From Defluviitaleaceae bacterium (GTDB taxonomy: Bacteria; Bacillota; Clostridia; Lachnospirales; WQUN01): DNA of 64,000 nucleotides. How positions within the stretch are numbered: the stretch's first letter is position 1; each line of letters opens with the position of its first letter. The stretch covers positions 1-64,000 of the forward strand of contig WQVF01000012.1 of the NCBI GenBank assembly GCA_009781725.1, read 5' to 3'. Of this stretch, positions 1 through 64,000 are shown one piece after another. The notes under the pieces are model-generated. The model did no database searches. It saw nothing but the letters and a program-made list of their open reading frames with translations, and was not told where the DNA came from. The translations under genes and the position numbers were made by a program.

Positions 1-605
1 AGACCCTTCCTTGGCGGCCCTAAGACCATATCGCTATTATATGTTTTGCCATTATATACGATGGAATCCCCAGTTTGTTTCTGCAAAGGGCTCCATAATT
101 CAAGTGGAATTTCCTGGGCTTTGGCACGAGCCGGGTCAAACTTCCCTCGCCGCAGTAGCTCAAAGCTATATCCAAAGCATGGAGCGCGGTGCCATAGGGG
201 TAGGGCTTTGATGATAAACATGTCATCTTGATAGCTATGTGCGACACGGTTGGGCCACTCTATAAATTCCAATTCGAAAGGGAGTTCCTGGGCGATTACA
301 CATAGACTTTTTACTACATGAGCCAGACCTGTAGGGCCGAAGAGCTTAAGGGGCTCAGTCCGTTCTGCATTGGCCATGGTAAGGAGCAACCCCGGCAGTC
401 CTGATATATGATCCCCATGGAAATGAGTAATGCAAATTATATCAATTTGCTTAAAGCCCCAACCAAGAATCCTGAGGCTTACCTGGGTCCCCTCGCCGCA
501 ATCCACAAGAATCATATTACCTTCTACACGGCAGAGCATAGATGACAAAAACCGGCCAGGAAGAGGCATCATGCCACCGGTACCAACGAGTGCTACATCT
601 ATCAT
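1..605 (-). CDS. rnz: Ribonuclease Z, 3' part beyond the window
   Basis: The minus-strand frame from the ATG at 605 is open to the window edge and gives 201 residues; Bacillus RNase Z is about 307, so the C-terminus is missing. It is a metallo-beta-lactamase fold endonuclease that trims the 3' end of tRNA precursors in the cytoplasm. The zinc motif THFHGDH lies at residues 60-66 (H61, H63, D65, H66), after the typical opening DVALVGTGGMMPLP and the DCGEGTQ strand at 35-41. A GGAG ribosome binding site precedes the ATG. A tRNA gene lies 3 kb away but is not linked. The family call is firm; the lack of the C-terminus is only a window effect. Confidence 0.93.
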   Translation of the reverse strand, partial: MIDVALVGTGGMMPLPGRFLSSMLCRVEGNMILVDCGEGTQVSLRILGWGFKQIDIICITHFHGDHISGLPGLLLTMANAERTEPLKLFGPTGLAHVVKSLCVIAQELPFELEFIEWPNRVAHSYQDDMFIIKALPLWHRAPCFGYSFELLRRGKFDPARAKAQEIPLELWSPLQKQTGDSIVYNGKTYNSDMVLGPPRKG

Positions 606-654
606 GGGTGTATAACTCCATTCCTTTTATGGGAATGCACTGCATTCCATAGAT

Positions 655-684
655 AATATAGCACAGGGTGTGTTGAGGGTTCAA
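655..684 (-). promoter_or_regulatory. Sigma-A type promoter of rnz
   Basis: Read on the minus strand, TTGAAC (684-679) and TATATT (660-655) are separated by 18 bases and lie about 50 bases upstream of the rnz ATG. A 17-base palindrome, GGAATGCA-C-TGCATTCC (632-648), follows just downstream of the -10 box. It could be an operator or a 5' leader hairpin. Confidence 0.5.
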
Positions 685-757
685 GGCAGTGGGGCTGGAT
701 ATGTATTCATTAACTTCATGGTGTTTGCCTCATTAAGAACTCATCAAACATCAACTT

Positions 758-836
758 CGTCGTCCAGTGCAGACGCGGGATTCTCTAACTCTAGTCAAGA
801 GGCTGGGGCCCCCCCGGGGCAAGCACAGATGACAGG
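758..836. repeat. Degenerate REP-like repeat (family A, copy 1)
   Basis: This stretch has the pattern of the other family A repeats (16123, 43453, 58954): GTC near the left end, GACGCGGGATTC, a central spacer, CCCCGGGG, AAGC, then GATGACAGG. The arms pair only partly, so it looks decayed. Apart from this and the rnz promoter, the 339 bases between rnz and the next gene hold nothing I can assign; an open frame at 670-870 has no ribosome binding site and overlaps the rnz promoter. Confidence 0.45.
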
Positions 837-944
837 CCTCAAACACATTCTGCGAAAAAAACTTGCATGAAAAATAACTGTATGATAAAAATAATACACG
901 AATTTTTACGTGAATGAATTAATTTTTGTTAAGGTGGGAATATA

Positions 945-2261
945 ATGAACTACTCGACTCTAAGTTTAGGTGAAAAAATACAACAGATAAGAAAATCCAA
1001 AGGACTGTCTATGGAAAATTTGGCTCATGCCGCCGGATGTAATATGTCTACTATCAGTCGGATTGAGAATGGGCAGTTGGAGTGTAGTGATGAGATGCTT
1101 GCCACTATCAAGAAATTTATGGAGATAGGGGATGCCCCGCTATTAAAGCATGAACTTGAGTCTTATAAGGACCATTTGTGGTTGGTTCACGCTACGTATT
1201 ATGGCGATAAACAGCTTGTGGCAGAAAGTATGATTGATAGCGTATTCCCTATTACAGAGCTACCTTTTGAACATGACCTATGTCTTTTGTACTCTATGTT
1301 AAAAGTAAAATTTATATGTATGAGGTTTGGTGAAACAGGTGATAACTCTGCGGCAGATGAAATACTAAGTAAGGCAGAAGCTTTATTAGATTGGGCTAGT
1401 AAAGATACCTTACATGTATATCATTTTAATAAGGGTATCTGTTATTGGCAGGATAAAGACTATAAGAATTCCCTTAAGCACTACTTAAAAACACTCGACT
1501 TAGTAGGGGATAATGCAAAGCCACAAGCACTTCATTTTTTATACATTGGTGATAATTACCGCGATCTTGGAATGCCATATTATTCTATCATCTACTACGA
1601 GCGTGCAAAATTGATGTTTACTGGTGACCAATTTAATGTTATTAGGATAAATATTGATATTCATCTTGCTTTAAGCTATATGATGGTAGGCAGGTTTCAT
1701 AAAGCAAAAAGATTACACGAGACATCTCTTTCATATGCAAAAAATCGTAAGATTAATTTTTATATTGGTATGCTGTCAAATGATTTATCATATATTTGCA
1801 GAAAAACCGGTGACCTGGAAGAAGCCCTAATGCATTGTGAGCAAGCAATTGTAAATCTTGATAACACTCCGTATTCTGTATTTGCTCTCTATAGCAAAGC
1901 TGATACTTTATTACTTATGAAAGAACATGCAAAGTGTAGTGAGGTGATAGATAATGGAAAACCATTGGCTATGAAGTATGAGGACAAAACACATACTGTT
2001 TTGTTTGAAACTTTAAGCCACATGATAAATTTAACGACTAAAAAAGATAATATCTCCACTGCCTATATAGAAAATATTGCTATTCCACATCTAAGAACAT
2101 GTGAAGGGCAATTCAGGCTGAAAGCAGTGGATTTATGTGAAGACCTTGAAGCATACTACAAGAAAAACAGGTCTAATACTAAGGCTCTGACCATGGCAGC
2201 AATAGCGCGGGATATCTATAAAGAAATGATTTATGGTGATGAGGATTTTGATATAGATTAA
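945..2261 (+). CDS. HTH-TPR transcriptional regulator, RRNPP-like (first of a tandem pair)
   Basis: 438 residues. An XRE-type helix-turn-helix occupies about residues 7-60 (GLSMENLAHAAGCNMSTISR, ENGQLEC). The rest is alpha-helical with repeated TPR-like units such as GDNYRDLGMPYYSIIYYERA. This layout is that of RRNPP-type regulators (PlcR, Rgg, NprR), which bind a short secreted peptide in the TPR part and control nearby genes. No obvious signal peptide gene is adjacent, so the ligand is unknown. The start is the ATG after GGTGGGAATATA, a leader also found before the downstream copy. It differs from the 2321-3634 protein at one of the first 47 residues and one of about the last 55, while the middle diverges. 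Confidence 0.75.
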   Translation: MNYSTLSLGEKIQQIRKSKGLSMENLAHAAGCNMSTISRIENGQLECSDEMLATIKKFMEIGDAPLLKHELESYKDHLWLVHATYYGDKQLVAESMIDSVFPITELPFEHDLCLLYSMLKVKFICMRFGETGDNSAADEILSKAEALLDWASKDTLHVYHFNKGICYWQDKDYKNSLKHYLKTLDLVGDNAKPQALHFLYIGDNYRDLGMPYYSIIYYERAKLMFTGDQFNVIRINIDIHLALSYMMVGRFHKAKRLHETSLSYAKNRKINFYIGMLSNDLSYICRKTGDLEEALMHCEQAIVNLDNTPYSVFALYSKADTLLLMKEHAKCSEVIDNGKPLAMKYEDKTHTVLFETLSHMINLTTKKDNISTAYIENIAIPHLRTCEGQFRLKAVDLCEDLEAYYKKNRSNTKALTMAAIARDIYKEMIYGDEDFDID

Positions 2262-2320
2262 GAACCTATATACGATTGAAACGACTATATTTTATGCATA
2301 AGTGAGAAAGTGGGAATATA

Positions 2321-3634
2321 ATGAATTATTCGACTCTAAGTTTGGGTGAGAAGATACAACAAATCAGAAAATCAAAGGGCCTATCAATGGAAAACATAGC
2401 TCACGCCGCTGGATGTAACATGTCGACTATTAGTCGAATCGAGAATGGGCAATTGGAGTGCGGCAATGAGATTCTTACAACAATTAAGAAGTTTATGGAA
2501 ATTGAAGATGCGCCATTATTGGAACATGAACTTGCACTTTATACAAATCATTTATGGTTGATTTACAATACAATTTATGGTGACAGAAAAAAAGAGGCAA
2601 AAGCCATGTTTGATAGAGTATTCCCTATAACCGATTTGCCTTTTGAACATGACCTATCTCTGCTGTACTCTATGTTAAAAGTAAAATTTTTGTTTAGCAG
2701 AACACTACTAAACGACCGTGCCGCTGCAGAAGAAATCCTGAATGAGTCAGAAAGCTTATTGGATAAGGCTAGTAACGATACCCTGTATGTATATCATATG
2801 AATAGGGAAACTGGATATAGGCTTCGCAGAGACTACAAAAAATCGCTGGAGCACGGTATAAAAAGGCTTGATATAGTAGGAGATTACGTAAAGCCAGAAG
2901 CACTCAATTTTTCAACTATTGGTGACAATTATCGTGATCTTGGAATGCCGTATTATTCCATTATTTATTACGAGCGTGCGAAATTGATGTTTAGTGGTGA
3001 GCATTTCAATATTATTAGGATAAATATAGATATTCATCTTGCCTTGGCTTATATGATGGTAGGCCGGTTTCGTAAAGCAAGAAAATTACACGATGCATCT
3101 CTTTCATACGCTAAAAGTATACAGGAAAAATTCTACATTGGAATGCTGTCAAATGACTTATCGCTAATTTGCAGAAAAACAGGTAACTTAGAGGAATCCT
3201 TAATGTTTTGCGACCAAGCATTTATGCATCTTGACGGTACGCCATATTCGGTGTTTGCTCTCTATAGCAAAGCAGATACTTTATTGCTTATGAAAGAATA
3301 TACAAAGTGTAGTGAGGTGATAGAGCAGGGAAAACCCTTGGCTATAAAGCATGAAGACAAAACACATACAATTTTGTTTGAAACATTAAGCCATATGATA
3401 AATCTGATGGCTAAAAAGGATAGCAATTCCGCCGCATATGTAGAAGATGTAGCGATTCCACATCTAAGAACCTGCGAAGGGCAATTTAGATTAAAAGCTG
3501 TGGATTTATGCGAAGACCTTGAAGCCTACTACAAGAAAAATAGGTCTAACACAAAGGCTCTGACCATGGCAGCAACAGCTCGGGATATCTATAAAGAAAT
3601 GATTTATGGTGATGAGGATTTTGATATTGATTAA
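2321..3634 (+). CDS. HTH-TPR transcriptional regulator, RRNPP-like (second of a tandem pair)
   Basis: 437 residues, co-directional with its paralogue and 59 bases downstream. The helix-turn-helix (residues 7-60) is nearly identical to that of the first copy, so both probably recognise the same DNA. The TPR domain differs most at about residues 65-190, where a ligand pocket would be expected. The same GTGGGAATATA leader precedes the ATG. A short hairpin (3642-3663) and a strong terminator (3705-3750) follow. Duplication is plain from the sequence; different ligands are an inference. No exporter or peptide gene is adjacent. Confidence 0.75.
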   Translation: MNYSTLSLGEKIQQIRKSKGLSMENIAHAAGCNMSTISRIENGQLECGNEILTTIKKFMEIEDAPLLEHELALYTNHLWLIYNTIYGDRKKEAKAMFDRVFPITDLPFEHDLSLLYSMLKVKFLFSRTLLNDRAAAEEILNESESLLDKASNDTLYVYHMNRETGYRLRRDYKKSLEHGIKRLDIVGDYVKPEALNFSTIGDNYRDLGMPYYSIIYYERAKLMFSGEHFNIIRINIDIHLALAYMMVGRFRKARKLHDASLSYAKSIQEKFYIGMLSNDLSLICRKTGNLEESLMFCDQAFMHLDGTPYSVFALYSKADTLLLMKEYTKCSEVIEQGKPLAIKHEDKTHTILFETLSHMINLMAKKDSNSAAYVEDVAIPHLRTCEGQFRLKAVDLCEDLEAYYKKNRSNTKALTMAATARDIYKEMIYGDEDFDID

Positions 3635-3704
3635 AATCCACGGCAGTATGGCCTTACTGTCGGCTTTATGAGACATTGTAAGTTGCACATAATCTATGAA
3701 AAGC

Positions 3705-3750
3705 AAAAACCCCTTGAAGGCTAGGAATTAAGCCATTTCAAGGGGTTTTG
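3705..3750. terminator. Bidirectional rho-independent terminator
   Basis: AAAACCCCTTGAA (3706-3718) pairs with TTCAAGGGGTTTT (3737-3749), with an inner GGCT/AGCC pairing. The A-run on one side and the T-run on the other let it serve both the HTH-TPR gene on the plus strand and the tRNA gene on the minus strand. Confidence 0.85.
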
Positions 3751-3753
3751 TTT

Positions 3754-3826
3754 CGCGCTTGGCATGAATCGAACATGCGACCTACCGCTTAGGAGGCGGC
3801 CGCTCTATCCCCTGAGCTACAAGCGC
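3754..3826 (-). tRNA. tRNA-Arg (anticodon CCT)
   Basis: The minus strand folds as a full cloverleaf of 73 bases. The acceptor stem is GCGCTTG with CAAGCGC, the D-arm GCTC/GAGC, the anticodon stem GCCGC/GCGGT with loop CTCCTAA, and the T-arm GCATG-TTCGATT-CATGC. The loop places CCT in the anticodon position, reading AGG (arginine). The discriminator base is G and CCA is not encoded. Confidence 0.95.
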
Positions 3827-3894
3827 ATTGTTTGAGCACTTAAAATTCTACGCAACATATGGTAGGATGTCAAGGAAATGGAGATGAGGAATGC

Positions 3895-4467
3895 ATGAAA
3901 ATAATTCTAGCCTCGGGCTCCCCACGGCGGCGGCAGCTTTTTGCTCAGGTGGGTATCCCTTGTGAGGTTGTTGTTAGCGGTGCAGATGAGACAATATCCG
4001 GGGCACCAGACTATCAGGTGCGTGAGCTTGCTTTGCGTAAGGCTTGTGCTGTACAGCGTTTGGTTGGTCCTGATGATGTGATAATCGCGGCGGATACTTT
4101 GGTTTATATTGACGGGATGGTACTGGGTAAACCTGAGAGCCCTGATGATGCATTTGCTATGCTCAAATCCTTGTCAGGCCGCTGCCATACCGTTTATACG
4201 GGAGTAGCGGTACTGAGGGGGGAGAAGGAAATCCTTTTTGCTGACACCACTTTAGTATATTTTCGTGAGCTTTCTGATGAAGAAATATGGGGCTATATCG
4301 CAACCGGCGAGCCTTTTGATAAAGCGGGGGCCTATGGAGTGCAGGACAAAGGTGCTCTGCTGGTTGACCATGTGGAAGGGGATTACTTTACTGTGGTGGG
4401 GCTGCCTGTAGCCAAGGTGGCCGCGGCACTTAGGGAGATGGGATATGATCCTTGGCGTAGGGGTTGA
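3895..4467 (+). CDS. maf: Maf family nucleoside triphosphate pyrophosphatase
   Basis: 190 residues from the ATG at 3895, chosen because the family begins with a K-I-[IV]-L-A-S-x-S-P-R-R motif; here MKIILASGSPRRRQLF. An in-frame ATG at 3859 would add 12 unrelated residues. Maf proteins hydrolyse non-canonical or methylated NTPs to monophosphates and have been linked to septum inhibition. The DTLVYIDGMVLGKP stretch and the SGRCHTVYTGVAV stretch carry conserved active-site residues. The 3' end overlaps acpS by 23 bases, so the two are translationally coupled. Confidence 0.92.
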   Translation: MKIILASGSPRRRQLFAQVGIPCEVVVSGADETISGAPDYQVRELALRKACAVQRLVGPDDVIIAADTLVYIDGMVLGKPESPDDAFAMLKSLSGRCHTVYTGVAVLRGEKEILFADTTLVYFRELSDEEIWGYIATGEPFDKAGAYGVQDKGALLVDHVEGDYFTVVGLPVAKVAAALREMGYDPWRRG

Positions 4468-4828
4468 TATCGTAAAAATAGCCCGTTTTGAAAGTATAAC
4501 TCAAAGCTTTGCCGCCCGGGTGTTTACTCCGGATGAACGGGCTTTTTTATCGGCCAAGGGGCCTGCCTCGGCGGCTGGGCTGTTTGCCGCAAAAGAGGCG
4601 GTGGCAAAGGCCCTAGGGACAGGGTTCTCTGGGTTTTGGCCGGACTCAATTGAGATTGTTCACAATAAAAAAGGCCGCCCCTATGTAGTTTTACACAATG
4701 AGGCGGCCAAAATTACACAAGATTTAACCGGTGGTGATTACTCGATTATGCTAAGCATATCCCATACGAACACCGACGCGGTTGCTTTCGCGATTCTTAT
4801 TCAACAAAAAAACATACATCCAGAATAA
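4445..4828 (+). CDS. acpS: Holo-[acyl-carrier-protein] synthase
   Basis: 127 residues. AcpS moves 4'-phosphopantetheine from CoA to acyl carrier protein, activating it for fatty acid synthesis. The GVGVDIVKIARF motif at the N-terminus holds the magnesium-binding Asp, and LFAAKEAVAKALGTG carries the Glu and Lys of the active site. The length is normal for the family. The start codon lies inside the 3' end of maf. The 3' end overlaps the convergent gene at 4797-5300 by 32 bases. Confidence 0.93.
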   Translation: MILGVGVDIVKIARFESITQSFAARVFTPDERAFLSAKGPASAAGLFAAKEAVAKALGTGFSGFWPDSIEIVHNKKGRPYVVLHNEAAKITQDLTGGDYSIMLSISHTNTDAVAFAILIQQKNIHPE

Positions 4829-5300
4829 TATTCCCTTTTTCATCGGGGGTAGTAAACCTGGGGCAGGTGTATCGCTCGAAACACCAGGTATCAAGGACTT
4901 TAAATCCCTCCCCCTCAAGCCTTTCTCCGCAATGGCCTTCCTGCATAAATACTTCCTCTTCTTTGCCATAGACCCAGCAAACCCCGAGTTCGCTTTTGGG
5001 GAAGTCCATTGATTGGAATCCCTCCGGTGTTGTTGTGCTTTCTGGCATGAAGTACCCAATCCAGTATTCGAAGATACCATCTATCTCCCGCATTAGGCCA
5101 ATGTTGCCGTCGCCATCTTCGCAGATATTCTTCATGTTTCCAGAGACCTGCTTTTCTAATTGGTCAAACCAACCGTTCTGGAACCATTCTCCCCATTTTT
5201 CTCCGAAGCCGCCGTTTACCCGGTCTTCGTCTGTGTACCGCTTACCAATAAACTTGGACGGGGTCATTGTTTGGCGGTAGGTTTTGATAATTTCTGGCAT
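4797..5300 (-). CDS. GyrI-like / AraC effector-binding domain protein
   Basis: 167 residues with no DNA-binding domain. The whole chain resembles a stand-alone GyrI-like small-molecule-binding domain: GFGEKWGEWFQNGWFDQLE, EYWIGYFMPE, and the end FERYTCPRFTTPDEKGNIIL. Such proteins bind hydrophobic or cationic ligands; some hydrolyse or sequester toxic compounds. It lies 34 bases downstream of the U32 gene on the same strand and may be cotranscribed. Its 3' end runs into acpS. The specific ligand cannot be inferred. Confidence 0.7.
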   Translation of the reverse strand: MPEIIKTYRQTMTPSKFIGKRYTDEDRVNGGFGEKWGEWFQNGWFDQLEKQVSGNMKNICEDGDGNIGLMREIDGIFEYWIGYFMPESTTTPEGFQSMDFPKSELGVCWVYGKEEEVFMQEGHCGERLEGEGFKVLDTWCFERYTCPRFTTPDEKGNIILDVCFFVE

Positions 5301-5334
5301 GGTGTAACTCCTCTCTGGATAAAAGAAATCGGAA

Positions 5335-6558
5335 TTATGTTTGCTTGTCCATTATACGCATTATGTCAAACTTATCAACAGACTTTGTGAACTTTATCCT
5401 CAGCATCTGTTGAGGATGGGGGGCTGATTGCAAGGGATCGCCTTCTATATCGTACATATCAGTTATTATCTGCTTAAAGCTGCCCTTGGGACTTATAATT
5501 TCCAACTCATCTCCTTGGGAGAATTTATTTCGTTGTTCCACCAAAGCAAATCCGGTGGATGCATCGTAGGCTTCCACGATTCCAACAAATTCCTGAGAAT
5601 TATTGTAGATGGTATTGGATAAGTTCTGTCCGTCAATTGCCTTATTTTCGAAGAAGCCGGTTATAAAACCACGGTTGCCGGTTCTATCCAGTTCTTTCAT
5701 GTAATAGTCTTTTTTGGATGTGTAGAAGGCTGGGTCGGTGAAATAGTCATCCAATGCCTCTCGGTAGATTTTTGTCACCATGGCCACATAGTAAGCGGTT
5801 TTCATCCGGCCTTCGATTTTGAGACTTGTGACCCCGGAGGCGACTAGCTGGGGAATATGGTCAATCATACATAAATCCTTGGAATTAAGGATATGGGTGC
5901 CCCGTTCGTCCTCGTATACAGGCATATATTCCCCTGGTCGCAGTTCTTCTACCAGGTGGTATTTCCAGCGGCAAGGCTGGGCGCAGTCTCCTCGATTGGC
6001 GTCGCGGCCTTGGGCCATATAGTTGCTTAGCAGGCAGCGGCCAGAGTAGGATACGCACATGGCACCATGGATAAATACTTCGGTTTCAATAGCCTTGTGT
6101 TCGTTGACTTCTTTTATTTCTTCAAAAGAAAGTTCCCGTGCCAGTATTACCCTACCTGCACCTAGCTCCTTGTAGAGAGCTGCGCTTTGATAGTTGGTAA
6201 CATTGGCCTGGGTGCTGATATGAATTTCCAGGCCTGGGATTTGCCTTGCTACATTGATGACGCCTAGGTCCGCTACAATTACCGCGTCGGCGTTTATTTC
6301 TTTGAGGACTGATAAATATTCATGTAAGCCATCGAAGTCTCGGTTATTGGCAAAGATATTTACACTCACATATACTTTTACATTTTTGCTATGGGCATAA
6401 GCTATGGCCTGCTTTAGCTCTGGCAGGTCAAAATTTTTAGCATTGGCCCGCAAGCTGAATTCCTTGCCTCCAACATACACGGCATCGGCACCATAGGCTA
6501 TGGCCATTTGCAGTTTTTCCATATCCCCGGCGGGGGCTAGTAGTTCAGGCTTTTTCAT
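5335..6558 (-). CDS. U32 family peptidase-like protein (tRNA hydroxylation type)
   Basis: 407 residues from the ATG at 6558, chosen for its GGAGGAAAA ribosome binding site and the family opening MKKPELLAPAGDMEKL; an upstream in-frame start at 6660 lies inside the permease gene. The chain has the U32 features AIAYGADAVYVGG, the signature EVFIHGAMCVSYSGRCLLSN, and cysteines in NRGDCAQPCRWKY. Related Firmicutes proteins (YrrN/YrrO, TrhP) act in prephenate-dependent tRNA hydroxylation, so a role in tRNA modification is more likely than proteolysis. A GyrI-like gene follows on the same strand. Confidence 0.85.
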   Translation of the reverse strand: MKKPELLAPAGDMEKLQMAIAYGADAVYVGGKEFSLRANAKNFDLPELKQAIAYAHSKNVKVYVSVNIFANNRDFDGLHEYLSVLKEINADAVIVADLGVINVARQIPGLEIHISTQANVTNYQSAALYKELGAGRVILARELSFEEIKEVNEHKAIETEVFIHGAMCVSYSGRCLLSNYMAQGRDANRGDCAQPCRWKYHLVEELRPGEYMPVYEDERGTHILNSKDLCMIDHIPQLVASGVTSLKIEGRMKTAYYVAMVTKIYREALDDYFTDPAFYTSKKDYYMKELDRTGNRGFITGFFENKAIDGQNLSNTIYNNSQEFVGIVEAYDASTGFALVEQRNKFSQGDELEIISPKGSFKQIITDMYDIEGDPLQSAPHPQQMLRIKFTKSVDKFDIMRIMDKQT

Positions 6559-6611
6559 TTTTCCTCCATGGGTCAAGCGGGAGCGCTTGCATTCCCATTT
6601 GACCCTCAAAT

Positions 6612-6640
6612 AAAGTGTGAAGTGGTTTTCTTCACACTTT
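6612..6640 (-). terminator. Hairpin at the 3' end of the permease gene
   Basis: AAAGTGTGAAG (6612-6622) pairs exactly with CTTCACACTTT (6630-6640) over a 7-base loop. The permease stop codon (6632-6634) lies inside the stem. Read on the minus strand the hairpin is followed by ATTTGAGG, a weak T-tract, so it may only partly terminate transcription before the U32 gene. Confidence 0.5.
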
Positions 6641-8008
6641 TCTCCAAAAAAAGAAGCCAATAGCTCCGATTATAACAAATGCACTGGCATAAATTACCGC
6701 ATGTACCCAACTGGAGCTGATAAGCGCGTAAATCATAAATCCGGCACCACCGGCTGCAAGGAGCGGTGCAAAAAACCGGTTAATGAGATTAACCTCGTGA
6801 TTGCCTCGGTTTTTTATGATAAACCCGATAAAAATCGGAATCAGCAATATGAAAAATATCATATTATAGAAATCCGGCAGGTCAAAACGGAATGGCCGTC
6901 CATCAAGCATCCCAAACCAGCCATTATGATTGCCGTAAATCACCATCATCCAAAGGAAGGACAGGCCAACGCAAACTACCATGCTGTTTGTGGGCACATT
7001 TGTTGCCGGGTCAAGGTGTACCATCCGCTCCGGGATAGGGCCGCGGCCACGACGGGCCAGGGCATAGAGACTGCGGCTCATTCCCATACAGCACATGTTT
7101 AGGATTCCCAGACCGGAGATAATAACAAACACCAGCACAACATAGCTTGCTTGAGAGCCAAAAATATTGGCAAAGGCAGCCCTTGTACCCAATTGGTTGT
7201 TTTGCATCAATTGATATGAATCCCCTGCGGTTACAACTCCGATAAAGTACAGTACATAAATAATCACAACAATAAAAAACCCTGCCAATAGTGCTATCGG
7301 CAGATTGCGCTTACTGTTATTTATTTCAGAGTTAAATGCCACAGCAGCTTGCCAGCCATTATATGCAAACACCGTCGCAAACACCGCTCCAAGAAAAGAG
7401 GGGGCTGCCATCCCTTCTCCAATACCAGCCGCAACCACCTCGACAGTGGTACCGTCGCCAAGGAAAATCCCGACTACAACACCGATAGTACCCATAAGCA
7501 CCAGGGGTATCATCCTGGCGATTACCGTAAAGGTATTAAGCCGCATAGGTAGTCTGGGCACTAGGTAGTTTATAACAAACACAACAGCCATATAAAATGC
7601 TGCTAAGAAGAATACAAAGGGAGAGTTGGTCACATTGGAATGCCCTGCTAAAGTCGCAGTAAAACTGGCAGAAATCCAAGCGATAATTGCATAACCTGCG
7701 GTCTGGTACATTACACAAAAAAACCACCCTGCCAGATAACCGAATCTAGGGCCTACAATGGCTTCGGCATAATCCACCATGCCATGGATTTTCTCGTATC
7801 TAGCTGCCATTACCGCAAACATATATACACAAGCGGCTATAACCAGTCCGCCCACGACCCAGGCCAAAACCCCAAGCCACATATTGCCGCCAGCTTCATA
7901 CAGTACCCGGCCTGGCCGCCAAAATATCCCTGTGCCAACAATAAAGCCTACAACAACACATATTGCAACGGGTAAGCCGTATTGGCGTTTAAGTATGTTG
8001 TCGGTCAT
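6632..8008 (-). CDS. APC family amino acid permease
   Basis: 458 residues with about 12 hydrophobic segments, starting QYGLPVAICVVVGFIVGTGIF, the glycine-rich first helix of the amino acid-polyamine-organocation family (substrate carboxylate site GxGIF). FAYNGWQAAVAFNSEINN matches the conserved helix 6 loop. It should import or exchange an amino acid across the membrane; the substrate is not evident. Its start overlaps the stop of the upstream zinc-ribbon protein gene (ATGA at 8005-8008), so the two form an operon. Confidence 0.88.
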   Translation of the reverse strand: MTDNILKRQYGLPVAICVVVGFIVGTGIFWRPGRVLYEAGGNMWLGVLAWVVGGLVIAACVYMFAVMAARYEKIHGMVDYAEAIVGPRFGYLAGWFFCVMYQTAGYAIIAWISASFTATLAGHSNVTNSPFVFFLAAFYMAVVFVINYLVPRLPMRLNTFTVIARMIPLVLMGTIGVVVGIFLGDGTTVEVVAAGIGEGMAAPSFLGAVFATVFAYNGWQAAVAFNSEINNSKRNLPIALLAGFFIVVIIYVLYFIGVVTAGDSYQLMQNNQLGTRAAFANIFGSQASYVVLVFVIISGLGILNMCCMGMSRSLYALARRGRGPIPERMVHLDPATNVPTNSMVVCVGLSFLWMMVIYGNHNGWFGMLDGRPFRFDLPDFYNMIFFILLIPIFIGFIIKNRGNHEVNLINRFFAPLLAAGGAGFMIYALISSSWVHAVIYASAFVIIGAIGFFFWRKV

Positions 8009-8619
8009 TGAAGAGGCGACCCGCAGTATTCACATGTACCTGTGGGGCCGAATACCTTGTTGTTGGCACCGCAGCCATCACAAACTACGATTCGTTCCCT
8101 TGGTGGGGCAGCGGCAGGCATTCCCATTGCAGCCATGGGTGCGCCATGAGGCATTGCACTAGGATGAGGCATTAGCACAATTTCATTTGTTGCACGGTCA
8201 ATGCGAGCACCCACAAAGAATCCTTCGTTAATCATCCTATGAAGATCAAGCATTACCATTTCATTGGAGAGCCCCATAATAGCTGCAATATGAGGGACTG
8301 ATCTTTGATTATGATTAACAATCAAATCCACATATTGTCTATAACGGTTACCCTGGACAGTATTCTTCCTGGCAGATCTTAGGACAACAAGACCGCCTAC
8401 GATAAACATTACACCTATGACAGCACCACCGGAGCCTGGAGAAATAATCAACACCCCGCCGATAATGAACAAGACAACAGCAACCACATTAAGTCGTTTT
8501 CCACAAGAAAAAGTAGCAGTTCTGTCAGTTGAAAGCCGCTTGAATAGTAAAATCAATCCCACCGGCCAAAACAGTATAAGTGCCAAAACAACCCAGAACC
8601 ATGAAATAGGTCTCCGCAT
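8005..8619 (-). CDS. Membrane protein with C-terminal zinc ribbon
   Basis: 204 residues from the ATG at 8619, preferred over a TTG at 8637 because AAGGGGGT sits at ribosome-binding distance from the ATG. Two N-terminal hydrophobic stretches (WFWVVLALILFWPVGLILLF, and VVAVVLFIIGG with ISPGSGGAVIGVMFIVGGLV) are followed by a soluble winged-helix-like part (VDLIVNHNQRSVPHIAAIMG), a proline-alanine linker and a zinc ribbon CDGCG...CEYCG. The 4-base overlap with the permease suggests a linked role. Function unknown. Confidence 0.6.
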   Translation of the reverse strand: MRRPISWFWVVLALILFWPVGLILLFKRLSTDRTATFSCGKRLNVVAVVLFIIGGVLIISPGSGGAVIGVMFIVGGLVVLRSARKNTVQGNRYRQYVDLIVNHNQRSVPHIAAIMGLSNEMVMLDLHRMINEGFFVGARIDRATNEIVLMPHPSAMPHGAPMAAMGMPAAAPPRERIVVCDGCGANNKVFGPTGTCEYCGSPLQ

Positions 8620-8720
8620 GAAACATACCCCCTTCAATAAATCAACGTACGATTTCGAAAGTCGTTCGCTATATTACTATTGTATGCGAATAACAGCAAA
8701 ATACAAGAGGCTGTGATTTT

Positions 8721-8762
8721 TGCACAAAAAAACCGTATGACGCCATACGGTTTTTCTGTGCA
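8721..8762. terminator. Long hairpin with CGTATG core after degV
   Basis: TGCACAAAAAAACCGTATG (8721-8739) pairs with the bases at 8744-8762 with one mismatch, leaving a 4-base loop. A-run and T-run flank the GC core, so it can terminate degV on the minus strand. The core CCGTATG-ACGC-CATACGG belongs to a motif seen at four other intergenic sites (20551, 24455, 33382, 59532). Confidence 0.75.
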
Positions 8763-8776
8763 GTTTTATATTCAAC

Positions 8777-9673
8777 TTACGCCACCTTGGCAAGCTCCCC
8801 GAATGCATCATATTTCCTGCAATATGCAAAGGCTAATGCTCCGGGGCCTGCATGGGTGCCTATTGCGGCACCTACATCCACTATGGGGTTGGATATTTCT
8901 ATTCCCAAAGCCGATTCTATATTTGTCATAAAATCTTCAGCCTCTGACCTACTCCTTATATGCCCCATACATACACTTAAGTTTTCCTCTTGGCCGGATA
9001 TAGCCTTGGTCATAACTTCTTCCATCAGCTTGGTAGCCCGTGCCTTGCTCCTTACTTTTTCAAATGGGGTGACCTGGCCGTTTTCTACCTGGAGTATGGG
9101 CCTGATTCCCAGGATCCCGCCCACCAAGGCTGCCGCTGAGCCTACTCGGCCGCCTCTTTTTAGGTATTCCAGGGTATCCAGGGTAAAGTATACACAGGTG
9201 GACTTTATTACTTGCTGTGCTAACTGGATTGTTTCGTTAAGGGAGCAGCCTGCGTCCCGCATTTTGACAATCTCCCTAAGAATTAGCCCCTGGCCTATGC
9301 ACGCGCTTTTCGAATCGACTATTTTGACAGTATGACCTGGGTATTCATCCTTTAACATGTCGGCGGCAATTGTCGCGCTGGCGTGGGAACCACTAAGCTT
9401 TGATGATATTGACAGATAAAGAATATCCTGGCCTTTTTCCAAGAATGGTGTGAACTTATCAACATAATCCTGAGGGCTGGGTTGAGAAGTCTTGGGGCGC
9501 AATGTACTGTCGGATGTAAGGCGGGTGAAATAATCTTGGTTGGAAATATCTATCCCCTCCTTGAAAAAGGTTTTGCCATCAAAGGCGATATAGAATGGGA
9601 CAACACCCACATTGAGCTTTTCCGCTTCTGTCTGAGTAAAATCACAGCCGCTGTCTGAAAATAATTTGTACAT
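8777..9673 (-). CDS. DegV family fatty-acid-binding protein
   Basis: 298 residues, the usual DegV length. The N-terminus YKLFSDSGCDFTQTEAEKL, the lipid-site motif SISSKLSGSHASA near residue 89, GGRVGSAAALVGGILGIRPIL and the C-terminal HAGPGALAFAY are all DegV/FakB features. FakB proteins present a fatty acid to the kinase FakA for phosphorylation and use in phospholipid synthesis. No FakA gene is in the window. A clear AGGAGG site precedes the ATG, and the gene diverges from dpaA. Confidence 0.9.
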   Translation of the reverse strand: MYKLFSDSGCDFTQTEAEKLNVGVVPFYIAFDGKTFFKEGIDISNQDYFTRLTSDSTLRPKTSQPSPQDYVDKFTPFLEKGQDILYLSISSKLSGSHASATIAADMLKDEYPGHTVKIVDSKSACIGQGLILREIVKMRDAGCSLNETIQLAQQVIKSTCVYFTLDTLEYLKRGGRVGSAAALVGGILGIRPILQVENGQVTPFEKVRSKARATKLMEEVMTKAISGQEENLSVCMGHIRSRSEAEDFMTNIESALGIEISNPIVDVGAAIGTHAGPGALAFAYCRKYDAFGELAKVA

Positions 9674-9769
9674 ATTTTATACCTCCTGGGTTTGAATGAT
9701 TCCTTAGTGATAATAAAGACCGGAGGATTTTATTTTGGTTGCGCTTATTCACGCCCCTTCGACCTTGGA

Positions 9770-9778
9770 CATAGAATA
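9770..9778 (+). promoter_or_regulatory. Possible sigma-K -10 element upstream of dpaA
   Basis: CATAGAATA matches the sigma-K -10 pattern CATAnnnTA and lies 31 bases upstream of the dpaA ATG. A CAC triplet about 17 bases further upstream (near 9750) could serve as the short sigma-K -35 (AC). In Bacillus the dipicolinate synthase operon is transcribed by sigma-K in the mother cell, which fits. It is a short motif read by eye. Confidence 0.4.
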
Positions 9779-9809
9779 AATCAGGAGAGATGGGCAAGGG
9801 GCAATTACT

Positions 9810-10688
9810 ATGACAACACGTGACTTCGCTATTGTAGGCGGTGACAAAAGAAATATCGCCCTGGCTGAGATGCTATTTCGCCAAGGGCATAAAATAAAAC
9901 TCTATGGTTTTACCAACTATGAACAAGAAATCCCCATGAAATGCAAAAACCTTCATGAAACGATTAACAACGCCGAATATATCATCGGCCCTATTCCTTG
10001 TACCCACAACAGCGGTGTACTCAACGCACCATTCCACAACGAACTTATCTTGTGCGAGGATTTGTTTAAATTGATAAAACCCTCACAAACCTTGCTTGCA
10101 GGATATATAAAGCCTGAGGTTTCTGACTTGGCGGCCAAGCACAATGTAAAAATGATAGATATGCTACACAGGGAAGAGTTGCTAGTGCTTAATGCCATCC
10201 CCACCGCCGAAGGTGCTATAAAAATCGCAATAGAAGAAACCGACATTACCCTCCACGGCAATAATATGCTGGTTATAGGATACGGGCGAATCGGGTCCAT
10301 CCTTTGTAAGATGCTTTCAGGGATAGGAGCCAGGGTAGTTGCAGTGATTAACTCCCCTCATAAGCTGGCTATGGCAAATAGCTGCGGTTATGGAGCCGTG
10401 CATTTTGATGATTTGGATATGTATTTGCATGAGGCAGATATAATCTTTAACACGGTACCAAAAATTCTTCTGGACAGACGGAATATGAGCAATATTCGCA
10501 AAAATACCTTGATAGTTGATCTTGCCTCGCCCCCATATGGAGTGGATGTAGAAGCAAGCAGGGATTATGGGCTCAAGGTGCTGTTCACTAACTCCCTGCC
10601 TGGGAAAATCGCGCCGGTGACAACGGCGGGATATATATTGGATACAATAAATAATATCATCGGGGAGGGTGCTTCTTATGAAAGATAA
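9810..10688 (+). CDS. dpaA: Dipicolinate synthase subunit A
   Basis: 292 residues (SpoVFA of Bacillus is 297). With DpaB it oxidises dihydrodipicolinate to dipicolinic acid, the calcium chelator stored in the spore core; synthesis occurs in the mother cell. The N-terminal DpaA domain begins DFAIVGGDKRNIALAEML, and a Rossmann fold follows with MLVIGYGRIGSILCKML (GxGxxG) at about residue 153. The 3' end overlaps dpaB by 11 bases. lysC and asd, which feed the same pathway, lie 20 kb away. Confidence 0.95.
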   Translation: MTTRDFAIVGGDKRNIALAEMLFRQGHKIKLYGFTNYEQEIPMKCKNLHETINNAEYIIGPIPCTHNSGVLNAPFHNELILCEDLFKLIKPSQTLLAGYIKPEVSDLAAKHNVKMIDMLHREELLVLNAIPTAEGAIKIAIEETDITLHGNNMLVIGYGRIGSILCKMLSGIGARVVAVINSPHKLAMANSCGYGAVHFDDLDMYLHEADIIFNTVPKILLDRRNMSNIRKNTLIVDLASPPYGVDVEASRDYGLKVLFTNSLPGKIAPVTTAGYILDTINNIIGEGASYER

Positions 10689-11250
10689 AAGAATAGGCTT
10701 TGCTCTCACCGGCTCATTTTGCACACTGGATGCGGCATTAGAAATAATTGAAAGCCTAGTAGTGGCGGGTGCCGAAGTGCTTCCCATAATATCAACTGCG
10801 GTAGATACTACGGACACAGCTTTTGGCGCGGCTGAAGACATAAAAAAACGGCTGACCGAAATCACAGGCCAGCCAATAATAAACACCATTGCAACCGCCG
10901 AGCCAGTTGGCCCGAAGAAGCTGCTGGATATTTTGGTAGTACTACCGGCAACAGGCAACACTTTGGCTAAAATCGCCCTAGGTATAACCGATACCCCTGT
11001 AACGATGGCAGTCAAGGCTCACTTGCGAAATAATCGTCCAGTGGTACTGGGATTAGCCAGCAATGATGCTCTTGGCAATGGGGCTAAGAATATTGGTTTC
11101 TTGCTGGGGATGCGTAATATTTACTTTGTGCCCTTCGGTCAGGATATGCCCCTAGCCAAGCCACGATCTATGGTGTTTAAAGATGAATATGTAATGGCTA
11201 CTATTGCCGAGGCACTGGAAAGCCGGCAGATTCAGCCGATATTAGCATAA
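10678..11250 (+). CDS. dpaB: Dipicolinate synthase subunit B
   Basis: 190 residues from the ATG at 10678. A GTG at 10669 is in frame but overlaps the GGGGAGGG ribosome binding site, which fits the ATG better. It is a flavoprotein-like fold (UbiX/Dfp superfamily) and opens KRIGFALTGSFCTLDAALE. It forms the synthase with DpaA; the exact share of the two subunits in catalysis is known only in part. VVLPATGNTLAKIALGITDT is the conserved central region. Translation is coupled to dpaA. Confidence 0.95.
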   Translation: MKDKRIGFALTGSFCTLDAALEIIESLVVAGAEVLPIISTAVDTTDTAFGAAEDIKKRLTEITGQPIINTIATAEPVGPKKLLDILVVLPATGNTLAKIALGITDTPVTMAVKAHLRNNRPVVLGLASNDALGNGAKNIGFLLGMRNIYFVPFGQDMPLAKPRSMVFKDEYVMATIAEALESRQIQPILA

Positions 11251-11256
11251 AAACAG

Positions 11257-11439
11257 AAGGGGCCGTCTCGTTAAGCATTTTTATGAATAATTATGTACGT
11301 GCCTCGTCAACATAAAAGCGTTGAGGAGCGAAACGACGAAGCAATCCAGCAAATCAAACCTTTTGGATTGCTTCGCTTTGCTCGCAATGACAGGCTTTGC
11401 ATAGATATTCATGGTTTTTGCTTAGCAAGACAGCCCCTT
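11257..11439. repeat. Long inverted repeat enclosing a REP-like element
   Basis: AAGGGGC-GTCT-TTAAGCA (11257-11276) pairs with TGCTTAG-AGACAGCCCCTT (11418-11439), and TATGAATA inside it pairs partly with TATTCAT on the far side. The inner 120 bases hold a small hairpin (CCTC-CAAC/GTTGAGG) and a family B REP-like repeat (11318-11392). The outer arms look like the terminator of dpaB with a repeat inserted in its loop. The 203-base gap holds nothing else. Confidence 0.6.
11318..11392. repeat. REP-like repeat (family B, copy 1)
   Basis: The right arm reads GGATTGCTTCG...CTCGCAATGACA and pairs with GACGAAGCAATCC on the left. The outermost left arm (GTTGAGGAGCG) has drifted from the expected CATTGCGAGCG. 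A better-preserved copy lies at 23490-23560. Confidence 0.7.
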
Positions 11440-11453
11440 TGTATTTTATGATA

Positions 11454-11942
11454 CTAAGAATTTGATTTTCCACCCCTGAGATACAAAACAAACAACACAG
11501 CCCCTGCAAAAATAGCCATAGCACCGGCCGCACTAATCCATGTCCTCACATTGTTGGCAGATAAAATATCCACTCCCGTCAGGTTCATTATTTGGAAAAC
11601 GGTCATATTGTTGATGATAACTACTACCATTATACCGATGATAGCCAAAACAATTGCCGCAATAAGCTGTACAGTTCTCCCAACCCTGCTGCTTTTTTGC
11701 GCAGGTTCATGTACAGGGGGCACGTTTTTGTCAGAGATGGTATCCCTCACCCCACTAATCAATTCCCCAAGGGATACCCCAAATATTTCTGATAATGCAA
11801 TCAGATTTGCCGTAGATGGGGCAGACTGCCCAGTTTCCCATTTTGTCACTGCCTGACGGCTTACACCAACCAGTTCAGCAACTTTCTCCTGTGATAATCC
11901 GCTTTGACTACGCTGATTCTTGATTCTTTCACCTAATGACAT
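11454..11942 (-). CDS. XRE family HTH regulator with two membrane helices
   Basis: 162 residues from the ATG at 11942; a GTG at 11951 overlaps the AGGAGG ribosome binding site and is rejected. The helix-turn-helix is at about residues 3-58 (GLSQEKVAELVGVSRQAVTK, WETGQSAPS). A linker of about 35 residues leads to two hydrophobic helices (VQLIAAIVLAIIGIMVVVII and WISAAGAMAIFAGAVLFVLY). This build is common in Clostridia for membrane-tethered regulators; the target is unknown. A triplet of hairpin repeats lies directly upstream and probably contains or replaces its promoter. Confidence 0.8.
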   Translation of the reverse strand: MSLGERIKNQRSQSGLSQEKVAELVGVSRQAVTKWETGQSAPSTANLIALSEIFGVSLGELISGVRDTISDKNVPPVHEPAQKSSRVGRTVQLIAAIVLAIIGIMVVVIINNMTVFQIMNLTGVDILSANNVRTWISAAGAMAIFAGAVLFVLYLRGGKSNS

Positions 11943-11960
11943 GTATGTCACCTCCTAATT

Positions 11961-12190
11961 AGTAAGTTTTCTTCTGCGAACGCTTTTACGCAGAAAAAAC
12001 TTACGGTTTTTGCCAACGGCAAAAAAATTACATACTTTAGTAAGTTTTCTTCTGCGAACGCTTCTACGCAGAAAAAACTTACGGTTTTTGCCAACGGCAA
12101 AAAAATTACATACTTAGTAAATTTTCTTCTGCGAACGCTTTTACGCAGAAAAAACTTACGGTTTTTGCCAACGGCAAAAAAATTACATAT
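11961..12190. repeat. Three tandem 78-bp double-hairpin units
   Basis: Units begin AGTAA at 11961, 12039 and 12116 (period 78 then 77). Each has two fold-backs. In the first, GTAAGTTTT-C-TTCTGCG pairs with CGCAGAA-AAAACTTAC around AACGCTTTTA or AACGCTTCTA. In the second, TTTTTGCC-AAC-GGCAAAAA. Copies differ at only a few bases. A fourth, diverged first hairpin is at 20403. The units fill the gap between the HTH regulator and the DUF2200 gene upstream of it; nothing else is seen in this 308-base gap. Confidence 0.85.
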
Positions 12191-12250
12191 GTAATTATGG
12201 CAGAAGCCCTAGTTGCATACTACCAACTGCATAGCAACTATAGGTTGCAT

Positions 12251-12601
12251 TTATGCTCTTAGCACCTTCTCTATTGCCTTGCCCTTGGCAAGCTCATCTA
12301 CCAGCTTATCCATCCAGCGGATTTTTTGCATCAGAGGGTCTTCGATATTTTCTACTCGAACGCCGCATATTACCCCTTTAATCATGGGTGCATTGGGATG
12401 AATTTGCGGTGCCTCGGCAAAGAAGGCTTCGAGGCTGACATTTTTTTCGATTTGGGCTGCCAGCCCGGCCTCGTCATAGCCGGTTAGCCAGCATATTACT
12501 ATGTCCAGTTCCGATTTTATTCGCCCTTTGCGTTCTACTTTTTGAATATAGAGTGGGTAAATAAGCGAAAAATCCATTGCGAAAATTTTTTCATTTTTCA
12601 T
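12251..12601 (-). CDS. DUF2200 family protein
   Basis: 116 residues, conserved in length. The pattern MDFSLIYPLYIQKVERKGR, then ELDIVICWLTGYDEAGL, and APMIKGVICGVRVENIEDPL match what I recall of the DUF2200 family, small cytoplasmic proteins of unknown function found in Firmicutes and other bacteria. Its start abuts the stop of the MazG-like gene (12602), so they are cotranscribed with yjbQ as an operon on the minus strand. Confidence 0.75.
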   Translation of the reverse strand: MKNEKIFAMDFSLIYPLYIQKVERKGRIKSELDIVICWLTGYDEAGLAAQIEKNVSLEAFFAEAPQIHPNAPMIKGVICGVRVENIEDPLMQKIRWMDKLVDELAKGKAIEKVLRA

Positions 12602-12907
12602 TCAGACGTCATCCCTTAATAAATATTTTTGCAACCTATCAAATTTACACTCAATCCGCTTGCGAAGTGCATCATCGTCAATACCAAGCACCAGCCGCAT
12701 TTGTGCCAGCATCATCTCTACATCGGCGATTTCATCTAGGACTCTTTCAACGGTGTCTGGTTTAGATGTTCTGTTTACAAACTTTTGAAGGGCGACGATT
12801 AACTCCGCGCATTCTTCTACTGCTTGGCCGACTTGGGCAGGTATGCCCCACTGGTCTAGGCAGGTCTGCATAATTTCTATCTCGTTTTTGGTGAATTGTA
12901 CTTTCAT
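12602..12907 (-). CDS. MazG-like nucleotide pyrophosphohydrolase
   Basis: 101 residues. The all-alpha NTP pyrophosphatase motifs EECAELIVALQKF and RVLDEIADVEMMLAQM give the EExxE and DExxD metal-binding pairs. Such single-domain enzymes hydrolyse NTPs or dNTPs, often damaged ones. The start overlaps the stop of the YjbQ gene by 4 bases. A second, distinct MazG-like protein is encoded at 41410. Confidence 0.8.
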   Translation of the reverse strand: MKVQFTKNEIEIMQTCLDQWGIPAQVGQAVEECAELIVALQKFVNRTSKPDTVERVLDEIADVEMMLAQMRLVLGIDDDALRKRIECKFDRLQKYLLRDDV

Positions 12908-13299
12908 GCGCCTTGTACCTTTACATAGAATTTCCGATTTCGTGGCGGGTCAAACTCCGTAAGATAAATCCCCTGCCATGTGCCAAGAAGGGGTCTACCC
13001 TTTTCAATAATAATCGTCGTGCTGGAACCCATTGCAGATGCCTTAAGATGGGCGGAGCTGTTGCCCTCGCCATGGGTGAACTCTGCTCGGTCAGGGAAGG
13101 CCTTATCCAGTCCAAGGAGCAAATCATGAACCACATCCGGGTCGGCGTTTTCGTTGATGGTAATCCCTGCTGTTGTGTGTGGGCAGAAAACCACGGCAAT
13201 ACCGCTTGTTATACCGCTTTTGGTGATGGCTTCCCGGACTTTGCTTGTGATATTGTAAAAGTCCTCCCCTTGGGCGGATAGTTGGTATTCGTAGAGCAT
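12904..13299 (-). CDS. YjbQ/UPF0047 family protein
   Basis: 131 residues. The UPF0047 signature is complete: CPHTTAGITINENADPDV followed by HGEGNSSAHLKASAMGSS, with conserved histidines likely to bind metal. Some homologues have weak thiamine phosphate synthase activity, but the physiological role is unclear. It heads the three-gene run yjbQ-mazG-like-DUF2200. A GGAGG-type site precedes the ATG at 13299. Confidence 0.88.
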   Translation of the reverse strand: MLYEYQLSAQGEDFYNITSKVREAITKSGITSGIAVVFCPHTTAGITINENADPDVVHDLLLGLDKAFPDRAEFTHGEGNSSAHLKASAMGSSTTIIIEKGRPLLGTWQGIYLTEFDPPRNRKFYVKVQGA

Positions 13300-13310
13300 A
13301 TTTGCCTCCT

Positions 13311-13523
13311 TTACTCAGCCAGCAACCGCTTTAGCTCAGCTACTTCCGTATCCGACAAGGTAACACCCTTACCCATCTTGGCCCGCTCCGGTGCCCAGTC
13401 CCGTATATCGTACTTGGGCTCACGGTCATTCCAGCTTATTAGATTAAGTTCCTTCCGCCAGCCCTTTGAGCCTTCGGACAATACACCTATGTGCTTGGTT
13501 ACTTTGAATTTAAAGTCTGACAT
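13311..13523 (-). CDS. PC4/YdbC-like single-strand DNA-binding protein
   Basis: 70 residues. The sequence FKVTKHIGVLSEGSKGWRKE, then LNLISWNDREPKYDIRDWAP and KMGKGVTLSDTEVAELKRLL, matches the Firmicutes YdbC branch of the PC4/p15 coactivator fold. These dimers bind single-stranded DNA or RNA without sequence preference. The gene lies 11 bases upstream of yjbQ on the same strand and likely starts this operon. Confidence 0.8.
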   Translation of the reverse strand: MSDFKFKVTKHIGVLSEGSKGWRKELNLISWNDREPKYDIRDWAPERAKMGKGVTLSDTEVAELKRLLAE

Positions 13524-13670
13524 GTTCCATCGCTCCTTTGTATTATTGGTGTTGATTCTTTAGTGATTAGACTATACGCGATAATGCTAAATTTTGTAAA
13601 GAGACGCGCAAAGCGCGCTTTTGTTTCCGACCGCGCCAGCAGAAATTGCGAAGCAATTTCTAGTATAACA

Positions 13671-13713
13671 AAACGCCCCATGTCATTCATTAAGAACAAC
13701 ATGGGGCGTTTTT
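13671..13713 (-). terminator. Terminator of rpsU
   Basis: AAACGCCCCATGT (13671-13683) pairs with ACATGGGGCGTTT (13699-13711). Read on the minus strand the hairpin follows the rpsU stop by about 50 bases and ends in TTTTG, matching a rho-independent terminator; the plus-strand side also has TTTTT. Two further small hairpins lie just beyond (AGAAATTGC-GAA-GCAATTTCT at 13640-13660, and GCGC-AAA-GCGC near 13606). Confidence 0.85.
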
Positions 13714-13760
13714 ACACCCATAGGGCTATGTCTTACTAATTTTATTGCATGTATTCTTAC

Positions 13761-13934
13761 TTAGAACTTACGCTTACGTGCCGCTTCCGATTTTTTCTTG
13801 CGCTTTACGCTGGGCTTGTCATAATGCTCGCGTTTGCGAATTTCCCCCATTATACCAGCTTTAGCACAGTTGCGCTTGAAACGCCGAAGCGCGCTGTCCA
13901 GGGTCTCATTATCTTTTATAACTACCTCTGACAT
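13761..13934 (-). CDS. rpsU: 30S ribosomal protein S21
   Basis: 57 residues. S21 is a small-subunit protein that aids mRNA binding near the anti-Shine-Dalgarno region. It opens [20 protein letters not shown], continues [20 protein letters not shown] and ends in the basic tail [17 protein letters not shown], all typical. The ATG at 13934 follows a GGAGGGAGGG site. The gene stands alone with its own promoter and terminator, whereas in Bacillus it is linked to yqeY. Confidence 0.95.
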
Positions 13935-13977
13935 TGGACTTCCCTCCCTCCGGGCGGTTCATTGTATCCGCAAAGTC

Positions 13978-14006
13978 ATGATACACCTATAAGTAAAAAG
14001 CGTCAA
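13978..14006 (-). promoter_or_regulatory. Sigma-A type promoter of rpsU
   Basis: Read on the minus strand, TTGACG (14006-14001) and TATCAT (13983-13978) are 17 bases apart, about 45 bases upstream of the rpsU ATG. Both boxes match the consensus at five of six positions. Confidence 0.7.
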
Positions 14007-14140
14007 GCATTGTAGCAGAATGAGTATAATTTCATCCAGATTACACATAAATTACAAAGGGTCAAACATCTTCACAAACATGTGTAGATATGTTAGCATT
14101 TCAGATGCAACAATCAGAAACTAATCCGCGAGGTGGTACA

Positions 14141-15058
14141 ATGTATCAATACCGTAGGCCTCCCAAGCCTAAGAAACCCCAAATTCCAAAGATAATGTAC
14201 TTAGTACTTGCAGTTATATTGCTCGTGTCCACTGCTGTTATTATCAACTATGTATACGAAGGCTTTAGATATACCCATGGTCATGGCAGCGTACTTGCGG
14301 CTCCGACTCCGTCCCAGGATTACGATGATTATGAATATGTACCCGCACCTATCCCCACCCCTACTGCTACCACGGCACCTGCCCAACCAACGCCAGAACA
14401 TACTCCAGAACCTACCCCGGAGCCTACTCCAACCCCAGTTCCTCGGGTAGAGCGGCAGGAGTTTCTGGATTGGCGGACTCATTATAATAACGATGAGATT
14501 ATAGGCCAAGTTTGGATACCCAATACTACAATTTATTATCTGGTAGCCCAGACTACGGACAATGATTTTTATTTGTCCCATAATTTACGTGGCAACCGTT
14601 ATCTCCCTGGCTCCATTTTCCTAGACTATCTGGCGGATATACGCAATCCTGGGGATCATAACTGGGTGTTGTATGGGCATAATATGGCCCGTAATCATAA
14701 ATTTCATATGGTGCGGCGTTTTCTCCAAGAGGATTTCTTCTTTGCCAACCGGTACATTCACTTTAGTACCATATATGCGGACTATGTATTCGAGGTCTTT
14801 TCGGCCTATGTGGCCCATATAGACCATCCATATATTGACCCCTGGTATTACGATTGGGGGCATTGGATAAATGTATTTAGAGAGATGTCCCGGTTTGACG
14901 CCGGGATAGAGGTATCCGAGCATGACAGGATTTTGACATTGTCTACCTGTGAAAATAGTTATAGGAATTTGCGTATTGCGGTACATGCGGTGCTGATTAG
15001 TGAGACCTTCCCCCATTTGGAGGGGGGCGGCTACTATGATTATAATTCATATGATTAG
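14141..15058 (+). CDS. Class B sortase (first of a tandem pair)
   Basis: 305 residues from the ATG at 14141, which follows GAGGTGG; an in-frame start at 14090 has no ribosome binding site. A basic, proline-rich cytoplasmic tail (residues 1-20) leads into a membrane helix (IMYLVLAVILLVSTAVIINYVY). A proline-threonine linker (about 50-100) with PEHTPEPTPEPTPTPVPR follows, then the sortase domain. Catalytic residues are the His in VLYGHNM, the Cys in LTLSTCENS and the Arg in RNLRIAVHAVL. Sortases cleave a sorting motif and join the protein to the cell wall or pilus. No substrate gene is adjacent. Confidence 0.88.
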   Translation: MYQYRRPPKPKKPQIPKIMYLVLAVILLVSTAVIINYVYEGFRYTHGHGSVLAAPTPSQDYDDYEYVPAPIPTPTATTAPAQPTPEHTPEPTPEPTPTPVPRVERQEFLDWRTHYNNDEIIGQVWIPNTTIYYLVAQTTDNDFYLSHNLRGNRYLPGSIFLDYLADIRNPGDHNWVLYGHNMARNHKFHMVRRFLQEDFFFANRYIHFSTIYADYVFEVFSAYVAHIDHPYIDPWYYDWGHWINVFREMSRFDAGIEVSEHDRILTLSTCENSYRNLRIAVHAVLISETFPHLEGGGYYDYNSYD

Positions 15059-15070
15059 CGAGGTGGATTG

Positions 15071-15985
15071 ATGTATCAATACAGACGGCCTCCTAAGCCT
15101 ACAAAACCCAAAATCCCAAAAATAATGTACTTGGTTCTTGCCGTTGTGCTATTGATTTCAGCTGCAGTTATTGTAAATTACATATATGAGGATTTTAGAT
15201 ATACCCATGGTCACAATGTCCATACGGCTAATATCTCTTTCCAAAATAGCAATAATTTTGATTATTTGCCTACCCCTGCCCCACTTCCGGAAACAATCTT
15301 TGTGCCACCAATAGAGCAGGAATACATCTATGAGCCTGAGCCTGATTTAGAACCTACTCCGACTCCAGTACCTCGGGTGGCGAGGCAGGGATTTTTGGAT
15401 TATCGTACTCACTATGGTAATGATGAAATCATAGGCCATTTATGGATTCCCAATACTACAATTGATTATCTGGTTACTCAGACTACGGACAATGAATTTT
15501 ACCTTCATCACAATCTGCGGGGGAATCGTTATACACCAGGAACTATTTTTTTGGATTACTTAGCTGATATTTACAACCCAGGGGACCATAACTGGGTTTT
15601 GTATGGGCATAACACAAGGCGTAACCATAAATTCCATATGGTGCGCAACTTCCTGCAAGAGGAGTTCTTCCACTCCACTCGGTATATCCACTTTAGCACT
15701 ATTTACGCAGACTATGTATTTGAGGTGTTTTCTGCATATGTAACTCATATAGATTTCCCATATATTTGGCCGAGGTATGATGATTGGGGTTTTATGGTTA
15801 ATGAATTTAGAAGTTTGTCCCGCTTTGACGCGGAGATAGAGGTATCTGCAGATGACAGAATTTTGACCTTGTCTACCTGTGACAATCGTTATGTGAATTG
15901 GCGTATAGTGGTACATGCGGTGTTGATTAATGAGACATTCCCTCATTTGGAGGGGGGTGGCTATTATAATAATGAGACTTATTGA
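15071..15985 (+). CDS. Class B sortase (second of a tandem pair)
   Basis: 304 residues, 12 bases after the first sortase and clearly its duplicate. The ATG at 15071 follows GAGGTGG. The membrane helix, the linker and the catalytic motifs (LYGHNT, LTLSTCDNR, NWRIVVHAVLI) are conserved. The linker is less repetitive (PEPDLEPTPTPVPR) and the region between residues 40 and 75 differs most. Two near-identical sortases in one operon may act on different substrates or sit in different places; the sequence alone cannot tell. A 118-bp fold-back element starts 4 bases after the stop codon. Confidence 0.88.
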   Translation: MYQYRRPPKPTKPKIPKIMYLVLAVVLLISAAVIVNYIYEDFRYTHGHNVHTANISFQNSNNFDYLPTPAPLPETIFVPPIEQEYIYEPEPDLEPTPTPVPRVARQGFLDYRTHYGNDEIIGHLWIPNTTIDYLVTQTTDNEFYLHHNLRGNRYTPGTIFLDYLADIYNPGDHNWVLYGHNTRRNHKFHMVRNFLQEEFFHSTRYIHFSTIYADYVFEVFSAYVTHIDFPYIWPRYDDWGFMVNEFRSLSRFDAEIEVSADDRILTLSTCDNRYVNWRIVVHAVLINETFPHLEGGGYYNNETY

Positions 15986-15989
15986 TAAT

Positions 15990-16107
15990 TATAGTGAAAT
16001 AATTCGAAATCAGTCTCGCCTGTCGCGGCAAAATCGCCCTAAAACGCCTTATTTCGGCGTTTCAGGGTGCCGCTCGGGCGAGACCGTTTCTCATTGATTT
16101 CACTATA
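15990..16107. mobile_element. 118-bp MITE-like fold-back element, copy 1
   Basis: It begins TATAGTGAAAT and ends ATTTCACTATA, exact 11-base terminal inverted repeats. The arms pair further through GTCTCGCC/GGCGAGAC, GCGGC/GCCGC and AAACGCC/GGCGTTT. The copy at 19202 has the same length and differs at only two bases. There is no coding capacity. The TA at each end suggests TA target duplication, as made by IS630/Tc1-type transposases, none of which is in the window. Confidence 0.75.
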
Positions 16108-16122
16108 ATATGTAGCATATAG

Positions 16123-16206
16123 CCCGTCACCCCGGTCTTGCCCCGGGGTTCCATTAATCTTTCGCTTTTAGGTTAGGGGATTCCGTGTCAAGCACGGGAT
16201 GACGGG
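16123..16206. repeat. REP-like repeat (family A, copy 2)
   Basis: The outer arms CCCGTCA...TGACGGG pair, as do CCCCGG/CCGGGG-type inner segments: CACCCCGG-TCTTG-CCCCGGGG on the left and GTGTCAAGCACGGGATGACGGG-like sequence on the right. It shares the layout of the repeats at 43453 and 58954. Lying between the 118-bp element and the topB stop, it may act as a transcription barrier. Confidence 0.65.
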
Positions 16207-16213
16207 TATTTTT

Positions 16214-18367
16214 TTATTTATCAAACTTCATCCCTTTGAGTGCTCCGAAGGGGTTATTCTTTGGCTGTTCTTTTTTCTGGCCGTCTATAAAGGACTGTAC
16301 CTCCCGTTTGGACATGGCTCCTCGCTCTTCTTTTTTACGCTTCTCAAATGAGGCGTAGTTTTCCTTGTAACCACAGGGGCATACTACCTTGCGCTTTTCT
16401 CCTTCTCCTACTATTTTAAGGAACTTATAGCAGTGGGGGCATTTTGAGCGGATTTGTAAGGATACATTTACTCTGGCGTTGCATTCACGGTCTTGGCATA
16501 CCAGCATTTCTCCTTTTTTCCCGGCAACTTGCAACATGAACATGCCACAGTCCGGGCATTTTGTGGTGGTGAGATTATCATGTCTGAAAATGTGGGTGCT
16601 GGTCTTAATTTCGGAGATTAGGGCTTGGGTGTATTTGCGGATATCCTTGAGGAAGATGTTTTTATTTTGCTTCCCTGTGGAAATGCATTGCAGCTGCTGC
16701 TCCCAGTTTGCGGTTAAGGATGGGGATTTCAGCTCCGCCGGTACCAGGGTTAACAACTGGCGACCCTTGGATGTGGAGAAGATATCCTTACCCTTTTTCT
16801 CTATCAGGAAGTTGTCGTAGAGCTTTTCTATTATGTCTGCCCGGGTAGCTACTGTCCCTAGGCCCCCAGTTTGTTCCAGAGTTGTGGTGAGGGCTTTGTC
16901 TTTGGTTTCCATATACTTTGCCGGGGATTCCATAGCGGAAAGTAAAGTGGCTTCATTGAAGGGAGCAGGCGGGGCTGTTTTGCCTTCTGTAAGGCGAAAG
17001 CCCTTGACTGTAATGCGGTCGCCACGCTTGAAGCTGGGGAGGGTTTGGCTTTCTATTGGGTCTTCATCTTCGTCTATGTCTGTATAAACCGCCTGGTATC
17101 CTTGGGAGATTATCACTCTGCCTTTGGCGGTAAACTCCTCACCGCTTATTTTTACCTTTATCCCAAGTTGTTCGTATTCGAAGGGTGGGTAAAACACGGA
17201 TAAAAACCGGGTTATTACCAAGTCATAAATTTTTCGTTCCTTGTCGTTTAAATCCCGGATATTAACGGTCTGCTCTGTGGGGATAATGGCGTGGTGGTCA
17301 GAGACCTTTGCGTTGTCTACATAATTGGGATTAGGGCGAATGGGGCTGCGCAGTATGTGTGCGGCGGATTTATTGTATGGGGGCACCATGCAGGCCTTGA
17401 GCCGGTCCGGTAGGGTGGGGACTATGTCCGAGGAAATATACCGGGAATCTGTCCGGGGGTAGGTGAGGACTTTATGCTCCTCATATAGCCGCTGCATTAT
17501 TCCAAGAGTGTCCTTGGGAGAGTAGCCGAAGCGTTTGCTTGCGTCCCGCTGTAGCTCTGTCAGGTCGTATAGTTTTGGGGGGTATTTTCGTTTTGTGGTT
17601 TTAGTGACTTCGGCTACAACTCCCTGAGTTTGAAGCTTCCCTAGGGTTGCCTCGGCCTTGGCCTTATCGAAGCATCGCCCTTCCGCCCAATTCAGCTTGA
17701 AATTGCCCCCATCGGCGGTTATTCCATAATAGGGTCTGGGAACGAAGGCCCGGATTTCTTCTTCTCGTTTTGCGATAATGGCAAGGGTCGGTGTTTGGAC
17801 CCTGCCACAGGATAAAGGGCTGTTAAACTTGGTAGTCAGGCAGCGGGTTGCATTGATACCTACCAGCCAATCCGCCTCGGCTCGGGCCTTTGCAGAGTCT
17901 GCCAATCCTATATACAGCTTGCCATCCTTAAGGGCAGCAAAACCATCCTTGATGGCCTTGTCTGTTACGGAGGAAATCCAAAGCCGCTTGATGGGCTTAT
18001 TGCACTTGGCTTTTTCTATTATCCATCTGGCTACCAGCTCACCCTCTCGGCCTGCGTCGGTGGCGATTATTATCCCGGTGACATCCTTGCGCAGGAGCAA
18101 ATCCTTTACGGTTTTATATTGTTTGGAAGTTTGGGGGATAACTGTCAGGCGTAAATTATCGGGCATTATGGGCAGGTGATTAATATCCCATTTTTGGAAG
18201 GCCTTGTCGTATTCCTCGGGGTCGGCAAGGGTTACTAGGTGCCCCAGGGCCCAGGTTACTATGTGCTTGGGTCCTTCCATATAGCCGTTCCCTGCCGGGC
18301 GGCAGCCAAGTACTCGGGCTATGTCCTTGCCTACGGAGGGTTTTTCTGCTAGTACCAGAGATTTCAT
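16214..18367 (-). CDS. topB: DNA topoisomerase III
   Basis: 717 residues. A type IA topoisomerase that relaxes and decatenates DNA by single-strand passage. The TOPRIM part includes SLVLAEKPSVGKDIARVLG and ATDAGREGELVARWI; the catalytic tyrosine is in VLTYPRTDSRYIS; GRVQTPTLAII is the conserved region before it. Two C-terminal zinc-finger-like units (CPDCGMFM...CQDREC, and CPHCYKFL...CPCGY) end the chain. The start overlaps the stop of the upstream membrane protein (ATGA at 18364-18367). Confidence 0.95.
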   Translation of the reverse strand: MKSLVLAEKPSVGKDIARVLGCRPAGNGYMEGPKHIVTWALGHLVTLADPEEYDKAFQKWDINHLPIMPDNLRLTVIPQTSKQYKTVKDLLLRKDVTGIIIATDAGREGELVARWIIEKAKCNKPIKRLWISSVTDKAIKDGFAALKDGKLYIGLADSAKARAEADWLVGINATRCLTTKFNSPLSCGRVQTPTLAIIAKREEEIRAFVPRPYYGITADGGNFKLNWAEGRCFDKAKAEATLGKLQTQGVVAEVTKTTKRKYPPKLYDLTELQRDASKRFGYSPKDTLGIMQRLYEEHKVLTYPRTDSRYISSDIVPTLPDRLKACMVPPYNKSAAHILRSPIRPNPNYVDNAKVSDHHAIIPTEQTVNIRDLNDKERKIYDLVITRFLSVFYPPFEYEQLGIKVKISGEEFTAKGRVIISQGYQAVYTDIDEDEDPIESQTLPSFKRGDRITVKGFRLTEGKTAPPAPFNEATLLSAMESPAKYMETKDKALTTTLEQTGGLGTVATRADIIEKLYDNFLIEKKGKDIFSTSKGRQLLTLVPAELKSPSLTANWEQQLQCISTGKQNKNIFLKDIRKYTQALISEIKTSTHIFRHDNLTTTKCPDCGMFMLQVAGKKGEMLVCQDRECNARVNVSLQIRSKCPHCYKFLKIVGEGEKRKVVCPCGYKENYASFEKRKKEERGAMSKREVQSFIDGQKKEQPKNNPFGALKGMKFDK

Positions 18368-19200
18368 GAGTGAGTCCTTTCCGGCTTCTTAAATTTACTT
18401 ATTATCCAACAAATTAATATCGCAAAGGGAAACGCTGCCCATGATGCTATCCAAAAGTCCAAAGCAACACCCACGGCCATAAGAATAATGGAGAAGATGT
18501 AGTAAATGATTTCGAAAATATTATCAGTTGAGTAGTCGCGCTCACGAATTATATCTATCAGCTCGATGATACAAATGACTAGCCATGTTAGGGGAAACGC
18601 AATCCATGCCCTGGTTATTATTTCTGCGATGATACCAAACGCAAATATAATCAATTGCGGCCATGGAATGGTGAAGCTGTCCGCGCTGCTGCCTTTTTTC
18701 CTTACCAGGGGGAAAATAATTATGAATAAAATCCATGTTATGGGTCCGGCTAGCCAGGATGCATACATGGCACCTATGAGCACTGCACCATAAACCATAA
18801 TGGTTGTAATCGCCATATAGATTGAGTCTTCCAACAGAGATTCAAAAGTGTGGGTAAACATAGATCCTTTATATCCGCCGCTTTTCCTTGCGTCAAAGGC
18901 ATCCTTAAAAAAGGTGATTGTTGTCGTCAGAAGAAATAACAGGGGCGATAAAGGACGGAGGCGATGTACGCTCCACCATCTAAAGCCTTGTCCATCCTCT
19001 AGTCCTTCGGTAAGTTCCGGCATTATATCGCTTAGGCTGCCTCCCAAGATATTGATGCCAAATCTCGAGCTTAAAATTTCGGGGACAACCAGGAGTACCA
19101 CAACGATTATTCCTGTGATTGTAAATGCATAATCAGAAAAATCCCATTTGTTGTCTTTTTCATCGTTTTTTAAATCATTGTTCATTATATAAAGCCTCAT
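18364..19200 (-). CDS. Hypothetical multi-pass membrane protein
   Basis: 278 residues with about six hydrophobic segments (for example FTITGIIVVVLLVVPEIL, LSPLLFLLTTTITFF, ITTIMVYGAVLIGAMYASWL). I do not recognise a family. The ATG at 19200 lies one base from a 118-bp fold-back element (19202-19319), so the gene's original promoter may have been displaced; an ATG at 19185 with an AGG upstream is the alternative start. It overlaps topB by 4 bases and should be cotranscribed with it. Confidence 0.6.
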   Translation of the reverse strand: MRLYIMNNDLKNDEKDNKWDFSDYAFTITGIIVVVLLVVPEILSSRFGINILGGSLSDIMPELTEGLEDGQGFRWWSVHRLRPLSPLLFLLTTTITFFKDAFDARKSGGYKGSMFTHTFESLLEDSIYMAITTIMVYGAVLIGAMYASWLAGPITWILFIIIFPLVRKKGSSADSFTIPWPQLIIFAFGIIAEIITRAWIAFPLTWLVICIIELIDIIRERDYSTDNIFEIIYYIFSIILMAVGVALDFWIASWAAFPFAILICWIISKFKKPERTHS

Positions 19201-19201
19201 T

Positions 19202-19319
19202 TATAGTGAAATAATTCGAAATCGGTCTCGCCTGTCGCGGCAAAATCGCCCTAAAACGCCTTGTTTCGGCGTTTCAGGGTGCCGCTCGGGCGAGACCGTT
19301 TCTCATTGATTTCACTATA
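19202..19319. mobile_element. 118-bp MITE-like fold-back element, copy 2
   Basis: Same length and orientation as the element at 15990, with two base differences (ATCGGTCTC for ATCAGTCTC, CCTTGTTTC for CCTTATTTC). The ends TATAGTGAAAT and ATTTCACTATA are intact. It sits between two divergent genes, immediately upstream of the membrane protein at 18364 and 86 bases before gpr. Confidence 0.75.
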
Positions 19320-19404
19320 TTTATATTTTCGGTGCAAAAATTTTACCATAATGAGCGAAGGATGAACATAATTTTCCCCAAAATGGCAATACTAAGCATC
19401 GGTG

Positions 19405-20394
19405 ATGACAATGACAACAAGAAATATCCGTACAGACTTAGCCCTGGAAAACAAAGAACACATATCAGAATGCGGCCAGGAGCTTAGCGGGGTAGAGGTT
19501 ACAACTGAGGAAGACGAGGAGTTGGGCATAACCGTAACCTGGGTAAAAATAACTGATGAAGCCGGAGCTGCTTCAATGGGTAAGCCCGTGGGCAACTACA
19601 TTACAATCGAATCCGCCGCAATGAAGGAAAATGACACCGTGGCTCACGAGGAGATTATTAAGATCCTTGCCAGAAAACTAGGTAAGCTACACAACCTACA
19701 GCCTGATGCCGTGATATTAGTAATCGGTCTGGGCAATTGGCAGGTAACCCCTGACGCCCTTGGGCCAAAGGTCTGTGAAAAAATACTGGTGACCCGTCAT
19801 CTTGGTGATGACATGCCCCAAGACCTCCAAGGCAGGGTGAGGGCGGTAAGTGCTCTATCCCCAGGGGTAATGGGCCTTACAGGCATAGAAACCGCGGAGA
19901 TAGTCAAAGGGGTAGCGGAAAAAGTTAACCCCGACATGATTATTGCAGTAGATGCCCTGGCCGCCCGGCGCACCAGCCGTATCAACGCTACTATTCAAAT
20001 GTCCGACGCCGGAATCAACCCAGGTAGCGGCCTTGGGAATAAACGCGCTGCTATCAATCAGGCCACTATGGGGATGCCTGTAATAGCGGTAGGAGTACCG
20101 ACCGTGGTAGATGCTGCGACCTTGGTCAACGACACAATGGAAAGAATGCTGGATGAAATGGCGGAATCAGCTCCCGACGAGCAGACCTTTTACGATATGC
20201 TGCGTGGCCTACAAGAGACAGAACGGTACGGTCTGATAAAAGAAATCCTGGACCCCTACGAAGGGAATATGTTTGTAACTCCCAAGGATGTGGATGCGGT
20301 GATAGGGCGGCTTGCAGGTATTATCGCAAGCGGATTTAATATCGCGTTGCATCCTGGGATTACCCAGGAGGATGTGAATAGGTATCTGCAATAA
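19405..20394 (+). CDS. gpr: Germination protease (spore protease)
   Basis: About 329 residues from the ATG at 19405; a GTG at 19402 and an ATG at 19411 are also in frame and the ribosome binding site is weak, so the exact start is open. Gpr (family A25) is made in the forespore as a zymogen and degrades small acid-soluble proteins at germination. The IRTDLALENKEH region marks the autoprocessing zone; VIGLGNWQVTPDALGPKV, VDALAARRTSRINATIQ and NPGSGLGNKR are family hallmarks. It is normally transcribed by sigma-G; I could not assign a clear promoter. Confidence 0.94.
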   Translation: MTMTTRNIRTDLALENKEHISECGQELSGVEVTTEEDEELGITVTWVKITDEAGAASMGKPVGNYITIESAAMKENDTVAHEEIIKILARKLGKLHNLQPDAVILVIGLGNWQVTPDALGPKVCEKILVTRHLGDDMPQDLQGRVRAVSALSPGVMGLTGIETAEIVKGVAEKVNPDMIIAVDALAARRTSRINATIQMSDAGINPGSGLGNKRAAINQATMGMPVIAVGVPTVVDAATLVNDTMERMLDEMAESAPDEQTFYDMLRGLQETERYGLIKEILDPYEGNMFVTPKDVDAVIGRLAGIIASGFNIALHPGITQEDVNRYLQ

Positions 20395-20402
20395 CCATTA
20401 TT

Positions 20403-20473
20403 AGTAAATTTTCTTCTGTGAACGCTTCTATGCAGAAAAATTTCTGTATTACTGTACTAGTGAAGTAATACAG
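20403..20473 (+). terminator. Hairpins after gpr, one related to the 78-bp units
   Basis: AGTAAATTTTCTTCTG...CAGAAAAATTT (20403-20443) is a diverged first hairpin of the units at 11961-12190, with the same AACGCTTCTA loop. A second perfect hairpin follows: CTGTATTACT (20444-20453) with AGTAATACAG (20464-20473), then TTTCTG. Together they probably end gpr transcription. Confidence 0.6.
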
Positions 20474-20550
20474 TTTCTGTATGAATATGGCTTTGCATGG
20501 AAACGCAACCTGCATAAATGCAGGGAAAACTGATGCGCCCGCAAAAAAAA

Positions 20551-20568
20551 ACGTATGTCACCATACGT
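20551..20568. repeat. CGTATG-type palindrome
   Basis: ACGTATG-TCAC-CATACGT sits after a run of nine A and before TAAAATTT, with an outer GCAAA/TTTGC pairing. It shares the CGTATG-nnnn-CATACG core with the sites at 8732, 24455, 33382 and 59532. Confidence 0.6.
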
Positions 20569-20652
20569 AAAATTTGCGTCATTAATATTTCCGTAATATT
20601 ACATTAATATTTCATTCAAATTCCCGGAACAAACAAATATCCCTGCCGTTAT

Positions 20653-20680
20653 TTCAAATATAGCTGACATAGGCTATACT
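20653..20680 (+). promoter_or_regulatory. Probable promoter of the anti-sigma-like gene
   Basis: TTCAAA (20653-20658) and TATACT (20675-20680) are 16 bases apart. Downstream, the leader holds two hairpins: GCCTCC-C-CCAC with GTGG-A-GGAGGC (about 20699-20724), and CTGTCA-GTACA-TGACAG (about 20738-20754), whose right arm abuts the GGGAG ribosome binding site. Confidence 0.4.
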
Positions 20681-20765
20681 ACAGAATCGTGATTTGCGCC
20701 TCCCCCACCACCATGTGGAGGAGGCGAGCATGTAATCTGTCAGTACATGACAGGGAGTGACTAAG

Positions 20766-21731
20766 ATGCGCTGTGCGGAGGTACAGGGACTTTTTTCAGA
20801 AATTTATGACAACAGAGCTGAGGACCAGGCCCTGCTGATTAGTCATATAGAAAATTGCTCCGATTGCACAAATGAATATAGAGCCTATAGCCAATTGCTG
20901 GATGAGCTCCGTCAGCTTCCCGAGCCTGACTTGCCAGAGGGCTTCCATGAAACAGCAATGGACAATATCAGAGCACTGATGCAATTTACCCCCCAAAGAG
21001 AAGTAAGACGCAGCAGAAGAAATACAAAAACCGCCGGATTTGCCGCAAGGCGATGGGCTGGGATTGCAGTAGTGGCTTGCCTCCTTCTTATGAGCCTATG
21101 GGCGGTACGGGTTTTTAATTTTGGTCAAAGACATGATGACTTTGAGTATGCGGCACCTCAAGCCGCCGCTGATATGGCAGTTACAGCACCGGCACCCACA
21201 GAAGCTGCACCGGTAGTGGAAGAGCTTGCTGATGAATTCCTAGATAATCTGGAGTTAGCCGCTGAAGCTGAATGGATGGATGATGACGCCCTTTGGGATG
21301 GCAGAGGTAGGGTATGGGGATATCAGGAAGAGGAACAAGAGCCGTTAGACTTTAATATGACCGTGGAATCATTTGACGATGATATGGGGTATGATGTTCC
21401 CATAGCCGCTGTGGACATGTTTGCAGGTGCAATAGATGAAGGCGATTTAAGTTTCAGGCATGGAGACTATGATTTTGACGATATGGCCATTGAATCCTTC
21501 GGAGCCGCTGAGATTGGAGGAACTGGGGGCGTGACCGAACGTATGTCAACAACCGACTCGGTACCTATGGCTCTGGATATCGACGGTTATAGTGATGCCC
21601 ACAACCAAGGAGGCAGTACCCTTGGTGCAATTCTTGTATTTGCCGCCATTCTGCTTGCAACCGTAGTTTTGGGATTAGTAGTACGGAAAAAACTAGCCGG
21701 TGGGTCAGATGAACCAAAGGATTACACCTGA
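20766..21731 (+). CDS. Zinc anti-sigma-like transmembrane protein, orphan
   Basis: 321 residues from the ATG at 20766, chosen for the GGGAG eight bases upstream; a GTG at 20757 is in frame. The N-terminus has a zinc anti-sigma motif (C3, then SHIENCSDC giving HX3CX2C). A membrane helix lies at about 97-118 (AGIAVVACLLLMSLWAVRVF), a long acidic external segment follows, and a second helix is at the C-terminus (ILVFAAILLATVVLGLVV). Such proteins hold an ECF sigma factor at the membrane, but no sigma gene is adjacent. The stop overlaps the rqcH start (TGATG), so the two are coupled. Confidence 0.7.
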   Translation: MRCAEVQGLFSEIYDNRAEDQALLISHIENCSDCTNEYRAYSQLLDELRQLPEPDLPEGFHETAMDNIRALMQFTPQREVRRSRRNTKTAGFAARRWAGIAVVACLLLMSLWAVRVFNFGQRHDDFEYAAPQAAADMAVTAPAPTEAAPVVEELADEFLDNLELAAEAEWMDDDALWDGRGRVWGYQEEEQEPLDFNMTVESFDDDMGYDVPIAAVDMFAGAIDEGDLSFRHGDYDFDDMAIESFGAAEIGGTGGVTERMSTTDSVPMALDIDGYSDAHNQGGSTLGAILVFAAILLATVVLGLVVRKKLAGGSDEPKDYT

Positions 21732-23473
21732 TGCCACAGGACGGAACCGTAATCAGTAGCCTCGTACATGAGGCCAAACAGCATGTCCTTGGGGGACGTA
21801 TAGATAAAATTACCCAGCCCGAAGGGGATGAGATTCATATATCAATAAGGGCAGGGGGAGCCAATCATAAATTGCTCCTTACCGCTCATGCGTCGGCTCC
21901 TCGGTTTCATTTAACCAAGGAAAATAAGCCAAGCCCAATGCAGGCCCCTATGTTTTCCATGGTGCTGAGAAAGCATCTAAGCGGTGGCCGTTTGCTGGAC
22001 ATTAAGCAGCCTGGATTTGAACGTATCGTGGAGTTTCATATAGAAGCCCTTAACGAAATGGGGGATAAAACCCTCAAGACCCTTATAATCGAAATTATGG
22101 GGAGGCATAGCAATATTATTTTGGTGTCACCGGAGTCATCCAAGGTAATCGACGCCATCAAGCATGTGCCGCCTAGTGTAAGCTCGGTTAGGACGATTCT
22201 GCCTGGGGTTCAGTTTCTGCCCCCACCTAATCCTGGTAAAGCAGACCCTCTGGCTGTAACAGAGGAGTCATTTTACCAAACCATATTCCATGTTAATCAC
22301 AATGTTCAGAAGGCTCTGTATACCAGTTATACAGGCCTAAGCCCCATATTAGCCAGCGAAATTTCTACGCGGGCCAATATTCCGCCAGAGACTTTTGTGG
22401 GAGAGTTGGCCAAGGAGGAGCGTGAAAGGCTGTATGGGGCTTTTTTGCAGGTATTTGACCTTATAAGAAGCGGGGAATTTTCTTCCCATATTTACTATGA
22501 TGACCAGGGCAAGGCGGTGGATATAACTGCATTGCCCTTTGCTATGTATGAACATATGAGAGGGGAAAGCTACGAGTCCCCATCGGCAATGCAGGAGGCC
22601 TTTTACGCCAAGCGGGACGCAGGGTATCGAGTAAACCAGAAAACTGCCGATTTGCGTAAGCTAATTGCCACTCATCTGGAGCGTTGTAATAAAAAAGCCC
22701 TAATGTACAAAAAAACCCTTGCCGATATACAAAACCGGGATGAGCTACGGGTTATAGGGGAACTGCTTACGGCATATCTACATCAAGTGGAAAGCGGTGC
22801 CGAGGCTGTGACTCTGGAGAATTTCTATGATAAAAACAAGCCGATGGAAATACCCTTGTCACCCCTCCTTACCCCTTCTGAAAATGCTCAAAGGTATTTT
22901 AAGCAATATAATAAGCAAAAACGCACATACACTGCCTTGCAAGATCAAATAAAGCAAAACCATGAAGACCTGGCCTACCTGGATAGCGTGATTCAAGCCA
23001 TGGAAACGGTGCAAACCGAGGCAGATATATCGGAAATACGAGGAGAGCTGGCGGAGTCAGGCTTTATAAAACGAAAATACGCCCCCAAAAAGGGCAGCAA
23101 AAAAGGGCTTGTATCCAAGCCTCTCCATTTCAAATCATCTGATGGGTTTGACATGTATGTAGGCAAAAACAACATACAAAATGACCAACTTACTTTGCGT
23201 CAAGCCAAGGGTCATGATATCTGGATGCATACAAAGGATATCCCTGGCTCACATGTAATCATAGTTACTGGGGGAGCCGAGCCGCCAGAAGCCACAATAT
23301 TGGAAGGGGCCAATCTAGCGGCATATTACAGCAAAGGCCGTAGTGGGAGTCAGGTGCCTGTGGACTACGTAAGATGCAAATATGTACGTAAACCCGTAGG
23401 GGCCAAGCCCGGGTTTGTGATTTATGATAGACATAGGACGGTGTATGTTACGCCGCAAGAACCGAGGCTTTGA
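21731..23473 (+). CDS. rqcH: NFACT protein RqcH (Rqc2 homologue, FbpA family)
   Basis: 580 residues. RqcH binds stalled 50S subunits and recruits tRNA-Ala to add C-terminal alanine tails that mark nascent chains for degradation. The N-terminal NFACT-N domain covers about 1-270 (GRIDKITQPEGDEIHISIRA, MGRHSNIILV), a coiled coil about 290-430, and the NFACT-R domain about 445-560 (LHFKSSDGFDMYVGKNN, GHDIWMHTKDIPGSHVII). Older annotation calls the family fibronectin-binding. Its coupling to an anti-sigma-like gene is unusual. Confidence 0.93.
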   Translation: MPQDGTVISSLVHEAKQHVLGGRIDKITQPEGDEIHISIRAGGANHKLLLTAHASAPRFHLTKENKPSPMQAPMFSMVLRKHLSGGRLLDIKQPGFERIVEFHIEALNEMGDKTLKTLIIEIMGRHSNIILVSPESSKVIDAIKHVPPSVSSVRTILPGVQFLPPPNPGKADPLAVTEESFYQTIFHVNHNVQKALYTSYTGLSPILASEISTRANIPPETFVGELAKEERERLYGAFLQVFDLIRSGEFSSHIYYDDQGKAVDITALPFAMYEHMRGESYESPSAMQEAFYAKRDAGYRVNQKTADLRKLIATHLERCNKKALMYKKTLADIQNRDELRVIGELLTAYLHQVESGAEAVTLENFYDKNKPMEIPLSPLLTPSENAQRYFKQYNKQKRTYTALQDQIKQNHEDLAYLDSVIQAMETVQTEADISEIRGELAESGFIKRKYAPKKGSKKGLVSKPLHFKSSDGFDMYVGKNNIQNDQLTLRQAKGHDIWMHTKDIPGSHVIIVTGGAEPPEATILEGANLAAYYSKGRSGSQVPVDYVRCKYVRKPVGAKPGFVIYDRHRTVYVTPQEPRL

Positions 23474-23489
23474 GTATGAATTACCTAGT

Positions 23490-23560
23490 GTCATTGCGAG
23501 CGCAACGAATCAATCCAGATGCTTTGGTTTTCTGGATTGATTCGCTACGCTCGCGATGAC
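23490..23560. repeat. REP-like repeat (family B, copy 2)
   Basis: GTCATTGCGAGCG on the left pairs with CGCTCGCGATGAC on the right, and CGAATCAATCCAG pairs with CTGGATTGATTCG around a short loop. It lies between the convergent rqcH and Spo0A-like genes and could terminate both. Confidence 0.75.
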
Positions 23561-23573
23561 AAGTCTGTTTTAC

Positions 23574-24365
23574 TTATTCTTCTATCTTGTGCTCCTTAAA
23601 ATAACAGTAAACCAACGCTGAAAGCAGCTCACTATTCGTAATCCGTTTTCCTGGTGGTACCATGGGGATACCCAGGTAGTTAGTAATTATTAGATCCCGG
23701 CCCTTGGTCATTGTTCTCGTTGCCATGTATCGTATGCTGCGCTCTACTTGCACCGGGGTGGTCTTGTGGATTTTGGCTACCTCGGGATAGATTCGATTCA
23801 TTAAATCTCTCGATTGGTAGTGGCCCTCTGCTACTATCATCTGGAAGGCGGTCTTGAGATAGGCACTGCCTTGTAGGTGATAGGGTGCGCCTATTTTATG
23901 GAGTAATTCTTCTATAAAGGGTTTTGGACTGCGCTTTGTAGGCCTTGGCGGCAACGGGCCGATTTCTTCTGCCCATTCTCCTGTTTCGCGTCTTCCGCGG
24001 GATGGGCTTTTTCTTATTTTCGATTCCCATATTTTGGTAATTTGCTCCCCCAAATAGAACATCTCTGCTGTTTTTGGGAGTATATAATCGACCTTGCCAG
24101 CCTCATTCGTAAGCGCGATAAAAACAGGCTTATTCCCTGGAGCAAAAGCCATTTGGTCCAGCACATACAGCCCTTCGTCCCCGGGCAAATTTATTAGTAC
24201 GATATCTACCTGATTGGATTTTATAAGCTCAAGGGCCGTGTCCCCGTCAGATGCGGCTCCTATTACTGTCAGGCCTCCGGCGTTTAAGCTGTACTTAATA
24301 AATTTGTCCATAAATTCCCGATTCGAATCCAGAAGCACTATTTTTATCATTATTTTTCGGTCCAT
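23574..24365 (-). CDS. Spo0A-like response regulator with degenerate receiver
   Basis: 263 residues from the ATG at 24365 (258 from an ATG at 24350; neither has a strong ribosome binding site). The C-terminal third matches the Spo0A DNA-binding domain: LLHKIGAPYHLQGSAYLKTA, IYPEVAKIHKTTPVQVERSI, and LLSALVYCYFKEHK. The N-terminal receiver is recognisable (IKIVLLDSNREFM) but lacks key residues: the phospho-acceptor Asp is replaced by Asn (N54 counted from 24350, LINLPGDEG), one acidic pocket Asp is Ser, and the C-terminal Lys-Pro is gone. It does not follow spoIVB, the usual neighbour of spo0A. It is probably a phosphorylation-independent paralogue. Confidence 0.8.
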   Translation of the reverse strand: MDRKIMIKIVLLDSNREFMDKFIKYSLNAGGLTVIGAASDGDTALELIKSNQVDIVLINLPGDEGLYVLDQMAFAPGNKPVFIALTNEAGKVDYILPKTAEMFYLGEQITKIWESKIRKSPSRGRRETGEWAEEIGPLPPRPTKRSPKPFIEELLHKIGAPYHLQGSAYLKTAFQMIVAEGHYQSRDLMNRIYPEVAKIHKTTPVQVERSIRYMATRTMTKGRDLIITNYLGIPMVPPGKRITNSELLSALVYCYFKEHKIEE

Positions 24366-24375
24366 TCTTGTTTTT

Positions 24376-24382
24376 TGTCGAA
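24376..24382 (+). promoter_or_regulatory. Possible Spo0A box
   Basis: TGTCGAA matches the Spo0A-binding 7-mer TGNCGAA and starts 11 bases upstream of the Spo0A-like start codon. A 7-mer like this is expected several times by chance in a window of this size, so only its position gives it weight. Confidence 0.3.
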
Positions 24383-24454
24383 AAAGACTATAACATCGGC
24401 ATCATCTGATTGTAAATATTTTGAAAAGTTGTTTGTAAGTTTTCAATAAAAATT

Positions 24455-24470
24455 CGCATGACATCATATG
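24455..24470. repeat. CGTATG-type palindrome, variant
   Basis: CGCATG-ACAT-CATATG, preceded by AATAAAAATT and followed by GATTTTTTG. It is the weakest member of the motif family and lies between the divergent Spo0A-like gene and rplS. Confidence 0.45.
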
Positions 24471-24515
24471 GATTTTTTGTTTGTTTTGCCAATGGATGAA
24501 TTCCATTCAATATAT

Positions 24516-24544
24516 TTGACGCAAGCCCTCAGCAGTTGTATAAT
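24516..24544 (+). promoter_or_regulatory. Strong promoter of the rplS operon
   Basis: TTGACG (24516-24521) and TATAAT (24539-24544) are 17 bases apart, a near-consensus sigma-A promoter driving rplS and probably lepB-rbgA-gerW. Confidence 0.8.
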
Positions 24545-24551
24545 ACTGCCT

Positions 24552-24618
24552 TGTCACAGTTCGTGACGGTTTTGCGTTACCAATTTCCCGCAAAGCCCTA
24601 TTTTAAGGAGGCATTCAT
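24552..24618 (+). promoter_or_regulatory. Probable L19 ribosomal protein leader
   Basis: The rplS 5' leader contains GTCAC-AGTTC-GTGAC and then TTTGCG...CGCAAAG just before the AAGGAGG site. Firmicutes rplS mRNAs carry a known L19 leader with small paired elements that mediates autoregulation; position and shape fit, but the consensus was not compared. Confidence 0.4.
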
Positions 24619-24987
24619 ATGCACAAACTCATAAAGGAACTAGAACAAGAGCAAATGAAAGAAACTGTTCCTTCCTTCAACATTGGCGACACTGTACGTG
24701 TACACGCCAAAATCGTTGAGGGTTCCAAAGAAAGAATCCAGGTATTCGAAGGGGTAGTCTTCAAACGCCAAGGAGGAGGTCTTAGAGAGACCTTTACCGT
24801 GCGCCGTCTTTCCTACGGTGTAGGCGTTGAAAAGACATGGCCGTTGCATTCACCAAGAGTTGATAGGGTAGAAGTAGTACGCCGCGGGATAGTCCGCCGT
24901 GCAAAACTCTTTTATCTCCGCGACAGAATCGGTAAAGCAGCCAAAGTTAAAGAAGCTATTTACAGTAAGGCCAAAAAAGCCGACTAA
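24619..24987 (+). CDS. rplS: 50S ribosomal protein L19
   Basis: 122 residues; L19 lies at the subunit interface of the ribosome. The core [35 protein letters not shown] and [20 protein letters not shown] is fully typical. AAGGAGG precedes the ATG. It starts a run of four genes on the plus strand with lepB 20 bases downstream; rplS near rbgA (ylqF) is a common Firmicutes arrangement. Confidence 0.97.
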
Positions 24988-25007
24988 TAACCGATTACGG
25001 AGTAACC

Positions 25008-25556
25008 ATGCTAAAAAAACGCATCTCTAACCCGGTAGTAAGGGGCCTTGTAGAGTGGGCCATTGCAATTGGCCTTGCTTTCTTGTTGTTTTTTGTGTTG
25101 CGTATGTATGTTTTTAGGGTCGCCCATGTATCTGGGGAATCCATGCATCCTACACTACACGATGGAGACAGGGTAATCCTTAACCGGGCAGCTATTGTAT
25201 TTGGGGAACCACAAGTAGGCGATATTGTGGCATACCCCTATCCAGGTAACCCGAGTGAGTATCATATCAAACGGGTTATTGGTGTTTACGGAGATGTTGT
25301 AGATTTTGTAAACGGGGGCTTTATTGTGAACGGTACGCCCCTGGAGGATGACTTTTCACACGAAGTAGTATGGTCTATGGGTAATGTGTACTTCCCCCTT
25401 ACTGTGGAAGAAGGCCGGGTATTTGTCCTTGGAGATAACCGTAACGCAAGTAAAGACAGCCGATATTCTACTGTGGGTACCGTTGCCAATGACGATATAA
25501 TCGGCAGGGTGCTAGTCAGGATTTGGCCTTTTGATTCTCTTGGGCAGGTGGAATAA
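25008..25556 (+). CDS. lepB: Signal peptidase I
   Basis: 182 residues. It cleaves signal peptides from exported proteins on the outer face of the membrane. One N-terminal helix (AIAIGLAFLLFFVLRMYVFR) is followed by the catalytic Ser in VSGESMHPTLHDGDR and the catalytic Lys in YHIKRVIGVYGD; FVLGDNRNASKDSR is the conserved box E. The short form with a single helix is typical of Gram-positive enzymes. The stop codon overlaps the rbgA start (TAATG). Confidence 0.96.
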   Translation: MLKKRISNPVVRGLVEWAIAIGLAFLLFFVLRMYVFRVAHVSGESMHPTLHDGDRVILNRAAIVFGEPQVGDIVAYPYPGNPSEYHIKRVIGVYGDVVDFVNGGFIVNGTPLEDDFSHEVVWSMGNVYFPLTVEEGRVFVLGDNRNASKDSRYSTVGTVANDDIIGRVLVRIWPFDSLGQVE

Positions 25557-26443
25557 TGCAGATTCAGTGGTATCCCGGTCATATGACCAAAACCAAGAGG
25601 ATGCTAACGGCCCAGTTGGGTGTAGTAGACGTCGTAATAGAACTACTTGACGCCCGGCTTCCCTTAAGTAGCAAAAATCCCGACATAGACGAACTGGCAG
25701 CCAGTAAGCAGCGTTTGCTGGTTTTGAATAAAGCAGATTTGGCCGATAAGGCTGTATCAGCCCAGTGGGAGGCGTATTTTCGCCGGCTGGGCTTTTTTAC
25801 ATTGTCCTTAGACTCCACGCAGCGCACAGCGGTTAAGCCCCTGGCGGAGAGAGTGCGGGAGATAATGCAGCCAAAAGTAGAACGAATGCGGACAAGAGGC
25901 CGGGTCAATGCCCCTATCCGAGCCATGATTGTAGGGATTCCCAATGTGGGGAAATCCACCTTTATCAATCAGCTTGCAGGAAAGGCCAGTGCCGCAACCG
26001 CGGACAGGCCCGGTGTAACCCGTGGTCGGCAATGGATAAAAGTGCGGGACATATCCTCCAAAGGTGGTACAGAGACCTCGGATTTTGATATGATGGATAC
26101 CCCAGGGGTTCTTTGGCCCAAGTTCGAAGATGAACAGGTAGGGATAAAGCTGGCCATTTCCGGCGCAGTAAGCGACCTGATATTAGATAGAATAACTTTG
26201 GCTGAGAATTTAATAAAAATTTTACTAGAAATAAAGCCCGTGGCCATTGTGGCCAGATATAAAGTAAGCACAGATATAAATGGCATAGAAAAAATACCAC
26301 GGCAAATATTAGAAGAAATAGGTAGCTTAAGAGGATTTAAAATGAAAGGCGGAGTAGTAGACTTGGAACGAGCCGCGATAACACTCCTTGATGAGTATCG
26401 AGGGGGTAAGTTGGGAAGGATATCTCTGGAGAGGCCAGAGTGA
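25556..26443 (+). CDS. rbgA: Ribosome biogenesis GTPase RbgA (YlqF)
   Basis: 295 residues. A circularly permuted GTPase needed late in 50S assembly. The G4 motif LNKADL precedes the P-loop GIPNVGKSTFIN and the G3 motif DTPGVLWPKF, which proves the permutation. It opens IQWYPGHMTKTKRML, the conserved N-terminus. A C-terminal helical domain follows from about residue 200. It is coupled to lepB and followed by gerW after 25 bases. Confidence 0.95.
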   Translation: MQIQWYPGHMTKTKRMLTAQLGVVDVVIELLDARLPLSSKNPDIDELAASKQRLLVLNKADLADKAVSAQWEAYFRRLGFFTLSLDSTQRTAVKPLAERVREIMQPKVERMRTRGRVNAPIRAMIVGIPNVGKSTFINQLAGKASAATADRPGVTRGRQWIKVRDISSKGGTETSDFDMMDTPGVLWPKFEDEQVGIKLAISGAVSDLILDRITLAENLIKILLEIKPVAIVARYKVSTDINGIEKIPRQILEEIGSLRGFKMKGGVVDLERAAITLLDEYRGGKLGRISLERPE

Positions 26444-26468
26444 TATATTTTACGAAAGGATGAAGAAG

Positions 26469-26885
26469 ATGAGTAAAGTTAAAGACAATCTACAAGATTT
26501 ATTTTCAAAACTGGAGGGCCATCTGTCCACAAAAACTGTAGTTGGTGAGCCGGTGCATATCGGCGAGGTAATCCTGATTCCCCTAGTAGACGTTTCCCTG
26601 GGGATGGGTACAGCCATGGTAGCCAACACCGAGGAAGACGCAGGGAAAAAAGGCGGCAAGGACGGTGGTGGCGGTGCCCTTGGTGCCAAGATGACACCTT
26701 CTGCTGTTGTAGTAGTCAGCGGCGGCACTGTGCAGCTTGTCAATATCAAGAATCAGGAAAGTGTGAATAAAGTGCTAGATATGATTCCTGGGATATTGTC
26801 CAAGTTTAATCTGGGGTCCATATTTGGTAAGAAGGAAGAAGAAGAGCCAGAAATTGTAATCGAAGTGCCGGTTGAGACGATTTAG
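26469..26885 (+). CDS. GerW/YtfJ family sporulation protein
   Basis: 138 residues from the ATG at 26469, chosen for the AAAGGA site; upstream in-frame starts at 26388 and 26460 lie inside rbgA or on the ribosome binding site. The family features are VGEPVHIGEVILIPLVDVSL, a lysine-glycine-rich stretch (GKKGGKDGGGGALGAKMTPS) and AVVVVSGGTVQLVNIK. In Bacillus YtfJ (GerW) is a forespore protein needed for full germination. The acidic C-terminus (KKEEEEPEIVIE) is a variant tail. It ends the rplS-lepB-rbgA run. Confidence 0.88.
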   Translation: MSKVKDNLQDLFSKLEGHLSTKTVVGEPVHIGEVILIPLVDVSLGMGTAMVANTEEDAGKKGGKDGGGGALGAKMTPSAVVVVSGGTVQLVNIKNQESVNKVLDMIPGILSKFNLGSIFGKKEEEEPEIVIEVPVETI

Positions 26886-26913
26886 GTTAATAAAAAGCCA
26901 TTATGAGCAGTAG

Positions 26914-26937
26914 GGGCGGCAATCTGCCGCCCTTTTT
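26914..26937 (+). terminator. Rho-independent terminator after gerW
   Basis: GGGCGGCA-ATC-TGCCGCCC followed by TTTTT. It closes the rplS operon 25 bases before the proS ribosome binding site. Confidence 0.9.
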
Positions 26938-26961
26938 CATATCCAATACCAGGAGGTTTTC

Positions 26962-28671
26962 ATGAAACTTGAAAAACTAGTAGGTGAAAGATTTAAAGAA
27001 AGACCCGCAGATTGCACTATTGATAGCCATGCCCTAATGATTCGTGGCGGCTATATCAAGCAAGTTACTGCTGGGATATTCTCATCTTTTCCCATTATGA
27101 AACGCATCACCCACAAAATAGAAAATATAGTCCGGGAAGAAATGGACGCCATCGACGGTCAAGAAGTAGTTTTCCCAGTTGTGATGCCTGCTTCCCTTTG
27201 GCAGGAGTCAGGCCGTTATGAAAGTGTAGGTAAAGAGCTTATGCGCTTTACAGACCGCAACGACACTCCTCTGGTCTTGGGCATGACCCATGAAGAAGCT
27301 GCGGTACACATGGTGCGTGAATATGGAAATTCATACACAAAATATCCCTTTATGATTTACCAAATCCAAACCAAGCTCCGGGATGAAGCCCGTCCCCGTG
27401 CAGGCCTTATTCGCGTCAGGGAGTTTACAATGAAGGATGGCTACTCCTATCATACGTCCCAGGAAGATTTGGATATGTACTATGAGGTATGTCACAAGGC
27501 CTACGAAAGAATCTATGCCCGATTAGGATTGCCTCAAGTAATCTCAGTCGAATCCGACTCCGGCATGATGGGAGGGAAGGTCTCCCATGAGTTTATGTTC
27601 CTCACTCCGGTTGGTGAGGATACAATTATAACCTGCCGCGATTGTGACTACCGGGCTAACCTGGAAGCCGCTGTTGCTTTAATTAAGAACAAAGCCCCCA
27701 ACACCCTAGAGCCCTTACAAAAAGTTCATACACCAAACACAAAAACCATCGAGGATGTATGCGCATATCTAAAACTGCCCATAGAAAATTCCTGTAAAGC
27801 CGTGATTTATCAAAAGACAAACGGTGAATATGTTGTGCTGTTTATTCGTGGAGATTGTGATGCCAACGAAACCAAAATTGCTAACCACATAGGCGAAGAA
27901 ATCCATGTAGCTACCATCACCCAGGCAAGCGGTTTAGTTGCAGGTTTTCTTGGCCCGATTGACATAAACAACGCTCAGATTCTGTTTGATAACTCTCTGA
28001 AAAACTCCGGAAATCTATGCTGTGGTGCCAACGAAATTGATTATCATTACACTGGCTTTAATATAGAACGCGACTTCGGTGAGGTAGAATATCATGACTT
28101 TTCCAAGGCAACTGAAGGCGGAATATGTCCAAGCTGTAGCCAACCCTCTCTCGCAATTTCTCGTGGTATAGAGGTGGGCAATATTTTTCAGTTAGGCGAA
28201 AAGTATACGCGGTCAATGGAAATGAAATATATAGATGAAAACGGAAAGGCCAACTACCCGGTGATGGGATGCTATGGTTTTGGAGTAGGCCGCACCGCTG
28301 CCTCTGTATGTGAGGCCTACCATGACGATTACGGCCCAATATGGCCGATGGCAATTGCCCCATGGCAGGTGCATCTATGCTGTGTAAAATCCCAAGACGA
28401 GGAAACCAAAATCTATGCCGAGAAGCTTTACGAGCAACTTAAAGCCCAGGGCATAGAAGTAATATATGATGACAGGCCGGTAAGCCCAGGGGTAATGTTC
28501 TCCGATGCGGATTTATTGGGTGTGCCGATTCGGATAATTGCAAGTCCACGGAATATGAAAGAAGGCTCCTCGGAAATCGTCACCAGGGATAAATCGATTA
28601 AAGATATGGTAAAGCATGAGGATGTTGTGCCGTATATTCAAAGACTAATCGGTGAATTGATGGCAATATAA
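26962..28671 (+). CDS. proS: Prolyl-tRNA synthetase
   Basis: 569 residues, the bacterial type with an inserted editing domain. It charges tRNA-Pro. Class II motifs are visible: motif 2 in TKLRDEARPRAGLIRVREFT and motif 3 in GCYGFGVGRTAA. The editing insert covers about 225-400, and the anticodon-binding domain is C-terminal (ALAPWQ-type region, PVSPGVMFSDADLLGVPIRI). An AGGAGG site precedes the ATG. No T-box leader is seen; the gap upstream is only 76 bases. Confidence 0.96.
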   Translation: MKLEKLVGERFKERPADCTIDSHALMIRGGYIKQVTAGIFSSFPIMKRITHKIENIVREEMDAIDGQEVVFPVVMPASLWQESGRYESVGKELMRFTDRNDTPLVLGMTHEEAAVHMVREYGNSYTKYPFMIYQIQTKLRDEARPRAGLIRVREFTMKDGYSYHTSQEDLDMYYEVCHKAYERIYARLGLPQVISVESDSGMMGGKVSHEFMFLTPVGEDTIITCRDCDYRANLEAAVALIKNKAPNTLEPLQKVHTPNTKTIEDVCAYLKLPIENSCKAVIYQKTNGEYVVLFIRGDCDANETKIANHIGEEIHVATITQASGLVAGFLGPIDINNAQILFDNSLKNSGNLCCGANEIDYHYTGFNIERDFGEVEYHDFSKATEGGICPSCSQPSLAISRGIEVGNIFQLGEKYTRSMEMKYIDENGKANYPVMGCYGFGVGRTAASVCEAYHDDYGPIWPMAIAPWQVHLCCVKSQDEETKIYAEKLYEQLKAQGIEVIYDDRPVSPGVMFSDADLLGVPIRIIASPRNMKEGSSEIVTRDKSIKDMVKHEDVVPYIQRLIGELMAI

Positions 28672-28672
28672 A

Positions 28673-28746
28673 AGCTTCCTTTTACCGCAAAAAACGCTGG
28701 AAAAACCTTATTTCGCGTCTTTTACGTTTTTCGCGGTAAATGAGCT
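28673..28746 (+). terminator. Imperfect long hairpin after proS
   Basis: TTTTACCGCAAAAAACG pairs with CGTTTTTCGCGGTAAA, and the outer AAGCT pairs with AGCTT. The stem is long and has A/T runs, so it may terminate proS, or it may be another small fold-back repeat. Confidence 0.55.
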
Positions 28747-28831
28747 TGTGTAATTCTTTGGTGCTGCGGCATTATTTTCTGGTTTATTGTCAAGATATAT
28801 ACATGTGTCGAATAAATTCAAAGGAGAACAC

Positions 28832-29746
28832 ATGACCACTAAGACTTCAAGCCCTAAAGGCAACCTGATGATTATTGTTGCCACACTTATCTGGGGATCA
28901 GGCTATATAGCCCAGTCCTCAGGTATGTACCATGTAGCACCCCTTACCTTCAATGCCGTCCGTTTTGCGATAGGTGGAACTATCGCTCTAGGGCCGGCAT
29001 TATTTTTCGTGATGCGACAGCGCGTGACTCCACCCGAGGAACATAAACCCGCTCCTATCAGCAAAAGCACTGCTGTAGCGGGGGCCATTTGTGGTATTGT
29101 TCTCTGTCTTGCTATCAACTTGCAACAATTTGGCCTTCTTTATACTTCCGTTGCTAATGCCAGTTTTATTACATCGCTGTATGTTATTATGGTCCCTATT
29201 GCCAGTATGATTGTTTTCAGAAAAAAGCCACCGGTTTTTGTTTGGATTAGTGTGGTTATTGCAATGGTGGGTATATATTTCTTAAGCTTATCCGATGGGT
29301 TTTATGTCAATCTTGGGGATATTCTTGTTTTATTATGCGCGATTACTTTTACGGCACAGATTCTACTGATTAGCCACTTTTCCCCAAAGCATAATGTTAT
29401 TGTAATGGCATGTGTGCAATTCTATGTTGTATCTGCTATATCCTTAAGCTTAGCCTTTATTTTCGAAACCCCGTCGATGGTTGCTATTTTTGCTGCTGCT
29501 CCATATGTACTGTACACAGGTGTGCTCTCAAGCGGCGTCGCGTATATACTGCAAATGAAAGCACAAAAAACCACCGATGCCACAGTGGCGGCGGTGCTGT
29601 TTAGTTTTGAGGGGGTTGTTGCGGCGATAGTGGGATGGCTTGTAATCAATCAAGTCTTGACATCAAGAGAGCTCCTTGGTTGTGGACTTATTTTCATTGG
29701 GATATTGGTTGCGCAAATGAAACAAAAAAAGGCGGCTACAGCATAA
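28832..29746 (+). CDS. EamA (DMT superfamily) transporter
   Basis: 304 residues from the ATG at 28832, chosen for the AAGGAGAACAC site; an upstream frame start at 28787 lacks one. About ten helices in two EamA repeats: the first opens GNLMIIVATLIWGSGYIAQS, the second begins near DILVLLCAITFTAQILLISH. VAAVLFSFEGVVAAIVGWLV is the conserved last-third motif. Such proteins export metabolites such as amino acids; the substrate cannot be told. It stands alone, convergent with the 29771 gene. Confidence 0.85.
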   Translation: MTTKTSSPKGNLMIIVATLIWGSGYIAQSSGMYHVAPLTFNAVRFAIGGTIALGPALFFVMRQRVTPPEEHKPAPISKSTAVAGAICGIVLCLAINLQQFGLLYTSVANASFITSLYVIMVPIASMIVFRKKPPVFVWISVVIAMVGIYFLSLSDGFYVNLGDILVLLCAITFTAQILLISHFSPKHNVIVMACVQFYVVSAISLSLAFIFETPSMVAIFAAAPYVLYTGVLSSGVAYILQMKAQKTTDATVAAVLFSFEGVVAAIVGWLVINQVLTSRELLGCGLIFIGILVAQMKQKKAATA

Positions 29747-29770
29747 CGCCATAGCCGCCACGATATAAGC

Positions 29771-30247
29771 TTATCGGTCATACCTATGCTTTAACATCTC
29801 ATATTCGGTAGCGATTTCTGTATGCATACCCCCGCTGAATTTATACACAACCCAGTGAATCGCAACACTCAACCACAATGCTGACATGGGCCAAATGGGC
29901 CAAAAATAACCCCCTGGGGTCGTAAACATGTAAATCGCCAAGAAAAATACGCTTAATGCAACTACCACCGAGCAATGTATTCTCATACCAACCCTTGCAT
30001 AGACTCGCCTTTTTGCAAGTCTCATTATCCGGTGATCTGTGTCCGAGCTATGGGCTTCATAGCTTTCATGTGCATCATCCGGTTCGGTATCGCTCATATT
30101 CTCCATACCTGGGGCAAAGCGAATGGCGTCATGATTATCATTTATCCAGTACGCTCTTTGCTGCTTCACAAGCTGCCTTGCCCTGCGGACAAATGTTTCA
30201 CCTATCTTAACATCGTTGGAATCGTATAGAATTACCTTGCTTTCCAT
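29771..30247 (-). CDS. Hypothetical protein with RRARQLV motif and 2TM domain
   Basis: 158 residues. The N-terminus (VILYDSNDVKIGETFVRRAR, QLVKQQRAYWINDNHDAIRF) resembles a short motif I recall from many Clostridia proteins of unknown role. After an acidic linker the chain has a basic stretch and two close helices (CSVVVALSVFFLAIYMFTTP and IWPMSALWLSVAIHWVVYKF), a 2TM-type layout. A GGAGG-like site (AGGTTATT region) precedes the ATG. Function unknown. Confidence 0.55.
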   Translation of the reverse strand: MESKVILYDSNDVKIGETFVRRARQLVKQQRAYWINDNHDAIRFAPGMENMSDTEPDDAHESYEAHSSDTDHRIMRLAKRRVYARVGMRIHCSVVVALSVFFLAIYMFTTPGGYFWPIWPMSALWLSVAIHWVVYKFSGGMHTEIATEYEMLKHRYDR

Positions 30248-30386
30248 AATAACCTCCCATACATAAAATAAGAATTATCACATATGCGCCAGCTGTTTTT
30301 GCATGGGCAACCGGCCCAATGCCTTTGGGTGCCTCCCCCTACGCATTTGTCTTTATATCATGTATACGTGGATTGGTTATGAAAGT

Positions 30387-31013
30387 TTATGAAACCAGCT
30401 GCAGCATCACCCGAAGAGTTTCCAAAGTCGCCATCCCTGAAACAGTAGATACCAATTGTCCCCGGGAGTCGATAAAGAAGGTCATAGGGATGGATTGCAC
30501 TCCAAATAGTGTGGCACCAGCACCGGTGTCAAAAAATAATGGGAAATCATATCCGCCATCCGCCATAAAGCTATCCACCCTTTCACGGGTTTCCAGTTCC
30601 CCATCTAGCATGTTGACTTTAATAATATGAGCATCATCGCTTACCTCGGCATAAAACTGCTCAAAATAGGATATCTCCTGCACACAGGTATAGCACCATG
30701 ATGCCCAAAAGTTAAGGACTATGGGCTTGCCAAAAAAATCCGATAGCTGTACTTGGTTGCCGTTTACATCATACATAGCAAAATCCATAGTGACGTCAAT
30801 TTCGGCTTGTGAGATAATTACGCCTGGGTCTGGTTGGATAACAAGGTCGGCAGGTAAGTTCTCCGAGGTGATGTCCAATTGGGTCATTGTGCCCTGCCCT
30901 CGTCCTCGTGGGGCATCCCTGTCCTCACCAAGCCAGTCATGCGCTATTACAACAGCAGTTACAATCACCGCAAGTGCTACAATTCCAAATACCACTGCCA
31001 GTCTTTTGTACAT
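30387..31013 (-). CDS. TlpA/ResA-like membrane-anchored thioredoxin
   Basis: 208 residues. One N-terminal helix (LAVVFGIVALAVIVTAVVIA) anchors it outside the membrane. The thioredoxin domain begins at about 75 with LSDFFGKPIVLNFWASWC and has the redox pair WCYTC and the cis-proline region SIPMTFFIDSRGQLV. Such proteins reduce disulfides on exported proteins, for example in cytochrome maturation or spore coat assembly. It follows asd by 19 bases on the minus strand and shares the lysC operon by position, with no clear functional link. Confidence 0.85.
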   Translation of the reverse strand: MYKRLAVVFGIVALAVIVTAVVIAHDWLGEDRDAPRGRGQGTMTQLDITSENLPADLVIQPDPGVIISQAEIDVTMDFAMYDVNGNQVQLSDFFGKPIVLNFWASWCYTCVQEISYFEQFYAEVSDDAHIIKVNMLDGELETRERVDSFMADGGYDFPLFFDTGAGATLFGVQSIPMTFFIDSRGQLVSTVSGMATLETLRVMLQLVS

Positions 31014-31032
31014 ATTGTTTTCTTCCTTTCGA

Positions 31033-32016
31033 TTATCTGCTTTGTAGCAGCTGTTCTATTATTTGTACCGCATTAGTGGCTGCGCCTTTGCGTGTATTAT
31101 CCGTTACCACCCACATATTTATGCCGTTTTCTAAGCTTGTATCCCGGCGCAATCTTCCTATATATACATTATCATTGCCTGCGGCCATTATTGGCATTGG
31201 GTAATTATGGCCCTGAGACAGTACGACTCCTGGGGCATTGGCTAGCCTGGTTTGTAAATCCTCCATTTCAAAGGGCTTTTTCAGGCTTACATTTATGCAT
31301 AGGCTATGGCCAGTGTATACAGGGACTCGTACTGTTGTAGCTGTTATTTTTAAGTTGGGACGGTTGAGCATTTTTTGTATTTCTGCCATAAGCTTGGTTT
31401 CCTCACCGGTGTAGCCGTTCTCTTCAAAGCTGCCTATATGAGGGATTAGGTTATGAGCGATTTTGTATGGGAAAAATGTTGGTTCCTCGCCGGCCAGTGT
31501 TGTGTCTAAGTCCCGTATTCCATCCACCCCAGCCCCTGACACGGATTGGTATGTGGATATTACGACGCGCTCTAGGCCATACGCGTCATCCAGTGGCTTA
31601 AGGGCAATAACCGCCGGAGCAGCACAGCAGTTGGGATTGGCGATAATACCATTATGATGAGAGATATCGCCCTCGTTTACCTCGGGTACAACCAGTGGCA
31701 CTGATGGGTCCATCCGCCATGCAGGAGAGTTGTCCACTACGACACATCCTTTTGCCGCTGCAATGGGAGCATAGGTAAGACTGGTGTCATCATCTACTGC
31801 AAAAAGAGCATAATCAATACCCTTGTCAAAGGACGAGATTGTCAACTCCTGGATTAATACATTTTCACCATTAAACATAAGAGTCTTCCCGGCAGACCGC
31901 GCCGAAGCAAAGAGATATAACCGCGAAACAGGGAGCCGACGCTCCTCCAAAACCTTGATAAACATCCCACCAACCATACCGGTAGCACCTACAATAGCAC
32001 AAGTAAAATCTTTCAT
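31033..32016 (-). CDS. asd: Aspartate-semialdehyde dehydrogenase
   Basis: 327 residues. It reduces aspartyl phosphate to the semialdehyde, the second step of the lysine, threonine and diaminopimelate pathway and thus also of dipicolinate. The NADP-binding N-terminus is CAIVGATGMVGGMFIKVLEE; the catalytic cysteine is in ANPNCCAAPAVIAL, where the commonly seen residue after it is Ser; TYQSVSGAG and the substrate site KLMAEIQKML-TVRVPVYTGHS follow. It lies 14 bases downstream of lysC with a GGGGAGGG site. Confidence 0.95.
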   Translation of the reverse strand: MKDFTCAIVGATGMVGGMFIKVLEERRLPVSRLYLFASARSAGKTLMFNGENVLIQELTISSFDKGIDYALFAVDDDTSLTYAPIAAAKGCVVVDNSPAWRMDPSVPLVVPEVNEGDISHHNGIIANPNCCAAPAVIALKPLDDAYGLERVVISTYQSVSGAGVDGIRDLDTTLAGEEPTFFPYKIAHNLIPHIGSFEENGYTGEETKLMAEIQKMLNRPNLKITATTVRVPVYTGHSLCINVSLKKPFEMEDLQTRLANAPGVVLSQGHNYPMPIMAAGNDNVYIGRLRRDTSLENGINMWVVTDNTRKGAATNAVQIIEQLLQSR

Positions 32017-32030
32017 GTCATCCCTCCCCG

Positions 32031-33245
32031 CTACACTCGCAAAAAACTCGCAAACTTTTCATGCACAACTTGCATCGCCTTTTCTGCTTTACTCTCATCT
32101 ATCAATACAGCCACTTTTATTTCGGATGTTGATATCATCACTATATCAATATCATTTTCATACAATGCTTCAAACATAGCGGCGGCGACCCCAGGACTTG
32201 CGGTCATGCCTGCACCTACTATTGAGACTTTGGCCAAGCTTAAGTTATGAGTCAGCTTCTCATATCCAAGACTTTCTTTATTTGATTCAAGAACAGCCAA
32301 AGCGGTGTCGCTGTCCTGCTTGGAAACGGTAAAACTTATATCTGTGATATTATTGGCACCGGGAGTTTGTAGAATTATATCCACAGATATATCTTCTTTT
32401 GCCAACAGTGCAAAGATATTGAAAGCCGCGGCCTTGCGGCCTCTCATTCCCCACAGGGATATCTGGGCTACGTCTCTGTCAACTGAGACGCCGCTTACAT
32501 ACAAGTCTTCCATATTGGAGCTCTCCTTTTGCGCGACTACTTCGGTACCGCTCTCCTCTGTCATGCTTGAGCGAATTATAAGCTTAACATTGTAACGCTT
32601 GGCTATCTCTGCCGCTCGGTTGTGAAATACCTGGCAGGACATCTCCAGGATTTCGTCATAAGTAATAGAGGCAAGCTTCTTCGCATCCCTTACAACTCGA
32701 GGGTCAGCAGTGTATACTCCGTCTACGTCGGTACAGTTTTCGCACAGGTCGGCATTTAGGACAGCGGCTATTGCTACAGCTGTGGTATTGGAGGCACCTC
32801 GCCCTAGGGTAGTAAGGTCCCCATGGCTGTTTACACCCTGGAAGCCTGCGACTAGTACGATATTGCCTTTATCAAGCTCTGCCAAAATCCGGCCCGTTCG
32901 AATGCACTTTATACGGGCATTGCCATAATGGTCTGTTGCCTCAAGTCCGATTTGGACTGCATTAAGAGAAACGGCAGGCATACCTAGCCTATTGAGGGCC
33001 ATTGCCATAAGAGCCACGGATTGCTGTTCCCCGGTGGTAAGGAGCATATCCAGTTCCCGCTTACTGGCCTGGGGGTTGATTTCGTGGGCTTTTTGAAGGA
33101 GTCGGTCTGTAAGGCTACCCTGAGCGGATAGTACAACTACCATTTGGTTGCCGGCAAGATAAGAGTCTGCTATACGCTCCGCCACATGATTTATACGCTC
33201 GGCGTTGGCAACGGATGTCCCGCCGTATTTTTGAACAATTAACAT
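32031..33245 (-). CDS. lysC: Aspartate kinase
   Basis: 404 residues, the class with a kinase domain and two C-terminal ACT domains. It phosphorylates aspartate. KYGGTSVANAERI opens the chain, VAGFQGVNSHGDLTTLGRGA is the conserved kinase loop, and the ACT domains start near 265 (VAQISLWGMRGRKAAAFNIF). The ACT domains imply feedback control by lysine or threonine. It leads an operon with asd and a thioredoxin-like gene. Confidence 0.95.
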   Translation of the reverse strand: MLIVQKYGGTSVANAERINHVAERIADSYLAGNQMVVVLSAQGSLTDRLLQKAHEINPQASKRELDMLLTTGEQQSVALMAMALNRLGMPAVSLNAVQIGLEATDHYGNARIKCIRTGRILAELDKGNIVLVAGFQGVNSHGDLTTLGRGASNTTAVAIAAVLNADLCENCTDVDGVYTADPRVVRDAKKLASITYDEILEMSCQVFHNRAAEIAKRYNVKLIIRSSMTEESGTEVVAQKESSNMEDLYVSGVSVDRDVAQISLWGMRGRKAAAFNIFALLAKEDISVDIILQTPGANNITDISFTVSKQDSDTALAVLESNKESLGYEKLTHNLSLAKVSIVGAGMTASPGVAAAMFEALYENDIDIVMISTSEIKVAVLIDESKAEKAMQVVHEKFASFLRV

Positions 33246-33297
33246 ACTGCCCCCTGTGCCCCTTGGTTATGTTGTGCTGCATTGTATTATTATATAG

Positions 33298-33322
33298 AAA
33301 AACACAGGAAAATTTCCTGTGC
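33298..33322 (-). terminator. Hairpin with T-run in the lysC leader
   Basis: Read on the minus strand, CACAGGAAA-TTTTCCTGTG forms a tight hairpin followed by TTTTTC, about 50 bases before the lysC ATG, with a second small hairpin (TTGAG-TTT-CTCAA) just before it. No gene ends here on this strand, so it may be an attenuator of lysC. I do not recognise a lysine riboswitch. Confidence 0.45.
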
Positions 33323-33381
33323 TTGAGAAACTCAAAAAATGTATCATATGAATGCCTCTTGCGCAAGATTTACAAAAAGGG

Positions 33382-33395
33382 CGTATGACGTCATA
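33382..33395. repeat. CGTATG-type palindrome
   Basis: CGTATG-ACGT-CATAGG after an A-run (ACAAAAAGGG), between the divergent lysC and 33415 genes and close to the latter's ribosome binding site. Member of the five-site motif family. Confidence 0.5.
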
Positions 33396-33414
33396 GGGAT
33401 TTATGGAGGAAGTT

Positions 33415-33954
33415 ATGCCATACATATTAGCAACTATCGGGATTATTATCCTAGTCGCGTCTATAAGTCTATTGATTGCACCGTTTTTCAACTGGCAAAA
33501 ATATCAGGCGGCTAAAACCCCTGTGATTATGGATATATCCACAGCTGGGCGATACTCTTTCTTTGTTATATGCTATCGGAGTTGGTCATCATACGGCAGT
33601 AATCGAAAGATTACGTTTTCCATTGCAATCTGCGATGTTCTGCGTAAAGGCGAGTTTGTCTCTGCTCATAACATGACAGTAACCACCTCGACAGGAGTAG
33701 GCTTTGATGTCGTAAGAGTGGGGCTTTTTAACGCTCCTTACCCAGGTAGATTTACCATTCATAATATGCCTGATAGCCATTATGGGGAAAGAGATAAAAT
33801 TATTATCCGCAGATATGTAAGCAAGGTACGGCAAATCCTTTTGATTTTATGTCTAGTACTAAGCCCCCATATGATTACAAGCGGCCTTGCAGGGGGGCTT
33901 GTATCATTTGGGGGCTTGATTGTTGGGTCGATTATACTAGCACTTAATTGGTGA
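33415..33954 (+). CDS. Hypothetical membrane protein
   Basis: 179 residues from the ATG at 33415, which follows GGAGG; an ATG at 33403 overlaps that site. An N-terminal helix (YILATIGIIILVASISLLIA) and two C-terminal hydrophobic segments (ILLILCLVLSPHMITSG, GLVSFGGLIVGSIILAL) enclose a soluble beta-rich part. I recognise no family. It is convergent with the P-loop gene at 33956, with 1 base between the stops. Confidence 0.6.
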   Translation: MPYILATIGIIILVASISLLIAPFFNWQKYQAAKTPVIMDISTAGRYSFFVICYRSWSSYGSNRKITFSIAICDVLRKGEFVSAHNMTVTTSTGVGFDVVRVGLFNAPYPGRFTIHNMPDSHYGERDKIIIRRYVSKVRQILLILCLVLSPHMITSGLAGGLVSFGGLIVGSIILALNW

Positions 33955-33955
33955 C

Positions 33956-34396
33956 CTACACCAATACTGCCTTAATCTCATCAGGCAGACTTTTTTTATC
34001 CCAATTTACACTAATAGTAAAACTCACATCGTCCAATTTTGCTATAGACTCAAGCCTTGCTTGCAATTTTAGCAGGCTTTCTATGTCCACTGATTCAATT
34101 ATATTGTTAATCCCGTCTACATAAATATGCTGGATATCGCTGTTTTGGGAGATTATCCCCAATAGAAATCCGGTGAATTCCCGGTGATTATAGAAGAAGC
34201 CTTTTCCTGTTTCCACGAATCTTATGTCTCTGTGTACGTCATGGATATGACGTTTGTCATCGTCGATAAATACTAGGTGCCCATCTGTTGTTTTGGCTTC
34301 GTTATTGGCCATGTCAATTAGCTTGCGAGTCTTGCCCTCGCCTTTTAATCCTGCCATAAACCATACCTTTGCTTTGCGTTCAGTCATTAACTCCAT
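33956..34396 (-). CDS. Small P-loop ATP-binding protein
   Basis: 146 residues. A Walker A motif, MAGLKGEGKTRKLIDMANN, is near the N-terminus and IYVDGINNII could be the Walker B strand. The rest (KLQARLESIAKLDDVSFTIS) ends in a beta strand. Such small ATPases of the twitching-motility or thymidine-kinase-like fold are widespread in Clostridia and uncharacterised. GGGAGGCGGAAG precedes the ATG. It diverges from smc. Confidence 0.65.
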   Translation of the reverse strand: MELMTERKAKVWFMAGLKGEGKTRKLIDMANNEAKTTDGHLVFIDDDKRHIHDVHRDIRFVETGKGFFYNHREFTGFLLGIISQNSDIQHIYVDGINNIIESVDIESLLKLQARLESIAKLDDVSFTISVNWDKKSLPDEIKAVLV

Positions 34397-34501
34397 ATGC
34401 TTCCGCCTCCCTTTTCATTATTACTATTGCTTTGCTGTGTCCATTATAGCATAATCTTCTGTGCACTGTAAAAACAGAGAAATAAAAATTAGGGGAAAAA
34501 T

Positions 34502-37500
34502 ATGCACCTTAAGAAACTTGAACTTGCTGGTTTTAAATCCTTCGCTGACCGTACACAGCTTACCCTCGGTACCGGTCTCAACGCCGTTGTTGGCCCAAAC
34601 GGCAGCGGTAAATCCAATATATCCGACGCCCTTCGCTGGGTTCTTGGAGAGCAAAGTGCTAAGCAGCTCCGTGGGGGCAAAATGGAAGATATCATTTTCG
34701 CAGGCACGGCCCACCGCAAGCCCCTCGGGTTTGCGGAGATTGTTATGCGCCTGGATAACGGGGATAAAGCCCTGCCTGTAGACTTTCCCGAAGTTACTGT
34801 GGCCCGCCGGGTATATCGTTCCGGAGAGAGCGAGTATTCTATTAACTCCACCCCCTGCCGCCTTAAGGATATCCAGATGCTTTTCATGGATACGGGGATT
34901 GGCCGGGATGGGTACTCTATTATCGGCCAAGGCCGGATTGACGAAATCCTAAGCCTGCGCTCAGAAGACCGCCGCCTGGTTTTCGAAGAAGCCGCAGGGA
35001 TAAGCAAGTACAAGGCCCGCCGCAACGAGGCCCTTACAAAACTGGAACGGGAGCGTCAAAACCGCGCCCGGGTAGATGATATTATCTTCGAATTGGAGGA
35101 GCAAATCCCCCCTCTTGAAATCCAAGCGGAAGAAGCCAATCGCTTTATGGATATGCGGGAGCGGTATAAGCAGCTTCATATTAATCTTTTCCTATTAGAA
35201 GCCCAAAAAATCGAAATAGAGCTGGAAAAAACAGGGGAATCCCTTGCATTAATACTGGCTCAAACCCGTGACGGTGAGTCCAGGCTGCTTAATACCCGCC
35301 AACTAGGGGAAGAACTAAGGGCAAAATCCATAGCGACAGATGTCCGTTACAGGCAGGCAAATGAGAACCAACTGGAAACCGTAACATCTATTGAGAAAAC
35401 CGAAAGCGAGTGTAAGCTGTTAGAAAGCCAAATAGCCCAGTATATCCAAGACCATAATCGTATAAATGCGGAAATAGAAAAACGCAGGCTAACCGCCGAC
35501 GAAAAATCCACAGAGAAATCCGACCAGGAAGCTCTACTTGCCCAAACCCAAGCTGATTTGGATAGGCTCAATGGAGAACTGGCCGCTCAGGAAGATAAGA
35601 CCTCACAACTTGAGGGTGCACAAGAAGAAAGCGCGCAAATAATAGAAGCCCATAATCAGGCCATTCTCAAGGAAATAAATGCGGTGGCCGAGTTCAAATC
35701 CCAAGTCCTAGACGCGGAAAACCGCTACCAACGCCTGGAGGAAGATAAAGAGCAGCTCAACATAGAGATAACCAACCATGAGGTAAAGTTGGCTGACCAG
35801 CAAGAAGTTTGCAAAGCAGCCGAGGAACAGGCCAAAGCCGCCACCGCCGAAGCCGCAAAACTGGTGGAAAGAGCAGAAGCCTATAAGACAGCCTACTCCC
35901 GCCTACAAACCGAAGCCCATGACTTACACAAAGCTCAACGGGAGGCACAGGACAATCTCACTGCTGCCATAGCTCGCCAAAAGGCACTAGCAAGCCTGGA
36001 AGCCAACCGGGAAGGTTATTATCAAAGTGTCAAAGCAGTGCTGAGAAAAAAAGCCACAGATTCAAGCTTTTCGGGGATTTGCGGTGCTGTCAGTGAGTTA
36101 ATTGGGGTGCCTCAAGAGTACGAAACTGCAATAGAAATTGCACTGGGTGCCGCTGCACAAAATATCGTTACAGAAACAGAAGAAGACGCAAAGCTGGCTA
36201 TCCAATATCTTAAGCAAAGCAGGGAAGGACGGGCAACTTTTTTGCCCCTTACCGCTATCAAGGGGCGGAGAGTAGACCCATCCCGCCTAACATCAGAGCC
36301 AGGCTATATCGGCGTTGCCTCAGATTTATGCGAATACGAGGAAAAATACGCACAGGTTATAACTCAGGTGCTGGGTAATGCCATAATCGTAGACAACCTG
36401 GATAATGCAACAGCAATGCACAAAAAACAACGCTACACCAATAAAATCGTGACTTTAGGCGGGGAGCTACTAAGCCCTGGGGGGGCCATGACCGGCGGCT
36501 CAACTAACCGCAACACCTCAGGCATTGTAGGTCGAGGCCGCCAACTGGCAGAGCTTGATATCCGTGTCAAAAAACTAAAAAATGAATACGAGAACCTGAA
36601 ACAGCAGCATGAATCTCATACCCAAAAATACCAGGCCACAGAAGAAGCCTTCCATAGGGCAAGAGATGCCGCCGCAGAGCTTCAAATTGAAGGAAGAAAT
36701 ATGCAAGATAAGCTGTCTCAAGCTAAAGCCGCCCTTCATGGCCTGCACCAAGGGGCAATCGCATTAAACGATGAAAACGAAAGGCTTATGGCCCAACTAA
36801 TAGAGGGCAATAAGTCAGTAAGGGAAGCCTCAAGGGCACTTCTCGAGCAGGAAAACGCGGTAGTAAGTGCCCGCAATGCTCTTGCCGCCTACCAGGAGGA
36901 AATGACCCAAGCCCGTGAGTCCAGCCGGGAAGAAACCCAGGCTCTGATGGAGCTTCGCATAGAAATAAGTCGCCAGGAGGAATGGAAGACTCAAGCCCAG
37001 GCCAATATCACCAGGTTGGAAAGGGAGCTAAAAACCTATAACACAGAAATATCCCTACTGGAAGCAGAAATTGCCGGGACCATACAAAAAACTTGTCAAG
37101 CCGAAGAGAATAAGGAGCAAGTTGGAAAGTCCTTAACTAATCTAAAAAATCATCTGGAGGAAGTTCGGACAGAGCTAACCAATGCCGAAGCACAAAAGGC
37201 CGAACTTGATGCGGCAATTGCCCAAGCGGAAACTGACGAGCGCACCCATACAGATGAGGCCGCAAATCTAGCCCGTGAAACGACCCGCCTGGAAATGCGG
37301 AAAGAGCAGCTAGACCAAAACAGCCATAGAATCCACAACGAAATATGGGAAGAATATCAATTGACTCACCAGCAGGCCCAAGCCTATAAGCAATCAGACC
37401 AAAGCGAGACCGCAATGCGCCGGGAAAGCCAGTCCCTCAAGTCAGAGCTTAGCACCATGACCGATGTAAACCTAGGCGCGGTTGAAGCTTACAAGCAGCT

Positions 37501-38059
37501 CAAAACCCGTTTCGACTTCTTATCTACACAGCGTGATGATATACTAGGGGCAGAAGAAAGCCTTAATGAGTTGATAGCCAGCCTGACCGCCCAAATGGAG
37601 ACACAGTTTGCCCAGCAGTTCGCTTTGATAGCAGACCATTTTCAAGAAGTGTTCAAGGAAATGTTTGGTGGTGGCAATGCGTCCCTTAAGCTGCAAAACA
37701 CAGAAAATGTACTGGAGTCCGGCATAGAAATCACAGCCCAGCCCCCAGGCAAGTCTTTGCAAAACATGATGTTACTATCCGGTGGGGAACGTGCACTGAC
37801 TGCCATAGCTCTGCTCTTCGCAATACTGCGCCTTAAGCCCTCACCTTTCTGTGTGCTGGACGAAATAGAATCCGCTTTGGATGACGCCAATGTATCCCGA
37901 TTTGCCAAATTCTTAAAGGAATACGCAAAGGGGACTCAGTTTATAGCGATAACCCATCGTAAAGGCACCATGGAGGCCGCAGATAATCTCTATGGGGTCA
38001 CCATGGAGGAGCAAGGTGTCTCTAAACTTGTGAGTGTAAGGCTTACGGATGAAGGATAA
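34502..38059 (+). CDS. smc: Chromosome segregation protein SMC
   Basis: 1185 residues. The ATPase of the condensin complex that organises and segregates the chromosome. The N-terminal head has GPNGSGKSNISDALRWVLGE; two long coiled coils flank a hinge at about 515-640 (ICGAVSELIGVPQEYETAIE, GGELLSPGGAMTGGS); the C-terminal head has LLSGGERALTAIALLFAILR and PFCVLDEIESALDDANV. The usual partners rnc upstream and ftsY downstream are absent; the flanks are a P-loop protein and a glycosidase-like gene. Confidence 0.97.
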   Translation: MHLKKLELAGFKSFADRTQLTLGTGLNAVVGPNGSGKSNISDALRWVLGEQSAKQLRGGKMEDIIFAGTAHRKPLGFAEIVMRLDNGDKALPVDFPEVTVARRVYRSGESEYSINSTPCRLKDIQMLFMDTGIGRDGYSIIGQGRIDEILSLRSEDRRLVFEEAAGISKYKARRNEALTKLERERQNRARVDDIIFELEEQIPPLEIQAEEANRFMDMRERYKQLHINLFLLEAQKIEIELEKTGESLALILAQTRDGESRLLNTRQLGEELRAKSIATDVRYRQANENQLETVTSIEKTESECKLLESQIAQYIQDHNRINAEIEKRRLTADEKSTEKSDQEALLAQTQADLDRLNGELAAQEDKTSQLEGAQEESAQIIEAHNQAILKEINAVAEFKSQVLDAENRYQRLEEDKEQLNIEITNHEVKLADQQEVCKAAEEQAKAATAEAAKLVERAEAYKTAYSRLQTEAHDLHKAQREAQDNLTAAIARQKALASLEANREGYYQSVKAVLRKKATDSSFSGICGAVSELIGVPQEYETAIEIALGAAAQNIVTETEEDAKLAIQYLKQSREGRATFLPLTAIKGRRVDPSRLTSEPGYIGVASDLCEYEEKYAQVITQVLGNAIIVDNLDNATAMHKKQRYTNKIVTLGGELLSPGGAMTGGSTNRNTSGIVGRGRQLAELDIRVKKLKNEYENLKQQHESHTQKYQATEEAFHRARDAAAELQIEGRNMQDKLSQAKAALHGLHQGAIALNDENERLMAQLIEGNKSVREASRALLEQENAVVSARNALAAYQEEMTQARESSREETQALMELRIEISRQEEWKTQAQANITRLERELKTYNTEISLLEAEIAGTIQKTCQAEENKEQVGKSLTNLKNHLEEVRTELTNAEAQKAELDAAIAQAETDERTHTDEAANLARETTRLEMRKEQLDQNSHRIHNEIWEEYQLTHQQAQAYKQSDQSETAMRRESQSLKSELSTMTDVNLGAVEAYKQLKTRFDFLSTQRDDILGAEESLNELIASLTAQMETQFAQQFALIADHFQEVFKEMFGGGNASLKLQNTENVLESGIEITAQPPGKSLQNMMLLSGGERALTAIALLFAILRLKPSPFCVLDEIESALDDANVSRFAKFLKEYAKGTQFIAITHRKGTMEAADNLYGVTMEEQGVSKLVSVRLTDEG

Positions 38060-38139
38060 TGGCTTTACTCGGTTTTGTCATTTTGGGCAAAGCCGCTCTA
38101 TATGTGCAGATAAATTCATGCAGAAAGAAGGGATTGAAA

Positions 38140-40113
38140 ATGAAATTATTATCACCACGTCAAGTCCACCTGGATTTCCACACATCGGGCTATATACATG
38201 GCATTGGTGGGGACTTTGACTCGGAGGCATTCGCAAAGACATTTCAGGAGGCCTCGGTAAGCTCCGTTACGGTATTCGGCCGCTGTCATCACGGGTACCT
38301 GTACTATCAATCTGAGGCTCACCCAGAGATTATGCATCCTTATTTGGAGCGCAAAAACCTGATGCTTGAGCAAATTGATGCCCTTCATGCAGTGGGGATA
38401 CGCGCTCCTGTGTACACAACTATTCAGTGGGACAGATACAATGCTGAGCTTCATCCTGAATGGCTGATTCGTAACGAAAAAGGTGAGCATGAGGGCGGCC
38501 CATTCACAGAGCCGGGATTTTATCAATCACTGTGCGTAAACACCGGGTACTGGGATTTCCTTGAAGCACATATGCGGGAGCTGTTAACCTTGCTTAAGGG
38601 CAAGACAGACGGGTTTTTCTTTGATATTACGGGCATACGCCCTTGTGTATGCGCAGCCTGTTTAGGCATGATGCGCAAGCGTGGCATTGATGCAAAGGAC
38701 CCTGTTGCTCTTCGCAACTTTGCTAAAGAAAGCATCGACAATTTCAAAGGGCGTATGACAGCTCTTGTACGGGAATATAGCAAAGATTGTACGGTTTTCT
38801 ATAACGCAGGGCATATCGGCCCCTGTACCAAGGCAAGTGTTGACAGCTATTCTCATTTCGAATTAGAAAGCTTGCCTTCCGGTGCTTGGGGTTATCTGCA
38901 TTTCCCTCTGACCGCAAGGTATGCACGTACCTTGGGCAAGGATTATATGGGGATGAACGGGAAATTCCACACTGAGTGGGGTGATTTCCATTCTCTTAAA
39001 AATCTTGCAGCTTTGGAATTTGAAGTATTTCGTATGCTGAGCTTTGGCGCAGCGGCGTCCATTGGTGACCAGCTTGAGCCAAGAGGCATACTTAATCCTG
39101 CCACATATAATCTAATCGGCAAGGTATATAAACGGGTTGCCCAGTGCGAAGAATGGGCGCGGCCTTCTGTCAATGTCGCGGAAGCGGCGGTTATTACTTC
39201 GGAGCCGTCGAATGGGGAGTTCAGTCTCCCGGAAAGCATGATGGGTGCCGCTCAAATGCTGGAAGAGCTGGCCTTGCAATTTGATATTATCGCCCCAGAG
39301 GCTGACCTTTCTGGCTATAAGCTGGTGATATTGCCTGAGGACTTGGTAGCAGACGCGAGCTTACAAAGCCGCTTGGATGCCTATACAGCAGCAGGGGGAG
39401 CAATTATTGCGTGTGCAAAAGGCGGCATGGATGCACAGGGTAACTACCCAGCTTGCTTTGGCGCGGCATCCCTTGAGGAAAATGAGAACTATCCTGATTT
39501 CGTAATAGCAGAGGGTTTGCTGACAAAAGATTTGGAAAGCGGAAACGAATATGTAATCTATAAGCAAGGGCAGCGTATAGCTCCCAAAGGTGCCAAAACA
39601 ATATTGGAAGCTCGTGGGCCGTATTTCCCAAGAAAGGGTGATAAATTCTGCTCCCACAGATACACCCCTTCTGCAAAAGGAGAAAAATATCCGGCGGCAC
39701 TTCAAAACGGCAATGTAATCCTTTTCGCTCATCCTCTATTTGAGCAATACCGCCACAACGCGCCCCACTGGTGTAAGCAATTGATGGACAATGCAATCTC
39801 ACTGCTGCTGCCCAAGCGGATGGTAAAGCATGATGGCCCGTCCTTTATAAGTGTTAATTTGCTTGGGCAGCCCGAGCATAAGCGAGTCAACGCCCATGTG
39901 CTCTCATATGTGCCCCAACGCAAATCTGCAGCCATAGATATTATCGAAGAGCGGATTAAATTACGGAATGTAAGGTTTGAGTTCAACCTCCCAGGTAAGG
40001 TGATTAAACAAGCGCGGATGGTTCCGGAAGGTGTGTCTTTGGCCATTGAGGGTAATGCCGTTATTGTGCCTGAAATAGACGGGTATGGGATTGTGGAGCT
40101 GGTGTGGGAATAA
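38140..40113 (+). CDS. Glycoside-hydrolase-like protein (GHL6 type with trimerisation-like domain)
   Basis: 657 residues from the ATG at 38140 after AGAAGGGA; a frame start at 38059 overlaps the smc stop (TAATG) and would add 27 residues. The N-terminal part resembles the hypothetical glycosyl hydrolase 6 family (VHLDFHTSGYIHGIGGDFDS, WLIRNEKGEHEGGPFTEPGF, DGFFFDITGIRPCVCAAC), a TIM barrel related to alpha-fucosidases and beta-galactosidases. A flavodoxin-like domain like the beta-galactosidase trimerisation domain follows at about 365-560 (YKLVILPEDLVADASLQSRL). Substrate unknown. No signal peptide, so it is probably cytoplasmic. Confidence 0.75.
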   Translation: MKLLSPRQVHLDFHTSGYIHGIGGDFDSEAFAKTFQEASVSSVTVFGRCHHGYLYYQSEAHPEIMHPYLERKNLMLEQIDALHAVGIRAPVYTTIQWDRYNAELHPEWLIRNEKGEHEGGPFTEPGFYQSLCVNTGYWDFLEAHMRELLTLLKGKTDGFFFDITGIRPCVCAACLGMMRKRGIDAKDPVALRNFAKESIDNFKGRMTALVREYSKDCTVFYNAGHIGPCTKASVDSYSHFELESLPSGAWGYLHFPLTARYARTLGKDYMGMNGKFHTEWGDFHSLKNLAALEFEVFRMLSFGAAASIGDQLEPRGILNPATYNLIGKVYKRVAQCEEWARPSVNVAEAAVITSEPSNGEFSLPESMMGAAQMLEELALQFDIIAPEADLSGYKLVILPEDLVADASLQSRLDAYTAAGGAIIACAKGGMDAQGNYPACFGAASLEENENYPDFVIAEGLLTKDLESGNEYVIYKQGQRIAPKGAKTILEARGPYFPRKGDKFCSHRYTPSAKGEKYPAALQNGNVILFAHPLFEQYRHNAPHWCKQLMDNAISLLLPKRMVKHDGPSFISVNLLGQPEHKRVNAHVLSYVPQRKSAAIDIIEERIKLRNVRFEFNLPGKVIKQARMVPEGVSLAIEGNAVIVPEIDGYGIVELVWE

Positions 40114-40166
40114 TTATCCTGTAGCCCTCGTATATAGAAGAAAAGCGATTACAACAGGAGGATTCC

Positions 40167-41387
40167 ATGCCAGACAAATTACAAATCCTACAACGCCTGC
40201 AAGCAGGTGAGATTACTGCCGAAGAAGCCCTTGCCTTTATGAATCAAGGTCAGGAAGCTCCGCCCTCAGTAGGTAGCCAATCTGGTCCAGTTGACCACAA
40301 GCAATCAAATCCCAACAGGCCGCCTCATTCTCATAGCGGAACCCATTCTCAAGACACCCAGGGCCACCACGAGTATGATTACGACCATCGCCGGGAATCT
40401 GGTTGGACAGATGGGTTATTTAGCTGGGTTGGAGATGTGGTGGAGACCGTTACTGACAGTATCCGGGACATGGATATTGATGTTAATATCTCCGATTTCT
40501 TTGGAGGCAATTTCAGTCATAACAAAAACACGGTCCGTTTTGACTCTGGACCGGTACTCCAGGGGCTTACACAACTGGAGCTTCACGGGAAGAACGAAAA
40601 AATAGAAATCTTTGGCTATGACGGTGACATTGTACAAATCCAATGCGCATACGATGCCAGATATCCCGATGCCCATGTTCATTTTTCTGATGAAAACGGT
40701 GTTGTCTCCTTGCTGTTTAATGAAAAAGAGTTTCGCTCGGTGCAGGTGCTTTGCCGGGTACCCCAGGCGCATATAAAGCAGCTAATCGCCGCTACTAAAA
40801 ATGCCAAAATCCATATCGCAAATATAACGGCAGGGGATATTGAGCTTACCAACAAAAACGACCCCATCCATATAGAAGAAATAAAATGCGATAAGCTGGT
40901 CGCCCATACCAAAAACGGAGGTATAAAGGCAAGGGCAATAACCGGTGGCGACATCCACCTGGAAACCACCAATTCCAAGATTACAGCAGAGGATATCCAC
41001 GCTCATAATCTTTCACTTATAACCACTAACTCCGGTATAAAAACAGCCGCCCTTGACGCCGTCCATTTGCGGATGAAGACTACCAACACCGGCATAAAAC
41101 TGGAGGACACTCTCATTGGCTGCAATAATCTGTTCTGGGATGGAGAGCGCAGCATCGAGGCTTATACCACCAATGGCGGGGTAAGATTCCTTGTGCCTGA
41201 GGGAATTGGATTCCACGTTGAGGCAGAGACTTCCGGCGGCAGGGTGACCTGCGAAATGCCACTTTATGGCGCAGTAGGGGATAGAACCTATGTAAAAGGC
41301 GAGAGCATGAATTACGCCACATCAGGACGGCGGCTTAATGTACGGCTAAGGACCACCAATTCCTCTATAAAGATTCGTGGTATGTAG
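40167..41387 (+). CDS. DUF4097 (YvlB/LiaG-like) protein
   Basis: 406 residues. A SHOCT-like N-terminus (LQILQRLQAGEITAEEALAF) is followed by a histidine-rich linker (residues 35-75) and a repetitive beta-helix-like region from about 125 to the end, with repeats such as HLETTNSKITAEDIHAHNLS and LRMKTTNTGIKLEDTLIGCN. Families with this build (YvlB) are linked to envelope-stress modules, but no LiaRS or phage-shock gene is adjacent. It lies between the GH-like and MazG-like genes with an AGGAGG site. Confidence 0.8.
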   Translation: MPDKLQILQRLQAGEITAEEALAFMNQGQEAPPSVGSQSGPVDHKQSNPNRPPHSHSGTHSQDTQGHHEYDYDHRRESGWTDGLFSWVGDVVETVTDSIRDMDIDVNISDFFGGNFSHNKNTVRFDSGPVLQGLTQLELHGKNEKIEIFGYDGDIVQIQCAYDARYPDAHVHFSDENGVVSLLFNEKEFRSVQVLCRVPQAHIKQLIAATKNAKIHIANITAGDIELTNKNDPIHIEEIKCDKLVAHTKNGGIKARAITGGDIHLETTNSKITAEDIHAHNLSLITTNSGIKTAALDAVHLRMKTTNTGIKLEDTLIGCNNLFWDGERSIEAYTTNGGVRFLVPEGIGFHVEAETSGGRVTCEMPLYGAVGDRTYVKGESMNYATSGRRLNVRLRTTNSSIKIRGM

Positions 41388-41409
41388 GTGATTAACAGGA
41401 GGCAACAGC

Positions 41410-41721
41410 TTGAGCATAAACAGCATGGCGAAGGATGTAGTTGAAAAATACGCCTTGGAATGCCCGGTAGAAGCACGATTTATCGACTTGACCTCAGAGG
41501 TTGGAGAGTTGGGTAAGGAGTTACTCAAATCAAACAACTATGGAAAAGAAGCCTGTCACCCCACAGCCGCTATTGCTGATGAAATCGGGGATGTGCTTTT
41601 CTCCTTGGCCTGCATTGCCAATACTCTCAATATTGATATCGAAACCGCCATGAAGTTCAGTATTGAAAAATATCACCGACGATTTGCGGAAACGGGAGAT
41701 ATTGGCTCTCGAACTATTTGA
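41410..41721 (+). CDS. MazG-like nucleotide pyrophosphohydrolase (TTG start)
   Basis: 103 residues. The start is the TTG at 41410, seven bases after AGGAGG; the first in-frame ATG (41425) is too far from that site. Motifs DLTSEVGELGKELLKS and AIADEIGDVLFSLACIA give the metal-binding pairs of the all-alpha NTP pyrophosphatase fold. The C-terminus EKYHRRFAETGDIGS is the usual end of such proteins. The following brnT remnant overlaps its 3' end in another frame. Confidence 0.82.
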   Translation: MSINSMAKDVVEKYALECPVEARFIDLTSEVGELGKELLKSNNYGKEACHPTAAIADEIGDVLFSLACIANTLNIDIETAMKFSIEKYHRRFAETGDIGSRTI

Positions 41722-41899
41722 TGATGAGCACTCCGAAGATGAAGATAGATATATAATTATCGGTTTAAGCAGCAAGACAAGAGAGCTTATGGTGTGTCAA
41801 TGTTATAGAAATGGCAGCGATGTAATTAGAATAATCTCCGCAAGACGGGCAACAAAGAACGAAATCTCACTTTATGAGAGGAGATGGTCAAATGATTAG
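41654..41899 (+). pseudogene. brnT: brnT toxin remnant, 5' end missing
   Basis: The frame opens after a stop at 41651 and has no ATG with a ribosome binding site (a TTG at 41663 is the first start-like codon). From LELFDDEHSEDEDRYIIIG onward it matches BrnT ribonuclease toxins, including the C-terminal VIRIISARRATKNEISLYER. The N-terminal part of BrnT (F-x-W-D-x-x-K and the K-H-G-V-S-F-E-E-A region) is absent, and the remnant begins within the 3' end of the MazG-like gene. A deletion fusing mazG and brnT is the simplest reading. The intact brnA antitoxin overlaps its end. Confidence 0.7.
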
Positions 41900-42098
41900 G
41901 GAATTGACTGAAAAAGATTTTGAACGTTCTGTTAAGAATCCTCATTTGACTAAACTGATGACCAAGGTAGAGGTTGCCATTACAAAGGAGGATTGGGCTG
42001 TTTTTAACAAATATGCAAAAATAAACAACGTGCCGCCGGAACTAATTATGCGGAATGGTTTGTCTGATTGGGCAAAAGAATTGCGTGAAAGCGAATAA
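41892..42098 (+). CDS. brnA: BrnA-like antitoxin
   Basis: 68 residues from the ATG at 41892 after GAGGAGATGG. The C-terminal ribbon-helix-helix-like segment (EVAITKEDWAVFNKYAKINN, VPPELIMRNGLSDWAKEL) and the acidic N-terminus fit BrnA antitoxins, which bind BrnT and repress the operon. It overlaps the brnT remnant by 8 bases. With the toxin broken, it may persist as an orphan regulator. Confidence 0.65.
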   Translation: MIRELTEKDFERSVKNPHLTKLMTKVEVAITKEDWAVFNKYAKINNVPPELIMRNGLSDWAKELRESE

Positions 42099-42133
42099 AA
42101 ATGGGGCTGTCAGATGAATGACAGCCCCATTTT
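42097..42133. terminator. Bidirectional terminator
   Basis: AAAATGGGGCTGTCA pairs with TGACAGCCCCATTTT around GATGAA. It lies between convergent brnA and the aldo/keto reductase and serves both. Confidence 0.9.
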
Positions 42134-42143
42134 ATTGGTAAAA

Positions 42144-43283
42144 TCACCCTAGCAGGCTTGCGGCTTCGCTCATATTCTCGATAACGGTCACACCAAAGGG
42201 ACATCGGTTTTCGCAATGGCCGCATTCTGTACATGGAGTGCTTAAGGCTGTGGTGCTTTGGTAATGAGAGATTATGGATGGTGGTATATTTTCCTTATCA
42301 AGACGTGCGATGTCCAAATATTTCATTACGGATGCGACATCTATATTGGCCGGACAGGGCTGGCAATGGCCGCAATATACACAGTTTCCTTTAAAATCGT
42401 TGCGGACTCCCCTCAGGATATCCATATAATCCTTTTCTTCATCCGCTGCGCCCAGATACTTCATGGCATTTTGCACTTCGGCTATTGTCTGGCAGCCGGG
42501 AAGTACACTGCCCACCGCCGGTCTGTCTAGCGCGTACTGGATGCATTGGGAAGTGGTCATGGTCTTGCCATAAGGGGAATGCTCTGGTGAAAGCAGCTTG
42601 CCCCCGCAGAAGGCTTTCATAACGGTTATGCCTACATCTTGCTGGGTGCATAGTTTGTATAGCTCTGCTCGTCTTGGATCCAGTCCCCGGAAAAGTCCTG
42701 GGTCAAAGCCTTTTTCATAATGGTCAAATACATATGTCTCAGACGGTAGCATATCAAATACGGGATTTATGCTGAACATAACCATCTCCGGCAGGCCGGT
42801 TTGGATTGCTTTCATGGCAGTTTCTGGGTTGTGGGAGCTGAAGCCGATATGGTGTATGTCGCCGTTTTTCTTAAGTTGCTCTACATAGGTAGCAAAAGGT
42901 GTTTCGAATACGTCTTTATAGTCCTGTTCCGAGTCGATGTAAAACATCATGCCAAAGTCTATATAGCCGAAAATACGCAATAGCTCTTCGAAATACCGCT
43001 TAACAGTAGGTATGTCCCGGCTTATATCAAACTGCTTATTGGCAGCTGTTGAGCCTATGTGGCCTTGAATCATCACGTCTTTGCGCCGATTGCCTAAAGC
43101 TTTGCCTATAAACTCACGAACCTCGGTGCCGGGCATAAAGACATCGAAGATATTAACACCGTAATTGAGGGCTGCATCTATTGTTTCTTTTACTTGGGTG
43201 TATGGTTTGCTGTCTAAAAATTCACAGCCCAGACCGATTATGCTTACTTGTTTGCCGGTTTTGCCTAGCTCACGATATTTCAT
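42144..43283 (-). CDS. Aldo/keto reductase with C-terminal 4Fe-4S domain
   Basis: 379 residues. The TIM-barrel part covers about 1-285 (KYRELGKTGKQVSIIGLGCE, NYGVNIFDVFMPG, IDFGMMFYIDS, HHIGFSSHNPETAMKAIQTG). The C-terminus carries two ferredoxin-type clusters: CVYCGHCQPCP and CTECGHCENRCP. Such iron-sulfur reductases are common in anaerobes and use NAD(P)H or ferredoxin on unknown carbonyls. The classic catalytic tyrosine of aldo/keto reductases appears replaced near DVFMPG, as in other members of this subgroup. Confidence 0.85.
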   Translation of the reverse strand: MKYRELGKTGKQVSIIGLGCEFLDSKPYTQVKETIDAALNYGVNIFDVFMPGTEVREFIGKALGNRRKDVMIQGHIGSTAANKQFDISRDIPTVKRYFEELLRIFGYIDFGMMFYIDSEQDYKDVFETPFATYVEQLKKNGDIHHIGFSSHNPETAMKAIQTGLPEMVMFSINPVFDMLPSETYVFDHYEKGFDPGLFRGLDPRRAELYKLCTQQDVGITVMKAFCGGKLLSPEHSPYGKTMTTSQCIQYALDRPAVGSVLPGCQTIAEVQNAMKYLGAADEEKDYMDILRGVRNDFKGNCVYCGHCQPCPANIDVASVMKYLDIARLDKENIPPSIISHYQSTTALSTPCTECGHCENRCPFGVTVIENMSEAASLLG

Positions 43284-43334
43284 GAAATCCCTCTTCCCTT
43301 TTGTTTTTACAACAATATCCTACTTTGTCTGTAT

Positions 43335-43438
43335 TATAGCAGTTTCGAACACTGTGTGGAAAAGTCTTCGACGATTTCTACCAAAAAGCCGGCAGAAATC
43401 CTCTTGATTTTCCGCGCAACGTTGCCGAAACTGCTGTA
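43335..43438. mobile_element. 104-bp MITE-like fold-back element
   Basis: It begins TATAGCAGTTTCG and ends CGAAACTGCTGTA, with one mismatch in the 13-base terminal repeats. Inner blocks GGAAAA/TTTTCC and GATTTCT-CC/GG-AGAAATC pair as well, so the whole is one near-palindrome. The TATAG start recalls the 118-bp elements, but the interior is unrelated. Confidence 0.6.
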
Positions 43439-43452
43439 GCAAATAACATTTT

Positions 43453-43527
43453 CGTCATCCCGGCCTTGAGTCGGAATCCCACTAGTCACTCGATAAAACG
43501 GGGGAATCCCGCGTCAAGCGCGGGATG
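43453..43527. repeat. REP-like repeat (family A, copy 3)
   Basis: CGTCATCCCGG-CCTTGAG on the left and GAATCCCGCGTCAAGCGCGG-GATG on the right follow the family layout. The right half contains a perfect CCCGCG-TCAAG-CGCGGG hairpin. Confidence 0.65.
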
Positions 43528-43558
43528 TTTAGTATGCGAAATTTTTTTTGTCAACCTA

Positions 43559-43606
43559 TTGACTTATTTGGTTAATGATATATAATTGACTAACCTAGTC
43601 GGTCAA
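43559..43606 (+). promoter_or_regulatory. Promoter and probable TetR operator
   Basis: TTGACT (43559-43564) and TATAAT (43581-43586) are 16 bases apart. An imperfect palindrome, TTGACTAAC-CTA-GTCGGTCAA without the joins counted (43586-43606), sits on the likely transcription start, where the TetR protein encoded 30 bases downstream would block transcription. Confidence 0.65.
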
Positions 43607-43635
43607 CGCGCCGACATCTTGACCGAGGTGATACG

Positions 43636-44337
43636 ATGGATGACTTTCAAAAATTCCTAACATTGGAACCTGAAAAACGTGAGCGGATTATCAATGCTGC
43701 AATGACTGAGTTTTTACATGGCTTTAAAAAGGCCTCCACAGACAATATCGTCCGGGAGGCAGGGATATCCAAGGGACTTTTGTTCCACTATTTCGGCACC
43801 AAGGAGCGGCTTTTCAATTTTCTTATTGACTATGCTATTGATACCGTCAAGGCCGAATATCTGGACTTGGTCAATATTTATCAGCCGGATATTCTGGACA
43901 GTATATGGCAGTCATCCCTTCTAAAAAAGGATTTGTCTGTGCGATTCCCCAGCATCTTTGACTTTTTGACTAACTCATATGTAGAGGCAAAGACAGGAGT
44001 CGGGGTCGCAACAGATAACCTAGAACGTTTTACACAAATGTCCGATAAAATCATTACCGAAATTTACGCCCACGCGGATACCTCCCTTTTCAGGGATGAT
44101 ATCGATAAGAAGGCTGCAATGAACATAATAGGCTGGACAATGAGCGGCTACTCTCACGCAAAAATAATGGAATCCGGAGAAAACCCCGGAGCCGACGCCA
44201 GGGAAAACTATGACCAGTACCTGGAGGAGTTTGAAAAAATTTTAGGCGTACTGCGCCAAGTATTCTATAAAAAAACTAAAGTGGAATCGGGGGAGCCCGA
44301 GTCCATAAATTATAAACTCAAGGAGGTAACCGTATGA
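43636..44337 (+). CDS. TetR family transcriptional regulator
   Basis: 233 residues. The N-terminal HTH spans about 14-60 (RERIINAAMTEFLHGFKKAS, AGISKGLLFHYFGTKERLFN). The rest is the ligand domain of helical type. The stop overlaps the ABC ATPase start by 4 bases, so the regulator and its two-gene exporter form an operon. It should repress that operon until its unknown ligand binds. GAGGTG precedes the ATG. Confidence 0.9.
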   Translation: MDDFQKFLTLEPEKRERIINAAMTEFLHGFKKASTDNIVREAGISKGLLFHYFGTKERLFNFLIDYAIDTVKAEYLDLVNIYQPDILDSIWQSSLLKKDLSVRFPSIFDFLTNSYVEAKTGVGVATDNLERFTQMSDKIITEIYAHADTSLFRDDIDKKAAMNIIGWTMSGYSHAKIMESGENPGADARENYDQYLEEFEKILGVLRQVFYKKTKVESGEPESINYKLKEVTV

Positions 44338-45224
44338 GTTACGCAGTAGAAATCAAGAATCTAGACAAGTATTTTGGCAAGTTCCAGGCTCTTAAGAACA
44401 TTAATCTGGAAATCAGCGAGGGTGAAGTCTTTGCCTATATCGGGCCCAATGGGGCGGGCAAGTCTACCACCATTAGGGTGCTGCTGGGTATCCTCAATGC
44501 AACTAGAGGCACAGCCAAAGTCTTTGGCAAAGACGCCTGGAAAGATGCGGTAGAAATCCACAAGCGGATTGCCTATGTCCCCGGAGATGTGAATCTATGG
44601 CCCAATCTTACCGGAGGCGAGGTTATAGACCTATTTGTTAACTTGCGAGGGAAGCATGATAAAGCCCTGCGTCAGCGGCTTATAAAGGATTTTAATCTTG
44701 ATCCAACAAAAAAATGCCGCACATACTCAAAGGGTAACCGGCAAAAGGTAGCTCTAGTTGCGGCATTTGCTTCTGATGTTGACCTGTACATCTTAGACGA
44801 GCCCACCAGTGGACTGGATCCACTGATGGAGCAAGTCTTCCAAGACTGCGTAATGGAACAAAAAAACAAAGGCAAAGGAGTCTTCCTTTCCAGTCATATT
44901 ATGTCGGAAGTAGAACGCCTCTGTGATCGGGTAGGCATTATCCGTGAAGGGGAAGTTGTACAAGTGGGCACACTGGACGACCTGCGCCATTTGACCCGTT
45001 ATGCCATGACCGTAACAACGAAAAACACGATAGAGGGCTTGGATAAACTCGATGGCGTCCATGACATAGTAAAGGAATCCTATGGCTTACATTTCTATGT
45101 AGATACAGCAAAGATGGGGCCGATAATTAATCATCTCAACCAATTCGAGATAATCAAGCTGGAAAGCACCCCACCATCTTTGGAGGAGCTCTTCATGCAG
45201 CACTATAAAAAGGAAGGGGCCTAG
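44334..45224 (+). CDS. ABC transporter ATP-binding protein
   Basis: 296 residues. Walker A IGPNGAGKSTTIRVLLG, a modified signature TYSKGNRQKVALVAAF in place of LSGGQ, Walker B DLYILDEPTSGLDPLM and a switch His in LSSHIMSEVERL are all present. The C-terminal 75 residues form an accessory domain typical of drug-type exporters. It pairs with the permease encoded 2 bases downstream. Confidence 0.93.
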   Translation: MSYAVEIKNLDKYFGKFQALKNINLEISEGEVFAYIGPNGAGKSTTIRVLLGILNATRGTAKVFGKDAWKDAVEIHKRIAYVPGDVNLWPNLTGGEVIDLFVNLRGKHDKALRQRLIKDFNLDPTKKCRTYSKGNRQKVALVAAFASDVDLYILDEPTSGLDPLMEQVFQDCVMEQKNKGKGVFLSSHIMSEVERLCDRVGIIREGEVVQVGTLDDLRHLTRYAMTVTTKNTIEGLDKLDGVHDIVKESYGLHFYVDTAKMGPIINHLNQFEIIKLESTPPSLEELFMQHYKKEGA

Positions 45225-45226
45225 CC

Positions 45227-46939
45227 ATGAGCGCAAACTTTGAGAATACTTCGATTTTAACTCGCTTTATGCTGCGTCGGGAGCGGGTGAACTCTCTTAT
45301 GTGGATATTGATTCTCGGCGGCGTTGTAATATTACTGGTACCGGGGATGTTTTATGCTCTTCCCCCAGCAGAGCGATTTGCGATACTTGAAACCCTGTCA
45401 ATGCCTGCAATGGTAAGCATGGTTGGCCCGGCCTTTGGTGAATACGGCACATATGGTGCCCTTTATACCAATTTTATGATGGCGTTTACCGTACTCACTG
45501 TTGGTCTGATGAATATCTTCCTGGTGGTGCGTCTCACTCGCGCCGATGAAGAAAAAGGCCGCCTTGAAGTGTTGCGTTCATTGCCTGTTGGTCGTCTTTC
45601 AAATCTGAGTGCTGCTCTTATTACTGCTTTAATCATCAATATTCTATTGGGCCTATTTATTGCCCTTGGGATGTTTGGCTTTGGTTCCGCTCTTAATGAT
45701 ACCGGTATGTGTCTAAATGGCTCATTGCTTTGGGGTGCGACATTAGCTGTTACCGGACTTGTTTTTGCCGCTCTTACAGCGTTTTTTTCCCAGCTTTCTT
45801 CTAACTCCCGTTCTGCAATGGGCTATGCCTTTATGACACTTGGATTTTTCTTTCTGCTTCGGGCCCCAGGGGACATGAATCCCGATATGGAAATTTTGGC
45901 ACTTATTAGCCCACTTGGACTTCCACTTAGGACAGCAGCATATGCCGGTAACTACTGGTGGCCAATACTCATAATGTTTGCAATCGCTAGTGTTGTCACC
46001 GGATTCGCGTATTATTTTCAGTCAATACGTGATATTGATCAGGGAATAATTCCCGCAAAACCGGGACGTGCACATGGTTCATTCTTAACCAAAACGCCTC
46101 AAAGTTTTGTGTTAAAACTAATGAAAACAACAATTATCGTATGGCTGGTAAGCATGTTTATACTGGGAGCCGCCTATGGTACGGTTTTTGGTGAGCTGGA
46201 TACCTTCATCGCTACCAATGAGATGTACCAGCAATTGATTCTTGGACCCTTTGCAATAGAATTCCTGGAGGGGTTGACCATTGATGAAACGGTAGCCGCG
46301 ATGCGAACGGCCGTGGCGGCAGCCGGGTTCGCAATCCCACAATTATTCTCCGCAATGATAAATCTTATTATGGGAATGTTTGTAACAGTGCCCTCAGTGC
46401 TTTTTGTTATGAAAATGCGCAAAGAAGAGGCAGAAATCAAGTCCGAATTGTTGCTTGCCACTCCGGTAAAACGTAGCAGCTACATGTCGGGATATGTAAT
46501 AATTGCCTTTGTAATGGCAGTGCTAATCCAGATGGCTACCGGCTTTGGTATGTATATTTCCGCCGCCGCTGTACTCTACAACCCGGCAGACTTCCCATTG
46601 AGCTTTGCTATGCAAGCCGCACTTATTTATGTGCCTGCCATTTGGGTAAAAATTGGTCTTACGGTGTTGATAATCGGATTGGTACCCAAGGCTACAGGGA
46701 TTGTTTGGGCGTATTTTGCTTATACGTTTCTGTTTCTGTTCTTTGGCCAGGGCTTTGGGATTTTCCCGGATTGGGCTGCGTATCTGTCACCCTTTGCCTT
46801 TGTGACCCAGTTGCCACTGGGGCCTGGTGAGAGTGTTAATTTTGTGGCGTTGGGTATAAAAATTGCAATTGCCGCAATCTTGACTGTCGCTGGATTTTAC
46901 TTCTACAAAAAAAGAGATATAAACGCTATTACCCATTAA
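45227..46939 (+). CDS. ABC-2 type exporter permease
   Basis: 570 residues with about twelve hydrophobic segments in two similar halves, the build of single-chain ABC-2 permeases related to polyketide antibiotic exporters. The cytoplasmic motifs RADEEKGRLEVLRSLPVGRL in the first half and MRKEEAEIKSELLLATPVKR in the second are the repeated intracellular coupling elements. With the upstream ATPase and TetR it probably forms a drug- or antibiotic-efflux system. Substrate unknown. Confidence 0.85.
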   Translation: MSANFENTSILTRFMLRRERVNSLMWILILGGVVILLVPGMFYALPPAERFAILETLSMPAMVSMVGPAFGEYGTYGALYTNFMMAFTVLTVGLMNIFLVVRLTRADEEKGRLEVLRSLPVGRLSNLSAALITALIINILLGLFIALGMFGFGSALNDTGMCLNGSLLWGATLAVTGLVFAALTAFFSQLSSNSRSAMGYAFMTLGFFFLLRAPGDMNPDMEILALISPLGLPLRTAAYAGNYWWPILIMFAIASVVTGFAYYFQSIRDIDQGIIPAKPGRAHGSFLTKTPQSFVLKLMKTTIIVWLVSMFILGAAYGTVFGELDTFIATNEMYQQLILGPFAIEFLEGLTIDETVAAMRTAVAAAGFAIPQLFSAMINLIMGMFVTVPSVLFVMKMRKEEAEIKSELLLATPVKRSSYMSGYVIIAFVMAVLIQMATGFGMYISAAAVLYNPADFPLSFAMQAALIYVPAIWVKIGLTVLIIGLVPKATGIVWAYFAYTFLFLFFGQGFGIFPDWAAYLSPFAFVTQLPLGPGESVNFVALGIKIAIAAILTVAGFYFYKKRDINAITH

Positions 46940-46948
46940 CTAAACATC

Positions 46949-46990
46949 AAGCCCGGAGGTTTCGACATCGCCTCCGGGCTTGTTTGTTTT
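46949..46990 (+). terminator. Terminator of the TetR-ABC operon
   Basis: AAGCCCGGAGG (46949-46959) pairs with CCTCCGGGCTT (46971-46981), followed by GTTTGTTTT. Confidence 0.9.
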
Positions 46991-47077
46991 ATGCCTCATG
47001 GTAAAATCAGTATCATAGAAGGCTTGTTCTAAAGGGTAGATGTCTAATCATTGCTGTGATACCTATGTTTCCTATGT

Positions 47078-47131
47078 TATAGTCGTTCTACTTGAAAATG
47101 AGCTCGCTCATTTTCAAGTAGAATTACTATA
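47078..47131. mobile_element. 54-bp near-perfect palindrome
   Basis: TATAGT-CG at the left and TT-ACTATA at the right enclose an exact 18-base inverted repeat (47086-47103 with 47106-47123) separated by TC. The stem reads TTCTACTTGAAAATGAGC. It may be a minimal fold-back element of the TATAG-ended class. The 394-base gap also holds an open frame (47040-47300) that runs through this palindrome and lacks a good ribosome binding site, and a hairpin ATACACGG...CCGTGTAT near 47271-47298. Confidence 0.55.
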
Positions 47132-47333
47132 TAATCCATTCAAGCTAGCAGATACCTTAGACTATTACACCTCTGAAATTTTTCGTCTTTTACAGGAGAA
47201 AGATATTTTAGATACACTTAAATTCCACAGTGGTATATGTGGATGCGATGAAGGCAAAGGGGTCTCTGACAGAATACACGGCACGGTTTACCGTGTATAA
47301 GTGCGCTATGTTATTTATGAAAGGAGTTATTGT

Positions 47334-47618
47334 ATGCAAGCTGTAAAAGGACACATATCAAATGGGGTGTTTACTCCGCTCGATAACTTTAACATGCCTA
47401 GTTATGCACAAGTTATTCTTATCATTGAGGAAGTTTTTGCTAAGGTTAATCAGCCAGATACTCTTTTGTCTCCATCTGTAGACAACGAAGCATTAACTAG
47501 CATTGCATGGCTAGATAAAGTAGAGGCATTGCTGAAACAATCAAGGGATGAAGATATATCCGATTTTCCAACGCAGGAGACGATAAAAAATCTTAATGAC
47601 TACCCCTGGTTTGAATAG
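47334..47618 (+). CDS. Putative antitoxin (AF2212-like) of a PIN toxin
   Basis: 94 residues from the ATG at 47334 after AAAGGAG; the frame also opens upstream at 47301 without a site. The N-terminus (QAVKGHISNGVFTPLDNFNM) resembles the beta-strand domain of AF2212/DUF104-type antitoxins, with the G-V-F-x-P-L core. The acidic C-terminus (DEDISDFPTQETIKNLNDYP) could wrap the toxin. It lies 9 bases before a PIN-domain gene, the order usual for antitoxin-toxin pairs. Confidence 0.6.
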   Translation: MQAVKGHISNGVFTPLDNFNMPSYAQVILIIEEVFAKVNQPDTLLSPSVDNEALTSIAWLDKVEALLKQSRDEDISDFPTQETIKNLNDYPWFE

Positions 47619-47627
47619 AGGTGCATA

Positions 47628-48044
47628 ATGATTTATGTAATAGATACAAATGTGATTATTCATTATTTGAGAGAGCGTACAGAAGTCGTGAAAAATTTAC
47701 GCAAATCTATTTCCGAAGGAATTGAACTACTAATACCACGCGCCGTTGATTATGAAATACGGCGTGGTTTAGAATTGCTATCAGCAACAAAAAAAGCAAC
47801 TGTTTATAAAGCACTTCTTGACCCTAACGGCAAATGTCACATCGTTGATATGGGTGAAGATATTTGGGATAAGGCTAGAGAAAACTATGTCAAATTAAAG
47901 CGAAAGGGTTTTACTGTTGGTGAGATTGATATTCTAATTGGCTCGTTTTGCCAACTACACCACTACCCTCTTATTACAGATAATACGAAGGATTTTGTAA
48001 ATATGGACGGGATTAAATTAATAACTTGGACAGAAGCTCTTTAG
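47628..48044 (+). CDS. VapC-like PIN domain ribonuclease
   Basis: 138 residues. PIN-fold acidic residues are in MIYVIDTNVIIHYLRE (first Asp), RAVDYEIRRGLELL (Glu), and GEIDILIGSFCQLHHYPLIT, DNTKDF (later Asp residues). VapC toxins cleave specific tRNAs or rRNA. The upstream gene is the likely antitoxin. AGGTG precedes the ATG. The chain appears complete and the active site intact. Confidence 0.8.
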   Translation: MIYVIDTNVIIHYLRERTEVVKNLRKSISEGIELLIPRAVDYEIRRGLELLSATKKATVYKALLDPNGKCHIVDMGEDIWDKARENYVKLKRKGFTVGEIDILIGSFCQLHHYPLITDNTKDFVNMDGIKLITWTEAL

Positions 48045-48085
48045 CCTACATTTTCTAAGAGATGTTTTTCACCAAAGGAGGCAAT

Positions 48086-48994
48086 ATGGAATTACTAAAG
48101 GCAATAGAAGGCATCCGAACCCCATTTCTGGACATTGTATTTGGCATTATCACCCGCCTTGGAGAACAGACGATTCTAATCGTCGTATTCTGTGTGTTGT
48201 TTTGGTGCATCAACAAGAAAATGGCATATATAATGGGGGTTGTGTTTTTTATGTCCAGCCTTGTGGTCCAGGGCATGAAAATAATTTTTAGAGTGCCACG
48301 GCCTTGGATTACCGGCTATCCGGATTTTAGGCCGGTAGGGGATGCATTGCCAGAGGCTACAGGATATGCCTTTCCAAGCGGACATACCCAAAATGCCGCG
48401 GCATATCTTGGCTCTTTGGGTGCGACTCTTAAACAGCTGTGGGCTAAGGTTATCCTCTTTGCCCTACCTGTAATTGTAGCATTTACACGGATGTACCTGG
48501 GAGTACATTACTTATCGGATGTAATCGCGTCACTTGTGATAACATTTGTGTTGATATTTATTGCCACCAAAGTCATCGCCGATGACGCGGTATGCAAAAA
48601 AAGAGAGCTTGTTATCGCTCTTGTGATTGTGGCTGTATCCATTGTTGTTATTGTAATTGCGGCACTTAGGTATCACGGGGTTGTTGGCCAGGCAAGTGAG
48701 GCTAGGCAACTACGGGACGCAACCAGGGCGGCAGGGGCGGCTATTGCCTTTGCCATTGGATATTATATAGAACGGATGTATATCCGCTTCTCTGTGAAGA
48801 CTAAAAACATATGGTTCCAGATACTCAAGTTTGTGATTGGACTAGGGATGACGATGGGTATACAGGAAGGTGCGCGGGTGCTTGGGGATAGTCTAGTCCC
48901 TGATGCCTTTAGGTATTTCTTGATGGTGGTTTGGATAATGATTGTTTATCCGGTTATTATTAAGAAGTTTTTTTCTATTAAAAAAGAAGAGTAG
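48086..48994 (+). CDS. PAP2 superfamily membrane phosphatase
   Basis: 302 residues from the ATG at 48086 after AAAGGAGG; a frame start at 48062 includes that site. All three phosphatase motifs are visible: KIIFRVPRPW, PSGHTQNAA and TRMYLGVHYLSD. There are about seven helices, with an extra C-terminal membrane part (about 165-300). Such enzymes dephosphorylate lipids such as undecaprenyl pyrophosphate or phosphatidic acid at the outer face. The gene is monocistronic. Confidence 0.85.
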   Translation: MELLKAIEGIRTPFLDIVFGIITRLGEQTILIVVFCVLFWCINKKMAYIMGVVFFMSSLVVQGMKIIFRVPRPWITGYPDFRPVGDALPEATGYAFPSGHTQNAAAYLGSLGATLKQLWAKVILFALPVIVAFTRMYLGVHYLSDVIASLVITFVLIFIATKVIADDAVCKKRELVIALVIVAVSIVVIVIAALRYHGVVGQASEARQLRDATRAAGAAIAFAIGYYIERMYIRFSVKTKNIWFQILKFVIGLGMTMGIQEGARVLGDSLVPDAFRYFLMVVWIMIVYPVIIKKFFSIKKEE

Positions 48995-49041
48995 AAGCAA
49001 GGTTGATAATCCATTAGCCTACATCAAATGACATGTCTCTT

Positions 49042-49078
49042 ATAGGCAGCGGCTTCAGAAATGGAGCTTGCTGCCTAT
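49042..49078 (+). terminator. Hairpin after the PAP2 gene
   Basis: ATAGGCAGC (49042-49050) pairs with GCTGCCTAT (49070-49078) around a 19-base loop, followed by TGTTATGG. The T-run is weak, so termination may be partial. Confidence 0.45.
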
Positions 49079-49161
49079 TGTTATGGGGAAATCCGGGAAA
49101 TTGTTGCAATGTGCTAATTTTTGCATATTGACAATGCAATTAATCTGCGAATTATTACATA

Positions 49162-49190
49162 TTGACAGGATGCCCCTCCCCTATTAGAAT
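49162..49190 (+). promoter_or_regulatory. Strong promoter of the peptide-modification cluster
   Basis: TTGACA (49162-49167) and TAGAAT (49185-49190) are 17 bases apart, near consensus. CATATTGACA occurs twice just upstream (about 49125 and 49158), as a direct repeat about 33 bases apart, which could be a regulator site. Confidence 0.7.
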
Positions 49191-49260
49191 GAGCGCAACG
49201 AATAGTAATGACTTATAATATGGCAATGCTAATAGCAAGTGCATGAGGGGGGCAATACAT

Positions 49261-50598
49261 ATGAAGGCGTCGAGATATAATTTCTTTTTCCCTTACGAGC
49301 CGGACGACAGCAGGTTGATTGCATACAACTCATTATCTAACGCTTTAGCAATTATTGACAAAATCAAGCATAATGAATTACAGCAATATATTGATTCAGG
49401 CATAGAAATCAGTGATATTGAGTTAGTTAATAATTTAAAAGCTGGTGGGTTTCTAATAAGTGCAGAGCGCAATGAACTTGATGTTATAAAGTTACGCATG
49501 CTAAAGAGTAGATATAACACAAATGCATTAGGACTTACTATTGTACCTACAGCGGATTGCTGTTTTCGTTGCTTATACTGCTATGAAAAAGATGTAATCA
49601 AGCCAATATATATGACTCCAGAAGTAGAAGATGCGATTGTAAATCTAGCAGAGAGCTACATACGAGTTATAACCAGCTTTCGGGTTAACTGGTATGGCGG
49701 GGAACCTCTTATGAACATTGGTTCTGTAGAGCGGCTTTCTCGCAGGCTTATGGAAATGTGCGAGAGGCACAATGTAGCCTACCATGCCGACATGGTGACA
49801 AATGGGTATTTGCTAACTCGGGAGATTGCGCAGCTTCTTGTAGAGCTAAAGGTGAGTTCATTGCAAATTACATTGGATGGATGCGAAGATGTACATAATG
49901 AGCGAAGGCCACATACTGATGGCTCAGGTACATTTAGTGTAATACTTTCCAATTTAATAGCCAGCAAAGACATATTACCTGATGTGTCTCTGCGTATCAA
50001 TGTAGACAAAAGCAATATTACTGCAGGAGGAGACATTTCAAAAATTATAGACGAACATGGACTCAAGGGAAAGGTACAGCCCTATTTAGGAAGGGTTATG
50101 GATGAGAAACATGAAAATGCAAGCTGTTTCGATAGTTGCGGCTTTTCTCGTGAAGAATTTAAGTATTTTAGTGAGTTTACTGACACAGATATGTATATGC
50201 GACATTACCCAATAGCTATGAAAAACTACTGTGGAGCGGATTACCTCAACTCATATGTAATTGGCGCGGATGGAAAGCTGTATAAGTGTTGGCTTGATAT
50301 AGGGGATGACGCACGGTGTACCGGTAGCTTGATTGACGGTGTGGACGCCAATGAAAGCTTATATATGAGTTATTTGCTTAACGATCCTACCGTTGATGAA
50401 GATTGTAATGAATGCAAATTATTGCCTGTTTGCATGGGTGGATGTCCACATAAGAGAATTATTAAGAATGAGGGCACTTGTAGCACGTTTAAATTCGTGC
50501 TTGCTGATTTGTTGAAGGTTATTACACGCAATCTCAAGTTGCAAAAGGATTTGGGTAGTGGTGTAGGGTGTGACTGTGCAGATTGTGGTTGTGAGTAG
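49261..50598 (+). CDS. Radical SAM/SPASM peptide maturase
   Basis: 445 residues from the ATG at 49261, eight bases after GAGGGGGG. The N-terminal 90 residues (SRYNFFFPYEPDDSRLIAYN) resemble the leader-binding front domain of SPASM maturases. The radical SAM cluster motif CX3CX2C is C100-C104-C107 (CCFRCLYC), followed by WYGGEPLMN. The SPASM region has NYCGADYLN, KCWLDIG and CNECKLLPVCMGGCPHKR. A cysteine-rich tail (GCDCADCGCE) ends the chain. Such enzymes make thioether or carbon-carbon links in peptides. The 71-residue Cys-rich peptide encoded 94 bases downstream is the likely substrate. Confidence 0.88.
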   Translation: MKASRYNFFFPYEPDDSRLIAYNSLSNALAIIDKIKHNELQQYIDSGIEISDIELVNNLKAGGFLISAERNELDVIKLRMLKSRYNTNALGLTIVPTADCCFRCLYCYEKDVIKPIYMTPEVEDAIVNLAESYIRVITSFRVNWYGGEPLMNIGSVERLSRRLMEMCERHNVAYHADMVTNGYLLTREIAQLLVELKVSSLQITLDGCEDVHNERRPHTDGSGTFSVILSNLIASKDILPDVSLRINVDKSNITAGGDISKIIDEHGLKGKVQPYLGRVMDEKHENASCFDSCGFSREEFKYFSEFTDTDMYMRHYPIAMKNYCGADYLNSYVIGADGKLYKCWLDIGDDARCTGSLIDGVDANESLYMSYLLNDPTVDEDCNECKLLPVCMGGCPHKRIIKNEGTCSTFKFVLADLLKVITRNLKLQKDLGSGVGCDCADCGCE

Positions 50599-50692
50599 CA
50601 TTGCGCCCTGGGAGTTTACATTAAACTTCGAAAAACATGAAAACAACGGTCTCTTGTAGATGCGTTAAATAATCAAGAAAGGAAGTGGACTT

Positions 50693-50908
50693 ATGGAATT
50701 TTTAGTATTGGGCGACTATGAGGTTGTTGCACCGATGGGCGGCGGCCCCAATCCATGGCCAAGTGATTCGGGTAATGATAGTGGATGCGCTTGGCTTGGA
50801 GGATGTGGGCCACAGAGTTTTTGCATGCCTCCTTGTTGCCGCACCCTGTGTCGTGATGTAAGGTTGTTCGGATGCAATGATGTTGGTTGTCCGCGAGGTA
50901 TATGCTAA
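50693..50908 (+). CDS. Cysteine-rich precursor peptide of a putative RiPP
   Basis: 71 residues. The first 31 have no cysteine and include a glycine-proline stretch (APMGGGPNPWPSDSG). The C-terminal 40 hold nine cysteines at 32, 38, 44, 48, 49, 53, 61, 66 and 71, spaced 5-5-3-0-3-7-4-4, with the last at the C-terminus. GAAAGGAAG precedes the ATG. A hairpin terminator follows at once (50928-50969), so this gene could be expressed more strongly than the protease and exporter behind it. Leader plus Cys-rich core next to a SPASM enzyme suggests a ranthipeptide- or sactipeptide-like product; I recognise no known precursor family. A metallothionein-like protein is the alternative. Confidence 0.75.
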   Translation: MEFLVLGDYEVVAPMGGGPNPWPSDSGNDSGCAWLGGCGPQSFCMPPCCRTLCRDVRLFGCNDVGCPRGIC

Positions 50909-50927
50909 ACAAGCAAAGGCACCAAAC

Positions 50928-50969
50928 CATCCCAGGGATTTGCACTGTAAATCCTTGGGATGTTATTTT
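50928..50969 (+). terminator. Terminator or attenuator after the precursor gene
   Basis: CATCCCAGGGATTT (50928-50941) pairs with AAATCCTTGGGATG (50949-50962) with one G-T pair, followed by TTATTTT. Partial read-through would give more precursor than exporter. Confidence 0.8.
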
Positions 50970-50996
50970 ACATAACTGTACTAGGAGTGACCAGTG

Positions 50997-52616
50997 ATGA
51001 AGCGACATACTGGCATATTGATATCAGCAATCGTTATTTTATTAGCATCCTGCGGAAGGACAAACCATGATGACAGAGATAATGTGTATGCCGAATCAAC
51101 ACTGCAATACTCTCTTGATGTTGCATTACGACGAAGGGAGAGTATAGTAAAGCCTGATTATACAATGCTTGCTTCTCTCGCAGACGGGCGTGTGCCTATG
51201 CGCTACGGAACACTGTACAGATACATGTTTCCGCGAAGGCAGCCCACATATTTAGCTGTTGACGATGCAATATCAGATTTGTGGCTGTTTTTTGAGCTTA
51301 TGCAGGGTGCATATGGCGGATATGTAGCTTTTGGCGGTGATGAAGAATTTATCCCGATTTTTGAACAAATTGAGGCATATATACTGGGGCAGGGTAGCAG
51401 GTCGATGTCTCTATTTTTCGGACTTGATGGCATCTATATATCAGTTGCGTCACTCAAAATACTTATTCATCACCATCTCAATGATGTGATAACAGATAGG
51501 CATTTCAGTATCGGTGATTTCGCGTTTGGCAGTACGCCATACTTTATGTTTGCTTCGGAAGACCTGACATATGATAGAAGGGATAATAGCTTTATAAACA
51601 AAGAAACTGGACAATACTTAGTTTCAGTTGAGGGACATGAGTTAACTGAAATTATGAAGCAACATATGGATGAGGAGGGGCATCTATTTTATATGCCTAT
51701 TTTTTACATTGATATGACTAAGTACTTTGCTGAATTGGAAGAAGCTTATATGAGTTATATTGATGGACTAGATGAAGAGGTGTTACTTAATTATTTATCA
51801 CAACAAGAATTACAACAAGCTCCATCAATAACACCTGTACAAATTAATTTTGTATACGAAGATGAAGAAATAATTCGAGTATTTGAAGAAAAACGCTTTC
51901 ATCATCATAGTTATGAAAGACAGTTGCCTACCTTGGAGAATAGATATGGAATCCCCGTTATATCAGTGATGTACATGGGTTTTGGTTATAGTGCGCGAGG
52001 TTTTGCTTATGAACACGTACAACCATTCCTTTCTTTTGTTGACTATATACGGGAAGAACCCGTAGTAATAGTTGATTTGCGCGGTAATATTGGTGGAAAC
52101 GCACGCTTGCCTGCAATGTGGATATATGAGCTTACAGGAAAAATTATTTACCCTAACTTTGTAAGCCTACTTGCTATGGAATACACTACTCATTTTCCTG
52201 GAGATCGACCAACATCACAAAAGTTCCAAGCCGCAAGACAACCATTTGAAAATGGCTATACAATATCCAACACAGAGCCTCGTAAAATATTGGAGCGCGA
52301 ACAAATTATCATAGTCCTAACAGACACACAAACAAGTTCAGCTGCAGAAATCTTTGTGGATATTATATTCAACATATCTAACACCCTGGTAATTGGTACT
52401 CCTACATCTGGTACAATGACATTTGATTTGACTTATCCCCAATTATGGCTACCTCATTCCGGCTTAAGTTTTGGGTTTGGTAGAACTATGCATATATGGC
52501 CAGAGGGACATTTTGCAGAAGGAAGGGGAATTGAACCTGACATATGGGTATGGGGAGATGCGCTTGCTGCGGCACTTTCACTATTGCGCAATGCTGGAAT
52601 TGGTGATTTGGATTGA
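50997..52616 (+). CDS. S41 family protease, lipoprotein
   Basis: 539 residues from the ATG at 50997, nine bases after AGGAG. The signal peptide ILISAIVILLASC ends in a lipobox (LASC), so the protein is lipid-anchored outside the cell. The S41 core lies in the last 200 residues: VIVDLRGNIGGNARLPAMWI and the nucleophile Ser near residue 445 in TDTQTSSAAEIFVD, then VIGTPTSGTMTFD. A long N-terminal region (about 30-300) is unassigned. In this cluster it may cut the exported leader or a target on the cell surface. It overlaps the ABC gene by a few bases. Confidence 0.82.
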   Translation: MKRHTGILISAIVILLASCGRTNHDDRDNVYAESTLQYSLDVALRRRESIVKPDYTMLASLADGRVPMRYGTLYRYMFPRRQPTYLAVDDAISDLWLFFELMQGAYGGYVAFGGDEEFIPIFEQIEAYILGQGSRSMSLFFGLDGIYISVASLKILIHHHLNDVITDRHFSIGDFAFGSTPYFMFASEDLTYDRRDNSFINKETGQYLVSVEGHELTEIMKQHMDEEGHLFYMPIFYIDMTKYFAELEEAYMSYIDGLDEEVLLNYLSQQELQQAPSITPVQINFVYEDEEIIRVFEEKRFHHHSYERQLPTLENRYGIPVISVMYMGFGYSARGFAYEHVQPFLSFVDYIREEPVVIVDLRGNIGGNARLPAMWIYELTGKIIYPNFVSLLAMEYTTHFPGDRPTSQKFQAARQPFENGYTISNTEPRKILEREQIIIVLTDTQTSSAAEIFVDIIFNISNTLVIGTPTSGTMTFDLTYPQLWLPHSGLSFGFGRTMHIWPEGHFAEGRGIEPDIWVWGDALAAALSLLRNAGIGDLD

Positions 52617-54253
52617 TTGCTTTAAAGATTTTTCGTATGTGTAAAAAATATGTACTTAATCATAGATTTGCTTTTGGGGTATTTATTCTTTTTAGCATAT
52701 TAAGCAGTGCTAGCGGACTTATTTCCCCTTATATATTGGGTGATTTTATCGACCAGCTCATAAACGCAGACGATATTGGTTTTATTTACCGTTATTTCGT
52801 TTTGTTTGTCTTGATTAGTGTGACCCATCTGATTTTCGGATATGTTGTCGGACGGCAAGATATCTACTTGCAGACCCGAGCTGGGTATGCAATGAGCCAT
52901 GAATACATACAAAAATTACAATTAGCACCGCTGGCTTTCACACAGAAGCGAGATACTGCTTATTTAAGTCAACACATTATCAGTGATACTAGCTCTTTAA
53001 TTCAATTTTGCATTGGTATTATTCAGAAGTTGGTGATTAATATCGTAACAGTGGGGCTATCCCTTGGTCTCATGTTTTTGTTTCATCCAGGTTTGGCAGG
53101 CATGCTATTAGGTGTATGTGTTGTATATTTCTCTATTTATGCGCGATGCAGGCGGATTCTGTACAAGGTCAACTCAGAGCTTCAAGAATCAAGCCTTTCC
53201 ATGTTTACTAAGTTGCATGAGCAGGTATCAAGTATTCGTTTTACTAAGCTTAATGTCTTATTTTCCTTTTTTAAGAATAGATTTGTGCAAGCTGTAAACC
53301 GGCTTCTAGGAAGCGCACTACAGCACCAACGGACAAACTATATGATTAGTAGCTTAGACATATTGGTGTCAATTACTGCTCAAATGACCCTTTTACTTGT
53401 GGGAGGGAGAGAGATTATAGCTGGTAGGCTAACCATTGGTCGTTTCTTGATTATGTCCAGTTATTTTCAACTGATGCTCAGCTCAATTCGCTACTTTTTT
53501 GGGTTAGGTCAGATGATTCAAGGCAAGATGGTGTCTTATAATCGCCTACAGGAGCTTGCTGCTGTTAAACCAGAGCATAATGGCGAGCAGAGGCTTGATG
53601 AAATTTATTCAGTCAGACTAAACTCAGTATCATTTGCTTATGATGAAACTCCTATACTCCAAAATATCAACATGTGCTTTACAAAAGGCCAGATTAATGT
53701 ATTCTTAGGTCCAAATGGTGCAGGTAAAAGCACCCTTGCCGACATAATAATGGGTTTGCAGAACGGAAATTACACCGGAGATGTGCTTTATAATGGAATA
53801 GACATGAGAAATCTTGATATGTACACTATACGTGATAGACATATTGGAATATCGGAGCAGGAACCAATCCTCTTGGCTGATACCCTGGCCTACAATCTCA
53901 ATCTTGGGCAAGCAGTATTTACAGGAACTGATGAAGCCAATCTGAATAGGCTAATAAAAATCCTGGGTCTTGACCCATGCATCAGTAATTTACCTAATCA
54001 TCTGGAAACTATGATAAATGAAAACGCCGCCAATGTATCCGGCGGTGAAAAACAAAAATTCTCTATTCTCCGGGCATTGTTAAAAGACCCGGATGTGCTA
54101 ATATTGGATGAGCCGACATCTGCCTTGGATGTAGCAAGCAAAACCGCATTAAGAGCCTATCTTGATGAGATTAAGATGGAGAAAATTATTTTAGTAATCA
54201 CTCATGATGAGGATTTTATCAACTATGAACATGATGTGATTTTGCAACTATAA
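52613..54253 (+). CDS. ABC transporter, fused permease and ATPase
   Basis: 546 residues from a TTG at 52613 that overlaps the protease stop; an ATG at 52637 is the alternative. The membrane domain (about 1-300, six helices starting FAFGVFILFSILSSASGLIS) is followed by the ATPase: Walker A FLGPNGAGKSTLAD, signature NVSGGEKQKFSILRA, Walker B DVLILDEPTSALD and the switch His in VITHDED. There is no N-terminal C39 peptidase, so leader removal must be done elsewhere. It probably exports the cysteine-rich peptide. The 3' end overlaps the convergent hydF by 6 bases. Confidence 0.88.
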   Translation: MIALKIFRMCKKYVLNHRFAFGVFILFSILSSASGLISPYILGDFIDQLINADDIGFIYRYFVLFVLISVTHLIFGYVVGRQDIYLQTRAGYAMSHEYIQKLQLAPLAFTQKRDTAYLSQHIISDTSSLIQFCIGIIQKLVINIVTVGLSLGLMFLFHPGLAGMLLGVCVVYFSIYARCRRILYKVNSELQESSLSMFTKLHEQVSSIRFTKLNVLFSFFKNRFVQAVNRLLGSALQHQRTNYMISSLDILVSITAQMTLLLVGGREIIAGRLTIGRFLIMSSYFQLMLSSIRYFFGLGQMIQGKMVSYNRLQELAAVKPEHNGEQRLDEIYSVRLNSVSFAYDETPILQNINMCFTKGQINVFLGPNGAGKSTLADIIMGLQNGNYTGDVLYNGIDMRNLDMYTIRDRHIGISEQEPILLADTLAYNLNLGQAVFTGTDEANLNRLIKILGLDPCISNLPNHLETMINENAANVSGGEKQKFSILRALLKDPDVLILDEPTSALDVASKTALRAYLDEIKMEKIILVITHDEDFINYEHDVILQL

Positions 54254-55399
54254 AGGACGAACACACCGCTCCAGAATCCCCTGCATAAAGCTTATAGCAA
54301 CACCATAATTAGTCATAGGTATGCCCTGAGCTTTTGCCTGACTCTGCCGATATTGCATCTCCTTAAAGTTCTGCATACAGCCCCCGCAATGGATAATTAA
54401 CTTGTAATCAGAAAGATTTGATGGAAAATCCCCCCCGGATGTAAAAGTGTAATCGGGCTTCGCCCCGGTGCGCTTTTCTATCCACCGGGGGATTTTTACT
54501 GTGCCTATATCGTCGCATTGGCGGTGGTGGGTGCAGCCCTCGGCGATTAATAGCTTGTCGCCGTCCTTTAGGACATCAATTATTTTCGCGCTTTCGATAG
54601 CATATTCTAATACACCTTTATAACGGGCCATTAATATTGAAAATGATGTCAGGTTGACATCAAGGGGTGTTTTTTCCGCTACATCTGCAAAGGCTTGACT
54701 GTCGGTGATTACTAGTTTTGGTGGGGAGGTAAGCTTCACAAAGGTATCCGATAGCTCTGGTGGCTGAGTGACAACACAAATTGCGCCTATGTCTAAGCAA
54801 TCCCGGATTACTTGCTGTTGTGGGAGGATTAGTCTGCCTTTGGGTGCGGAAGCATCTATTGGCACAACCAGTACAACCATATCCTTTGGCTCCAGCAAGT
54901 CTGCGACTAGCTTGGGTTCCGGTTCGTGAGCCTGGGCTATTTCGGCGATTTTTTCTTTTAGTTCGTGGATATTTTCCCCGGTGATGCTGCTTACATTTAA
55001 ACCATCGTATTTAATTCCTAGGTCGGATTTGTTGTATACAATCAAATATTTTGTTTTGCCCAATTGACGGATTAGCTTTTCTTCGTAGGTGCCAAAGCCT
55101 TGTGATGGGTCTACTACCAGTAGGGCTATGTCGGTTTTCCGTAGTATATTCTGGGTTTTTTCTATTCTTAGATACCCCAATTTGCTTTCGTCATCTATAC
55201 CGGCGGTGTCTATCAGTACCACCGGGCCTATGGGCAGTAGCTCCATTGTTTTGTATACAGGGTCGGTGGTTGTCCCTTTTATATGGGAAACCAACGCCGC
55301 GTCCTGGCCAGTGATGGCGTTTATCAGGCTGGATTTTCCTGCGTTACGCCTGCCGAAGATGCCGATATGCAGACGGTTGCTGCGGGGGGTAGTGTTCAT
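54248..55399 (-). CDS. hydF: [FeFe]-hydrogenase maturation GTPase HydF
   Basis: 383 residues from the ATG at 55399 after GGAGG. HydF is the scaffold on which the 2Fe subcluster is assembled before transfer to the hydrogenase. The GTPase domain has GRRNAGKSSLINAI, DTAGIDD and YNKSDL; the C-terminal cluster-binding domain has EGCTHHRQCDDIGTVKIPRW and IIHCGGCM, giving the C-H-C-C ligand set. The start overlaps the hydG stop (ATGA), and the whole set reads hydE-hydG-hydF on the minus strand. Confidence 0.95.
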   Translation of the reverse strand: MNTTPRSNRLHIGIFGRRNAGKSSLINAITGQDAALVSHIKGTTTDPVYKTMELLPIGPVVLIDTAGIDDESKLGYLRIEKTQNILRKTDIALLVVDPSQGFGTYEEKLIRQLGKTKYLIVYNKSDLGIKYDGLNVSSITGENIHELKEKIAEIAQAHEPEPKLVADLLEPKDMVVLVVPIDASAPKGRLILPQQQVIRDCLDIGAICVVTQPPELSDTFVKLTSPPKLVITDSQAFADVAEKTPLDVNLTSFSILMARYKGVLEYAIESAKIIDVLKDGDKLLIAEGCTHHRQCDDIGTVKIPRWIEKRTGAKPDYTFTSGGDFPSNLSDYKLIIHCGGCMQNFKEMQYRQSQAKAQGIPMTNYGVAISFMQGILERCVRPL

Positions 55400-56574
55400 T
55401 TTTTTGCCTCCATCAAACCATGAGAGATGGGCGTTCCCTCGCCGTAGGCAGGGGAACACCCGGACAGGTACTCTTGTAGGGTCTTGAGTGCATTGCGTTG
55501 GCAGATATCATGAATATCGCCGGATTTACATAGCTTCATAAATTTTTCTCCTACCCGACCTTCTCGGTAGCAGGCGGTGCAGAAGCTGGGGGTGTAGCCT
55601 GCGTCCATTAGCCAGGTCACGATTTCGTGTAGATTGCGGGTATCGGATATTTCGAATTGACGGCTGTCGTCTGAGTGTGCGTAGCCCCCCACAGAGGTAC
55701 AGGACCCGCCGCTGATTTGGGAAACACCGATATCAAGGAGTTTTCTTCGAATAAGTTCATCTTCTCTTGTAGATAGGATTATACCTGTGTATGGGACAGC
55801 AATTCGCAAAATCGCCACGATTCTGGCAAATGTCTCGTCATCAACCATTCCGTTGGGTAATCGTGGTACGCTGATGGTATGAGGGCCGACGCCGTAGGTG
55901 GTTTCCAAATGCTTGGCGTGATTAAGTAATCCGGCAACCTCGTGGCGATAATCCGCCAAGCCAAATAAGGCACCGATGCCCACATCATGTAGGCCAGTCT
56001 CAATGGCCCTGTCCATAGCCCCGGAATGCCAATCAAAGTCCGACTTTGGGCCGTATGGATGGAGCTTTTCATAAGTAGGGCGGTGATATGTTTCCTGAAA
56101 TAAAATATACGTACCGATATTGGCGGCAGCAAGACGGCGGTAGTCTTCCTCAGTTGTGGCGGCAATATTTACATTGATGCGGCGGATATCCCCGCTCTTA
56201 TATATGGTGTCGATTGATTCCAAAATGTAGTCGATTGGACTCTCCTGGGGATGTTCCCCCGTTTCTATTACAATGCGCTTATGACCCATGGCTGTAAGAG
56301 CCTGGACTTCCTTGCGGATTTGGTCTTGGGTGAGGCGTTTGCGAGGCATGTCTTCGTTGTCGGCGCGGTATGGGCAATAAACACAGCCGTTGACACAGTA
56401 GTTGGAAAGATACAGGGGTGCGAACAGTACAACCCTGCTACCGTAGATGGCGGATTTTATACTTCCCGCTAGGTCAAATAATGCTTCATTTGAGGCGGTT
56501 TCCAGGAGAAATAAAGCTTCATGTGGTTCAAGGCCTTTCATTTTGGTGGCTTTTGCCATTATTTCATTCAGCAT
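55396..56574 (-). CDS. hydG: [FeFe]-hydrogenase maturase HydG, short N-terminus
   Basis: 392 residues from the ATG at 56574 after AAGAGGTG. HydG cleaves tyrosine to form the CO and cyanide ligands of the H-cluster. The radical SAM motif is CVNGCVYC (CX3CX2C) in LYLSNYCVNGCVYCPYRADN, and the C-terminal auxiliary-cluster region has FCTACYREGRVGEKFMKLC and DICQRNALKTLQEYL. Known HydG proteins have about 470 residues; this one is about 75 shorter, and upstream frame residues lie inside hydE, so the N-terminal helix is shortened. It is not ThiH, which lacks the C-terminal cysteines. Confidence 0.92.
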   Translation of the reverse strand: MLNEIMAKATKMKGLEPHEALFLLETASNEALFDLAGSIKSAIYGSRVVLFAPLYLSNYCVNGCVYCPYRADNEDMPRKRLTQDQIRKEVQALTAMGHKRIVIETGEHPQESPIDYILESIDTIYKSGDIRRINVNIAATTEEDYRRLAAANIGTYILFQETYHRPTYEKLHPYGPKSDFDWHSGAMDRAIETGLHDVGIGALFGLADYRHEVAGLLNHAKHLETTYGVGPHTISVPRLPNGMVDDETFARIVAILRIAVPYTGIILSTREDELIRRKLLDIGVSQISGGSCTSVGGYAHSDDSRQFEISDTRNLHEIVTWLMDAGYTPSFCTACYREGRVGEKFMKLCKSGDIHDICQRNALKTLQEYLSGCSPAYGEGTPISHGLMEAKK

Positions 56575-57589
56575 AGTCACCTCTTGACACCACAACTTCA
56601 CAGCCGATTGCAGCCATTTGCTTGGCAATGCGGTCACGAAACTGAGCCGGTTTATCTCCTATGTGGGATTTATTATCGTACAATTGATATTTCCCCTGGG
56701 TTTCCGGGGAAGAAAGATTAGGCATTACTACATTTGCACCGGCGAGGACACCCATTTCTCGACCCTTGGGATGGATGTTACCAAGGGCGGTGGTTGAGGG
56801 TAACAGCAAATTCGGTTTCATCAGTCGCAGGATTGCAACTATATTGAGAGTAAGAGCAAGATTGCCTCGCTTTTCTCCTGCGAAAGGGGTTTCGGAATGG
56901 GGAATAAAAGGACCGATGCCAACCATCGCCGGGTCAAGCTCTTTGATAAATAGAAAATCATCAACGATATGGTCAAGAGTCTGGCCGGGAGTGCCTACCA
57001 TAAAACCACAACCCACCTGGAAGCCCAGGGATTTAAGATTCCACAGACAGTCTTGCCGGGATTTTAGGTTCATATTGGGGGGGTGTAATTGTGAGTAGTG
57101 GTTTGCGCTGGAGGTTTCCTGGCGAAGGAGATATCTGTCTGCACCGGCGACTCGAAGCAGTTTTAAGCTCTCTAGGCTGCGTTCTCCCAAGGAGATGGTG
57201 ATAGCACAGTCAGGGTAACCGGTTTTTATGCTTTGGATTATGTCCACCAGGATTTCATCTGTGAAAAACGAATCTTCACCACCCTGTAACACAAAGGTTC
57301 TAAACCCAAGTTCATGCCCATGGGCACAGCATTCCAATATTTGCTCCTTTGTATAACGGTAACGCTGGACGGTTTTATTGCTGTGGCGTAATCCACAGTA
57401 ATAGCAATCGCATTTACAATAATTTGTGAACTCTATAAGCCCCCGCATGTAGATTTTATTGCCGAAGATTTTTTCACGGGTTGTGCTTGCCCTCTCATGA
57501 AGATATTTGTCATCACAAAGAAGGAGCGACTTATACTCGCTCCTTTGGAGATTGTTGGTGGATTCTAATTTGTGTATTAGGTCTTGCAT
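56564..57589 (-). CDS. hydE: [FeFe]-hydrogenase maturase HydE
   Basis: 341 residues. HydE supplies part of the 2Fe subcluster by radical chemistry on an iron-cysteine complex. The cluster motif CKCDCYYCGLR (CX3CX2C), FVLQGGEDSFFTDE, RYLLRQETSSANHYSQLHP, GFMVGTPGQT and GIGPFIPHSETPFAG are all hallmarks. It overlaps hydG by 11 bases and starts the operon. A strong hairpin (57633-57685) separates it from tyrS upstream, so it probably has its own promoter in the gap near 57600. Confidence 0.95.
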   Translation of the reverse strand: MQDLIHKLESTNNLQRSEYKSLLLCDDKYLHERASTTREKIFGNKIYMRGLIEFTNYCKCDCYYCGLRHSNKTVQRYRYTKEQILECCAHGHELGFRTFVLQGGEDSFFTDEILVDIIQSIKTGYPDCAITISLGERSLESLKLLRVAGADRYLLRQETSSANHYSQLHPPNMNLKSRQDCLWNLKSLGFQVGCGFMVGTPGQTLDHIVDDFLFIKELDPAMVGIGPFIPHSETPFAGEKRGNLALTLNIVAILRLMKPNLLLPSTTALGNIHPKGREMGVLAGANVVMPNLSSPETQGKYQLYDNKSHIGDKPAQFRDRIAKQMAAIGCEVVVSRGDYAE

Positions 57590-57632
57590 GTTTCTGCCTC
57601 ACTTATAATTGTTAGTTTGAGGTCATTGTCCT

Positions 57633-57685
57633 GCCAGGGACCACCCCGCCGCCTTCTGCGGCCGCGAGGGGTGGTCTAGCTTGGC
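57633..57685 (-). terminator. Long GC-rich hairpin after tyrS
   Basis: GACCACCCC (57639-57647) pairs with GGGGTGGTC (57668-57676), flanked by GCCA/TTGGC outer pairing, with GCCGCC-TTCT-GCGGC inside. There is no T-run, so it may be a fold-back repeat rather than a normal terminator. Confidence 0.55.
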
Positions 57686-57693
57686 AACGCGCT

Positions 57694-58932
57694 TCAGTCT
57701 TTCAATACTATTGCATGATAACTCTTTTTCCCTTTGCGGATGATAATTTTCCCATCTTGTAAGTTTGCTGTCTGTAACAGATGGTCAATGCCGGTCACTT
57801 TTTCATTATTAATGGAAACCCCGCCCTGTTCAACCTGTCGCCTTGCGTCGGACTTGGAAGGGCATTGTTTTGTAAGGATTAATGCATCCAAGATTGGTAC
57901 CCCGGCTTGGAGCTCCGCCTGGGTTACAGCAGTTGTAGGCATTGCGCTATTGTCACCGCCACCGGAGAATAGTGCTTGGGCGGACTTTGCGGCTTCCTGG
58001 GCGGCGGCTTCCCCATGGATTAGCTTGGTTATTTCATATGCCAATATTTTTTTGGAGTCGTTGATAGCACTGCCCTCAGCAGCACCAAGCCGCTCCACAT
58101 CTTCCATGGGCAGCAAGGTAAGCAATGCCAAGTACTTCTTTACATCGGCATCATGGGTATTGCGCCAGTATTGGTAGAACTCATATGGGCTGGTGCGGTT
58201 TGGGTCAAGCCACAGCGCACCGGCCACGGTTTTACCCATTTTATTGCCTTCGGCATTAAGCAGTAGCGGTATCGTCATGGCGTATGCTTGCTTACGGTCA
58301 ACCCGTCGTATCAAATCGGCACCGCTTAATATATTACTCCATTGGTCATCCCCACCTATTTGCACTTTGCAGCCAAGCTCGCGGCTCAGGTGTAAGAAGT
58401 CGTAGCTTTGGATTATCATATAGTTGAGCTCAATAAAACTGAGGCCCCCATCCGGGCGGTCAAGGCGGGCACGATAGGTTTCAGCGGTTAACATTCTGTT
58501 TACAGAAAAATGCGAGCCTATCTCCCGTAGGAAGTCAATGTAATTAAGCTTCAAGAGCCAATCGGCGTTATCCAGCATTAAAGCTTTGCCTTCACTAAAG
58601 TCGAATAGCAGCTCTAGCTGCGGTCTAATGCCCTTTTTGTACATATCTATAGTTTCTTTGGTAAGTATGCTGCGCATTTCGGTTTTGCCGCTTGGGTCAC
58701 CAATCATGGTGGTGCCGCCACCCATGAGTATAAGAGGGCGGTGTCCAGCTCTCTGTAAATGCATCATCATCATCATAGGCATAAGATGCCCTGCGTGTAA
58801 GCTATCGGCGGTGATATCGAAACCGGCGTAAAATGTCACGCTTTCATTGGAGAATAGAGCTTCCAACTCCTCTGGATGACTTGTTTGGGCGATAAAGCCC
58901 CGTTTTTGTAGTTCTTGGAATATATTACTCAT
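57694..58932 (-). CDS. tyrS: Tyrosyl-tRNA synthetase
   Basis: 412 residues. Class I enzyme charging tRNA-Tyr. The HIGH-like motif is HAGHLMPMM in ADSLHAGH, and the KMSKS-like motif is KMGKT in GNKMGKTVAG. SIELNYMIIQSYDFLHL-type tyrosine binding and a C-terminal S4 domain (VEQGGVSINNEKVTGIDHLL) are present. The short KMGKT form and about 410-residue length fit the TyrZ/long type. No T-box leader is seen; the 111 upstream bases are mostly a REP-like repeat. Its tyrosine-related neighbour hydG is probably a coincidence. Confidence 0.95.
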   Translation of the reverse strand: MSNIFQELQKRGFIAQTSHPEELEALFSNESVTFYAGFDITADSLHAGHLMPMMMMMHLQRAGHRPLILMGGGTTMIGDPSGKTEMRSILTKETIDMYKKGIRPQLELLFDFSEGKALMLDNADWLLKLNYIDFLREIGSHFSVNRMLTAETYRARLDRPDGGLSFIELNYMIIQSYDFLHLSRELGCKVQIGGDDQWSNILSGADLIRRVDRKQAYAMTIPLLLNAEGNKMGKTVAGALWLDPNRTSPYEFYQYWRNTHDADVKKYLALLTLLPMEDVERLGAAEGSAINDSKKILAYEITKLIHGEAAAQEAAKSAQALFSGGGDNSAMPTTAVTQAELQAGVPILDALILTKQCPSKSDARRQVEQGGVSINNEKVTGIDHLLQTANLQDGKIIIRKGKKSYHAIVLKD

Positions 58933-58953
58933 ATGAGTTATCCTCTCTCTTCA

Positions 58954-59033
58954 CCGTCACCCCGGACTTGATCCGGGGTCCCCTCGACTTAGCCTGGACC
59001 GGAGGGATCCCGGGTCAAACCCGGGATGACAGG
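58954..59033. repeat. REP-like repeat (family A, copy 4)
   Basis: CCGTCACCCCGGACTTGATC-CGGGG on the left and GGGATCCCGGGTCAAACC-CGGGATGACAGG on the right. It contains two tight hairpins, CCCCGGACTTGATCCGGGG and CCCGGGTCAAACCCGGG, and is the best-preserved copy of family A. Confidence 0.75.
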
Positions 59034-59043
59034 CATTTGTTTG

Positions 59044-59448
59044 CTATATTTTTAGCAACCCCTGCATTAACTCCAAATCCTTCGGAGTCGGGTTCTGGGG
59101 CACTCCCTTGATAACAACTCCATCATCCTCATCCCGAGGAATCAAATGCAAATGGAAATGGTCGATTACTTGCCCTGCGACTTTTCCGTTATTTTGTATA
59201 AGATTAAGACCCGGTACACCTAGCTTGCTGCGGATTTTTTCGGCAACTTTTTTTGCCAATGGCATAAGGCTTGCGGTTTCCGCTTCGTTTAATTCATAAA
59301 TATCCGCGGCGTGCCGCTTAGGGAGTATGAGCACATGGCCTTTTGCGCTGGGGTATCGGTCCATAATGGCTAAATAAAGGTCGTCTTGATAAATAATATA
59401 GGCCGGGATTTGGCCTTCGACGATTGAACAAAAAATGCATTTGGACAT
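59044..59448 (-). CDS. HIT family hydrolase (HinT-like)
   Basis: 134 residues. The histidine triad IDHFHLHLIPRDED (HxHxH) is near residue 100, and CIFCSIVEGQIPAYIIYQDD opens the chain with two cysteines typical of zinc-bearing HinT proteins. KGHVLILPKRHAADIYELN is the conserved middle. Such enzymes hydrolyse adenosine phosphoramidates and adenylates. It is monocistronic, upstream of tyrS. Confidence 0.93.
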   Translation of the reverse strand: MSKCIFCSIVEGQIPAYIIYQDDLYLAIMDRYPSAKGHVLILPKRHAADIYELNEAETASLMPLAKKVAEKIRSKLGVPGLNLIQNNGKVAGQVIDHFHLHLIPRDEDDGVVIKGVPQNPTPKDLELMQGLLKI

Positions 59449-59531
59449 GTGGTCACCTCTTTCTTGATAAGATTCACATATTATAGGCTCTTTATAATCA
59501 GTTGTAAATTCTCACAAAGAAAAAATAAAAA

Positions 59532-59552
59532 CCCGTATGGTGCCATACGCCA
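59532..59552. repeat. CGTATG-type palindrome
   Basis: CCCGTATG-GTGC-CATACGCC between AAAAATAAAAA and ATTTTTTAT, in the divergent region between the HIT gene and por. It is a clean member of the five-site family. Confidence 0.65.
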
Positions 59553-59596
59553 TTTTTTATATAAAATACACAATATGTGTAAGAATATATGTTTGA

Positions 59597-59625
59597 TTTA
59601 CTATACATCGTCAATTGCGTATAAT
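59597..59625 (+). promoter_or_regulatory. Probable promoter of the por operon
   Basis: TTTACT (59597-59602) and TATAAT (59620-59625) are 17 bases apart, about 120 bases before porG. The leader contains GTGTGC-TAG-GCACA, a small hairpin, near 59688-59702. Confidence 0.55.
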
Positions 59626-59743
59626 AAAGATTGTGTTTAATAGGTAATTAAGGCTTTTTTTGTACTATGACAAAATTGTTGCGTGATGTGTGCTAGGCAC
59701 ATGCCACGTATCCAAAATAATTTGAACCACAAGGAGGAACAAA

Positions 59744-60322
59744 ATGTCAAAAGTTGTGGAAGTACGCTGGCACGGTAGAGGCGGACAAGGTGCAAAAACC
59801 GCTTCCGAACTGCTTGCGGCAGCAGCCTTTAACACAGGCAAATATGTTCAGGGTTTCCCGGAGTACGGCCCCGAGCGTATGGGCGCGCCAATCGCAGCCT
59901 TCACCCGGATTTCTGATGAGCAAATCAGGATTCACAGTAACATCTATGAGCCAAACTACGTGGTAGTTATCGACGAAACCTTACTTGACTGCGTCAACGT
60001 AACCGCAGGTCTCAAAGAAGATGGCGCAATCGTTGTCAACACCTCAAAATCACCTGAGGAAATCAAGCCCGCTCTGGAAGGCTATAAGGGCCGAGTTTGC
60101 ACAATCGACGCAAGAGCAATCTCAGAAGAATGCATTGGCCGCAATATTCCCAATACCCCAATGCTTGCAGCAATCGTAAAAGTATCCGGCGTTATGTCTG
60201 AAGGCGAATTCCTCAAGGATATGGAGACCTCTCTCCAGAGCAAGTTCGCGGACAAGCCTCATGTAATCGACGGCAATATGAAAGCAGTTACCAGAGCTGT
60301 AAAGGAGGTTAATGGGATATGA
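59744..60322 (+). CDS. porG: 2-oxoacid:ferredoxin oxidoreductase, gamma subunit
   Basis: 192 residues. The gamma subunit domain is typical: VRWHGRGGQGAKTASELLA near the start and GFPEYGPERMGAPIAAFTRI. It heads porG-porD-porA-porB, the four-subunit order seen in Thermotoga and many Clostridia, where the enzyme decarboxylates pyruvate (or a related 2-oxoacid) to acyl-CoA and reduces ferredoxin. Substrate specificity cannot be proven from sequence alone. AAGGAGG precedes the ATG. It overlaps porD by 4 bases (ATGA). Confidence 0.9.
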   Translation: MSKVVEVRWHGRGGQGAKTASELLAAAAFNTGKYVQGFPEYGPERMGAPIAAFTRISDEQIRIHSNIYEPNYVVVIDETLLDCVNVTAGLKEDGAIVVNTSKSPEEIKPALEGYKGRVCTIDARAISEECIGRNIPNTPMLAAIVKVSGVMSEGEFLKDMETSLQSKFADKPHVIDGNMKAVTRAVKEVNGI

Positions 60323-60615
60323 ACATAGGTAAAACAGTTGCAACCCAAACCTGGCAAGAAATGACCCATGGCAGCCATGTTTTCACCCCAGGCAATGCCC
60401 AGGAATTCCAAACCGGTGACTGGAGAAGTCACAAGCCCGTATGGGTAGAAGACAAGTGCAAGCAATGTATGCTCTGCGTGTTGGTCTGCCCAGATTCCTC
60501 CATTCCCGTAAACGCCAAAGGCCAAATCGAAGGCTTTGATTATGATTATTGCAAGGGCTGCTTGGTTTGTAAGGCAGTATGCCCCTTCAAGGCAATAGAA
60601 AGTGAGGATGCTTAA
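60319..60615 (+). CDS. porD: 2-oxoacid:ferredoxin oxidoreductase, delta (ferredoxin) subunit
   Basis: 98 residues. Two 4Fe-4S motifs of the ferredoxin type, CKQCMLCVLVCP and CKGCLVCKAVCP (CX2CX2CX3CP), at about 52-63 and 81-92. It passes electrons from the TPP site in alpha/beta to external ferredoxin. The N-terminal 45 residues (TVATQTWQEMTHGSHVFTPG) are the subunit-contact part. The stop is followed by the porA start within 2 bases. Confidence 0.92.
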   Translation: MNIGKTVATQTWQEMTHGSHVFTPGNAQEFQTGDWRSHKPVWVEDKCKQCMLCVLVCPDSSIPVNAKGQIEGFDYDYCKGCLVCKAVCPFKAIESEDA

Positions 60616-60616
60616 C

Positions 60617-61804
60617 ATGGCGATAAGAGATAAATTAAGCGGCAATGAGGCAGTCTCCATTGCAATGAAGCAAATAAATCCGGATGTAGTGGCGGCTTAC
60701 CCTATTACTCCTTCAACAGAGGTACCTCAATACTTCTCAACCTATGCAGCTGACGGCTTAGTGGATACGGAGTTTGTGGCGGTAGAATCCGAGCATAGTG
60801 CAATGAGCGCATGTATTGGTGCACAAGCCGCAGGTGGTCGTTCCATGACCGCAACCAGCGCACAAGGTCTGGCTCTTATGTGGGAAATGCTCTATATTGC
60901 GTCTTCCTATAGGCTGCCAATCACCATGGCGGTAATCAACCGCGCTCTCTCCGGCCCAATCAATATCCACTGCGACCATTCTGATTCTATGGGCGCAAGA
61001 GATAGCGGCTGGATTCAAATTTACTCAGAAAACAACCAAGAAGCATATGATAACTTCCTTCAAGCAGTAAGAATCGGCGAGCATCCCGATATCATGCTCC
61101 CTGTAATGGACTGCTTCGATGGCTTTATCACATCTCATAAAGTAGAAAACATCGAGCTCCTTGAAGATGATGTCGTAAAAAAATTCGTAGGAAAATACAA
61201 TCCTCCGTATCACTTGATGGACAAGAAAAACCCAATGTCCATGGGCCCACTGTCTCTTCCTATGTACTACTTCGAAGCCAAGCGTCAACAAGCGGAAGTT
61301 ATGAAGAACACTACCAAGGTAATCTTGGAAGTAGCCGCCGAGTTTGAAAAACTCACAGGTCGTAAGTATGGCTTGTTTGAAGAATACAAGATGGACGATG
61401 CCGAAGTGGCAATCGTAATCATCAACTCCACCGCAGGTACCGCCAAAGAGGTAGTGGACAAGCTAAGAAGCCAAGGGGTAAAAGCCGGACTTGTAAAAAT
61501 CCGCGTATTCCGCCCCTTCCCTGTAGAGGAAATCGCAAAGGCCCTTAGCAAGTGTAAAGCTGTTGCGGTAATGGACAGAGCCGATTCCCTAAACGGAGCA
61601 GGCGGTCCGCTGTTTACCGATGTAACCTCCGCTATGTATGGCCGCGCTGATGGCGTAAAAATGATTAACTACATTTACGGCTTAGGCGGTCGTGATGTAA
61701 AAGTCGACGATATAGAAGTTGTGTACAATGAGCTCCAGTCAATTGTAAAGACCGGCAAAGTAAAAGAGGTCTACAATTACCTGGGCGTAAGGGAGGGCAA
61801 ATAG
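60617..61804 (+). CDS. porA: 2-oxoacid:ferredoxin oxidoreductase, alpha subunit
   Basis: 395 residues from the ATG at 60617; ATG at 60608 and GTG at 60602 are also in frame inside porD. Domain I begins LSGNEAVSIAMKQINPDVVA with AYPITPSTEV; GAQAAGGRSMTATSAQGLAL and NIHCDHSDSMGARDSGWIQI are typical of pyruvate-type enzymes. Domain II (about 240-360) has AEVAIVIINSTAGTAKEV. It directly precedes porB without a gap. Confidence 0.92.
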   Translation: MAIRDKLSGNEAVSIAMKQINPDVVAAYPITPSTEVPQYFSTYAADGLVDTEFVAVESEHSAMSACIGAQAAGGRSMTATSAQGLALMWEMLYIASSYRLPITMAVINRALSGPINIHCDHSDSMGARDSGWIQIYSENNQEAYDNFLQAVRIGEHPDIMLPVMDCFDGFITSHKVENIELLEDDVVKKFVGKYNPPYHLMDKKNPMSMGPLSLPMYYFEAKRQQAEVMKNTTKVILEVAAEFEKLTGRKYGLFEEYKMDDAEVAIVIINSTAGTAKEVVDKLRSQGVKAGLVKIRVFRPFPVEEIAKALSKCKAVAVMDRADSLNGAGGPLFTDVTSAMYGRADGVKMINYIYGLGGRDVKVDDIEVVYNELQSIVKTGKVKEVYNYLGVREGK

Positions 61805-62740
61805 ATGGCTTATAATTTGAAAGAATGGACCAAGAGGCCTGAGCGTTTCACCGGAGGCCACAGATTATGCGCCGGATGTGGAGCAACCCCTGTAGTGCGC
61901 ACAATCTTAAGGGCTCTAAAGCCCGAAGATCACGCGGTAATATCCTGTGCCACATCCTGTTTGGAAGTATCCAGCTTCCTATACCCATATACCGCATGGA
62001 AGGATAGCTTTATCCACTCAGCATTCGAAAACGTAGCCGCAACGATTTCCGGCGTAGAAGCAACCTACAATGCCAAAAAGCGTAAAGGCGAAAAGGTAGA
62101 CGAAAGCAAATTTATCGCCTTCGCCGGCGACGGCGGCACTTATGATATCGGCCTACAAGCCCTATCAGGTGCAATGGAGCGTGGCCACGACATGGTATAT
62201 GTATGTTACGACAACGGCGCATACATGAACACAGGCATCCAGCGCTCAAGCTCTACCCCAAGGTTTGCCGCAACCTCAACCTCACCAGCAGGTACAGTAA
62301 TCCCAGGTAAGCCCCAAAGAAACAAAGACCTAACCCTAATAATGATGGGCCATCACATCCCCTACGTAGCCCAAACCCTACCACTGGGCAACTTCAAGGA
62401 TATGAGTGAAAAAGCAGAGAAAGCCATCTACACAAAAGGCGCGGCCTTTATGAATATCCTGGCCCCCTGTCCCAGAGGTTGGAGATACGAAACCTCCAAG
62501 CTGATGGACATGGCAAAACTAGCAGTAGAAACCTGCGTCTGGCCACTGTTTGAAATAATAGAAGGCGACCTCACACTAAACTACATCCCCAAAAATAAAC
62601 TCCCAGTAGTTGACTATCTTAAGCCACAAGGTAGATTTAGTCATATGTTTGAAAAAGGGAATGAGTGGATGCTTGAGGAAGTGCAGAAGCAGACGGATAG
62701 GCAGTGGGAGATGTTGCTTAAGCTTAATGATATGAAGTAA
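61805..62740 (+). CDS. porB: 2-oxoacid:ferredoxin oxidoreductase, beta subunit
   Basis: 311 residues. It binds thiamine pyrophosphate and magnesium through AFAGDGGTYDIGLQALSGAM and VCYDNGAYMNTGIQRSSSTP. The cluster cysteines in LCAGCGATPVVRTIL and CATSCLEVSS bind the 4Fe-4S centre near TPP. Its start abuts the porA stop. This ends the operon, followed by a strong hairpin. Confidence 0.93.
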   Translation: MAYNLKEWTKRPERFTGGHRLCAGCGATPVVRTILRALKPEDHAVISCATSCLEVSSFLYPYTAWKDSFIHSAFENVAATISGVEATYNAKKRKGEKVDESKFIAFAGDGGTYDIGLQALSGAMERGHDMVYVCYDNGAYMNTGIQRSSSTPRFAATSTSPAGTVIPGKPQRNKDLTLIMMGHHIPYVAQTLPLGNFKDMSEKAEKAIYTKGAAFMNILAPCPRGWRYETSKLMDMAKLAVETCVWPLFEIIEGDLTLNYIPKNKLPVVDYLKPQGRFSHMFEKGNEWMLEEVQKQTDRQWEMLLKLNDMK

Positions 62741-62754
62741 TAGGAAAACCCACG

Positions 62755-62784
62755 CTAAGGGACGGCTAAAGAGCCGTCCCTTAG
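62755..62784 (+). terminator. Hairpin after porB
   Basis: CTAAGGGACGGCT pairs with AGCCGTCCCTTAG around AAAG. The T-run is absent, but the 13-base stem is perfect. Confidence 0.7.
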
Positions 62785-62805
62785 TGCATTCGATTGGAGT
62801 TGTTT

Positions 62806-63594
62806 ATGTCAACGAGATTCTTAATCATTTTCGGTTTAATTGCTCTTATATTGGTTATAGTCATTCCAATCGCCATTGATTGGGCTTATACATTAGGAGA
62901 CTCACACGCATTTTTTTATACACAATTTTACCCAAGTGATTTGTTGGCTTATATAGGTGGTGCGCTTGCGTTTTTAGCGACCACTTTTTTAACGCTACTC
63001 GCCATTCACATCAGTAGAAAACTATATAAAGAGCAGGTGCTAAAGGAGGAAAGAATAACAAAAAGAGATACATATGTTTATTTAGTGCCGAAGTATGTCG
63101 GCATCATCAAACAATCTCTATCAACCATGAAAACCCCCCTGAGCATGAGCGAGAGTTCTGCACTGGGTAACGCCACTAACAGCGTGGGCTTAGTTTTTCA
63201 GCTTAGGATGAAAGCATCAAGAGAAGCGGTTGTTGACAATGTGGAAATATCTCAATTTAAGTTTTCAATTGAGGACAAGGGGCATTATGTCACTAATACA
63301 AGCTATAAAACTAAACCATATAGAGCGAATATAAAACTACAGCGTTGGTTTTGTAGTGATGAGGTTGATCATGAGCTTGAGTTTTCAGTACATCTTTCGA
63401 CAATACACTCTTTTAACTATAATGACATTAATAGCGGTAAAATAACTATCAACCTCGAAATATGCTACATAAACTCATTCAATGTAAAGGTAGAATGCAA
63501 GCAGGTTATTGTTGTTTTAAAACGTTTAGACGCATCATCGTTGCATCGTGTTGAAGAGTTGAAGTCCTACACAAGCGATATAGTGATTATGTGA
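62806..63594 (+). CDS. Hypothetical membrane protein
   Basis: 262 residues from the ATG at 62806 after GGAG; a TTG at 62794 overlaps that site. Two N-terminal helices (FLIIFGLIALILVIVIPIAI, LLAYIGGALAFLATTFLTLL) are followed by a soluble domain of about 190 residues with beta character (VVDNVEISQFKFSIEDKGHY, VDHELEFSVHLSTIHSFNYN). I recognise no family. It is A/T-rich compared with por and may be an accessory gene. Confidence 0.6.
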   Translation: MSTRFLIIFGLIALILVIVIPIAIDWAYTLGDSHAFFYTQFYPSDLLAYIGGALAFLATTFLTLLAIHISRKLYKEQVLKEERITKRDTYVYLVPKYVGIIKQSLSTMKTPLSMSESSALGNATNSVGLVFQLRMKASREAVVDNVEISQFKFSIEDKGHYVTNTSYKTKPYRANIKLQRWFCSDEVDHELEFSVHLSTIHSFNYNDINSGKITINLEICYINSFNVKVECKQVIVVLKRLDASSLHRVEELKSYTSDIVIM

Positions 63595-63674
63595 TGAGAT
63601 AGGTAACTCCTCCTGCCATCCAAAAAGCGCAGATGATATGAAAACCGTCTCCCATTCACTTTCTCTCCACGACC

Positions 63675-63709
63675 AAAGGGCTGACCCGCTTATTAGGTCG
63701 GTCCTTTTT
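63675..63709 (+). terminator. Terminator after the 62806 gene
   Basis: AAAGGGCTGACC pairs with GGTCGGTCCTTT, then TTG. The stem has one mismatch and a T-run of five. Confidence 0.7.
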
Positions 63710-63748
63710 GTTGTAAATATGTTATACTCCTCATACGGAGGTGTAATA

Positions 63749-64000
63749 ATGATACGTGTATATCTAGACAACTGTTGCTATAATCGCCCCTATGATGACC
63801 AAAGCCAACTAAAGATAGAGCTTGAGACAAAAGCAAAACTAAAAATACAAGAAATGATTGTAGATGGTAAATTGGAGCTGGTATCTTCGTATATCCTTGA
63901 ACAAGAAAATGACGACAACCCATATATAGAGCGCAAATTTGCGATTTCAGGCTTTTTTAAGTATGCTATTGTTGACATAGATGAAACATTAGAAATTATA
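63749..64000 (+). CDS. PIN-domain-like protein, 3' part beyond the window
   Basis: The frame from the ATG at 63749 (after GGAGGTG) is open to the window edge and gives 84 residues. MIRVYLDNCCYNRPYDDQSQ is an opening I know from PIN-like proteins of Clostridia, with the first metal-binding Asp in YLDNC and later acidic residues in YILEQEND. Such genes usually sit in toxin-antitoxin pairs with a small partner upstream; here the 154 bases upstream hold none. The end is missing because of the window. Confidence 0.7.
   Translation, partial: MIRVYLDNCCYNRPYDDQSQLKIELETKAKLKIQEMIVDGKLELVSSYILEQENDDNPYIERKFAISGFFKYAIVDIDETLEII

Follow-up and report, generated by a model that had tools for sequence, protein, structure and literature searches.

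A probable small RiPP cassette with a Clo7bot-like SPASM maturase and a predicted S41 lipoprotein in a gut-type Bacillota bacterium

Clo7bot-like clusters are widespread among anaerobic gut Bacillota. In Clo7bot systems proper, the precursors are Cys-rich peptides that start with MK[FY]I.KP and are encoded beside a maturase and an ABC exporter; e.g. a Clo7bot cluster on the Paraclostridium bifermentans plasmid NZ_CP094934 follows the same general plan, with many Cys-rich peptides, a maturase and an ABC exporter. Systems of this kind are already known, though chemically uncharacterised, and a further one will not surprise a RiPP specialist. Our literature search on Clo7bot, TIGR04334, TIGR04333, TIGR04463 and NF038107 returned no relevant paper, and in the literature searched neither a product nor a type of bond was described for Clo7bot-like clusters. 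The closest structural reference is the CteB/CteA SCIFF ranthipeptide system (5wgg, 5why), in which a SPASM enzyme acts on a Cys-rich peptide. CteB forms thioethers; in its RRE the leader is bound in beta-strand form, between alpha3 and beta3, and one of its SPASM clusters leaves a coordination site free for Cys (PMC8326336).

The window analysed here, i.e. the whole 64-kb stretch of DNA, derives from a gut-type Bacillota bacterium and contains a cassette of four genes at 49261-54253, all on the forward strand. The ORFs bear out the row read by the initial annotation (SPASM enzyme, 71-residue peptide, S41 lipoprotein and ABC exporter on one strand); 94 bp separate the maturase from the peptide gene and 88 bp the peptide gene from the S41 gene, which overlaps the ABC gene by 4 bp. 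The cassette most likely makes, cross-links, exports and trims a small Cys-rich peptide, and we hold it probable that it is a complete small RiPP cassette whose SPASM maturase belongs to a Clo7bot-like clade without a name, working as proposed below. Computation yielded the genes, their domains, conserved catalytic residues, an RRE-like fold, a family-wide leader signature and recurring neighbours; the enzyme motifs, fold and neighbouring genes support the SPASM-RiPP type of cluster that the initial annotation had proposed. New relative to that annotation are the recurrence of the exported S41 protein, a hairpin terminator after the peptide gene and a conserved leader of about five residues.

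The maturase (49261..50598, + strand, 445 aa; start placed by homologue alignment, with an in-frame alternative at 49243) carries the radical SAM motif CX3CX2C as C100/C104/C107, which is invariant in 47 homologues, and matches PF04055 with 56 bits. Its SPASM auxiliary-cluster region, C324-C407 (50230..50481, +), has all seven SPASM cysteines conserved (C324, C343, C382, C385, C391, C395 and C407) and scores 53.5 bits against TIGR04085 (cut-off 27). In the AlphaFold model (pLDDT 92), residues 1-84 (49261..49512, +) were assigned as an RRE-like winged-helix region from the secondary structure and from structural alignment; they form three strands and three helices in the RRE arrangement, with a pLDDT of 95 or more. 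The closest solved structure is CteB 5wgg (VIA-align, Z 26; 398 residues aligned, residues 4-425, 19% identity), and the model also superposes on TigE 8vpo over residues 1-426 (VIA-align, Z 23). On three membership features the maturase is of the radical SAM/SPASM RiPP enzyme type with, as modelled, an N-terminal RRE fold. The protein ends in a Cys-rich tail, GVGCDCADCGCE (50553-50598), which is missing from the closest homologues and disordered in the model.

The initial annotation had likened the layout to Clostridial Cys-rich peptide systems with SPASM maturases and named Clo7bot as a group to compare; for Clo7bot this stands as kinship, since TIGR04334 (CtpM) is the best-scoring maturase family and both are RRE-SPASM enzymes, but not as membership. 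We rejected membership on the score (292.9 bits vs a TIGR04334 cut-off of 600), on the precursor model (the window peptide does not match TIGR04333 even at E 1) and on the position in a maximum-likelihood phylogeny built from 47 maturases, where the Clo7bot rows L059, L079, L061, L049, L052 and L069 form a 100/100 clade with the window enzyme outside it. The peptides of L059 and L079 pass the TIGR04333 cut-off with 48 and 39 bits. The cassette also differs from Clo7bot in its single 71-aa precursor, as opposed to many of about 35-53 aa, and in the additional S41 lipoprotein. For the CteB/CteA system the RRE region superposes as well; however, besides the low identity, the TIGR03974 score is 71 bits vs a cut-off of 425 and the peptide is not SCIFF, so that SCIFF membership was rejected. 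Four further models, which belong to the same superfamily of RRE-SPASM enzymes acting on Cys-rich peptides, are matched significantly, and membership was rejected in each case on the score: TIGR04463 (233 bits vs a cut-off of 525), CefB (NF038107; 205 vs 600), geopeptide maturase (TIGR04280; 186 vs 400) and PapB/freyrasin (NF047865; 119.9 vs 340).

Within the tree, the window maturase falls in a 25-row group (81/95) that is named by none of the NCBIfam models scanned. Homologues at 36-54% identity occur in 7 of the 38 genomes of the family (its own included) and across Bacillota. Nearly all of them adjoin small Cys-rich ORFs, one to seven per cluster, and they usually lie near an exporter homologous to that of the window. 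Thus, of the four-gene order that the initial annotation had suggested looking for elsewhere, maturase-peptide-exporter is common, whereas the S41 gene is an optional extra and was absent from the sequence examined around the four nearest maturase relatives. Several of these loci show layouts of their own. In the cluster of a near relative, L026 (1589-3933 and beyond), six or seven different precursors stand in a row behind one maturase, which suggests one promiscuous enzyme for many cores; L143 (4563-12108) carries, inside 8 kb, three maturase paralogues, of which each either has a small Cys peptide to itself or lacks one; and in L130 (G230) the maturase frame is broken by one TAA, so that either the sequence is in error or the cluster is decaying. 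A phage origin of the cluster was rejected, as the peptide had no phage match and IMG/VR matches to the maturase were distant (36% identity at most).

The precursor gene (50693..50908, +) encodes 71 aa with the N-terminus MEFLV and is preceded by an AGGA-type ribosome site; it was assigned from position, Cys content and leader signature. Its cysteines are residues 32, 38, 44, 48, 49, 53, 61, 66 and 71, in agreement with the nine in the last 40 residues, behind a Cys-free stretch 1-31, counted before. At the local Cys frequency of 1.3%, nine Cys in 71 residues have a probability of about 4e-7. Four other small ORFs with a ribosome site and at least six Cys occur in the 64-kb window, two of them with ferredoxin-like Cys patterns; none pairs Cys density with the leader signature, and none is a convincing further precursor. 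Precursors across clusters are nearly unalike in sequence except at their start, M-x-[YFW]-[LIV]-[LIVMQ]. Among short, Cys-rich ORFs preceded by a ribosome site, we found this signature in 36 of 62 within 1 kb of a maturase, compared to 3 of 46 controls (Fisher P 9e-9). The window peptide fits it with MEFLV, as does the L026 cluster with MEFLI; about 6.5% of control ORFs match too, so that a single fit means little and position and Cys content carry the case. The K/x-P that often trails the signature in precursors is missing here. The initial annotation had set apart residues 1-31 as a Cys-free front and spoken of a leader. Residue 31 is not supported as a leader boundary, because only the first five or so residues are conserved among precursors, and the position of the first Cys varies between about residue 8 and residue 32. 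Cys is the sole residue type enriched in all precursors.

The near-consensus promoter noticed before was recovered as the sigma-70-like TTGACA-17-TAGAAT (49162..49190, +), an 11/12 match inside a 248-bp gap that is equalled by about 0.9% of Markov versions of this gap (P about 0.009). A second TTGACA lies at 49128, 34 bp 5' of the -35 box of the promoter. Both -35-like boxes, 34 bp apart, are held in a direct repeat, CATATTGACA (49127-49167), which could represent tandem promoters or an operator. Between the peptide and the S41-ABC genes, starting 20 bp past the peptide stop, we found a putative intrinsic terminator or attenuator (50928..50962, +), a strong hairpin of 16 pairs followed by a T-rich tail (-25.2 kcal/mol, z -4.9; none of 200 shuffles as good). 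Given this position, the cell probably makes more of the peptide than of the protease and the exporter. Together with the 4-bp overlap of the S41 and ABC genes, the hairpin indicates organised co-expression.

The S41-family protease (50997..52616, +, 539 aa) is a predicted lipoprotein with the lipobox ILLASC, which supports the earlier view that the only protease of the cluster is exported. It scores 43.2 bits against PF03572 (cut-off 24); its structure is poorly predicted (pLDDT 51). Like CtpA and the tricorn-like members of peptidase S41 (PF03572), it is exported and conserves the Ser, the His and the GG motif; unlike them, it has a long N-terminal half without domain assignment. In an alignment of six maturase-linked S41 proteins, the catalytic-type Ser448, His169 and D-x-x-x-N-x-GG are invariant, and each protein has a lipobox or a hydrophobic start; five S41 proteins were also scanned against Pfam, and all lie above its cut-off. 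In 5 of 18 genomes (the window, L130, L131, L132 and L146) an S41 gene lies no more than 5 kb from the maturase, where 0.47 would be expected from each genome's own S41 counts (P 6e-5); without counting the window, it is 4 of 17 genomes (P 7e-4). Further S41 neighbours of maturases beyond this count are L041, L066 and L191; at L191 (5392-10669) and L066 (4953-10202), in other Bacillota and a Bacteroidetes genome, S41 genes directly flank or follow SPASM maturases. Across the maturase tree the presence of S41 is scattered (6 changes, no clustering). In the literature searched, including a protease review (PMC10885120), we found no described role of S41 proteins in RiPP maturation. We read the S41 protein as a recurrent optional partner, which most likely trims the peptide extracellularly; the chief alternative is a protective role.

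The fourth gene (52613..54253, +), whose TTG start overlaps the S41 stop, encodes an ABC exporter of 546 aa with fused membrane and ATPase domains. A domain scan matched only ABC_membrane and ABC_tran, as the initial annotation had anticipated in describing an exporter without C39 peptidase; a transporter of the C39 peptidase-containing type (PCAT) was ruled out by the lack of an N-terminal C39 domain.

For the chemistry, the docking of the leader, the order of events, the substrate of the S41 protein and the biological role we infer the following scheme from sequence and modelled structure. The promoter at 49162 would drive transcription of maturase and precursor, and the hairpin past the precursor would halt most transcripts, leaving a lower level of protease and exporter. 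The MEFLV stretch of the precursor may dock as a beta strand in the N-terminal RRE domain of the maturase, whose radical SAM and SPASM clusters would oxidatively cross-link Cys in the region 32-71 to nearby residues. These links are most likely thioethers as in ranthipeptides or sactipeptides, a chemistry with which the enzyme fold is consistent. The C39-less ABC protein, presumably coupled to the protease in translation, would export the modified peptide, leftover Cys may pair as disulfides following export, and the membrane-anchored S41 protease would trim the peptide outside the cell.

A rival reading of this scheme concerns the S41 protein. The RiPP cassette may be just as described and the S41 protein still not be its leader protease; it could act on the product outside the cell in self-protection or quality control, or be an unrelated gene on the exporter transcript. 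In that case a housekeeping protease may cut off the leader, or the leader may stay in place. We consider this quite possible, though not the likelier case. Most clusters, the nearest relatives among them, have no S41 gene and so manage without it, and the linked proteins are of at least two architectures, Tricorn_C1 matches being found in only 2 of the 5 others tested. The reciprocal search covered nine other genomes that carry a window-like S41 protein, and in just one of them does its gene stand beside a SPASM maturase; this one additional linked case (L191) means that S41 is not specific to such clusters. On the other hand, the 4-bp overlap with the ABC gene, the enrichment of S41 genes near maturases and the position of the S41 gene directly 3' of the peptide gene in L130, L131 and L132 speak for a function within the cassette, and external trimming remains our preferred reading.

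The modification may also be other than thioether formation, e.g. Cys-aromatic or C-C cross-links or epimers, with the Cys serving as disulfides or metal ligands. Homologous SPASM enzymes form many link types (PMC8326336), the models of characterised maturases are all below cut-off for the window enzyme, and Cys count and spacing vary freely among precursors. The odd number of nine Cys also means that disulfides alone cannot take all of them. As the peptide has no detectable homologue, conserved acceptor residues cannot be named for either chemistry. Against the alternative, the closest solved structure is a thioether synthase (CteB), models for PapB ranthipeptide and Cys-rich-peptide maturases are among the matches, and it is only Cys that is enriched across precursors, so that we judge a different chemistry rather unlikely and keep to thioethers. 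Very improbable, in our view, is a reading in which the SPASM enzyme has another target and the 71-aa ORF encodes a small protein with a structural or metal-binding function. Homologue searches with the peptide detected none, which leaves room for such a reading; yet the ORF stands at the usual position of the precursors and shares their N-terminal signature and Cys enrichment. The initial annotation had named two observations that would count against a precursor, peptide homologues occurring without the SPASM gene and a match to a metal-binding or structural family. Neither was found, and the latter assignment was rejected for want of a match in Pfam, NCBIfam, PHROG or PDB.

Somewhat doubtfully, we suggest that these clusters form a distinct RiPP clade with a leader of about five residues (M-x-aromatic-aliphatic-aliphatic), hypervariable Cys-rich cores of 25-90 residues, one promiscuous SPASM enzyme and S41 proteins repeatedly recruited as external maturation proteases. 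Should the enzyme recognise its substrates by their first five residues, it may tolerate almost any Cys-rich sequence that follows, and such a short-handle rule, if true, would help in the production of cross-linked peptides. The clade of the window represents a minimal set of one enzyme, one precursor, one protease and one exporter, and would, on the same premise, be useful for learning the roles of such peptides in gut communities. As to the surrounding genes, hydF, hydG and hydE ([FeFe]-hydrogenase maturation) stand in a row at 54248-57589 on the reverse strand, convergent with the cluster, and a toxin-antitoxin-like pair (a small ORF, then a PIN-domain protein) lies at 47301-48044, just 5' of a PAP2-type phosphatase.
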